Below, piece by piece: positions 1 to 39,144 of a stretch of 39,144 nucleotides of DNA (positions within the stretch are counted from its first letter, which is position 1; every line of letters begins with the position of its first letter). Location: positions 1 through 39,144 of the forward strand of contig NZ_WVIE01000034.1 of NCBI RefSeq assembly GCF_010091945.1. The letters run 5' to 3'. The position numbers and the translations under genes are program-made. The notes under the pieces are model-generated. The model had not been told where the DNA came from and made no database searches. It saw only the letters and a program-made list of their open reading frames with translations. This DNA comes from Myxacorys almedinensis A (GTDB lineage: Bacteria; Cyanobacteriota; Cyanobacteriia; Leptolyngbyales; Leptolyngbyaceae).

Positions 1-179
1 AGTGTTACTTTCTCTGATTCATCTGACTTCTATTTGATTCTTGACTTTCAACATAATCGCTTGCGGGTAACTCGAAGAGATCGCCCTGCCATCTCTCAAC
101 TCAGGTGTTCATTCTCTAGACCCCTGTGATAACATTATAAACTGGCGTAATCATTACCACGATAGGACGACTCATCCCA

Positions 180-449
180 ATGGCACTGCTGCAAGAGCGC
201 AAACAAGAAATCATCTCCGACTACCAGGTTCACGAAACCGACACTGGTTCTGCTGATGTCCAGGTGGCGATGCTAACCGAACGCATCAACAAACTCAGCC
301 TACATCTCAGAACCAACAAAAAAGACCACTCCTCCCGCGCTGGTTTGCTAAAGCTCATCGGTCGGCGGAAGCGGCTGCTGGCATACGTAATGAAAGAAGA
401 TCCCTCCAAGTATCGCGCCCTGATTGGTCGTCTTGGTATTCGCGGTTAG
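180..449 (+). CDS. rpsO: 30S ribosomal protein S15
   Basis: This 89-aa protein matches S15 over its full usual length. It shows the N-terminal [23 protein letters not shown] segment in parts ([17 protein letters not shown]), the [19 protein letters not shown] core and the RRKRLLAY helix typical of the family. S15 binds the central domain of 16S rRNA early in small-subunit assembly. The start is the ATG at 180, with a modest AGGA about 12 nt upstream. The 179 bp before it are non-coding and AT-rich enough to hold the promoter, but I could not fix -35/-10 boxes. The PAM68-like gene starts only 11 nt after the stop, so the two are probably co-transcribed. Confidence 0.98.
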
Positions 450-460
450 GTTATTTTCCT

Positions 461-1006
461 ATGTCCTCCGAACCCAAAGCATCTGAAAGCGACGATTTGC
501 AAGGGCAAGATCCGCCAGGGTCAGCCTCACCCAGTTCGCGCGATCGCTTACCTTTTGAGCCAACTCGCAAGAAAGACGCCAGCCCCGCCAAGCCCCCTGC
601 GATTGGCGGAGCGCGTAATTCTGCCAAACCTGCTGCATCGGCACCGAGAAAAGAGCGCCCCGCCCCACGAAAAGAAGGACTGCAAATTCCCGATGTGGTC
701 AGCCGCAGAATGGCAGGGCGCATGGCGTTTTTTTGTGGCATTCCCACGAGTCTTGGAATGCTCACGTTTGTGGTGAGTTATTTTATCGTGACGAAGGGAT
801 TATTCAAACTGCCAAATTCAGCCGTTTTGCTAGTCAGCCTAGGATTTTTTGGGTTGGGGGTCATCGGTCTATCCTATGGTTTCCTGTCTGCATCGTGGGA
901 TGAAGAGCACCCTGGTAGTTTACTGGGGGCTAAAGAGTTTTCAACCAATCTTGGGCGACTGACGGATGCTTGGAAGGCAGCGCGGAACGAAAAGACTCAG
1001 GATTAG
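461..1006 (+). CDS. PAM68-family protein (DUF3464), photosystem assembly
   Basis: The protein is 181 aa. Residues 1-80 are a charged, Pro/Ala/Ser-rich, probably disordered stretch. They are followed by two hydrophobic segments at about 92-115 and 120-145, and a short soluble tail with SASWDEEHPGSLLGAKEF. This order (disordered N-terminus, a basic segment reading VVSRRMAGRMAFFCGIPTSLG, two membrane spans, a WDE-containing tail) is that of cyanobacterial PAM68/DUF3464 proteins. From family knowledge these are thylakoid membrane factors for photosystem II assembly linked to chlorophyll insertion into CP47. It lies 11 nt after rpsO on the same strand, a plausible translation-linked pair. Function is by family resemblance. 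Confidence 0.85.
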   Translation: MSSEPKASESDDLQGQDPPGSASPSSRDRLPFEPTRKKDASPAKPPAIGGARNSAKPAASAPRKERPAPRKEGLQIPDVVSRRMAGRMAFFCGIPTSLGMLTFVVSYFIVTKGLFKLPNSAVLLVSLGFFGLGVIGLSYGFLSASWDEEHPGSLLGAKEFSTNLGRLTDAWKAARNEKTQD

Positions 1007-1547
1007 ACAAGGCGCGATCGCTAAAAACGAAGTTCAGTTAAAGCGCTGCGATCGCTAGCAGTCCCAAGCTCTTGGATAAGGGCAATAAATTGATAAATAT
1101 TTTGACGCATTTTGCTGAAATCGCTTGAGCATCCCTACACCGCTGAAGCGATCGCAGTAACTGCGTACTTTTCCTGCGATCTAATCGAGGGCTGCGGCTT
1201 GCTAAATCGCTGAGCCATTGCCCTGGGTTTTCACCGAGCACTGATGTCTTTTGGCATAAGAACCGTAATAGTACTGACGTTGCACGAACACAGCATCAGT
1301 ATGGGACGATCTCATCAGCATTTTCCTTAAGCAATATTACTTAAATTTTCTATCAATCTTTTTAGCTTATTTAAACCTCTCATAAGTTGCAAGCTAAGTG
1401 AAAAAGTTTTGTTTTACTTTTCCTTCACAATAGTCAAGCTTTTCAGTAGTTTTACCTTTTAGCTTGTCAGGTAAATTTGCGGAATGCGATAGTCTCCGGA
1501 AGTAGTGAATTATTCACTGTGTTCTTCAGAAAATATGTTGGAGATTT
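1007..1547. other. intergenic region, no convincing gene
   Basis: This 541-bp gap contains several HIP1-like GCGATCGC sites between 1016 and 1160 and is AT-rich after about 1320. A 67-codon minus-strand frame at 1038-1241 has no recognisable domain or ribosome site. A perfect dyad lies at 1504-1518, just before the glycosyltransferase gene and listed separately. I found no tRNA or clear terminator. Confidence 0.6.
1504..1518. promoter_or_regulatory. perfect dyad upstream of glycosyltransferase gene
   Basis: AGTGAAT-T-ATTCACT is a perfect 7-bp-arm palindrome with a one-base centre, ending 29 bp before the ATG at 1548. Its position suits an operator for a dimeric regulator, but nothing identifies the regulator and a chance palindrome in AT-rich DNA cannot be excluded. 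Confidence 0.3.
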
Positions 1548-2615
1548 ATGGTAGCAGGTTATACCATTTCAGTGTTTACGAGTTTGCACAGTTCAGATTG
1601 GCGCTGGATTGAGCCAGAAACACAACATCAGGTTCGATGGCTATTTCACTATGCAAAACCCCAGTCACTACTAGAACGGCTCATAACCCGACCAAACCTA
1701 TCCCGAATCACAGGAGTTTTTCGATGCGTCAAACAAGCGATGCGAGAACGGGCTGACCTCGTAGTGGTGCAGTGTCAGCGAGATGCCTTTTGGGCAGCGA
1801 TCGCAATGCGTCTACTTGGGGCAAAAATGCCGCTCATTGCCTACGCTTTTCACTTTGATGGATTGCCAACAGGCTTGCGCTTTCGGGTGATGAAGTGGGC
1901 TTATTCACGAGTGCAGCGGTTTGCTGTCTACTCCGAATTTGAACGGCACCAGTATTCTCACTACTTTGGCATTCCCCTTGAGCGCTTCGAGTTCGTCCGA
2001 TGGGCGATTCGGGCATCAGAACCAGACATGGAAAACGAGCCACCCAAATTTTCTGGAACGTACATTTGTGCAGTTGGCAAAGATGGTCGAGACTATCCCA
2101 CCTTGGTGAAAGCGATCGCCCAGATGCCAGACCTCAATTTCGTCACCGTTTCCTATCCTTACAATCTTGCAGGGGTCACGATTCCGGCGAATCTCACCGC
2201 ACTGTATCAAATTCCCATGACCGACGCGATGAATATTGTCAAGCATTGCCAATTTATGGTCATGCCCTTAGAAGCTGAAGATACGGCTTGTGGGTTGATG
2301 ACTCTATTTTGGGCAATGCTCTGCCGCAAAGCTTGCATTTCAACCCGCTCTGTTTCAGTAGAAGAATATCTACCGGCAAACTATGAAACACCCCGCGTTG
2401 AGGCAGGTGATGTGCAAGGCTGGGTCGAGGCAATCAGAACCATGAGCCAGGATGAAGCTCTTCGTCACCGTTGCGGCGAAGTTGGCGAGAAGTTTGTCAC
2501 CGAAGAATGTTCCTATGACGTAGCACTCAAGGGCTGCCTTGAGATGTTCCGTAAAGAAGGCGTTGATGTTCGGTACGAGCCGGTGTTGCCTCAGATTAAA
2601 AGCGCGGTTATGTAG
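1548..2615 (+). CDS. glycosyltransferase, GT4/GT-B-like
   Basis: The 355-aa protein looks like a GT-B glycosyltransferase. An N-terminal half carries alternating strand/helix segments (LVVVQCQRDAFWAAIAMRLLG, then a segment ending RFAVYSEFERHQYSHYFGI). A C-terminal half has YICAVGKDGRDYPTLVKAIAQ, where GT4 enzymes carry the sugar-nucleotide-binding G-x-x-x-R-D-Y-x-x-L pattern, then MPLEAEDTACGLMTLFWAMLC at the position of the acceptor E-x-x-x-x-G loop. The start at 1548 has GGAG four bases upstream. It precedes the rfbBAC block on the same strand with a 241-bp gap, so a role in polysaccharide or glycolipid synthesis is likely. Donor and acceptor are unknown. Confidence 0.75.
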   Translation: MVAGYTISVFTSLHSSDWRWIEPETQHQVRWLFHYAKPQSLLERLITRPNLSRITGVFRCVKQAMRERADLVVVQCQRDAFWAAIAMRLLGAKMPLIAYAFHFDGLPTGLRFRVMKWAYSRVQRFAVYSEFERHQYSHYFGIPLERFEFVRWAIRASEPDMENEPPKFSGTYICAVGKDGRDYPTLVKAIAQMPDLNFVTVSYPYNLAGVTIPANLTALYQIPMTDAMNIVKHCQFMVMPLEAEDTACGLMTLFWAMLCRKACISTRSVSVEEYLPANYETPRVEAGDVQGWVEAIRTMSQDEALRHRCGEVGEKFVTEECSYDVALKGCLEMFRKEGVDVRYEPVLPQIKSAVM

Positions 2616-2768
2616 GCTTCTCGTTACCGGGAGCCGCCCCAGTTTACAGAAGAGGGTTTCTGGTCACAGCAAAGGTTATTCTCCGTAGTTTTGTCTCATT
2701 GCAAAGAACTTTAAAGCGGGAGTCAAGCATTGCTAGAGGTTAGCGATCGCAGCTTGCCGTAGTCCGAC

Positions 2769-2804
2769 ATTCACAGCCAAATCATTCACAGCCAAATTAT
2801 TCAC
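2769..2804. repeat. 15-bp tandem repeat upstream of rfbB
   Basis: ATTCACAGCCAAAT(C/T) occurs twice head to tail (2769-2783 and 2784-2798) and is followed by a partial third copy, ATTCAC. It ends about 53 bp before the rfbB start. It could be a slippage product in the leader or a protein-binding direct repeat. Confidence 0.6.
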
Positions 2805-2856
2805 CATGTCAAAGTCGAAGACATCAAGTTATGAAGATCAACGTTAGGTAGCTCTC

Positions 2857-3963
2857 ATGCAAACATATTTGGTTACAGGCGGAACCGGATTTATTGGCTC
2901 TAACTTCATTCTCAAGGCGAGACGAGAAGACTGGGCAACCGTCATCAATCTAGACAAGCTCACCTACGCCAGTCATCCTCAAACCTTAGCCTCATTATCT
3001 GACGACGCTGGCTACCAGTTTGTGCAAGGGGATATTGGCGATCCAAACTTAGTTCGTACCCTGCTCAATCAGTATCAGCCGGATGCCATTCTCAATTTTG
3101 CCGCAGAAAGCCACGTCGATCGATCGATCCTTAGCCCCCAAGACTTCATTCAAACGAATGTCGTCGGAACGTTCCATCTGTTAGAAGCGAGCAGAGTGTA
3201 CTGGGAACAGCTTGCCGTAGAGCGCAAAGCCCAGTTTCGCTTTCTGCATGTTTCAACCGATGAGGTGTATGGCTCGCTCAATCCGACTGATCCAGCCTTT
3301 CGAGAAGACACGCCCTACGCGCCCAACAGCCCCTATGCCGCCTCGAAAGCCGGATCAGATCATTTGGTGCGAGCCTATCACCATACCTACGGCTTACCAA
3401 CCCTCACCACCCATTGTTCCAACAATTATGGACCTCGGCAATTTCCCGAAAAACTCATTCCTCTGATAATTCTCAACGCGTTAGACGGAAAACCACTACC
3501 GATCTACGGAGATGGGCAGAACGTGCGGGATTGGCTGTATGTGAGCGATCACTGTGATGCGATCGAGCGGGTGTTGCGTCACAGCCTAGTTGGTGAAACT
3601 TACAACATTGGTGGACGCAACGAGTTGACGAATCTAGCTGTAGTAGAGCAGATTTGCTCGATTTTAGATGACCTCGCTCCGAAGCCCAACTTCAACCATT
3701 CGTCCCTGATCACCTTCATCCAAGACCGTCCGGGGCACGATCGGCGCTATGCGATCGATTGCAGCAAAATTCAGCGCGATTTGGGATGGCAACCCGCAGA
3801 AAGCTTTGAGAGCGGATTGCTCAAAACAGTGCAGTGGTATCTAGCCAACGCTCGGTGGATCGAGCAAGTGCGATCGGGAGCTTACCAATCCTGGATTACG
3901 CAAAACTACTGCGATCGCGCCGTTAAGTCCCCCCTTCAAGCATCAGTTGAGACTCCACCCTAA
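2857..3963 (+). CDS. rfbB: dTDP-glucose 4,6-dehydratase
   Basis: The 368-aa protein is an extended short-chain dehydrogenase. The NAD-binding motif [10 protein letters not shown] sits at residues 7-16. STDEVYG carries the catalytic Thr/Asp/Glu and YAASKAG supplies the Tyr160-xxx-Lys164 pair. [15 protein letters not shown] and [16 protein letters not shown] are RmlB signatures. It converts dTDP-glucose to dTDP-4-keto-6-deoxyglucose, the second step to dTDP-rhamnose. It is the first gene of a tight rfbB-rfbA-rfbC run (gaps of 23 and 6 nt). The C-terminus (about residues 345-368) runs past the core and is poorly conserved in character. I am confident in the enzyme assignment. Confidence 0.97.
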
Positions 3964-3986
3964 ATTACCCAATCAAGGAGCAAATT

Positions 3987-4937
3987 ATGAAAGGCATTAT
4001 TTTGGCAGGCGGTTCTGGCACTCGGCTTTATCCCCTAACTCAAGTGGTGAGCAAGCAACTGATGCTTGTGTATGACAAGCCGATGATTTACTATCCGTTG
4101 TCAACGCTGATGTTGGCAGGCATTCGAGAAATTTTAATCATCTCCACTCCGGCTCATCGCCCCTTGTTCGAGCACCTTTTGGGCGATGGCAGCCAGTGGG
4201 GGCTAGAGTTTAGCTATATCGAACAACCCAAGCCTGAGGGTTTGGCGCAAGCACTGGTTTTAGGTCAAGACTTTATCGGTAATCAGCCGGTCTGCCTTGT
4301 GCTGGGCGATAATCTGTTTTACGGTCATGGCTTTGTCGATGTTCTGGCGCGTGCGGCTCAGCTTCAAGACGGAGCGTTAGTGTTTGGCTATCGAGTAGCA
4401 GAGCCACAACATTATGGCGTTGTTGAGTTTGATGCTGTAGGTCAGGCGATTAGCCTAGAAGAAAAGCCCGTGCATCCAAAGTCGAATTATGCAGTTCCGG
4501 GCATTTATTTTTATGATGCTCAGGCATCTGCGATCGCAGCGACCCTCACCCCATCCCCTCGCGGTGAGCTAGAAATCACAGACTTAAACCGGGCATATCT
4601 AAACCGGGGTCAGCTTCAGGTTGAGTTGTTGGGTCGAGGGTTTGCTTGGCTCGATACGGGAACCTACGAAAACCTACACCAAGCGTCGAGCTTCATCCAA
4701 ATGCTAGAACATCGGCAAGGACTCAAAGTCGCCTGCGTCGAAGAAATTGCTTACCTTCAGGGTTATATTGACGCAGAGCAACTGTATCAGCTTGCTCAAC
4801 CTTTAGCCAAAAGTACTTATGGTAAGTATTTGATGGATCTCCTTGCCAGCAACAATGATCCGGTCAATCTTTCCAGAAAGCGCACACTAGACCACGCCAT
4901 GATGGAACGCCTAGTTCCCCAATTGGTTGGAGGTTGA
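3987..4937 (+). CDS. rfbA: glucose-1-phosphate thymidylyltransferase
   Basis: The 316-aa protein has the nucleotidyltransferase signature [11 protein letters not shown] near its N-terminus. It also has [34 protein letters not shown] with the metal-binding Asp, and a C-terminal helical part with [19 protein letters not shown]. It activates glucose-1-phosphate with dTTP, the first step to dTDP-rhamnose. It is some 20-25 residues longer than the usual RmlA of about 290 aa, with the extra at the C-terminus. A good ribosome site, AAGGAGC, lies upstream of the ATG. Its stop is 6 nt from the next start, so translation of rfbA and rfbC is probably coupled. Confidence 0.97.
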
Positions 4938-4943
4938 GCCGCG

Positions 4944-5492
4944 ATGAAGGTGATCCCAACAGAAATTCCAGATGTGCTGATTCTTGAGCCGCATGTGTTT
5001 GGCGATGAGCGAGGCTTCTTTTATGAAAGCTATAACGAGCAAGCGTTTCTAGAGAAGGTGGGCATCTCTGAGCGTTTCGTGCAAGACAATCACTCTCGTT
5101 CGGCAAAAAATGTGCTGCGCGGCTTGCACTATCAAATTCAGCAGCCTCAGGGCAAATTGGTCAGGGCTGTGGTGGGTGAAATTTTTGATGTTGCGGTCGA
5201 TTTGCGGCAGCGATCGCGGTTTTTTGGTCAGTGGGTGGGGGTGCGGTTGAGCGCTCAAAACAAGCAGCAGCTTTGGGTTCCGGCAGGGTTTGGGCACGGC
5301 TTTGTCGTGGTGTCTGACTATGCTGAGGTGCTGTATAAAACCACTGATTTTTATGCACCTGCCCACGAGCGCAGCCTGCGGTGGGACGATCCAGACTTAG
5401 CGATCGCATGGGCACTAGAGGGTGAACCTAGGCTCTCTGCCAAAGATCAGGCAGGCAAGTGGCTTCGAGACGCAGAAGTATTTGACAAATAG
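4944..5492 (+). CDS. rfbC: dTDP-4-dehydrorhamnose 3,5-epimerase
   Basis: This 182-aa cupin-fold epimerase has the normal RmlC length and signatures. They include FGDERGFFYESYN, FVQDNHSRSAKNVLRGLHYQ with the catalytic His, GKLVRAVVGEIFDVAVDLR with the catalytic Asp, and PAGFGHGFVVVSD. It epimerises dTDP-4-keto-6-deoxyglucose at C3 and C5. The final reductase, RfbD, is not encoded in the window, so the rhamnose pathway seen here stops one step short. The reductase may be elsewhere on the chromosome. Confidence 0.97.
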   Translation: MKVIPTEIPDVLILEPHVFGDERGFFYESYNEQAFLEKVGISERFVQDNHSRSAKNVLRGLHYQIQQPQGKLVRAVVGEIFDVAVDLRQRSRFFGQWVGVRLSAQNKQQLWVPAGFGHGFVVVSDYAEVLYKTTDFYAPAHERSLRWDDPDLAIAWALEGEPRLSAKDQAGKWLRDAEVFDK

Positions 5493-5562
5493 TATCCCTG
5501 CTGCCTGCAATCCTGCGGAGCTTGGCAAAACCAATCGCACCATTAACAAAAGGAAAAATAAC

Positions 5563-6753
5563 GTGAACATGCAACCGATCTACAACGTTGGAATCATTGG
5601 TACAGGTTTCATTGGTACAGGCATTCTACTCGCCCTAGAAACCCAATCCGATCTCCAGGTGACTAAAGTGCTCACCAGAAGAAATTTGAGTGATTGTCAT
5701 GGTTTCCCCCGCAAAGACCTGCTCACCGATTCTGTTGCTGACTTGATTGATCATTGTGATTTAGTTGTCGAATGTTCTGGTGATGCTATTTACGCAACAG
5801 AGGTTCTTGATCAAGTTCTAGAGGCTCATCTTCCAGTCGTAACCATGGACTCTGAACTGCATGTGACAACCGGATCGTATCTCGCTAAAAAAGGTAAAAT
5901 TACGGAGGCGGAAGGCGATCAGCCGGGGTGTCTAGCAGCCCTCCGGGAAAATGCGGTGCAAATGGGATTTAAGCCGCTCGTGTATGGCAACATCAAGGGC
6001 TTTCTCAATCTGATGCCAACGCTCGAAGATATGCAATATTGGTCGCACAAGCAAGGAATTAGTCTTGATCAAGTGGCTTCGTTTACCGATGGGACAAAAG
6101 TTCAAATTGAGCAAGCGTTTGTTGCCAATGGGTTAGGGGCTGCCCTATACCAGCCCGGTTTGTTGGGGACAGTTGCCGAAGATATCCGCTCAGGGGGCGT
6201 TATTTTGGCAGATGCGGCAAAGCGGCTCGGTCAACCCATCAGTGACTATATTCTTTCACCCAAGTCGCCCGCCGGGGTCTTTCTGGTCGCAGAACACGAG
6301 GAGTCTCAAAACGCTTACTTGAGATACCTGAAAATGGGAGAAGGTCCGTATTATACGCTGGTACAAAATTTTCATTTGTGTCATTTAGAAGTTGCAAAAA
6401 CCATTAGAAGAATCGTTAATGGTGGTGACATTCTTTTGAACAACACAACCAATCCAAAAGCCGGAGTTGTTGCGGTTGCAAAACGATCGTTAGCTCCGGG
6501 AGATGCAATTAAACGCGGCATTGGTAGTTTTGATGTGAGAGGCATTGCAATAACGTTGGCAGATCACTGGAATCAGGTTCCCATTGGCTTATTGAGCGAT
6601 GCCGTCATTACTAAACCAATAGAGCCAGGGCAAATTCTTAGCTTCGATGATGTAGACCTTCAAGACACGCTGGCATTGAGAGCTTGGTTCGCCATTCGGG
6701 AGAGTTGTCGTGGGAAGGCTGTAGAAAAACAGACTGCTTTGGTAGCTGGGTGA
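5563..6753 (+). CDS. Rossmann + SAF-domain dehydrogenase (homoserine-dehydrogenase-like)
   Basis: The 396-aa protein opens with YNVGIIGTGFIGTGI, a GxGxxG dinucleotide-binding motif. Next come VVECSGDAIYATEV and VVTMDSELHVT, as in homoserine-dehydrogenase-like and MocA-like oxidoreductases. The C-terminal 90 residues (VVAVAKRSLAPGDAIKRGIGSFDVRG through PIEPGQILSFDDVDL) look like a SAF domain, the antifreeze/NeuB/FlgA type that caps sugar-acid and polysaccharide enzymes. I chose the GTG at 5563 because AAGGA lies 9 nt upstream; an ATG two codons on is the alternative. The frame stays open upstream into rfbC but lacks family character there. It follows rfbC by 70 nt, so an activated-sugar or sugar-acid oxidoreductase role is inferred. 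The substrate is unknown. Confidence 0.75.
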   Translation: MNMQPIYNVGIIGTGFIGTGILLALETQSDLQVTKVLTRRNLSDCHGFPRKDLLTDSVADLIDHCDLVVECSGDAIYATEVLDQVLEAHLPVVTMDSELHVTTGSYLAKKGKITEAEGDQPGCLAALRENAVQMGFKPLVYGNIKGFLNLMPTLEDMQYWSHKQGISLDQVASFTDGTKVQIEQAFVANGLGAALYQPGLLGTVAEDIRSGGVILADAAKRLGQPISDYILSPKSPAGVFLVAEHEESQNAYLRYLKMGEGPYYTLVQNFHLCHLEVAKTIRRIVNGGDILLNNTTNPKAGVVAVAKRSLAPGDAIKRGIGSFDVRGIAITLADHWNQVPIGLLSDAVITKPIEPGQILSFDDVDLQDTLALRAWFAIRESCRGKAVEKQTALVAG

Positions 6754-6958
6754 CTGGTACCCGGATGGGTCGCACTTCGGTATGGGGGTAACAGCCTCTT
6801 TCCTGCGTGCGATCGATCGCGCCATCGAATTACTCCCCAGCGAAAGGTTCAGAAGCCGTTTTTGCAGATCTGTTTTAGGATGGGTAGGCTCCCTCTACGC
6901 AGATGATCTTCAGGCGGCTGAGAAATCTGCTCATTCACATCCCAACAGGAACTTCACC

Positions 6959-8014
6959 ATGATCGTCGTAATGAAAGTTGGCTCCCCAGAAGCCGAGGTT
7001 TCGCGAATTGCTGAAGAATTTGTAAGCTGGGGACTAACGCCGGAAAAGATCGTCGGTCAGCACAAAGTGGTGATTGGTCTTGTGGGGGAAACGGTGTCTC
7101 TTGATCCGTTGCAGATTCAGGAAGTTAGCCCTTGGATTGAGCAAGTTTTGCGGGTTGAGCAACCCTTTAAACGGGCAAGCCGTGCCTACCGCCAGGGAGA
7201 AGCCAGCGAAGTTGCGGTTCCGACGCCCAATGGCACGGTGTCGTTTGGCGAGCATCATCCGATCGTGGTGGTGGCAGGACCATGCTCGGTGGAAAACGAA
7301 GCCATGATTATCGAAACGGCGCAGCGAGTCAGAGCGGCGGGGGCACAATTTCTACGGGGCGGGGCGTTTAAGCCTCGGACTTCGCCCTACGCTTTTCAAG
7401 GACATGGCGAAAGTGCGTTGGGATTGTTGGCGGCGGCGCGTGACGCGACCGGACTCGGCATCATTACCGAAGTGATGGATGCGGCAGATTTGGATGCGAT
7501 CGCAGAGGTTGCCGATGTGATCCAAATTGGGGCACGCAACATGCAAAATTTCTCGCTGCTCAAAAAAGTTGGCGCTCAAGACAAACCCATTTTGCTCAAG
7601 CGGGGCATGGCAGCCACGATCGAAGACTGGCTCATGGCAGCAGAATATATTTTGGCGGCTGGAAACTCAAATGTGATTCTCTGCGAACGCGGTATTCGCA
7701 CGTTTGATCGCCAATATGCCCGCAACACGCTCGATCTATCGGTGATTCCGGTGCTGCGATCGCTCACTCACCTGCCGATTATGATCGACCCAAGCCACGG
7801 CACGGGGCGAGCCGAATATGTCCCATCGATGGCAATGGCTGCGATCGCCGCGGGAACCGACTCGCTGATGATTGAAGTGCACCCAGACCCCAAGAAAGCC
7901 TTGTCTGACGGTCCGCAATCTCTAACGCCCGATCGCTTTGATGGGCTAATGCGCGAACTTGCTGTCATTGGCAACCCGTTGGGGCGCTGGGCAGGGCAAC
8001 CCGCAGTCGTTTAA
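6959..8014 (+). CDS. aroF: 3-deoxy-7-phosphoheptulonate (DAHP) synthase, class I beta
   Basis: This 351-aa enzyme has an N-terminal ferredoxin-like regulatory domain (MIVVMKVGSPEAEVSRIAEE, residues 1 to about 70) and a TIM barrel. The barrel shows VAGPCSVENEAMI, RGGAFKPRTSPYAFQG, LKRGMAATIEDWLMAAEYI and IDPSHGTGRAEYVPSMAMAA, which are PEP, metal and phosphate-binding segments of class I-beta DAHP synthases. It condenses PEP and erythrose-4-phosphate, the first shikimate step. The start at 6959 is chosen because it matches the family N-terminus and follows CAGGA. The frame extends upstream to 6782, but those 59 residues resemble nothing in the family. The N-terminal domain predicts feedback control by aromatic amino acids. 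Confidence 0.95.
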   Translation: MIVVMKVGSPEAEVSRIAEEFVSWGLTPEKIVGQHKVVIGLVGETVSLDPLQIQEVSPWIEQVLRVEQPFKRASRAYRQGEASEVAVPTPNGTVSFGEHHPIVVVAGPCSVENEAMIIETAQRVRAAGAQFLRGGAFKPRTSPYAFQGHGESALGLLAAARDATGLGIITEVMDAADLDAIAEVADVIQIGARNMQNFSLLKKVGAQDKPILLKRGMAATIEDWLMAAEYILAAGNSNVILCERGIRTFDRQYARNTLDLSVIPVLRSLTHLPIMIDPSHGTGRAEYVPSMAMAAIAAGTDSLMIEVHPDPKKALSDGPQSLTPDRFDGLMRELAVIGNPLGRWAGQPAVV

Positions 8015-8044
8015 ATTTCGTTTCTAACCGTCTTTCCAACTGTC

Positions 8045-9268
8045 TTAGTTGAGGTCTTGCAGATCGGTTAACTGCTGTTCAACAATTTGCAAAACCTGAC
8101 TTAGATTCGGCAGGACGGCTGAAGAGTCGCTAGGGAGCGAGAGTTTGGCTTGAGCGCGGCGATCGCGCAGTTCGCTAAGCTTCTTCTGCAATTCTTTCGC
8201 AATGCACAATGCATCTCGGCTGAGATTGGTTAGCTGTTGCTTCTGGTAAAACTTCAGTGCGGCTCCCCGCAAAATCTGCAATGTCGCTGCTTCGCCATCC
8301 ATGTTGGGCGTCATGCGGAGTCTGAGCAACACTCGATTTTTCTGACAAAGCCGCTCAATCTCAACCTGCTTAACGTCTCGAAGCGGAGTCATCGGTAGGT
8401 GAGTTAACTGTTTGAGTTCGTCGAGCAAGCCCTGAAATGCTGGTAAAGGAAGCTCGTTGATCACAGACTGTAACACGCCATTTTGGCTCCACAAGACTCG
8501 TCCATGGGTGGCTTGACGCTCTAGATAAAGCCGACCGATGCCATCTAGCAAAATGCGCCCAAGGAGTTCTTGCAGCAACTGAGCAGGAGGAAGCTGAGCG
8601 AGTATTTCGACAGCACTATTTAAATGTTGAGTACTCACTTCTAGGGTTGGCAGCGCACTTTCAAGCGCCACCCCTTGATCGGGCAGGGGGGTCAAAAGCG
8701 CGGCCCCATCCCCCTGAGACGGAACAAGGGATAGTGAGGGGGCATCTGAGGCGGCTTCGTAGTCCAACTCATCAGGGCTGGCGACAATATAGGTCTCTTT
8801 AGCATGAAAATCGATCGTGGCTTTCGGCGCAATCTTTTCCTGAATGTCAGATGTAGCACCTTCTGCGGGAGGCGACTGAGGCTGAAATGATGCGTTCTGC
8901 CGCTCTTGGCTGTAGTGCAAATAAGCTGACATTGCCCCATAGTGAGATTCCGATGAAATGCTTTGCGGAGCTAGCGTGTAGTTCATGAAGCCAACGAGCC
9001 GACGCACATATTCCAAGGCAGTCGCATCTTCTAACGTGACCATACCCAAACGCAGGCATCCTTCTTCGAGAGACAGAGGCAAAACTTGGTGATAGAGACA
9101 CGCCTCAAACGGCAGGACGCGATCGACAAGTTGAAAGGCGGTTTTGGTGTCCACGTCTACGGTTCCTTCTAAGTCAACGCTGAGTACCAGATGGGCTAGA
9201 TGAGGTGAAAAATTTGAATGGCGGTTTCTTCGGAGGGGCGTCTGCGAATCGCTCAGTGAAGCCAACAT
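8045..9268 (-). CDS. PilB/GspE N-terminal-domain protein lacking the ATPase domain
   Basis: The 407-aa protein has a GspE/MshEN-like N-terminal domain at about residues 47-118 (LVDRVLPFEACLYHQVLPLS, then GCLRLGMVTLEDATALEYV). A low-complexity linker at 120-220 follows. The next region, about 225-335, resembles the small N2 domain of PilB-type ATPases (ILLDGIGRLYLERQ with RVLWSQNGVLQ). A helical, charged tail closes it. There is no Walker A, Walker B or Asp box, so it cannot be a secretion ATPase. MshEN domains bind cyclic-di-GMP in some relatives, so a regulatory partner of type IV pili or secretion is possible (inference). The ATG at 9268 has no strong ribosome site. The gene is convergent with the DAHP synthase gene. 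Confidence 0.6.
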   Translation of the reverse strand: MLASLSDSQTPLRRNRHSNFSPHLAHLVLSVDLEGTVDVDTKTAFQLVDRVLPFEACLYHQVLPLSLEEGCLRLGMVTLEDATALEYVRRLVGFMNYTLAPQSISSESHYGAMSAYLHYSQERQNASFQPQSPPAEGATSDIQEKIAPKATIDFHAKETYIVASPDELDYEAASDAPSLSLVPSQGDGAALLTPLPDQGVALESALPTLEVSTQHLNSAVEILAQLPPAQLLQELLGRILLDGIGRLYLERQATHGRVLWSQNGVLQSVINELPLPAFQGLLDELKQLTHLPMTPLRDVKQVEIERLCQKNRVLLRLRMTPNMDGEAATLQILRGAALKFYQKQQLTNLSRDALCIAKELQKKLSELRDRRAQAKLSLPSDSSAVLPNLSQVLQIVEQQLTDLQDLN

Positions 9269-9534
9269 AGAAGCTCAGTAAGTAGATGATCTAATGTATA
9301 TTTCATCACGTCGATCTGCGCTCCGGAAGACTCTGCATTCTTCATCTGGCTATTACCCTTTTGGCATAGAAAATGCCTAATGATGTAGTATTCACCGTTT
9401 TTCTATTTCAACAAACAGTGACATTTTTGCGATCGCTGATCAGCTTTAAACTCAAAAAGCCCTTCCCATCCGGCAAAGGTGAGGATAGGAGGGGGTAAGG
9501 TTTTACAGGCAAGCAGCCTTGTGCTCTCTACGGG

Positions 9535-11163
9535 TTAGATTGCCATGGGTTCTTTTCCAGAAACCACTGGCGCAATTTTATTGAGCTTCAACTCTGGATG
9601 GTCGCCTTCAAGCTGTTGGCAGTTCCACTCGTTGCGAAACAACAAAACCGGGCGCTCCCAGCTATCTTTCACCACCAATGTGTTAAAAATGCGTCCAACC
9701 TTATGGAGCGCATCCCAGCCCCCATCGACCCACCGCGCCACTGTATAGGGCAAATGATCAAGCAGTGTCTCAACCCCATACTCATTTTGCAACCGGAACT
9801 GCACCACCTCAAACTGAAGCTGACCCACGGCTGCCAAAATCGGATCGCGCTTTGCTTCATCGGCAGAATACATAATTTGCACCGCGCCTTCTTCTCGCAG
9901 TTCAGAAACGCCTTTGCGGAACTGCTTAAACTTAGACGGATTGGGATTGCGGAGAAAGGCAAACATTTCGGGTGAAAAGCACGGAATGCCTTCGTATTCT
10001 AGCTTTTGACCGCTATAAATCGTGTCTCCGATCGCAAACACCCCCGGATTGTTCAACCCAATCACATCGCCAGGATAGGCTTCTTCGATCACTTCGCGGT
10101 CTTGAGCAAAAAGCTTTTGAGGACGGGACAGCCGAACGGTTTTGCCGCTGCGAGCGTGGCTGACGGTCATATCTTTCTCAAATTTGCCAGAACAGACTCG
10201 GACAAAGGCAACGCGATCGCGGTGTTTCGGGTCCATGTTTGCCTGAAGCTTAAACACAAATCCCGAAAAGTCTGGATGAGTCGGGGAAATTTCCCCTTGG
10301 GTGCTTTCGTGGATGCCAGGCTTGAGGGCATAGTCTAAAAACGAATTGAGAAATAGCTCAACGCCAAAGTTGGTCATGGCGCTGCCGAAGAAAATCGGCG
10401 TCATTTCTCCAGCATGAACGGCGTCTAGATCGAGTTCCGAGCCTAATTCTTCGATCATCTCCAATTCGTCTTTGAACTGGTAGTACAGATCTTGCTCTAA
10501 CAACGTCTCAATGTCTGGATCGCCCACATCAATCACGGTGTTGACCGCTTCTCGCTTTCCGTGTTCGCTGCGCTCGAATAAATGGATCTTGCGCGTGCCC
10601 CGATCGAACACCCCTTTAAAGCGATCGCCCATGCCAATTGGGTAGTTGACAGCGTAGGTTTGCATTCCCAACTCTTTCTCAATTTCGTCCATCAACTCCA
10701 GTGGGCTTTGACCGGGACGGTCTAACTTATTGATAAAGGTAAAAATAGGCAGCGATCTCATCCGACACACTTCAAACAATTTGCGGGTTTGTGGCTCCAA
10801 TCCCTTCGCAGCATCGATTAGCATCACTGCGTTGTCGGCGGCGGCTAGGGTGCGGTAGGTGTCTTCACTAAAATCTTGGTGACCGGGCGTATCCAGCAGG
10901 TTGATCTGACACGATCGATAGGCAAATTGCAGCACCGTCGAGGTAATCGAAATGCCACGCTGTTGTTCCATTGCCATCCAATCTGAGGTGGCATGACGTT
11001 GAGCGCGCCGTGCTTTCACCGAGCCTGCCTCGTGGATTGCCCCTCCATAGAGCAACAGTTTTTCGGTGAGCGTGGTTTTTCCGGCATCGGGGTGAGAGAT
11101 GATCGCAAAATTGCGCCGCCGCTCTACTGCCGTCTGCAATTCAGCCTGAAGTTCGCTAGACAT
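9535..11163 (-). CDS. prfC: peptide chain release factor 3
   Basis: The 542-aa protein is a translational GTPase. G1 is [11 protein letters not shown]3 is [13 protein letters not shown] and G4 is NKLDRPG. Domains II and III carry RF3-type segments ([48 protein letters not shown]). RF3 removes RF1/RF2 from the ribosome after peptide release. I start it at 11163 ([10 protein letters not shown]), preceded by CAGG on the minus strand. The frame is open 12 codons further to a weaker start at 11199. Length fits the family. The RF3 versus EF-G choice rests on the [10 protein letters not shown] and [16 protein letters not shown] segments, which are RF3-like. Confidence 0.97.
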
Positions 11164-11199
11164 GCTTGAGCCTGATAGATACAGTCGAGAATATAACAA

Positions 11200-11507
11200 A
11201 GAAGTCGCACTACCTTAAGAATACCGAGAAATATTACGGTAGAGGAGAAAATCGAAGTAGAGATGTCCGTAGTCAGTACTTTTGAGGTCAGTAGTTTCGG
11301 GATCGATATCTTAAGATTAGTAGTCTAGGGTAGACTGCCGTAGATGTAGGGTATGAGACTTCTTCAGCGCGCCGGTGATCTCTTTGCAGGCTATGGTTCA
11401 ACGCCTATCAAAAGTTAAGACACTAGTTCAGAAACGATTGATGCTGCTGATACGTTTTTAAGTACCCGATCGCAGATAACCAGATAAAACTTAGCAATCA
11501 AAGTCTT
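11200..11507. other. divergent intergenic region between prfC and DUF4870 gene
   Basis: These 308 bp separate two divergent genes and must hold both promoters. I see short imperfect repeats of GTCAGTA around 11270-11300 (GTCAGTACTTTTGAG then GTCAGTAGTTTCGGG), but no clear -35/-10 pairs, RNA gene or ORF. Confidence 0.5.
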
Positions 11508-11855
11508 ATGCAAAACTCTGATCAACATCGTCTCCTTTCCGCCCTTTGCCACGGCTCAATTTTCTTTAGTTCGCTCATTGTCGCCATCGGGATTCCGATT
11601 GCCATTTTATTGATTAATGACACTCCAGTAATTAAAGAAAATGCCAAGGAAGCGATTAATTTTCACATCAATCTTTATCTGTATGCCATTTTGGTAGGAA
11701 TCTTAACCGTTAGTGTAGTGGGCATTCCCATTGCGATCGTACTGGGGATTGCACTCGCGATCGCGAGCTTTGTCATGCCCATCATCGCCATTGTTTATAG
11801 CCTAGACAACCGCGATCGGTCGTACCGCTATCCCTTTATTTGGCGGCTTCTCTGA
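11508..11855 (+). CDS. DUF4870 (Tic20-like) small membrane protein
   Basis: The 115-aa protein has the DUF4870 pattern. A short N-terminal LLSALCHGSIFFSSLIVAIG span is followed by NAKEAINFHINLYLYAILVG, where the Ala-Asn-Phe/His motif is the family hallmark. A long hydrophobic pair (VVGIPIAIVLGIALAIASF) and a short basic tail, NRDRSYRYPFIWRLL, complete it. Four membrane spans are likely, in the plasma or thylakoid membrane. Family function is unknown, though a distant similarity to Tic20 has been noted. It is a single gene; the next gene begins 367 bp later. Confidence 0.85.
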   Translation: MQNSDQHRLLSALCHGSIFFSSLIVAIGIPIAILLINDTPVIKENAKEAINFHINLYLYAILVGILTVSVVGIPIAIVLGIALAIASFVMPIIAIVYSLDNRDRSYRYPFIWRLL

Positions 11856-12222
11856 TATCTAGACTACAAAATCTCAATACTTCACTCAATCTTCATCTTT
11901 AAATCTAAAGGTTGCTCTATACAATTGAGGTCAGGGTATAGGAATCTACTGACGTGCTTTCGGTACAGTTGCCAACTTTAAGTATCTACTGGAGTATTTA
12001 CTCCGTATTTACGGTGGTGGGGCATAGCAAGCAGGTCACAAAACGGCTTTGAGGGTCAGACCTGCGTAAGATCCTTGAAGTTTGCTTGGAGGGCGTAAAT
12101 GCGCCGCAGTTTGTCGTGAACAGATATCAGCCTCATTGGTCTGACAGATACGGTTTCCCGGAGGCAATGGCGATCGCAGCCCAGGATTTAGATGAGCAAC
12201 TTAATCAACTTCAAGGAGGACT
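11856..12222 (+). other. intergenic region with an uncertain short reading frame
   Basis: This 367-bp gap ends in a strong AAGGAGG ribosome site for the metalloprotease gene. In another frame, codons from 12053 to a TGA at 12242-12244 read like protein (VNAPQFVVNRYQPHWSDRYG, then FPEAMAIAAQDLDEQL). The frame is closed upstream at 12050, and the only ATG is at 12167, giving 25 codons that overlap the protease start by about 20 bases. It may be a decayed gene end or a leader peptide. I do not call it as a gene. Confidence 0.4.
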
Positions 12223-14604
12223 ATGCAAGGTGATAGCCCACTGACAACGAATGTGCTGCCCCTTTCATCGTTATCAGACCTTGAGCAGTCCGAGCTACAG
12301 ACTACCCTACCCCAGCGCTCTGCCTCCGCCAGCACCAGTCGCAGCGATCTGTTACGGCGCAACTTGGCAACGGGTGAAATAGACCTTTGGCAGATCAACA
12401 CTCCCCAAAGTTCAACCCAAAATTCAAAAAGCCAGCCGCTTTCTACCCTGCCCGATCAAAACGATCAGCTTGTCGGAATCGGAGACTTTAGCGGCAACGC
12501 TCAGGATGATTTGCTGTGGTGGAACGCTGCCACGGGTGCTGTGAAAATCTGGACGATCGAGGGCGAAACCGTTCGGCAATCCACCGTGAAGACCGTTTCT
12601 GATCTCAAGTGGCAAATCACCAACATTGGCGATTTTGACCAAGACGGCAAGCTTGATTTGCTCTGGCGAAACGTTCAGACGGGAGAAGTCGCCTTCTGGT
12701 TGCTGAACAGAACCGAATTTAGCGCCAGTGTCTACCTACCCACCATCAGCGATCTCAATTGGGAGATTGAGCACGTTGGCGATTTTAACCGCGATCGCTC
12801 CCTCGATATTCAGTGGCGCAATCGCCAAACCGGGGCAGTCGATATCTGGCTGCTCGACAAAACCGAGCGATCGCAGTCGGTCACCTTAGGAACGGTTGAT
12901 CTGGCTTGGAACATTCAAGGTGTTGGTGATTTTGATGGCGCCGCTTCGCCACTTGAAAGCCGCGATCGCAGTCTTGATCTGCTGTGGCGAAACGAGCAAA
13001 CTGGGGAAAACGTCCTTTGGTTGCTCAACGGCACTGAGTTTAAGCAAGCCGTTTCCCTGCCTTCTAACAGCTTAGATTGGCAGATTGTGAGCACGGCTGA
13101 TCTCAACGCAGATGGCAATCTCGATCTGCTGTGGCATCACCCTACCACTGGCGCAACCACTCAATGGTTTCTTGACCAAGGCAGCTTTACCCGCGAAGAA
13201 GCGCTTCAGATCCCTGCCGCTCTGGACTGGCAACCCCTAGGCATCCTATCGCAAGGCAATTTCACCGACGCAACAAGCGGCAATGCCTCCCCTAGCCCAG
13301 TTCCTATTCCAGCAGAAGAGCAGCCCCAGGCTTTGGTTCAAGGCGATAGTTTATCGACAGCTATTGTTAAAAACTCGCCCGTTTTTGCAGTCAGCGATCA
13401 GGTCAATAGCAGCAACCTGAATGATTTTTATCAATTTAGCATTGGGCAGTCTGGCGTTTTCACAGCAAGTTTGACTGGGCTAACCGGAGATGCCGATATT
13501 AAGCTGATTCAAGATATCAACGGCAATGGCGCGATCGACACTGGCGAAGTGTTGGCCTATCAATGGGAGCGCGGCACAACCAGCGAATCTTTGAGGCGAT
13601 TCTTAGATCCAGGCGCATACTATGTTCAAGTTCTCAGCTACGGCACTCAAGCCTCTGCTTACAGCCTGTCTACAGATTTCTCGGCGGCGGCTCAAGATGA
13701 CCAAAAATTTAGCATCAACCTCAGCTTTAGCACGGGGCTAGAAGGGTTGGGAGAAGCGGCTCGCGCTGCGATCGCAGAGGCAGCAAAATTCTGGGAAACC
13801 ATCATCACCAGCCGCAGTGCCATCACCGAGTTTCAAGATCTGACCATCACCCTTTCGGGACAAAATTTAGTCACTCAATCGGGAGCGGCAGATACCAGCA
13901 CGCTGGCGCTGGCAGGTCCAACCTTTGGCATTAGCACGACCGACACCTTGGTCATTCGGCGCGGGAGAGGCACGATCAACGCCCGCAAATTTGACGAATT
14001 CAATGCCAACCCGCTCTACCTGCGGAATATCATGATTCATGAGTTTGCCCATATTCTGGGCTTTGGCACCGCCTGGGAACCCATTGAATTTGTAGATTAT
14101 GACGGAACCCGATTTAGCATGGGCAAAACTTGGATCGATCGCACCTCTGCCACCTATTTGGCGAATACCTATGCTGGCTATGCCTATGGCGATCTGTTGG
14201 GCGCTGGGGGTGCCGTTGCCGTTCCGATCGAGCAGCAGGTCTTTGCCCACTGGGATGAAGGTCGCTTCGATTCAGAACTGATGACGCCGTTTGCAGAAGG
14301 GGCAGGAGTTGCAACGCCCTTGAGCCTGCTGACGTTGGCCGCTCTGCGCGATCTGGGCTGGAATGTGAATTCTGGCGCAACACAAGCCTATACCCTGCCT
14401 AATACTGCGGCGCAACAGCCCGCCCTGCTTTCGTCGAATTCAGCCTCTACCTCTCAACGGCAAACGGCGGCGCTTCAGTGCGGATGTGGAAAATGCCTTG
14501 CCGTGATTCGAGGAGAACCCCTCGCCCCGACGCGGTTAGAAGATGCGCTCTGGGTTGCCCGCACCTCTGAAAGTAATAGCGATCAAGCCCTTCTTGCAGC
14601 TTAA
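12223..14604 (+). CDS. FG-GAP/VCBS-like repeat + PPC + leishmanolysin-like metalloprotease
   Basis: The 793-aa protein has three parts. Residues 40 to about 345 hold six repeats of roughly 45-50 aa on the theme GDFxxDGxxDLLWRNxxTGExxxWLLxxTE, a VCBS/FG-GAP-like beta-propeller. Residues 365-465 resemble a pre-peptidase C-terminal (PPC) domain (NDFYQFSIGQSGVFTASLTG, GAYYVQVLSYG). Residues 490-720 are a metalloprotease with zinc motif HEFAHILGFG (His606, His610), a probable third ligand His676 and the Met-turn ELMTPF (Met687), as in M8 leishmanolysins. There is no classical signal peptide, so type I secretion is likely (inference). Near the end is CGCGKC (Cys753, 755, 758), which is unusual. The start follows AAGGAGG. 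Confidence 0.85.
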   Translation: MQGDSPLTTNVLPLSSLSDLEQSELQTTLPQRSASASTSRSDLLRRNLATGEIDLWQINTPQSSTQNSKSQPLSTLPDQNDQLVGIGDFSGNAQDDLLWWNAATGAVKIWTIEGETVRQSTVKTVSDLKWQITNIGDFDQDGKLDLLWRNVQTGEVAFWLLNRTEFSASVYLPTISDLNWEIEHVGDFNRDRSLDIQWRNRQTGAVDIWLLDKTERSQSVTLGTVDLAWNIQGVGDFDGAASPLESRDRSLDLLWRNEQTGENVLWLLNGTEFKQAVSLPSNSLDWQIVSTADLNADGNLDLLWHHPTTGATTQWFLDQGSFTREEALQIPAALDWQPLGILSQGNFTDATSGNASPSPVPIPAEEQPQALVQGDSLSTAIVKNSPVFAVSDQVNSSNLNDFYQFSIGQSGVFTASLTGLTGDADIKLIQDINGNGAIDTGEVLAYQWERGTTSESLRRFLDPGAYYVQVLSYGTQASAYSLSTDFSAAAQDDQKFSINLSFSTGLEGLGEAARAAIAEAAKFWETIITSRSAITEFQDLTITLSGQNLVTQSGAADTSTLALAGPTFGISTTDTLVIRRGRGTINARKFDEFNANPLYLRNIMIHEFAHILGFGTAWEPIEFVDYDGTRFSMGKTWIDRTSATYLANTYAGYAYGDLLGAGGAVAVPIEQQVFAHWDEGRFDSELMTPFAEGAGVATPLSLLTLAALRDLGWNVNSGATQAYTLPNTAAQQPALLSSNSASTSQRQTAALQCGCGKCLAVIRGEPLAPTRLEDALWVARTSESNSDQALLAA

Positions 14605-14610
14605 AAAATA

Positions 14611-14860
14611 AAACTGCCCACAGCCAGTTAAGGTGTGGGCATAGGGACAGTTAAACGCTTGCCCCCATTATGGAATACGCAATCTGATGTCCTGCTTGTC
14701 ACAGGACGGTTGTTAGAGTGTCCATCCCTGGTTCAACTTTAAATGTTGAGGCTGCACACTGAATGTTACCCGTGTGGGCTGGAGTCCTGATCAAGTTGTG
14801 GCTAGCCTTCGAGACTAGATTTGACAAGGCTTAATTTGCCTCCAAACTACCCCTTCATAG
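14611..14860 (+). ncRNA. hairpin-rich candidate structured RNA or 3' UTR
   Basis: After the metalloprotease stop there is no ORF but several exact stems. TGCCCACA (14615-14622) pairs with TGTGGGCA (14634-14641). GTCCTG (14689-14694) pairs with CAGGAC (14702-14707). TCAAC pairs with GTTGA around 14733-14750. A second copy of the GTGTGGGC arm at about 14773-14780 could compete with the first for the same 5' strand. The region runs into a strong terminator at 14865-14893. I could not match it to 6S RNA, tmRNA, SRP RNA, RNase P RNA or any Yfr RNA I remember. It may be an independent small RNA or the long 3' UTR of the protease mRNA. Confidence 0.35.
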
Positions 14861-14864
14861 TTTT

Positions 14865-14893
14865 GCAGAGCAGCTTTCGGGCTGCTTTTTTTG
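14865..14893 (+). terminator. rho-independent terminator
   Basis: The stem AGCAGC (14869-14874), loop TTTCGG and stem GCTGCT (14881-14886) are followed by a run of T through 14892. This is the clearest intrinsic terminator in the window. It ends either the metalloprotease transcript or a small RNA from the preceding 250 bp. Confidence 0.85.
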
Positions 14894-14976
14894 TAGCTTA
14901 ATTTGGCGGTTTTGTGGAGAAAGATGCGATCGCACCCAAATTTACCAGTAAACTAGTGCGTGCGTAATCCCCCTCT

Positions 14977-15006
14977 TTGTTTACTGACAAATTGTTTACT
15001 GACAAA
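14977..15006. repeat. perfect 15-bp tandem repeat upstream of the MBOAT gene
   Basis: TTGTTTACTGACAAA occurs twice, head to tail and without mismatch, ending 13 bp before the MBOAT start. Each copy with its flanking T is itself a dyad (TTTGT...ACAAA), so the pair could be a two-site operator. It also lies where the ribosome would bind, and no Shine-Dalgarno sequence is obvious there. Confidence 0.75.
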
Positions 15007-15019
15007 CGATCCTCGACCT

Positions 15020-16510
15020 ATGCAGTTTCTCTCTCCTCTCTACGGTATTTTTCTACTGTGCGTGATTGGGATTTTTTGGTCAGTGCGGCAACCGTGGTTG
15101 CGATCGTGGTTACTCTTTATCAGTAGCTTAATCTTTTATTCGTCGCTGCAAGCCCAGTTTATTCCCCTCCTGCTGGTGGCGACGGTGATTAATTTTATCT
15201 TGGGGCGCGCGATCGGGTCGGCGGCTAACTGGAGGCACGATGACTGGCAATTTGCCCAAGCAGACTGGAACAAAAAACGCCTGAGATTGTTGTGGATTGG
15301 CATTTTCCTCAATATTTTGTTGCTGCTCGGCTTTAAATATGTGTCGTTTATTTTAGGTGCGATCGCGCCGTTTGCAGAGGGAGATACCCTCCAACAAACC
15401 GCCAACTGGACAGATGTGCATCTGATCGCCCCATTGGGCTTAAGTTTCTTCTCGTTTGAGTGTATTGCCTATCTAGTCGATGTCTATCGCGGTGCGCCTG
15501 CGGCGCGAAGTTTCCTTAGTTTCTCTGCCTACAAACTATTTTTTGCCAAGCTAATTTCTGGACCGATCGTTCGCTATCATCCGTTTGCCGGGCAGCTAGA
15601 AACGGTTAAATCGTTGCAAGTTGCTCAGGTGACAGAAGGGCTGTGGCTGATTGCCTGCGGTGCGATCAAAAAAGGATTGATTGCCGATCGCCTCAATGGG
15701 CTAGTCAACCTCAGTTTTGATAATGTTCAACGAGCCGGCAGTGCCGATCTGTGGCTGGTCATTTTTGCATACGGACTCCAAATTTATCTAGACTTTAGCG
15801 GCTATGTAGATGTGGCACGGGGGAGCGCTCTTTTGCTCGGAATTGAGCTACCCGAAAACTTTAATTTTCCATATCTCACCACCAGCATTGCAGAGTTTTG
15901 GCGGCGCTGGCACATGACACTGGGCGAGTGGTTACGAAACTATCTCTACTTTCCTCTGGGGGGGTCGCGTCAGGGGTTGGCTCGTACCTGCATTAATCTT
16001 GTGTTGGTGATGCTGATCGCCGGAATTTGGCACGGGGCAGCCTGGGGCTTTATGGTGTGGGGTGGGCTGCATGGCTTGGCGCTGGCAGTCCATCGCTTGA
16101 CGGAAGCTGTGTCAAAGTGGAGCGGTTGGTTAGAAAAATTTTGGCAAAGTTTGCCCGGAATTCTGCTGGCTTGGGGATTGACTCAGACGATGGTGTTTGG
16201 GTCGTGGATCTTTTTCCGGTTGCCCAATGTGCAGGATGCGTGGTTTGTCGTGCAACGCTTGTGGGGACAAACAGCAGATGCCCAGTTTGCTCAGAAAGTG
16301 TATGGTGAAGCGATCGGGTTGACTTTCCCGCAACTGGTGATCGCGTTAGGTGCGATCGCGATTGCCATGGCGATCACTTATCTGTTTCAACGGGGTCTCA
16401 AAGTGCAACTCACCTGGCATCTTAAGCTGTTGCTGATTCCCATTTACCTCTACGCCGTTTGGCAACTTGCCCCCGAGGGTGGCTCTCGATATATCTACTT
16501 TGATTTCTGA
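15020..16510 (+). CDS. MBOAT family O-acyltransferase (AlgI-like)
   Basis: The 496-aa polytopic membrane protein has around ten hydrophobic spans. Its MBOAT signatures are YLDFSGYVDVARGSALLLGI, FPYLTTSIAEFWRRWHMTLG, then WLRNYLYFPLGGSR and GIWHGAAWGFMVWGGLHG with the catalytic His. AlgI-type proteins move acyl groups across the membrane to O-acetylate polysaccharides. I start it at 15020 (MQFLSPLYG), the family N-terminus; the frame is open 20 codons further to a GTG at 14960, but those residues look non-coding. No AlgJ/X-like partner is visible nearby. The following cupin gene may belong to the same transcript. Confidence 0.93.
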   Translation: MQFLSPLYGIFLLCVIGIFWSVRQPWLRSWLLFISSLIFYSSLQAQFIPLLLVATVINFILGRAIGSAANWRHDDWQFAQADWNKKRLRLLWIGIFLNILLLLGFKYVSFILGAIAPFAEGDTLQQTANWTDVHLIAPLGLSFFSFECIAYLVDVYRGAPAARSFLSFSAYKLFFAKLISGPIVRYHPFAGQLETVKSLQVAQVTEGLWLIACGAIKKGLIADRLNGLVNLSFDNVQRAGSADLWLVIFAYGLQIYLDFSGYVDVARGSALLLGIELPENFNFPYLTTSIAEFWRRWHMTLGEWLRNYLYFPLGGSRQGLARTCINLVLVMLIAGIWHGAAWGFMVWGGLHGLALAVHRLTEAVSKWSGWLEKFWQSLPGILLAWGLTQTMVFGSWIFFRLPNVQDAWFVVQRLWGQTADAQFAQKVYGEAIGLTFPQLVIALGAIAIAMAITYLFQRGLKVQLTWHLKLLLIPIYLYAVWQLAPEGGSRYIYFDF

Positions 16511-16616
16511 TGGTTTAATTTCTGATGGGAGTTCTGTACTTCGACTTTCAGCAAAGATTTCCCGGATGAATTCTCCATCTTCCTGCATCATGGAAGGAAG
16601 AGTTCTGAAAAATCCT

Positions 16617-17045
16617 ATGCCACACCAACACGCCAATGATCTGGTTTCTGCTGCCTTGCCTGCCGATGCAGATGCGACTCGCTTCCGAGCGTGGGGAACG
16701 GTAACCCAGTTAGAAGAAGGAAAACGCTATCGGATCAACCGCATTGAGATCGAGCCGGGGCATCACATCAGCACTCAGATGCACTATCACCGCAGCGAGC
16801 ACTGGGTAGTTGTCTCTGGAACAGCGAAAGTGATTTGCAATCAAGAGGAAAAGGTTTTAATCCAAAAGCAGTCTACCTATGTGCCCATGGGAACGCCTCA
16901 CCGAGTGGAAAATCCGGGGGTGATTCCGCTGGTGATGATTGAAATTCAAAATGGTGAGTATCTAGGCGAAGACGACATTATCCGGTTTGAGAAAGACCCA
17001 AGTGCTAAGGTGACTGAGAAGGCTGAGACCGTGAGGGCACACTGA
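16617..17045 (+). CDS. cupin, mannose-6-phosphate isomerase type II-like
   Basis: The 142-aa protein is a single cupin close to the C-terminal domain of type II phosphomannose isomerase / GDP-mannose pyrophosphorylase. It shows FRAWGTVTQLEEGKRYRINR, ISTQMHYHRSEHWVVVSGTA with the metal-binding His and Glu, QKQSTYVPMGTPHRVENPG and VMIEIQNGEYLGEDDIIRFE. It probably interconverts mannose- and fructose-6-phosphate or a related sugar, feeding GDP-mannose. The frame is open from 16467, overlapping the MBOAT end. I prefer the ATG at 16617, but ATGs at 16566 and 16590 remain possible and no start has an ideal ribosome site. Context with an MBOAT acyltransferase suits polysaccharide synthesis. Confidence 0.8.
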   Translation: MPHQHANDLVSAALPADADATRFRAWGTVTQLEEGKRYRINRIEIEPGHHISTQMHYHRSEHWVVVSGTAKVICNQEEKVLIQKQSTYVPMGTPHRVENPGVIPLVMIEIQNGEYLGEDDIIRFEKDPSAKVTEKAETVRAH

Positions 17046-17136
17046 GCCTAGCCTGTAACGGACGGGGTTTCACCCTGAACTGGGTGACGAGTGATTTTAG
17101 ACATTTGAGCGCCTGTATGCAAGGGGCGATAAGCGT

Positions 17137-18168
17137 ATGATGCAGTCTCTACCAATTCCGGCGCATTACGATCGCACGACGGTGGATCGGGTTTGGCGTG
17201 TGCCTTACCAGCAACGCGCGATCGCAGCAGAACAGTGGGCAAAGCAGCATCAGATTCAGCCTGCCTCAATGGATGCGGTGCGGGTATGTTTGCTGGCGAT
17301 CGATGTGCAAAATACGTTCTGCATTCCCGATTTTGAGTTGTTTGTGGGAGGAAAATCGGGCAGGGGAGCGGTGGAAGATAGCGATCGCTTGTGTCAGTTT
17401 ATCTATCGCAACTTGGGAGTGATTACCGAAATTGCACCGACCCTAGACACCCACACCGCGATGCAAATCTTTCATCCGATCTTTTGGATTAATGAAGCGG
17501 GAGAGCATCCCACGCCAACCGCGACGATGATTACCCTAGACGATGTTGAGAGTGGAGTTTGGAAGGTAAATCCTGCGATCGCGTATAGCCTCAAACGCGG
17601 CAATTACGACGCGCTTCACCATCACGCGCTGCACTATACCCGGCAACTCACCCAAGCTGGCAAGTACCCGTTAACCGTGTGGGCATATCACTCTATGCTG
17701 GGTGGCATTGGGCAGGCGTTGGTCTCTGCATTTGAAGAAGCCGCTTTTTTTCACTGCATGGCTCGCAGCAGCCAAACCCGGTTTGAAATCAAAGGTAACA
17801 ATCCTCTCACCGAAAATTATTCTGTTCTCAGCCCAGAAGTGCTCTCTAGCGTCGATGGGCAGCTAATTGCAGAAAAAAATAGTCGTTTGATTCAGACGCT
17901 GTTTGAGTTTGATGCAGTCATCATAGCAGGACAGGCGAAGAGTCACTGTGTTGCCTGGACGATCGATGATTTGCTGACCGAAATTAAGATGCACGATCCC
18001 AGCCTTGCCCAAAGGGTCTATCTCCTAGACGATTGCACCTCTCCGGTGGTGGTTCCGGGGGTGATTGACTTTAGCGACCAAGCAGAGGCGACCTATCAAC
18101 GATTTGCAGAAGCGGGAATGCATCTTGTTAAATCGACTGATCCGATTCAAAACTGGCTCAAGCATTGA
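17137..18168 (+). CDS. isochorismatase-fold cysteine hydrolase
   Basis: The 343-aa protein has the cysteine hydrolase core. VCLLAIDVQNTFCIPDFELF carries the catalytic Asp, VWAYHSMLGGIGQALVSAFE sits where the Lys region and cofactor loop lie, and VIIAGQAKSHCVAWTIDDLL holds the nucleophile Cys. Nicotinamidase-like enzymes are about 200 aa. This one has a 45-aa N-terminal extension and an insert of roughly 80 aa between Asp and Cys (including DALHHHALHYTRQLTQAGKY), as in a larger nicotinamidase-related subfamily. The substrate is unknown; an amide or vinyl-ether bond is expected. It reads with the MBOAT and cupin genes but after a 91-bp gap, so co-transcription is uncertain. Confidence 0.8.
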   Translation: MMQSLPIPAHYDRTTVDRVWRVPYQQRAIAAEQWAKQHQIQPASMDAVRVCLLAIDVQNTFCIPDFELFVGGKSGRGAVEDSDRLCQFIYRNLGVITEIAPTLDTHTAMQIFHPIFWINEAGEHPTPTATMITLDDVESGVWKVNPAIAYSLKRGNYDALHHHALHYTRQLTQAGKYPLTVWAYHSMLGGIGQALVSAFEEAAFFHCMARSSQTRFEIKGNNPLTENYSVLSPEVLSSVDGQLIAEKNSRLIQTLFEFDAVIIAGQAKSHCVAWTIDDLLTEIKMHDPSLAQRVYLLDDCTSPVVVPGVIDFSDQAEATYQRFAEAGMHLVKSTDPIQNWLKH

Positions 18169-18298
18169 ACTCGCCGTGACTAGTAAATTGTCAACTTTGA
18201 GTTGATGAGTGGAGGGGTGGATGGTTCCGATTCCTAGAGTCTCCCTCTCTCCCTCTCCCCCTCGCCTCCTAGTCCCCCATTTCAATCTTGACAGACCA

Positions 18299-19138
18299 CT
18301 AGGGCTGACGCTGGCACTGGGGGCAAAAATGTGCTGATCGTCCCGCCAACTTCACCCGATCGATGCGGGTTTTGCAAGTGCGGCAGCCTTCCCCATCTCG
18401 CCCATACACCCAAGCGATGCCGCCATAATTGCCATTTACCCCCGACACATCGCAAAAATCGCTAAACGATGTGCCTCTGGCGGCGATGCTGTCTTTGAGC
18501 ACGCGAATGATGTTTTCTCGCAGCAGTTTCATGTTTGAATGGCTCAGCGTTGAACACAGCGTTTTAGGATGAATGCCGCTTAGAAACAGGGCTTCATCGG
18601 CATAGATGTTGCCCACTCCAGCAACGAGGGTTTGATCGAGCAGGGCATTTTTGATCGGACGCTGGCGATCGCGCAACCAGTCTGCAAAATAAGCCTCTGA
18701 GAATTCGTCTGAAAAGGGTTCAGGTCCAAGGTTTTGCAGCCCAGTGATGATAGATTTGGGCGTGCGATCGCAGGGCACAAACCACAGTTGCCCAAAGGTA
18801 CGCTGATCGACAAACCGCAATTCTTGCCCATTAGGAAAAAGTAGCCGCACCCGAGTATGTTTGTGCAACGGCTCAGCTTGGCTCATCCAGAGCAACTGCC
18901 CTGTCATGCGGAGATGGACGCCGAGCCAGTTTCCGGCAGAGAGTTCGGCAAGCAAATACTTTCCGTAGCGATGCCATCCTACGATCGATAAACCTTGCAA
19001 CTGAGTGAGAAATTCTAAGGGAGAGTTGGGGGAAGCGATCGTGCGATCGAGCAGCACATCGCCGCCCTGAATCTCTTGATTAAGCGTGACCTGATTTAAG
19101 CCGAGACGAACGGTTTCAACTTCGGGAAGTTCTGGCAC
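18299..19138 (-). CDS. mutM: formamidopyrimidine-DNA glycosylase
   Basis: The 279-aa protein begins MPELPEVETVRLGL, giving the catalytic Pro2 and Glu3. It has GKYLLAELSAGNWLGVHLRMTGQL with the conserved Lys, the helix-two-turn-helix LLDQTLVAGVGNIYADEALF, and a C-terminal zinc finger with CRTC and CPQC. MutM excises 8-oxoguanine and ring-opened purines and cleaves the strand. Length is normal. It is convergent with the hydrolase gene. The 130-bp gap between them holds a C-rich pyrimidine tract at about 18239-18279 but no gene. Confidence 0.97.
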   Translation of the reverse strand: MPELPEVETVRLGLNQVTLNQEIQGGDVLLDRTIASPNSPLEFLTQLQGLSIVGWHRYGKYLLAELSAGNWLGVHLRMTGQLLWMSQAEPLHKHTRVRLLFPNGQELRFVDQRTFGQLWFVPCDRTPKSIITGLQNLGPEPFSDEFSEAYFADWLRDRQRPIKNALLDQTLVAGVGNIYADEALFLSGIHPKTLCSTLSHSNMKLLRENIIRVLKDSIAARGTSFSDFCDVSGVNGNYGGIAWVYGRDGEGCRTCKTRIDRVKLAGRSAHFCPQCQRQP

Positions 19139-19297
19139 AAAGTAAAGAGAATGTAGCTGGATACCCTCACGCTATCACGAGTTCAAACTACTGTGGCATT
19201 GGTAGAGCCAATCCGTAGATTGAGAGAGCATAAAGCTCGCTCGTTCTAGGCTTAGCGTGGGTACGTTACAAAGCAGTAGTAGGTTAAGGCTTCTTGC

Positions 19298-19933
19298 ATG
19301 AAACCGGGTCTGCGTAGAGGACAATTGACAACATGGAAAGATGAGCAAGGATTTGGTTTCATCCAACCCGCCGATGGCAGCCAGGATGTCTTTCTTCACA
19401 TTACTGCCCTGAAAGATAGAACCCGTCGTCCAAAGGCAGGCGATGTGATTTACTATCACCTAACCTTTAATCAGAACCGTGAAGTTCGTGCAGACAAGGC
19501 TTTTATTCTAGGCGCAAGAGCGAAATCAACCTCCGCTTCAAGAAGAAAATCCACATCTAGAAAAACCGTACTTAAGCATCTGGTTTTAGTATTGGAGACA
19601 TTGTTTCTATCAGCATTGCCATTGTGGGGATCGATCCAATTTGCGTGGGCAATTGCTAATCCAATTCCGCTTATTCTCTATCCCGTCATGGGTTTATGGA
19701 CTTTTGCACTGTACAAAGATGATAAGTCTCGTGCGAAGCGGGACGAGTGGAGAATTCCAGAAAACAGGTTGCATCTGTACGAACTAGCAGGTGGATGGCT
19801 AGGAGGGTTCATTGCTCAGCGCACGATTCGTCACAAGAATCAAAAGAGGTCTTATCAAGCGGTGTTCTGGGTAATTGTTACACTCCACTTGCTGTTTTGG
19901 TTAGGCTGGTTTTTCCTTAGTAAAACGCGATAA
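19298..19933 (+). CDS. cold-shock domain + DUF1294 membrane protein
   Basis: The 211-aa protein starts with a cold-shock fold: RRGQLTTWKDEQGFGFIQP holds RNP1-like GFGFI, and DVFLHITALKDR holds RNP2. A basic Ser/Arg-rich linker spans residues 72-92. Next come hydrophobic spans with a DUF1294 signature (ALYKDDKSRAKRDEWRIPEN, then LHLYELAGGWLGGFIAQRTI) and a final span, VFWVIVTLHLLFWLGWFFL. The fusion is known across bacteria and would tether a nucleic-acid-binding domain to the membrane; its role is not established. It lies divergent from mutM. Confidence 0.88.
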   Translation: MKPGLRRGQLTTWKDEQGFGFIQPADGSQDVFLHITALKDRTRRPKAGDVIYYHLTFNQNREVRADKAFILGARAKSTSASRRKSTSRKTVLKHLVLVLETLFLSALPLWGSIQFAWAIANPIPLILYPVMGLWTFALYKDDKSRAKRDEWRIPENRLHLYELAGGWLGGFIAQRTIRHKNQKRSYQAVFWVIVTLHLLFWLGWFFLSKTR

Positions 19934-20103
19934 TTTTTCTTCCCTGGTGCCTTCAGAAGTCTGGTCTGAGCAATAGCAGCTACCTGAGATAGCTCTAGTT
20001 AGAATGAAAGTGGAAACCAAAACAAAATCGAGCAGAATCTCAACGGGGAAATCCTACTCGATGAATGCAACAGTGTTAGTTTTTGGAGTAAACAGTTAAA
20101 CCG

Positions 20104-20121
20104 CTAATTTCAGGAAATTAG
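20104..20121. repeat. 18-bp perfect palindrome over the psaE stop
   Basis: CTAATTTC-AG-GAAATTAG is a complete inverted repeat overlapping the psaE stop codon (20118-20120). It can form an AT-rich hairpin at the end of the psaE message, but no T run follows on the minus strand, so it is a weak terminator candidate. Confidence 0.45.
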
Positions 20122-20426
20122 TCGTTCTTCTTCTGCGTTTCTGGTTTAGCCTCAACTTTCCCAGGTTTTGCCGCCGCTTTTGCCGACGCCGGAGCTTTTG
20201 CTGCCTTGGCAGTCGGTGCTTCGACCTCAACTAATTCATTCATGGCAAAGTTATTGGTATTGACACCGCTCGCATTGCCGCTATACCCAGTGTAGTTAAC
20301 CCGATCGAAACGTACGATTACTGGATACTTGATGCCACTTTGATCGATAGAAGCAACCGTCCCAACGTCTTGGAACCAGTAAGACTCTTTACGCAAAATG
20401 CGGACTTTAGAACCACGTTGAACCAT
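20118..20426 (-). CDS. psaE: photosystem I subunit IV with extended C-terminus
   Basis: The first 68 or so residues are a standard PsaE SH3-like fold: [20 protein letters not shown], then [26 protein letters not shown] and [12 protein letters not shown]. PsaE sits on the stromal side of photosystem I and supports ferredoxin docking and cyclic electron flow. At 102 aa it is about 30 residues longer than the usual 70-75. The extra tail is rich in Ala, Lys and Pro ([15 protein letters not shown]). The start at 20426 is set by AGAGGAAG 6-7 nt upstream; the frame is open for 44 more codons to 20558, but these do not belong to PsaE. It is a single gene. Confidence 0.95.
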
Positions 20427-20670
20427 GAGTGTCTTCCTCTTGTTATCAAGCATCAACCAGCTAGGCGACAACTTCCGCCAACTCGTTTGATGAACAATTT
20501 TCCTCAATTTACTACGTAGGGCGAACAGCAACGCAGTTAGAGGGGTGGGTTGCAACAAACTGAAACAATTGGAAGGCGAGGCGGGATAGTTTTGGCAGTG
20601 CTAATCTACGGCAGAACCAGCGATCGCGCCATTGGGTCGCTCGGCTTTTTTCTGATCACCCATGGTATAA

Positions 20671-20796
20671 GCGATCTATTCGCCGCAACTTCTGCCACTT
20701 CTGGCGCACCTTCAAGAGAATCATCCTCGTTTGTGGGAGATCTGCTCAGACGATTGGCAAGGCGGCACCCGTTTTGATGCTGACTGCGAGAGCTAG
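20671..20796 (+). pseudogene. unidentified coding-like remnant
   Basis: After an in-frame stop at 20668-20670 the frame reads 41 codons to a TAG at 20794-20796 (AIYSPQLLPLLAHLQENHPR, then LWEICSDDWQGGTRFDADCE). It has protein-like composition but no start codon and no family I can name. It overlaps the first part of the response regulator remnant in a different frame, so at most one of the two frames is ancestral in the overlap. Confidence 0.25.
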
Positions 20797-21031
20797 TATC
20801 GGGGATAACGTGATGGGCTTGGATGGCGAAGCCGATGCCTATCTGGTAAAGCCGGTCGATATCTCAGCATGGCTAGCGCGGGTGCGGGTCTTGGCGCAAC
20901 GATCGCACCAATGGCAAGGCTCCATTTTCCGGTTGGGAGATTTGAGCCTGGATCTATCCACGTTGACTGTAAAATGGCAGGGGCAAACGGCTGCGATCGA
21001 TAGTAAGCATTATTTTATTTCCATAGAATGA
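20756..21031 (+). pseudogene. response regulator remnant (OmpR type), truncated at both ends
   Basis: The translation GKAAPVLMLTARASIGDNVM, then GLDGEADAYLVKPVDISAWL is the second half of an OmpR-type receiver domain, with the conserved Thr/Ala and Lys-Pro switch residues. The start of the winged-helix linker follows (FRLGDLSLDLSTLTVKWQGQ). The phospho-acceptor Asp half is missing, and the DNA-binding domain stops after about 14 residues at 21031. In the neighbouring frame just upstream (20717-20768), LLRRLARRH resembles the preceding helix, which suggests a frameshift near 20760-20770. It lies 45 bp before the FTR1-type gene and may be the remains of a regulator that once controlled it. Confidence 0.65.
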
Positions 21032-21075
21032 TTTGGTTTGCATAAATTACCCGTTGTCACTCAGGAACTAAACCG

Positions 21076-22005
21076 ATGGATTGGAGTCCGGCGATTCCCA
21101 CCTTTTTAATTACCTTGCGCGAAGGCGTTGAGGCGGCACTGGTGGTTGGGATTGTGCTGGCGTGTTTGCGTCAGGCAAAACAACCTCAGTTAATTCCCTA
21201 TGTCTATTTCGGCATTGTCGCTGGGTTGGTTGCCAGTGTTGGGGTGGGAGGGGTGCCCTTCCAAGTGTTGCATCAGGTAGAAAATGCTAAATCTCCTGAT
21301 ATGGTCGTGATGCGACAGCTACTAGAAGCGGGACTGGGAATATTAGCGATCGCCATGCTGAGTTGGATGCTGATCTGGATGACCCGGCAGGCGCGATCGC
21401 TCAAGGCAGAGATCGAAGGCTCGGTGCAATCGGCGGTTGCGGGTAATGGGGTCGCTGCCTGGGGCATTTTTAGTTTGATTGCCACGGCAGTATTGCGAGA
21501 AGGATTTGAAACGGTGTTGTTTTTAACGGCGCAGTTTCAGACGGGTTGGACTCCTATTTTGGGCGCGATCGCGGGCGTTGTCGGAGCCATCATCATCGGT
21601 GTTTTGTTGTTCAAGTGGGGCATCAAAATCAATCTCAAACAGTTCTTCCAGGTGATGGGAACGCTGTTGCTGTTGATTGTTTCGGGGTTGGTGATTTCGG
21701 TGCTGCGTCATCTGGATGCAGCCGCGATCGCCTTTGTGCAATTGCATCCCCAATTTGCCTCACTCTGCTGGTCAGCCGCCCCCACCTGTCTGTTAGGAGC
21801 GTTGGTGTGGGATGCCCATGCCGTCCTACCCGATAAAGAATTTCCCGGTATTATTCTCAAAACCTTGTTTGGGTATCGGGAGACGCTTTATCTAGTGCAA
21901 GCGATCGGTTATTTCCTATTTCTCGGTCTGGTCGGTAGGCTCTATTTCCGCAGTTTTAATTCCCCGAAAGCACCTGCGCCAATGTCCGATCTTGCCCTCA
22001 AATAA
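21076..22005 (+). CDS. FTR1-family iron/metal permease
   Basis: The 309-aa membrane protein has two copies of the FTR1 iron-site motif, ITLREGVEAALVVGI at about residues 12-26 and TAVLREGFETVLFL at about 137-150, each an REGxE within a membrane span. There are about seven spans, and the length fits bacterial FTR1/EfeU-type permeases. Such permeases carry Fe3+ across the plasma membrane, usually with a ferroxidase partner. No EfeO/EfeB-like partner is encoded nearby. The start at 21076 is preceded by a weak CAGGAAC. The broken response regulator lies directly upstream. Confidence 0.9.
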   Translation: MDWSPAIPTFLITLREGVEAALVVGIVLACLRQAKQPQLIPYVYFGIVAGLVASVGVGGVPFQVLHQVENAKSPDMVVMRQLLEAGLGILAIAMLSWMLIWMTRQARSLKAEIEGSVQSAVAGNGVAAWGIFSLIATAVLREGFETVLFLTAQFQTGWTPILGAIAGVVGAIIIGVLLFKWGIKINLKQFFQVMGTLLLLIVSGLVISVLRHLDAAAIAFVQLHPQFASLCWSAAPTCLLGALVWDAHAVLPDKEFPGIILKTLFGYRETLYLVQAIGYFLFLGLVGRLYFRSFNSPKAPAPMSDLALK

Positions 22006-22019
22006 TGCAGGGTAACGCT

Positions 22020-22145
22020 TTATGCACGCTGAGATGATCCGCATTTTTGCCCTACTTCGCCTTGCGCCCCTGCGCCTAGGTTCTTGGCTAGTTCACTTGG
22101 CACAGGCGATTCGTAGCAGCCGCTGGAAGAAATTTGACGTTTCAT
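22020..22145 (-). pseudogene. MKRQ-leader small ORF, likely decayed paralogue
   Basis: The minus strand has GGAGATTACTTACC just before an ATG at 22145 and reads MKRQISSSGCYESPVPSELA for the start of 41 codons. The leader and first four codons match the two intact exported-protein genes at 22401 and 23105 almost base for base (24 of 26 against the nearer one). The rest has no hydrophobic signal segment. It is best explained as the surviving 5' end of a third paralogue. Confidence 0.45.
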
Positions 22146-22244
22146 GGTAAGTAATCTCCGTGTTTAGTTGAGTGAACTCGATTTGATGGGCAAGTGGGGT
22201 TAAACCTTGCATCTGATGTATAACCCGTGAATCGTTGCTCTTGT

Positions 22245-22400
22245 TCATAGCAAATGCTCCGTAGCCATAGGTAGCCCGTAGCGCAGATTGAAAACCTTCA
22301 AACCAGCCCACGGGTTAAGGTTGATCGCTGCTTGTGTACTGCGATCGCGGTCATACCATTCCCCTCGCAAGTGGAAGCCATCAGATCTGCAACTACTGGC
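22245..22400 (-). pseudogene. possible TnpB C-terminal remnant
   Basis: Minus-strand codons from 22400 to a TGA at 22245 include EWYDRDRSTQAAINLNPWAG and a following GLPMATEH. The DRD-x(3)-AA-x-NL pattern resembles the last catalytic segment of IS200/IS605-type TnpB proteins. The zinc-finger cysteines expected just before it are not clear, and only about 50 residues survive, so the call is tentative. The fragment starts directly after, and in frame with, the stop of the PPC-like gene. Confidence 0.25.
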
Positions 22401-22895
22401 TTAACGGTTTTGAATTACAGGTCGCCCGTTTGCTGACACCGCTGTAATTGTTAGATTGTAGGCAACAATTCCCGATAACCCGGCACCGCCAGAATCCATA
22501 ATGCGAACAAAGCCATATCTCGACCTCATATTTCTATAGATCACCTCCTCGGTTTGCTTGCCTTCGTTGATCGAGATTTTTTTTGTGTCTCCTCCCGCCA
22601 ATTTTCCGTCCAGGTTGCTGTCCTCCAAAACCTCCAGATCGATGTCTCCGTTCACCGTGAGTGTTGCTTTCACATTTTGTCCGGGAGAAAGTTCAAAGCG
22701 AAACACATCCTCATCTCGATTACCTGTGATTTGTCCAGAAACTCTGATAGGAACAGACGACACTCTACCAATGTTTTGAGGGTTTCTCGTCCCGTTTTGC
22801 TCTCGCTCTTGAATGCCGTGGGCGGGTGCTGCCACAAAAAGCACACCTAACGCAGAAATAGCTGCCAGGCTGGCTGCAACATATTGACGTTTCAT
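22401..22895 (-). CDS. small exported protein with PPC-like domain
   Basis: The 164-aa protein has a clear signal peptide (MKRQYVAASLAAISALGVLF, cleavage probably after APAHG). Its mature part resembles a bacterial pre-peptidase C-terminal domain: VSGQITGNRDEDVFRFELSP, GQNVKATLTVNGDIDLEVLE, DSNLDGKLAGGD and a final YGFVRIMDSGGAGLSG strand. PPC domains are usually parts of secreted proteases; this one stands alone. A GGAGATTACAAACC leader precedes the ATG and is nearly identical to that of two other loci here. The export route is likely Sec to the periplasm. The function is unknown. Confidence 0.7.
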   Translation of the reverse strand: MKRQYVAASLAAISALGVLFVAAPAHGIQEREQNGTRNPQNIGRVSSVPIRVSGQITGNRDEDVFRFELSPGQNVKATLTVNGDIDLEVLEDSNLDGKLAGGDTKKISINEGKQTEEVIYRNMRSRYGFVRIMDSGGAGLSGIVAYNLTITAVSANGRPVIQNR

Positions 22896-23104
22896 GGTTT
22901 GTAATCTCCTAAAATTGAATAAACGGCAAGATTGATTTGGATAGAAATTCGCAAACTAAATGGCAAAGTTTAGTTGCGCTTGTTCGATGACTAACGCAGC
23001 ATTGCAGACTTCTCATCAGAGATCGCGGTAGATAGAAACGTTAGCTCGATACATTTCTATTTTCCTTATCGAGCAACCCACATTAAGAACAAATCCAGGT
23101 GGAA

Positions 23105-23686
23105 TTATTTTCCAAGGCATTCGATTTGGAGTAATCGATTAGAACCCAGTCGTGCCCGAATTAAGGTAGAGCGGTTGCCACATCGAGAACGTTCAGGTGT
23201 CCAGCCGTCCTTTGCCGATGAGCCAATTTTTTTGACAGCGCCAAGACAATTTTTGACAATATCACTGCCTTTTTTGCCGCCCTTGTCGTTCTCATCTCCT
23301 CCAAAAATAACTCCTATGCCGTCAACCACACACACTCCGGCTTTGGCGAAGTCTATATCGGGACGCCAGGTGCCAGGGTCAAAAATGTTGCCAGTGGTTG
23401 AATGACACCACCAGCGAATGTAACCACTGCCTGTAAGACCACCCCCTCCAGTCTTTACCCTAAAAGGATTAGACCAAGGGGTTTGCCCATTCGCATCTCT
23501 GGTCAGCAACACGGTTCCAGGGGTCATCGGTTGAGCATTGTAGGAAGGAACAATCGCCACCTCTGAACTACACCTATCTGTCATGACTTCTCCGGCAGAA
23601 GCAGGCGAGGCAGTTAACAAAATAGCGGTTGACACAATAGAGAAAGTAGTAGCTGCTAAATTGATCGCAAACATTTGACGTTTCAT
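23105..23686 (-). CDS. exported hypothetical protein, MKRQ leader family
   Basis: The 193-aa protein starts MKRQMFAINLAATTFSIVST with a signal peptide likely cleaved after SPASA. The mature part has six or so cysteines (DRCSS, WWCHS, GVCVVDG, NCLGAV, SRCGN, IECLG), a Gly-rich central stretch (VKTGGGGLTGSGYIRWW) and a basic C-terminus. I do not recognise a family. The start at 23686 is set by the signal peptide and by the MKRQ leader shared with 22401-22895; the frame is open 21 codons further. The even cysteine number fits disulphides in the periplasm. Confidence 0.65.
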   Translation of the reverse strand: MKRQMFAINLAATTFSIVSTAILLTASPASAGEVMTDRCSSEVAIVPSYNAQPMTPGTVLLTRDANGQTPWSNPFRVKTGGGGLTGSGYIRWWCHSTTGNIFDPGTWRPDIDFAKAGVCVVDGIGVIFGGDENDKGGKKGSDIVKNCLGAVKKIGSSAKDGWTPERSRCGNRSTLIRARLGSNRLLQIECLGK

Positions 23687-23767
23687 GATTTGTAGTTCCT
23701 TTGCGTTGAGAAATTGATTGTGATTTACACGGGATGCCAAGTCATTCACAGAGATGTCGTTGAGGTT

Positions 23768-23956
23768 TCATGATGGTTTCTCCTGAGCATCTTTTAGCGA
23801 TCGCTCTTGGGGTTGCTCAGACAGGGGTTGCTCAGACAGGGGTTGCTCAGGCAATGGCTTTACTTCAACAGCGATCGCAAATTGGCTGAGGTCAAAGACA
23901 AGTGAATCCTGGCGAACACGGGGATACCGTGCTGCTAATGCACAAAGTTGGCACAT
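23768..23956 (-). CDS. possible small ORF downstream of the GNAT gene
   Basis: A 62-codon minus-strand frame begins 14 bp after the acetyltransferase stop (MCQLCALAARYPRVRQDSLV, then FDLSQFAIAVEVKPLPEQPL). Its second half encodes the pentapeptide PLSEQ from a 15-bp tandem repeat. A repeat unit of five whole codons is compatible with coding, but there is no Shine-Dalgarno sequence and no recognised family. Confidence 0.3.
   Translation of the reverse strand: MCQLCALAARYPRVRQDSLVFDLSQFAIAVEVKPLPEQPLSEQPLSEQPQERSLKDAQEKPS
23809..23853. repeat. 15-bp tandem repeat, three copies
   Basis: GGGGTTGCTCAGACA occurs at 23809-23823 and 23824-23838, with a third copy at 23839-23853 that differs at one base (GGCA instead of GACA). 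On the minus strand it encodes repeated Leu-Ser-Glu-Gln-Pro in the small ORF there. Confidence 0.85.
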
Positions 23957-23970
23957 ACGGTTTTCTGGGT

Positions 23971-24612
23971 TTAGGCTTGAACGGGAGCGGTCATGAGGAG
24001 GATATCGCCGGTGTAATGGATCAGCGGATGAGGAACCACTTTGGCGCGATCCACAATCTCAAATCCATGACGCTGATAAAGCCTCAAGGCATCTGTATTT
24101 TGTTCAAAGCAGAGTAGGCTCAAGTCTGACAGTCCTCGTTCTGCCGCTTGTTGATGGGCGATCGACAGTAACTCTGTGCCAATCCCTTGTCCACGAAACT
24201 CTGGAAACACCGCTAGGGCGCAGATATACCAGGTTCCGGGCGCTTCTAAACTGTAGGGAGCCAACACGTCTGCTTCAGGCGAATCTACTGAACTAGTGGA
24301 CGGCGGCACTTCAGGTGTTTCAGATGCCATCAGATCTTCAATTCCGGCGGCTGGAAACGTCAACATCATTCCAACCGGGTTGCCTCTACATTCTGCAATG
24401 ACACAATTTTTGTAGCTGAAGAGACTCTCTGCATTTGCGTAGCGTTTTGCCCCAATCTCAAGCGGTGTCAGCCCTGGATATTGAGAACTTAACGTCTTCC
24501 AAATGTAGTCTGAAACGCCATCTGATGCAGTTTGAAACAGTTGGGCAAGGGTAGAGCAATCAGCAAGCGTAGCGGCTCGAAACACTGTTTTTACTGGCAT
24601 GATATTCTTCAT
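23971..24612 (-). CDS. GNAT-family N-acetyltransferase
   Basis: The 213-aa protein has the GNAT acetyl-CoA motif, VFPEFRGQGIGTELLSIAHQ, where RGQGIG is the pyrophosphate-binding R/Q-xx-G-x-G/A. A C-terminal LLCFEQNTDALRLYQRHGFE motif B follows. The N-terminal half has VFRAATLADCSTLAQLFQTA. It transfers an acetyl group to an amine whose identity cannot be told. The start at 24612 has AAAGGAGC 7 nt upstream. It begins only 12 nt after the methyltransferase stop, so it is the distal gene of the regulator, DUF4242, methyltransferase, GNAT run. Confidence 0.9.
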   Translation of the reverse strand: MKNIMPVKTVFRAATLADCSTLAQLFQTASDGVSDYIWKTLSSQYPGLTPLEIGAKRYANAESLFSYKNCVIAECRGNPVGMMLTFPAAGIEDLMASETPEVPPSTSSVDSPEADVLAPYSLEAPGTWYICALAVFPEFRGQGIGTELLSIAHQQAAERGLSDLSLLCFEQNTDALRLYQRHGFEIVDRAKVVPHPLIHYTGDILLMTAPVQA

Positions 24613-24624
24613 TGCATTGCTCCT

Positions 24625-25695
24625 TTATTTATGCACAATGTAGTAATCGTTTTGGAAATCGTGGGCTAGCTGTTTGATTTCGACTTGCTTAAACCCTGCT
24701 TCAGCTAACATTTGCAGCGCTTTTTCTTGTCCCCACATCGCTCCCAGTCCCATGCCGCCGTATGCCAGCGAAACCGTCATACAATGCATACAGGAAATGG
24801 TGTAGAGCAATGGCCCAACTGGGTGATCTAGGTTGCCCCCTACATCAGTTGTGGCGCGGATATCTTGCATCAAATAAACGCCATCTGGGCGCAGTGCTTT
24901 GTAGATGTTTTGCAACACTGCATCGGGTTTTGCCTGATCGTGAATGGCATCGAAAGTGGTGATGAAATCGTAGCGATCGCGCTCCTCCAACGTTGCCGCG
25001 TCTTTGACTTGAAACTGAATATTGCTCAGTTTTCGGAGTTGGGCTTCGGTAGTGGCAGTTGCGATCGCTTCTCCCGAAAAGTCGTAGCCGGTAAATCGGC
25101 TGTTTGGGAAGGCGTCAGCCAATTGGTTGAGCGCTCGCCCACTGCCACAGCCTATATCCAACACCTCAATGCCTTGCTGCAACGATTCTGTGATTCCAGG
25201 AATTAGCGGCAGCACATGATCGAACAATGCAGAGACCGTGGTTTGACCGCTATCTTCTGCCATCACTGCATGAAAGCGTTTGAACTCGGAATAGGGCACC
25301 CCACCTCCGTGGTAAAAGCAGTCGATAATTTGCTCTTCGACCGTTCCCAAGAGCGGGATAAATTGGGTAAAGGGAGCAATGTTGTCAGAAACGGCATTCC
25401 GGCTTAGAGATGCAACATGTTCCGCAGGTAGAACATAGGTCTTGTCGTGTGGGTCATAGTTCACCACGCGACCGGTGACCATTGTGCCGAGCCATTCCCG
25501 CACATAGCGTTCGTTGAGTCCGGCGGCATTGGCAATTTGCTCGCTGGTAGAGGGCGGCAATTCTGCCATTGTGTCAAACAGTTCGGTGCGGTGCCCGATC
25601 GATGTCATCAGAGCAATCGCGGCACTGTTGAGTACATCTAGCATTTGTTGGGCAAAGGCTTCAGCTTTGGTTACATCAAATGTTTGGGTTGTCAT
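24625..25695 (-). CDS. SAM-dependent methyltransferase with N-terminal winged helix
   Basis: The 356-aa protein has an N-terminal helical/winged-helix part (LFDTMAELPPSTSEQIANAA, then NERYVREWLGTMVTGRVVNY), as in small-molecule O-methyltransferases. The class I methyltransferase core follows, with motif I VLDIGCGSGRALNQLADAFP, YDFITTFDAIHDQAKPDAVL and LRPGGVYLM-like LRPDGVYLMQDIRATTD. It probably methylates a small molecule. Similar winged-helix methyltransferases occur in bacteria without known substrate. The start at 25695 has TAGGAGA upstream. An 11-bp direct repeat lies 70-92 bp before the start, a likely control site. Confidence 0.9.
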   Translation of the reverse strand: MTTQTFDVTKAEAFAQQMLDVLNSAAIALMTSIGHRTELFDTMAELPPSTSEQIANAAGLNERYVREWLGTMVTGRVVNYDPHDKTYVLPAEHVASLSRNAVSDNIAPFTQFIPLLGTVEEQIIDCFYHGGGVPYSEFKRFHAVMAEDSGQTTVSALFDHVLPLIPGITESLQQGIEVLDIGCGSGRALNQLADAFPNSRFTGYDFSGEAIATATTEAQLRKLSNIQFQVKDAATLEERDRYDFITTFDAIHDQAKPDAVLQNIYKALRPDGVYLMQDIRATTDVGGNLDHPVGPLLYTISCMHCMTVSLAYGGMGLGAMWGQEKALQMLAEAGFKQVEIKQLAHDFQNDYYIVHK

Positions 25696-25764
25696 GGTTT
25701 TTTTCTCCTAAGTTACTGATGCAGACTCTGCTTGTTGCATCTGAACTTAAGTTAGCGATCGCAG

Positions 25765-25797
25765 CGTTCCCAAACCGTTCCCAAACCGTTTCTAGTT
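25765..25797 (-). promoter_or_regulatory. 11-bp-period direct repeat, candidate SARP operator
   Basis: On the plus strand CGTTCCCAAAC occurs at 25765-25775 and again at 25776-25786, followed by a partial copy, CGTTTCTAGTT. Read on the minus strand this is GTTTGGGAACG twice, upstream of the methyltransferase gene. Ten bases beyond the repeat lies TAACTT, a possible -10 box. Actinobacterial SARP regulators bind direct repeats with 11-bp spacing just upstream of -10, and a SARP/BTAD-type regulator gene lies in the same run of genes. Confidence 0.5.
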
Positions 25798-25810
25798 TGA
25801 AAAGCCTGAT

Positions 25811-26356
25811 CTAGAGCCGAGTTGGATTGATTAAAACTTGGGCAGACCAAACGAGAGCACAGGGAATCTCTAATTTGTGCTGGGCGTCCTGAATTGGCGT
25901 TATGTCAGGTGCATTCAGTTCATAAATCACTTTTGTGTGATCGAGCGATCGATAAGATTGCAGCCATTCAATGCCCCATGCTGCACAGTGGTGCAAAAAT
26001 CTGTGGCTGAGTTCGTTCCAGTCTGTTTCGCTGAGGGGGGGATAGGTTGCCTCCACGACATGCCGCACCGTTAAATCTCGTAAATTTTGCTGAGGTTGCG
26101 CCGCTTCTCGCCTAATCCGATCTCCAGCCCAGATTGGGCGAGAGGGCAACCCAAGTCTGCGATAAGACTCCCGTACAGACTCAGCATCGGGCGCATCAAA
26201 CGTACAAATCATCCGATAGCGATCGAGGGATAACAAAGAATAGTGCCAGGTTATATTTCGGGCTTCAAAACAAGGCAACACTTTCTGATTGGCATCATAC
26301 AGATATTCATCGGTCAAGGGCTGTTCGGCAGCGGTTTCAACAATAACGAGAGACAT
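25811..26356 (-). CDS. DUF4242-like protein, two tandem copies of the domain
   Basis: The 181-aa protein has two similar ferredoxin-like halves. The first is residues 1 to about 85 (LVIVETAAEQPLTDEYLYDA, DRYRMICTFDAPDAESVRES). The second is about 92-175 (VRHVVEATYPPLSETDWNEL, LDHTKVIYELNAPDITPIQD). Each ends in a proline- or valine-bearing IWAGDRI / LVWSAQVL strand. The pattern matches DUF4242, small proteins reported to bind nickel in some members and of unknown function in most. It lies between the regulator gene (39-bp gap) and the methyltransferase gene (115-bp gap, with the direct repeat). A sensor or metal-binding role is only a guess. Confidence 0.65.
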   Translation of the reverse strand: MSLVIVETAAEQPLTDEYLYDANQKVLPCFEARNITWHYSLLSLDRYRMICTFDAPDAESVRESYRRLGLPSRPIWAGDRIRREAAQPQQNLRDLTVRHVVEATYPPLSETDWNELSHRFLHHCAAWGIEWLQSYRSLDHTKVIYELNAPDITPIQDAQHKLEIPCALVWSAQVLINPTRL

Positions 26357-26395
26357 AATGAATCGCCTCAGTAAGAAAATTGAACGGGGATTGAG

Positions 26396-29300
26396 TCACG
26401 GGTCTGAAGGATTATGGAATGTGACGGAAATAGCTCGCTGTATCTGTTGAGCAACGCGATCAAGAGCGGTTTGAGCGCGGGTACTGAGCACATGGTGATC
26501 AATTTGGCTCTGTAGGGCTTTAAACTGTGCGATCGCTCGTTCGTGTTCCTCTAATTCTAAAATAGCTTGAATAAACATTGCCCAAGCTAAAGCAGTCTCG
26601 CTGGGATGGTTCATCATTTGAGCCGCTTGTAAGGCAGCTTCGGCTCGACCTGCCGCCATCTCAAACCGTTGGTGTTCTAGATCAACTTCGGCAGATCCAA
26701 TCCCAACATAAGCCAGCATTCGTTTAATATCTATTTGTTTTAGCCTAGCGATCGCGTCTTCTAAAACAACCTCGGAGCCAGGTTGCTGAAGCTTGTAATT
26801 GACCAGTGCTGTCAGTGCGGCTGTTATCGCGCTTTCACTACCTTCGCCTTTGATCTTCGCTGCCATAATTGCCGCTTCTTGACAGTAGGACAATGCCGCG
26901 ATCGCATCGCCAGCCGCCAATTCTGTCATGATTAGGTAGGTCAGAGAATTACATTCACGCCAGTGATCTTGCTCAACTTGCGCCAGCCGCCATGACTGCT
27001 GTAGGAGGGTTCGGGCTGCCTCATAGCGATTATTGTGCAGATGAATACCGCCTAACCCAATGTAAATATCACCAAGTTCTAAGCCAACCCTGTCAGCCAG
27101 CGATTGTGCCTCTAGCAGCAAGGCTTCTGCCCGAATCAGGTCTTGCCCCAATTCTGCCAGACAGGAGCCGCTAAACGCCAACAGTCGCGCTGCTGTTACA
27201 GGGCTAGCGGCTCGACCCACCTCAATAGCTCGCAATGAGTGATGATGCACATCAATAAAGTTGCTTTGGTTAAAAGACAAAACCCCCAATGACTCCAGCC
27301 CGATCGCTTCATCGTCTTTCAAGCCCAACCGACTTGCATCACTGACCAATCGCTGGATCTCAGTTTCCAACTGCACCGCGCGATCGCTCGTCACCCCTGC
27401 GATCGCACAGATTCGCAGCAATCCCAACTGCCAGTGAATTCGAGTCCGTTCATCCAATCGTTGACAGTGCTGGATTCCTCGTTGCGCTACTGTTGCTGCC
27501 TCTGCATAGGCAAATAATTTGAGGCACCGTTCTGCCGCTAGCAAGGCAGTAGAGGCAGCCAAGAAATGATCGCCGCCTAGGGAAGCGTGATAGGCAATAT
27601 CACCCGCCAAGGCATTATCTGAGGCGTTGTCTGACGTAGAGATCTGATTGAGCTTGTGAGCAATTTGCAAATGTACCAAATGGCGGCGCGGTTCTGAAAG
27701 CTGCCGATACACCACTTGACGCACAATATCATGCGCAAAATCGTATCCCATCTCATTGCCAACAGATGTACTAGGACGGATAATGCTTTGTCGCTCAAGC
27801 TGTTCGATGGCGGTTAGCAAGTGGGGCAGAGGGCGGTCTGCTACCTGAGCCACCATGGTGGGGTTAAAACTCCGCCCCAATGCGGCAGCCCAGGGAAGAA
27901 ACTCGCGGGCAGAGTGGTCTAGTTGCTGCAAGCGATCGCCAATCAACGCTTCCAGATCATTGGCATGAGCAGACTGATTGTGTGACACCTTTTGTGACAC
28001 CGCACGGGCAACTTCTAGCGCAAACAGGGGATTTCCTCCACTGTCAATAAACACCCGATCAACGACTTCTAGAGACAAATCTGACGCATTGCTAGGTTTG
28101 ATACTGCGAATCAGTTCAGCCGTTTTTCCCCGGTCGAAGGGCTGCAATTCAAGCATTCTTAAGCGCTGCTCTCGCCTGAGAGCCTGCACCACCCGCGAGA
28201 TTGCCCCATTTTGCTCAAGTTCCCCAGAACGAGCCGTACAGGCAAATCGCACTGGTGAGTGACTCAGTAAGCGAATGGCATAGTGCAGCAACGCGGATGA
28301 GGCTTCATCAATCCACTGAATGTCATCTAGAATCACAACGATGGGATTTTGATGGGCCCATTCAACCAACAGTTGCACTACTGCATCAAACAAGTGGCTG
28401 CGATCGGGCGCGGCGATCGCAGGTTGCCCCATCTCTGGAAGCAGAAAGCCTAGCTCTATCGGAATGTTGACCGAGGGTGGAATTGCCAGCGATCGCAAAG
28501 CATCAATCCAGATGCCATAGGGTCGCACCATTTCTGCTGCAAACCCGCGCCCCCAGATTGCCGATGGCATCGCTTCTCGGAGTTCCTCTAGCAATCGGGT
28601 TTTGCCAATTCCAGGTTCGCCCAGCACCAGCAACACTTCTGATACCGCACCACTAGAGATCAAACTGATCCACTGCTGAATCAGGTTCCATTCCGATTCA
28701 CGTCCTACTAAAGGACATTTTGAGCGCAAGGGCTGCCGCGACAACAATGGATGGGGACGAGCACTAGTAGAAAATTGAGCAGTAGATGTGTGGTCAGGCA
28801 ACTCGTCTTCTAGCAACAAGTGTTCATACAGTTTCCGAGTAGTAGGGCTAGGGTCAACGCCTAACTCTTCGCGTAGCACTGTCATGCATCGGTGGTAAAC
28901 CTGAAGGGCATTGGCGCGATCGCCGCTCAACGCATGCAACTGCATCAAAGAGCCATAGGCTGCTTCATTGAGTGGATCGACTCGTAACAGTTGTTGGGCA
29001 TACCGACAGGCAGCACTGTAGTCTTTTTGGGTTTGCAATTGCTGAATTAGCCAGGTATAAACGCGAATACAGGCTTGATGCAACCGCTCTTGTTCTGGCT
29101 CAATCCACTCGTCGTAACAATTGGGTAGGAGTTTTCCTTGATAAAGCGCAACCGCTCGTTCTAACGCAGCTTGGACGGCAGCTAGCTCGGATAGTTGTGC
29201 AGTTTCGGCACCTGCGGATGCTTCGCAACAATGAGCAGATCTGATCGCTTGTTCAAACTCTACAACATCCACGGTTGCCGGTGCATCGTGCCGCCAACGA

Positions 29301-29575
29301 AGTGCTTTGGAGTCAATGGCAATAAATTGCTCGACATTCGGTAAAATCCGGCGTAGATAATGAATCGCTCGCCTCAAGTTTGTCCGCGCTTGGGAGTCGT
29401 TGGTGTCTGCCCAAAAGAGAAATGCCAAATGCTGTCGAGACTGGGGGGCGTGCTGATTCAACACCAGATAGGTCAGCAGAGATTGAAGTCGCTCTGTTAT
29501 CTCACCTGTCAGTGATTTGTCACCATACGATAGGTCAAAGCCACCCAGAAGGTTAAGCTGTAGAAGTTGCGGCAC
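26396..29575 (-). CDS. SARP/BTAD-type regulator with AAA ATPase and TPR-like repeats
   Basis: The 1059-aa protein starts with a winged-helix segment (LLQLNLLGGFDLSYGDKSLT; residues 1-100). A bacterial transcriptional activation domain follows at about 125-255 (YSAACRYAQQLLRVDPLNEA, then ANALQVYHRCMTVLREELGV). A STAND-like AAA ATPase comes next, with Walker A GEPGIGKT at 319-326 and Walker B VVILDDIQWIDEASS. The C-terminal 450 residues are TPR-like helices. This AfsR-like order fits an ATP-switch regulator. The start is a GTG at 29575 with GGAG about 12 nt upstream. It is the first gene of a minus-strand run with the DUF4242, methyltransferase and GNAT genes. The inducing signal is unknown. 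Confidence 0.9.
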   Translation of the reverse strand: MPQLLQLNLLGGFDLSYGDKSLTGEITERLQSLLTYLVLNQHAPQSRQHLAFLFWADTNDSQARTNLRRAIHYLRRILPNVEQFIAIDSKALRWRHDAPATVDVVEFEQAIRSAHCCEASAGAETAQLSELAAVQAALERAVALYQGKLLPNCYDEWIEPEQERLHQACIRVYTWLIQQLQTQKDYSAACRYAQQLLRVDPLNEAAYGSLMQLHALSGDRANALQVYHRCMTVLREELGVDPSPTTRKLYEHLLLEDELPDHTSTAQFSTSARPHPLLSRQPLRSKCPLVGRESEWNLIQQWISLISSGAVSEVLLVLGEPGIGKTRLLEELREAMPSAIWGRGFAAEMVRPYGIWIDALRSLAIPPSVNIPIELGFLLPEMGQPAIAAPDRSHLFDAVVQLLVEWAHQNPIVVILDDIQWIDEASSALLHYAIRLLSHSPVRFACTARSGELEQNGAISRVVQALRREQRLRMLELQPFDRGKTAELIRSIKPSNASDLSLEVVDRVFIDSGGNPLFALEVARAVSQKVSHNQSAHANDLEALIGDRLQQLDHSAREFLPWAAALGRSFNPTMVAQVADRPLPHLLTAIEQLERQSIIRPSTSVGNEMGYDFAHDIVRQVVYRQLSEPRRHLVHLQIAHKLNQISTSDNASDNALAGDIAYHASLGGDHFLAASTALLAAERCLKLFAYAEAATVAQRGIQHCQRLDERTRIHWQLGLLRICAIAGVTSDRAVQLETEIQRLVSDASRLGLKDDEAIGLESLGVLSFNQSNFIDVHHHSLRAIEVGRAASPVTAARLLAFSGSCLAELGQDLIRAEALLLEAQSLADRVGLELGDIYIGLGGIHLHNNRYEAARTLLQQSWRLAQVEQDHWRECNSLTYLIMTELAAGDAIAALSYCQEAAIMAAKIKGEGSESAITAALTALVNYKLQQPGSEVVLEDAIARLKQIDIKRMLAYVGIGSAEVDLEHQRFEMAAGRAEAALQAAQMMNHPSETALAWAMFIQAILELEEHERAIAQFKALQSQIDHHVLSTRAQTALDRVAQQIQRAISVTFHNPSDP

Positions 29576-29591
29576 AGTCTTTTTACAGTCT
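29574..29591 (-). promoter_or_regulatory. heptamer direct repeat at the regulator start
   Basis: ACAGTCT occurs at 29574-29580 and 29585-29591, giving an 11-bp period with a TTTT spacer on the plus strand. It overlaps the GTG start of the SARP-like gene, so it could be an autoregulatory site or affect ribosome binding. The spacing matches the SARP pattern but the sequence does not match the repeat at 25765. Confidence 0.3.
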
Positions 29592-30024
29592 CCAAAGTTT
29601 CAGAAGTGCTACTGCGATCTACCAGCATTATTTTATGACGATCTATTCCAAAGACTAAACAAAGAAATAAGACCGAGCCGCTGCACATAGGCACAGGTCG
29701 ATCTTCTCGTCATAATTATTTACTTCAAACCCGATTCTGCAACGGTCAAATGAATAGAACTCGAACCATACTGAACGAAAGGAAGAGCACCTTCTATCTC
29801 TCTTTTGTTCTTTATTACAAGCAATCTAAAGGTAGCAAGTTCAATCCACCGGCTTAAATCCTTCCTGCGTTTTAGTAGAAACTGTTAGCTTTATTGACCC
29901 ATATTGTGCCCACTATCAAGCTGTATTCAATGATTAAAGCCTGCTGTTAAAGAATGCCACTGGGCGCTCACCCGTCAGCAGCTTGGGTAGCACAAGCCAC
30001 TTCACTAGCCACTTAACTGAGTCA
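29592..30024. other. intergenic region, no gene seen
   Basis: These 433 bp lie upstream of the SARP-like gene and downstream of the hydrolase-like gene. The region is AT-rich, with no ORF of protein-like composition, no strong hairpin plus T run and no tRNA. It should hold the regulator promoter. Confidence 0.5.
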
Positions 30025-31146
30025 TCAACGCAAGTCCAACCAAACCTCTGCTGGAATCTCTTCTAACTCAGGAGAAAGCGGAAACGTTCCGGGCGGAAAG
30101 TCTTTGGTCACTAATTGTTCTAGCAAAATGAGTGCCTCCGCAAACAGAAATTCAACAATTTCATCAGGAACACTACTGCCAATAAAGTTAACAGGGTAGC
30201 CCTGATTTACCAGGTAGAGAGTACGATTTGGGAGGTAGTAAGCTTGCACATGGGGATGAACAAACTCAGTCCATTGTGCCTGATTATGCAAGTAGTCTAA
30301 ATCAATCTCAATCTTTTTTGAACTGGCACTGACTAGAATGGTGCGATCGCTTAAGCGATCAATCACCTCCGGCGTAATCGAACATACTCCCGATGCACCA
30401 ATCACGATCGAAGCTCGATCAAACGTGTCCAACTCATCTTGCAACAAGAAGCCATCCAACTTCAAGGCTACCTTTTTGATCACATCAACATCGTGTGCCG
30501 CCACCGTCACATTTTTTGCTCGTAGACTGCGGCACACGCCACGCCCAACCCAGCCATAGCCGTTGACAAGCGCTAAGCGCCCTGCGATCGCATAGCCAAT
30601 TTCACGCAAAATCGTATCTAGAGACAGCACTACCGCATCACCAACATAATCTCCTTCAATTTCCTTTAGTCTCGTCTCAGCACAGTTCAACTGAGGAACC
30701 AGAAGATCATCAATACGCTGCGCTGCCCATACTCCTTGCTTCGTAATCTCAACACTCCCTCGAACAACGTTGGAATAGTCTCGATAGCAATTGTGGAAAC
30801 AAGTAATTGCATAGCCGCCTACCTCGTGTAAAAGCAGTTGATGACCTGTTTGAGAGCACCGTTCAAGACTGTTCTTCAACTCAATTTCAATAGTTTCTTC
30901 TAATTCCTGGAATCCTGGTGTCAACACTTGGATTCCGCATTCCTCCAACGCTTCCACAACGTGTTTTTTACCAGAATAGCTAATGCCAATCACCACATCA
31001 ATCGGAAAAAACTGGTGGGAAATCAGCAGCAACCGCAGAGTATCTTCATAAAGGTGCTGTACGACAAACTGGCGGCAGTTAGGATGAGGTTTGATGCCTA
31101 CTCGCCGAGCGACCTCACCAAGAAAGTCTGGATGGAAATTATTCAT
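30025..31146 (-). CDS. divergent S-adenosylhomocysteine hydrolase-like protein
   Basis: The 373-aa protein resembles SAH hydrolase in its NAD domain: AIAGRLALVNGYGWVGRGVC with GYGxVGRG, then TVAAHDVDVIKKVALKLDGF, VIGASGVCSITPEVIDRLSD and ILVSASSKKIEIDLDYL. Upstream, LLLHEVGGYAI lies where the true enzyme has its DDGG motif. The substrate region is much changed and the protein is about 60-90 aa shorter than a genuine SahH. The C-terminal Lys-Tyr tail that completes the NAD site in SahH is not seen. It may be a NAD-binding relative with another substrate. It lies 221 bp downstream of a methyltransferase gene on the same strand, a suggestive pairing. Confidence 0.75.
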   Translation of the reverse strand: MNNFHPDFLGEVARRVGIKPHPNCRQFVVQHLYEDTLRLLLISHQFFPIDVVIGISYSGKKHVVEALEECGIQVLTPGFQELEETIEIELKNSLERCSQTGHQLLLHEVGGYAITCFHNCYRDYSNVVRGSVEITKQGVWAAQRIDDLLVPQLNCAETRLKEIEGDYVGDAVVLSLDTILREIGYAIAGRLALVNGYGWVGRGVCRSLRAKNVTVAAHDVDVIKKVALKLDGFLLQDELDTFDRASIVIGASGVCSITPEVIDRLSDRTILVSASSKKIEIDLDYLHNQAQWTEFVHPHVQAYYLPNRTLYLVNQGYPVNFIGSSVPDEIVEFLFAEALILLEQLVTKDFPPGTFPLSPELEEIPAEVWLDLR

Positions 31147-31261
31147 TGAGCATCCTTGTGATCTGTTCCACTTTTATACGTAACGCATAGGGACATTAAG
31201 TCTCGACGTTGCTGAATGCAAACATGAATTACCTACCTCTCCCAAACTACCTCCCTAACTG

Positions 31262-31277
31262 TTCTCTCTAGAGAGAA
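31262..31277. repeat. 16-bp perfect palindrome
   Basis: TTCTCTCTAGAGAGAA is self-complementary and lies 116 bp before the start of the SAH-hydrolase-like gene. It could be an operator for that gene. Because the sequence is a simple purine/pyrimidine alternation of arms, chance is possible. Confidence 0.4.
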
Positions 31278-31328
31278 GGCTAGAATGGGACAAGTCTGAA
31301 ACTCATATTTGAATTCAGCAATGCCTGA

Positions 31329-31364
31329 GTTACAACTTCAAGCTGCATAGTCTGAAGTTGTAAC
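31329..31364 (-). terminator. 12-bp perfect inverted repeat after the methyltransferase stop
   Basis: GTTACAACTTCA (31329-31340) and TGAAGTTGTAAC (31353-31364) are exact complements around a 12-nt loop, starting 3 bp beyond the methyltransferase stop at 31368. The stem suits a terminator or a 3'-end stabilising hairpin, but no T run follows on the minus strand. A binding site for the downstream gene is the other option. Confidence 0.5.
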
Positions 31365-31367
31365 AGA

Positions 31368-32156
31368 TTAGAACTGCGAATCAGAACGAGGCACTTCGCA
31401 GACAAACAAAACATCGTTAGTCCACTGCCTAAAAAATGGTAGTCCACCGAATAAACGGCTGAGATGCCAATCTACAACGCGCAGAAATGGCTGTTCTAGG
31501 GTCTTCTCGCGCAGTTGCTTAAACAGACGCATGAGCGAGGGAGTCTTTTCATAGCGACGATGAAGCATCACCAGGTAAGGAATGACCGAAATAAATCCAA
31601 CACCGTGGCTTCTGTGAACCTTCAGTTCGCACCTGAGCAGGTCATACCACTCGTCTTGACGTAACCGAATCTTATGTTCTTCGTAATGCAAATGCTTGAA
31701 TTTAAATCGATCTAACCGATACATCTGCGGAACGGTAATAATCACAACACCGCCGGGTTCCAGAATTGAACAACACGTTTGAAGTATCTGGAGAATGTCA
31801 ATTTCAAGTCCATCAAGATGTTCCAAAACATCCAGTAGAAAAATGACATTGGGCTGCCACGGAAGTTTTGCAATGATTTGATTAGACTCGCGAATATCTG
31901 CCAGAATATCGGGCGAAAACGGGGACTCATAGTCCACACCACAATACTGAAAATTGATCCCTAGATCAGATAGGTAACGCAGTGCAATTTTGTCGGCGCA
32001 TCCAAGGTCGAGAATGCGGGGATGCAGAATACCAGCCTCTTTCAAGGCTTTGCTAATCAGCCGAAACTTGACATAGTTGAACAAGTTTTCATCTTTACCC
32101 GATAGAAGGCGATCGACTAGATAGGAAGAATGAACGGTTTTGGTAGACAGCACCAT
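31368..32156 (-). CDS. class I SAM-dependent methyltransferase
   Basis: The 262-aa protein has a methyltransferase core: motif I RILDLGCADKIALRYLSDLG, an acidic motif II in YCGVDYESPFSPDILADIRE, NVIFLLDVLEHLDGLEIDIL and LEPGGVVIITVPQ. The C-terminal part is basic and hydrophobic (LHRRYEKTPSLMRLFKQLRE), as in methyltransferases tied to glycan or lipid synthesis. I start it at the ATG at 32156, because AGGTGA lies 8 nt upstream; a GTG at 32168 is within that ribosome site. The substrate is unknown. The SAH-hydrolase-like gene follows it on the same strand. Confidence 0.85.
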   Translation of the reverse strand: MVLSTKTVHSSYLVDRLLSGKDENLFNYVKFRLISKALKEAGILHPRILDLGCADKIALRYLSDLGINFQYCGVDYESPFSPDILADIRESNQIIAKLPWQPNVIFLLDVLEHLDGLEIDILQILQTCCSILEPGGVVIITVPQMYRLDRFKFKHLHYEEHKIRLRQDEWYDLLRCELKVHRSHGVGFISVIPYLVMLHRRYEKTPSLMRLFKQLREKTLEQPFLRVVDWHLSRLFGGLPFFRQWTNDVLFVCEVPRSDSQF

Positions 32157-33134
32157 GATGTTTTTCACCTGTATGATTTTGCTTCACGAATGCAACTTGA
32201 AGCACTTCAGAAGCTTGGCAACCCCCGAATTCCTTACACGTCTTTCTTACGCATCCAACAGAAACGTGTAGGGAAATATTGATTTTGCGAAAACTATGTC
32301 TGAAATGCGGCTTGCGAACGTACTTAGTCTTGCGGAGCCTACTTGGTCTTACGGAGGCGCTTACACGGAGATCCTAAAATTTAGATTAAGAAAACCGAGA
32401 ACACCGAATTGTTCGATAGAATAGCCTGCTTCATCTGCTAGCCCATAGCGAAATTTTTCGGAGAGTACCATTCGCGTAAATTTACTGAAAATCTCAGCAA
32501 ATCAAGGCTTTGTTCTGAAAAAAATTCAGTATTACGTAGGTTTGCTGCGAATAGTTGTAGAAAAGGGTTATGTTTTAAGTGCTACTCAAAGACATCAAAA
32601 AACTCAGTTTCATTACTGCTATCTATAGAAGATGAAATATTCTGCGAAAACAAGCAAACTCAAGTCTGTAGAGATTGCATGTAAAATCTTAGCAATGTCG
32701 ATCTGTTTTATAAAAGACCTACGAAACTGCTTAACCTCGGACAAAAAACTTGCTTTCTAGTTCTAAACCGCTGAGGTAGCCGCTTATAAGCAAATTTACT
32801 GAACAACCTTGCTCTGTTGGTTCAGCTTTATGGATTTGCATCTGTATAATTACGGCTTAGGCAAAATACTGACTAGTCGCACCAAACCTTACTGAAAGAA
32901 TATTGCTTAAGTTACAGAACGTTCCTAAATCCGGTTGCCAGAATGCTGGCGCAACTGCCCTGTTAACGCAAAACAGTAAGAGTGATGGAAACATGTGATT
33001 AGCATCGACTAGCTGCCCAAGCCCAAAGACAGATTTAAATTATGCTTTCAAAAAACAATAGCCACCTGATGGAGAACCTCATGAAGTTGGGATAACTAAC
33101 GCAGTCGGCTAGTTGAGCTAATCATCAAGGGACA
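32157..33134. other. 978-bp AT-rich region without a recognisable gene
   Basis: Between divergent genes lies nearly 1 kb with no protein-like ORF in any frame and no tRNA. It holds an imperfect 19-bp tandem duplication at 32321-32358 (TACTTAGTCTTGCGGAGCC, then TACTTGGTCTTACGGAGGC). It may carry long 5' UTRs, a small RNA or decayed DNA. I could not support any of these. Confidence 0.5.
32321..32358. repeat. imperfect 19-bp tandem duplication
   Basis: TACTTAGTCTTGCGGAGCC (32321-32339) is followed at once by TACTTGGTCTTACGGAGGC (32340-32358), with three or so differences. It lies in the long non-coding gap and may be a duplicated protein-binding site. Confidence 0.6.
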
Positions 33135-36100
33135 ATGACAAAGCAAATTCAGATGCAGGGATATCAGATTCGAGAAACGATCTACGACGGTTCCAGAACA
33201 GTCGTCTATCGCGGTATCCAAGAGTCGAATCAACAGCCTGTGGTCATCAAGCTGCTCAAAAATCTCTATCCCAGCTTTTCCGAACTGTTGCAGTTCAAAA
33301 ATCAATACATCCTGACACAACAGCTTGACTTGCCTGGGGTAGTTCGTCCTTACAGCCTGGAGCCTTACCAGAATAGTCTTGCTCTGGTAATGGAGGACTT
33401 TGGAGGAATTTCGTTAAAAGAGTATAGAACCGTCTGGAGCGTAGACGGCAAAGAGCCAGAGAGCCAAAAATTTCTAGCGGAATTTTTGCGAATTGCGATC
33501 GCGCTCACCGATATTCTAAATGGGCTGTATTGCGATCGCATCATCCACAAAGACATCAAACCTGCCAATATTTTGATCAATCCCACCACTGGGCAAGTCA
33601 AACTGATTGACTTTAGCGTGGCATCTCGTCTGCCCCGTGAAACGCAAACCCTCACCAACCCGAACGTTTTAGAAGGCACTCTGGCATATCTCTCGCCCGA
33701 ACAAACTGGACGCATGAACCGGGGCATTGACTACCGCACAGATTTCTACTCTCTAGGAATAACCTGCTTTGAACTGCTGACAGGTCAGCTACCGTTTAAC
33801 TCGGATGATCCAATGGAGTTAGTGCATTGTCATATTGCTAAACAGCCTCCAACCGTTGATCAACTCAATGCCTCAATTCCGCTAATGGTTTCAGCCATTG
33901 TTAGCAAACTAATGTCAAAAAATGCGGAAGATCGCTATCAGAGCGCTCTAGGCTTAAAGCGTGATCTGGAGATCTGCTTACACCAGTGGCAAGACAACTG
34001 CACAATTGCTCCCTTTTCATTGGGACAGCGAGACATCTCAAATCACTTCATCATTCCCGAAAAACTTTACGGTCGAGAGCCAGAAGTTACCGACTTGTTA
34101 GCCGCCTTTGAGCGAGTGACACAGAGCCAAGAGCCAAACCTGTTGCACTCTTCACTTCTACCTTCTTTGTCTTCAAGCAGCGAGATCATCCTTGTCGCTG
34201 GCTTCTCTGGCGTTGGCAAGACTGCTGTGGTCAACGAGGTTCATAAGCCCATTGTGCAGCAACGGGGCTACTTCATCAAAGGCAAGTTTGACCAGTTTCA
34301 GCGCGATATTCCTCTTTTCGCCTTTGTGCAGGCATTTCGCAATCTGGCAGGGCAATTGCTCACAGAAAGTGATGCCCAAGTGGAACGGTGGAAACGCAAG
34401 ATCTTAAAGGCGTTGGGTGAAAATGCTCAAATCATCATTGAGGTCATCCCAGAACTAGAGCGGCTCATTGGTAAGCAACCCCCTGCCGCAGAACTGACGG
34501 GTAGTGCAGTGCAAAACCGTTTCAATGTGCAGTTCCAAAAGTTCATCCACGTCTTTACCGCACCCAACCATCCCCTAGTGATGTTTCTCGATGACTTGCA
34601 GTGGGCAGATGCAGCATCGCTCAAGCTGATGCAACTGTTGATGAGTGATGGCGAGAGCCACGATCTACTGCTGATTGGAGCGTATCGAGATAACGAAGTT
34701 TCCCCTAGCCATCCGCTAATGTTGACCGTGGACGAGATTCGGGCAACCGGAACTATAGTCAATACGATCGCTCTAGCACCTCTGACTTCAGCAGATATCA
34801 ATCAACTGGTCGCAGATGCCCTCAATTGTACCCCAGCAGCAGCCCACCCCCTGAGCGAACTGATTTATCGCAAAACCAATGGCAATCCCTTCTTTACGAC
34901 TCAGTTTCTTAAATCTCTGCATGAAGACGGGCTGATTGTCTTCGACTTTAAGACTGGTAAGTGGCAATCCAACCTGGAGCAAATTGAGATTTTGTCACTA
35001 GATGATGACGTGATAGAGTTTATGCGCCTTCAGTTGCAGAAGCTGCCCAATGCCACTCAAAACGTCCTCAAGTTAGCTGCCTGTATTGGCAACCAGTTTG
35101 ATCTTGCCGCCCTATCTGTTGTGTATCAGCGATCGCTACACGAAACCGCAACAGATCTGTGGGCTGCCCTGCAAGAGGGCTTTCTCGTGCCGACTGGGGA
35201 TGAGTACAAACTGTTTCACGATGGAAGCGATGGGGAACTGGTCAATGGGGCTCAGGACACATTTAGCCAATTACCCAAGTACAAATTTTTCCACGATCGC
35301 GTTCAACAGGCAGCCTATGTGCTCATTCCCGATGATCAAAAACAGGCGACTCATTTACGGATTGGTCAACTGCTGCTAAATCAGAATGATGAGGACAACC
35401 GAGAAGAGAGACTGTTTGAAATTGTCAATCAACTAAATTTAGGTGCAGCGTTGATTAGCGACTTGACCCAACGGCAGGAGTTAGTGCAACTCAATCTACA
35501 GGCAGGTCGCAAAGCAGTTGCGGCAGCAGCGTATAGCGCAGCATCTGGCTATTTCGGTGCGGGGCGAAGCTTGCTGCCAATAGATCCTTGGGAACAAGCC
35601 TATGAGCTAACGCTGATGGTGTATTCAGAAGGGGTGGAGGTGGCTTACCTCAATGGTGAACTTGATCAAATGGATCAACTGGCGGAACAGGTGTTGCAGA
35701 AAGCCAGGACATTGCTGGATCAGATTCAGGTGTATGAGGTCAAGATTCAAGCCAGCATTGCTCAAAATCAATTATCAGAAGCATTGGCACTAGCTCTAAC
35801 GGTGTTGCGTCTGTTGGCGATTGACTTGCCAAAGGCTCCTACTCCATCCGATATTGAAAATGCCCTGCAACACATTCAAGCGACGTTAGCGGATCGAGAG
35901 ATTGATCAGCTAATTGAGCTACCCATCATGCAACTGCCTGAGAAACTGGCAGCCATGCGGATTTTAGCGACGCTGATTTCAATCACGTTTGTGTGTTGCC
36001 CGTCTTTGTTGCCCTTGGTGATCTGTGAGCAGGTAAAGCTATCTGTGAAGTATGGCAATTCGTCTTGGTCTGCATTTACCTATGCAAATTATGGGCTTTT

Positions 36101-38705
36101 GTTGTCTACCACAGGCCACACTGAAGCCGGATATCGTTTTGGGCAACTGGCAATTTGCTTACTCAATCAACTCGATGCCCGAAGCACTAAGGCAAAAACC
36201 TTCACGATCGTCTATGGCATGACTACCCATTGGCGACAAGCTCTGGCAACCTCGCTAGATCCCCTCATGGAGGCGTATTACAGTGGGTTGGAAACTGGAG
36301 ATATTGAGTATGCAGCGTACTGCATCTTGCATCACAACGAGTACGCCTACTTCTGCGGACGAGAACTCAACAAACTGGCAGAACAACTTGCTACGTGTAG
36401 TGATGCGCTGACCCAAATCAAGCAAATTAACACCCTGACCTACCACGAGATTTATCGACAGGCAGTCTTGAATTTGCTCGAATCGCCGGAGAACCCGATC
36501 GACCTGGCAGGTGAAGCGTATGATGAAACGCGATTGATTTTGCCAAGCTCTGAAGGATCGCTGCCCCTCCATCCACACGCAGATGACCGATATGCCCTGT
36601 ATCAGGTCTATCTCAATAAGCTGATTTTGAGCTACCTATTTGGAGACGCTCGGCAAGCAGTTCATTTTGCGGAACTAGCAGAGCAATATATAGATGGTGT
36701 GTCTGGCTTATACTTCGTCCCGGTATTTTACTTCTATGATTCGCTCGCAAAATTAGCAATTTATGCAACGGGAACCGAAACCGAACAGACGACAATTTTA
36801 GACAAGGTGCAGAGTAACCAGAAGAAAATATTGCAATGGGCAGACTCTGCACCCATGAATTTTCTACACAAGTTTCACCTGATTGAAGCAGAACGGCATC
36901 GAATCTTGGGACAATTCACGATCGCAATGGAGCATTATGATCATGCGATCGCTGGAGCATCTGCCCATGCATTCCGTCAAGAAGAAGCCCTCGCTTATGA
37001 ACTGGCAGGTCGGTTTTACTTGGAGTGGGGCAAAGCCAAAATTGCTCAGGTCTATCTGGTCGATGCTTATTATGCCTATGTTCGCTGGGGCGCAAGAACC
37101 AAGGTAAACCACCTAGAGCAAAAATATCCCATGTTGCTCAGCAGCCTGTCACAACCCGAACGCACCCTACTGCAACAAGGCACCATCTCATCTACCACCT
37201 CTTCCGGCTTAAGTAGCAGTTTAGACAGTTCCAAAGCGTTGGATCTAACTACGGTGATCAAAGCTTCTCAAGCCCTTTCGGGTGAAATTCAACTCGATCA
37301 ATTGTTAGCCAGCGTGATGCGGGTGGTCGTCGAGAATGCCGGCGCACAGAAGAGTGTGCTGATGTTGCGCCAAGCAAAACAGTGGGTCGTTGTAGCCCAG
37401 GCTGGTGGTGAGGCTGAGACAACAACGCGGTTACCCATAGGGGAGACTGCTGCACACTCACTACCAGTTGAGTCTAGCGAGGTGATCCCACAATCGATTC
37501 TCAACTATGTGACTCGCACCTCTGAAACGCTGGTAATCGCCGATGCCCGGACGGAACCGCCCTTCTCGATCGATCCTTACATCCTGGCACAGCAGCCCAA
37601 AAGCGTATTGTGTACGCCCATTCGTAACCGAGCAGAACTGATTGGGGTTCTGTATTTGGAAAACAACTTGACGCTTGGGGCATTTACTAGCGATCGCATC
37701 GAAGTCCTACAACTCCTAATGGCACAAGCAGCGATCTCTCTGCAAAACGCCCTACTCTACAACACCTTAGAACAAAAAGTTGAGCACCGCACTCAGGAGT
37801 TGCACGAAAAAAATCAACGGCTTTCAGAGACATTAGCAGAATTGCAGCGTGCTCAGACTCAGTTGATTCAAACTGAAAAGATGTCTAGCTTGGGGCAAAT
37901 GGTAGCGGGAGTAGCGCATGAAATTAACAATCCGGTCAATTTTATCCACGGCAATCTGATTTACGTTCAGGAGTATGCTCAAGATTTGATCCACGTTTTG
38001 CAGATCTATCAAAAGCACTCCATCCATTTGGCTCCCGACGTGCAAGCAGAAGCAAGCGACATTGATCTAGACTTTTTGCAAAAAGACCTCCCTAAGACCC
38101 TTCAGTCTATGCGAGTAGGCACCGATCGGATTCGCCAAATTGTGCTGTCGCTGCGAAACTTCTCACGCATGGATGAAGCCGAGTTTAAGCGCGTTGACCT
38201 TCATGAAGGAATTGATAGCACTCTGATGATCTTGCAGCACCGCCTAGAGGCTACACTTGAACGCCCGGAAATTGAGGTGATCAAAGACTATGGTCAGTTA
38301 CCCCAAGTGGAATGCTATCCCGGACAACTCAATCAAGTAGTGATGAATATTCTGACAAATGCGATCGATGCGTTAGAGGAAGCAAACACTAAGCGAACGT
38401 ATGAGCACATCAAAAATAATCCTAATCGGATCATTATTCGCACATCAGTTAGCACCTCTCAGTCTGTGAAAATTACAATTTTAGACAACGGCTCTGGGAT
38501 GCCAGAGCTAGTTAAACAACGAATCTTTGACCCGTTCTTTACGACGAAAACTGTTGGCAAGGGGACAGGAATGGGGATGCCCATCAGTTACCAAATTGTG
38601 ACTGAGAAACACGGTGGAAAATTGGAATGTTTTTCTACACCTGGCGAAGCAACCGAGTTTGTGATTCAGATTCCTATCCACCAAAAAGTTTGTGCGGTTG
38701 TTTAA
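33135..38705 (+). CDS. fused Ser/Thr kinase, AAA ATPase, GAF and histidine kinase
   Basis: The 1856-aa protein has a Ser/Thr kinase at about 8-270 (Lys39 in VVIKLL, His138-Lys-Asp in [15 protein letters not shown] at 159 instead of DFG). A STAND-like AAA ATPase follows, with Walker A GFSGVGKT at 356-363 and Walker [11 protein letters not shown] at 483-492. A long helical TPR-like region runs to about 1350. Next are a GAF domain at about 1370-1530, a coiled coil at 1545-1590, and a histidine kinase with His1595 in [15 protein letters not shown]-box [17 protein letters not shown] at 1784 and GKGTGMGM at 1808. This trifunctional layout is a known cyanobacterial family. The glycine loop is weak ([11 protein letters not shown]). 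It is a signal-transduction protein with unknown stimulus. Confidence 0.95.
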
Positions 38706-38778
38706 CCTGGTTTTGTCGCAAGATTTAGAGATCAAGTCACTGATGGTTGCTGTATGGGTTAATAGTGATTCAAGATAT
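38706..38778 (+). promoter_or_regulatory. putative CRISPR leader
   Basis: The 73 bp between the kinase stop and the first repeat should hold the array leader and promoter if the array is transcribed on the plus strand. That orientation is inferred because the degenerate repeat is the last one (38996-39032). The stretch is short for a leader and no -10/-35 pair is clear. Confidence 0.35.
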
Positions 38779-39032
38779 GTTTCAGTCCCGTTGCCGGGAT
38801 TTGGGTTTTTGAAACACGCAAGCCCCCACGCTTTAGATACGGGGTTAGTCGGTTTCAGTCCCGTTGCCGGGATTTGGGTTTTTGAAACGGTCGGTTGCCG
38901 ACATACCGGGAAAGGTCGTCTTCAGTTTCAGTCCCGTTGCCGGGATTTGGGTTTTTGAAACCTCGTTTCAAACAGGAATCCGACGACAAGCTCGAGTTTC
39001 ACTCCCGTTGCCGGGATTTGGGTTTTTGAAAC
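38779..39032 (+). CRISPR. CRISPR array, four 37-bp repeats and three spacers
   Basis: Repeats lie at 38779-38815, 38852-38888, 38925-38961 and 38996-39032. Each begins GTTTCAGTCCCG and ends GGGTTTTTGAAAC, with terminal inverted ends (GTTTCA/TGAAAC) and an internal CCCG-TTGC-CGGG hairpin. The first three are identical; the fourth has C for G at position 7. Spacers are 36 bp (38816-38851), 36 bp (38889-38924) and 34 bp (38962-38995) and are unlike each other. No cas gene is complete in the window. Repeats of about 37 bp ending GAAAC are common with type I-D and type III systems in cyanobacteria, but the type cannot be assigned from the repeat alone. The short frames that cross the array are artefacts of the repeat. 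Confidence 0.95.
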
Positions 39033-39101
39033 CGCAGACTTCATTTGCGAAGCTAGAGCGCAAGGAATGTTTCATACCAAATTGAAAAAAGGGAGAGACA
39101 A

Positions 39102-39144
39102 ATGAGAGAATGGGTTCTGCCGTGTGGAGAAAAACAGCAATGTC
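39102..39144 (+). CDS. start of a gene cut by the window end
   Basis: An ATG at 39102 follows AAAAAAGGGAGAG, a good ribosome site, and reads MREWVLPCGEKQQC before the window ends. Only 14 codons are visible, so no family can be named. Its position 70 bp after the CRISPR array makes a CRISPR-associated gene possible but not shown. Confidence 0.45.
   Translation, partial: MREWVLPCGEKQQC

Follow-up and report, generated by a model that had tools for sequence, protein, structure and literature searches.

A Conserved 11-bp Direct Repeat before a Cyanobacterial Methyltransferase Gene as a Candidate SARP Operator

SARPs have been studied as switches of Streptomyces antibiotic clusters, and the last repeat of a SARP operator lies ~8 bp from the -10 hexamer. 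In the passages of PMC10936776 that describe it, the afs box of AfsR from Streptomyces coelicolor consists of two 11-bp repeats, the upstream one lying over the -35 position (-40 to -30), and AfsR residues R92 and T88 contact T-38 and G-36, which are bases 3 and 5 of that repeat. The operator of the SARP-LAL protein PimR is given, in the consulted part of PMC5930380, as three heptamers with 4-bp spacers and the consensus CGGCAAG, with no -35 overlap. A further paper treats AfsR-like proteins of Streptomyces, Deinococcus, and Mycobacterium, and no cyanobacterial operator appears among its retrieved passages (PMC1262709). Among the open-literature matches listed for SARP, AfsR, or BTAD together with cyanobacteria, none describes a cyanobacterial SARP operator, which is weak evidence of absence.

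We analyzed a window of 39,144 nucleotides from Myxacorys almedinensis A, whose genome is assembled as 4.96 Mb in 85 contigs. We propose, with a probability of about 0.86, that a short tandem repeat in this window serves as operator for the large SARP whose gene lies upstream of it, and that together with a TAACTT hexamer it forms an internal SARP-activated promoter for a methyltransferase gene and probably for the GNAT acetyltransferase gene as well. SARP binding, activation, the start site, and the signal are what we infer; the case for binding is built from association and covariation across genomes.

The repeat and its operon

The 11-bp unit CGTTCCCAAAC occurs twice without a gap (25765-25775 and 25776-25786) and is followed by CGTT at 25787-25790, and TRF reports 25765-25790 as 2.4 copies of period 11 with 100% matches. 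The coordinates and TRF thus bear out the gapless repeat and partial third copy of the preliminary description. It had also placed the repeat between the DUF4242 and methyltransferase genes, where we find it in a 115-bp gap that runs from the DUF4242 stop (25811) to the methyltransferase ATG (25695), and had noted a minus-strand TAACTT 10 bp beyond, which does lie at 25754-25749 with exactly 10 bp (25755-25764) in between. The tandem unit and the nearby hexamer stand, but the extent and the spacing need revision. On the coding strand the order is AAACGGT-TTGG-GAACGGT-TTGG-GAACGCT-GCGATCGC-TAACTT, and the functional register is not two copies and a part but three minus-strand heptamers that reach beyond the original unit (Table 1). 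Because the third heptamer extends into the 10-bp gap, 8 bp are left to the predicted -10.

Table 1. Coordinates of the operon genes and of the predicted promoter parts in the window
Feature	Position	Strand	Remark
Large SARP: OmpR-type DNA-binding domain, BTAD, AAA_16/NOD, long C-terminal half	26396..29575	-	Proposed activator
DUF4242/SCO4226-like protein (PF14026)	25811..26356	-	Between SARP and array in several relatives
Putative operator, three heptamers: AAACGGT (25785-25791), GAACGGT (25774-25780), GAACGCT (25763-25769)	25763..25791	-	Exact 11-bp spacing; kept with the operon
ATCGC box	25755..25759	-	Directly 5' of the -10; inside GCGATCGC here
Predicted -10 hexamer TAACTT	25749..25754	-	TACCTT in some relatives; 8 bp past the last heptamer
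Conserved TTCAGATGCA	25736..25745	-	Kept though outside the search pattern
Predicted 5'-terminal stem-loop GATGCA...TGCATC of the transcript	25718..25741	-	Begins at the predicted 5' end
Methyltransferase with Rv2258c-like wHTH domain (PF21320)	24625..25695	-	Predicted first gene of the regulated unit
GNAT acetyltransferase	23971..24612	-	Directly 3' of the methyltransferase; same order in L026, L028, L030

The array has the direct heptamer repeats at 11-bp spacing that mark a SARP operator and, again as in such operators, the repeats lie over the -35 position with the last one close to the predicted -10. By the features that can be judged from sequence, the repeat would belong with the SARP operators. 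A TAACTT hexamer without a -35 fits an activator-dependent promoter, and its position predicts a transcription start at A25742 or G25741. The GNAT gene is probably cotranscribed with the methyltransferase gene. The octamer GCGATCGC around the ATCGC box, which we take to be HIP1-like, was considered as the signal and rejected, because relatives keep ATCGC alone.

The proposed activator combines an N-terminal OmpR-type DNA-binding domain with a BTAD, the combination by which the SARP family is defined. The BTAD match is strong (4.7e-26) and AAA_16 is clear; Trans_reg_C scores 21.8 bits, below its 26.2 cut-off, and a TPR_10 match in the C-terminal half also falls below its cut-off. An AlphaFold2 model of residues 1-262 (pLDDT 90.7) provides the fold match, its best six PDB matches comprising AfsR initiation complexes (8k60, 8hvr) and EmbR (2ff4, 2fez) at E values of 6e-12 to 3.6e-11. 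Against the AfsR equivalog model NF053617 the protein scores 46.4 bits, with a cut-off of 1430. The regulator is a SARP, and it is not AfsR itself. Elsewhere in the window, a Pkinase-AAA_16-GAF-HATPase protein (33135-38705) has an AAA_16 region like that of the SARP (20% identity, E 1.4e-7). The stretch 30025-31146, upstream of the SARP gene, matches only the NAD-binding domain of S-adenosylhomocysteine hydrolase and adjoins another methyltransferase gene (31368-32168).

The full motif GAACGSTNNNNGAACGSTNNNATCGCTAACTT, allowing ≤3 mismatches, occurs once in the source genome, at this site. No array with a PWM score above 8 lies at the small secreted-protein genes 23105-23749 and 22401-22895, and a PWM scan, a free scan, and inspection of the sequence found none upstream of the SARP gene of the window, so that SARP autoregulation was not seen. 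The predicted regulon in this genome is a single unit, the methyltransferase gene with, probably, the GNAT gene.

Conservation with the operon and with SARP genes

The window was simulated 60 times with a first-order Markov model, and none of the simulated sequences contained a perfect self-match run of at least 15 at periods 8-20. The actual sequence contains four, including three at period 15, and rarity inside the window is therefore a weak argument. Short tandem repeats are nothing unusual in this DNA; the reading has to be tested by conservation, and it is the comparative evidence that carries weight. Among the other repeats, the 15-bp unit GGGGTTGCTCAGACA is present in 2.8 perfect copies at 23809-23850, between the GNAT gene and a small secreted-protein gene, and further 15-bp repeats lie at 2768-2804 and 14977-15006.

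A search for related loci with the methyltransferase protein yielded 53, the nearest named relatives being cyanobacterial. We scored as an array three GAACGNT units spaced by 11 bp and followed after 8 bp by TAnnnT, with ≤5 mismatches in 18 positions; one lies upstream of the methyltransferase at 11 of 19 cyanobacterial loci found by protein and at 0 of 27 others, and the best reversed or complemented control in the same test gave 8. The preliminary description had staked its reading on conservation of the repeat with the operon, and the array is indeed kept with it. The order SARP-DUF4242-methyltransferase recurs at L024, L025, L031, and L032 (DUF4242 is partial in L032, and the SARP is in pieces in L025 and L032), and the order SARP-methyltransferase at L030; near L027 and L028 the SARP is reduced to fragments, and at L029 the SARP gene is divergent.

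For 12 of the 19 cyanobacterial loci, the genome was searched for a SARP at E 1e-20. All five loci in SARP-less genomes (L035, L036, L037, L038, L040) are without an array, and L026 and L033 have both SARP and array. At L027 the array is accompanied by a SARP fragment, and at L071 by a partial SARP containing a stop and by a broken methyltransferase. The remaining three, L034, L039, and L058, have a SARP in the genome, yet no array at this methyltransferase copy; in L034 and L058 (the latter the same place as L137), an array lies 3' of SARP-DUF4242, before a PPC-domain gene. At L027 (G096, G399), the SARP and DUF4242 genes have decayed to fragments and the array before the methyltransferase gene survives, which makes the locus a natural example of a lost regulator.

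Across 388 genomes of the class, the motif at ≤3 mismatches occurs at 31 places in 15 genomes, and the reversed pattern occurs once (G355). With a threshold of E 1e-60, a SARP is encoded by 45 of the 388 genomes and by 14 of the 15 with the motif (Fisher p 1.5e-13). The association holds within family f24 (10 of 11 motif genomes with a SARP, p 1.1e-4) and within family f1 (4 of 4, p 6e-4), kinship being handled by this family split only, with family counts made by hand. In G096, the fifteenth motif genome, all that is left of a SARP is a 69-residue remnant ~1.25 kb upstream of the site. No site at ≤3 mismatches is found in 31 of the 45 SARP-bearing genomes, and variant heptamers account for only part of these. 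That the repeat is a functionless product of slippage is hardly credible in light of these data. Other short tandem repeats do occur in the window, some longer, such as the 15-bp-period repeat near the GNAT gene, but this array has been maintained across widely diverged loci at an unchanged distance from the -10, and its reversed motif is nearly absent (1 versus 31); conservation already contradicts slippage.

The genes behind the sites are varied. A methyltransferase with PF21320 follows 15 of the 31 (judged by eye, L028 included), one of these, L135, being a short truncated frame. Three sites (L110, L128, L132) precede RTX or PPC proteins, and two more (L124, L133) have such matches that miss the curated cut-off, with a small secreted-protein frame intervening at L133. 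Others precede an alpha/beta hydrolase (L125), an MFS protein (L130), a DUF6585 protein (L109), small secreted proteins, or genes without a Pfam match (e.g., L126 and L127). Because the methyltransferase carries a winged HTH domain of its own and heads so many of the sites, it could be supposed to bind the array and regulate itself. We regard such autoregulation as highly improbable, for arrays also stand before unrelated genes (PPC, RTX, MFS, hydrolase), and methyltransferase orthologues at 70-75% identity in SARP-less genomes are without an array.

Where the neighbouring SARP is divergent, and the array in some cases weak, the cargo comprises GNAT with homocysteine S-methyltransferase (L144 by Pfam, L147 by eye), acyl-CoA dehydrogenase (L149), and genes with no Pfam match (L153, L156). 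The SARP reading frames at L161-L163 and L167-L169 are about 2,100-2,200 aa long; the two scanned, L163 and L169, contain many WD40 repeats, and these long frames apparently join a SARP to a WD40 region plus a second ATPase half. At L161, L162, L163, and L168, the array is divergent from the SARP gene.

Site anatomy and covariation with the regulator

We derived the anatomy of the site from 33 distinct sites. As these were chosen by a pattern, only the columns outside it are independent evidence; ATCGC is part of the pattern, and its conservation is thus partly by selection, although it is also present at loci found by protein alone. The consensus unit is GGAACGST. In the heptamer at -37 to -31, outside the pattern, C is present in 33 of 33 sites, the following G in 32, and T in 32, and the linker TTnG and a weaker fourth unit are likewise kept outside it. 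So is TTCAGATGCA, at +9 to +18 counted from the first T of TAACTT. Conservation is low upstream of -48 and beyond about +30. The conserved parts downstream of the -10 are additional to the model of the preliminary description, and the start site would lie inside this block.

A stem of at least 5 bp between the first bases of the conserved block and the following 40 bases can be formed at 19 of the 33 sites and is lacking at 14; when the 3' part was shuffled in 300 trials, sites with such a stem averaged 4.0 and never exceeded 9 of 33. Loop lengths range from 4 to 18, which fits RNA better than a protein-binding palindrome. The 5'-end hairpin is a predicted, additional, and unexplained part of the site. 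At L037 and L038, which have no SARP, an ATGCA...TGCAT-like inverted repeat was seen by eye before the methyltransferase gene.

A PWM from the 33 sites was run over the window and 40 SARP neighbourhoods (469,682 bases, cut-off 8). Matches near SARPs score 11.8-90.9 and the best reversed sequence -20.8, several of the scanned loci having supplied training sites and the divergent ones not. Among the weaker matches, GATCGST units lie next to the SARP of G007 and, in mixed arrays, next to those of G013 and G188; a free scan found GGACGRT beside the SARPs of G041 and G266-C160. A GGATCG triplet search returned G007 (three rows, two arrays), the mixed arrays of G013 and G188, three unclear matches in G060, and two control matches, and at 3 mismatches it also picks up GAACG arrays (G220, G126, and one in G188). 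Of 13 genomes scanned for GGAYGATT arrays, G041, G266, and G016 have them, with 0 control matches, and G017, G167, and G316 do not, despite an acidic recognition residue in the SARP. G266 encodes two SARPs with different arrays beside them, one GAACG and one GGAYG.

In a phmmer alignment, AfsR R92 corresponds to Y73 and T88 to R69 of the SARP in the window. We aligned 36 SARPs and kept 30 loci with a usable array, dropping six. Y, H, N, Q, or L at the R92 position goes with GAACG, G or R with GATCG, and E or D (or R together with R at the T88 position) with GGACG. Heptamer type agrees with this residue at 26 of the 30 loci, L143, L147, L158, and L167 disagreeing; the permutation p for heptamer class is descriptive only, because we defined the residue classes with the results in view, counted weak arrays, and used loci that are related to one another. 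The altered heptamers GATCG and GGACG beside some divergent SARPs would thus appear to track the R92-aligned residue loosely. In the register GGAACGST, which is our choice, the changes fall at bases 3 and 4 and the C at base 5 is constant. In seven SARP neighbourhoods (L151, L154, L159, L160, L164, L166, L169), no array clearly better than control was found. A scan of gap lengths gave 28 versus 7 at 8 bp and also 32 versus 9 at 13 bp, so that 8 bp is not singled out; the scan is not sharp because the arrays are long. Conservation with the operon, association with SARPs across genomes, and variant heptamers beside divergent SARPs all support the reading of the preliminary description, a SARP operator at an internal promoter.

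SARP and PhoB DNA-binding domains have a common OmpR-type fold, which counts in favor of the rival that another OmpR/PhoB-family regulator, such as SphR of the phosphate response, binds the array. Its boxes also have an 11-bp period, and in the passages of PMC1906773 on them, Pho boxes are 8-bp repeats with 3-bp linkers, those of Escherichia coli lying 10 bp upstream of the -10. We consider this rival very unlikely. The cyanobacterial Pho consensus in the same passages, CTTAACCT, is unlike GGAACGST in either orientation, the sites follow SARP presence and many adjoin SARP genes, and the two SARPs of G266 have different arrays.

Proposed mechanism and comparison with known systems

By analogy with AfsR, SARP protomers would sit side by side on one face of the DNA, one per 11-bp repeat, over the missing -35, and would contact sigma region 4 and core subunits so as to hold RNA polymerase at the poor -10. 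This step would be gated by the ATPase (NOD) half, whose presence suggests nucleotide-gated control as in AfsR. Sequence cannot separate a binding site from its effect, and the site lies inside an operon, so the SARP might instead bind the array and repress; repression strikes us as very unlikely, since repeats over the -35 with a poor -10 are the layout of an AfsR-type activator and the window's own SARP gene has no array found upstream.

More tentatively, and we think it doubtful as a whole, the SARP, DUF4242, and the array of three to four (once five) repeats could form a portable, specificity-switching cyanobacterial module with exchangeable cargo (methyltransferase, GNAT with homocysteine methyltransferase, acyl-CoA dehydrogenase, and PPC/RTX secreted proteins), in which the SARP would bind the long arrays as a NOD-driven oligomer instead of a dimer and the 5'-end stem-loop would add RNA-level control. 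Returning to the SARP-operator reading, a control circuit of antibiotic-making soil bacteria appears, from its sequence signature, to be at work in this cyanobacterium too. If so, direct tests could be made of the predicted binding code, of the regulon, and of specificity variants that occur naturally, and inducible promoters for cyanobacterial engineering are possible.

The cyanobacterial Pho box of SphR resembles the array in its 11-bp period and at least three repeats, but in the passages cited (PMC1906773) it serves a response regulator and phosphate targets, and no CTTAACCT repeats that would mark a Pho box are found here. PimR, as far as the part of its description cited above goes, shares the three heptamers with 4-bp spacers and a SARP N-terminus on an ATPase half; its consensus CGGCAAG differs, and its operator does not overlap the -35. 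The best structural match, on the passages cited for it, is AfsR, also a large SARP with BTAD and ATPase half and with 11-bp direct repeats, the upstream one over the -35. From AfsR the present system differs in having three or more repeats rather than two and another repeat sequence, in R and Y where AfsR has T88 and R92, in its added conserved ATCGC and TTCAGATGCA, and in targets that, among those found here, are not antibiotic regulators. The proposed element is therefore of a known kind, a SARP operator, its heptamer spacing known from PimR and its -35 overlap from AfsR; what is new is the cyanobacterial lineage, the sequence code and its variants, the non-antibiotic cargo and targets, and the conserved 5' end.
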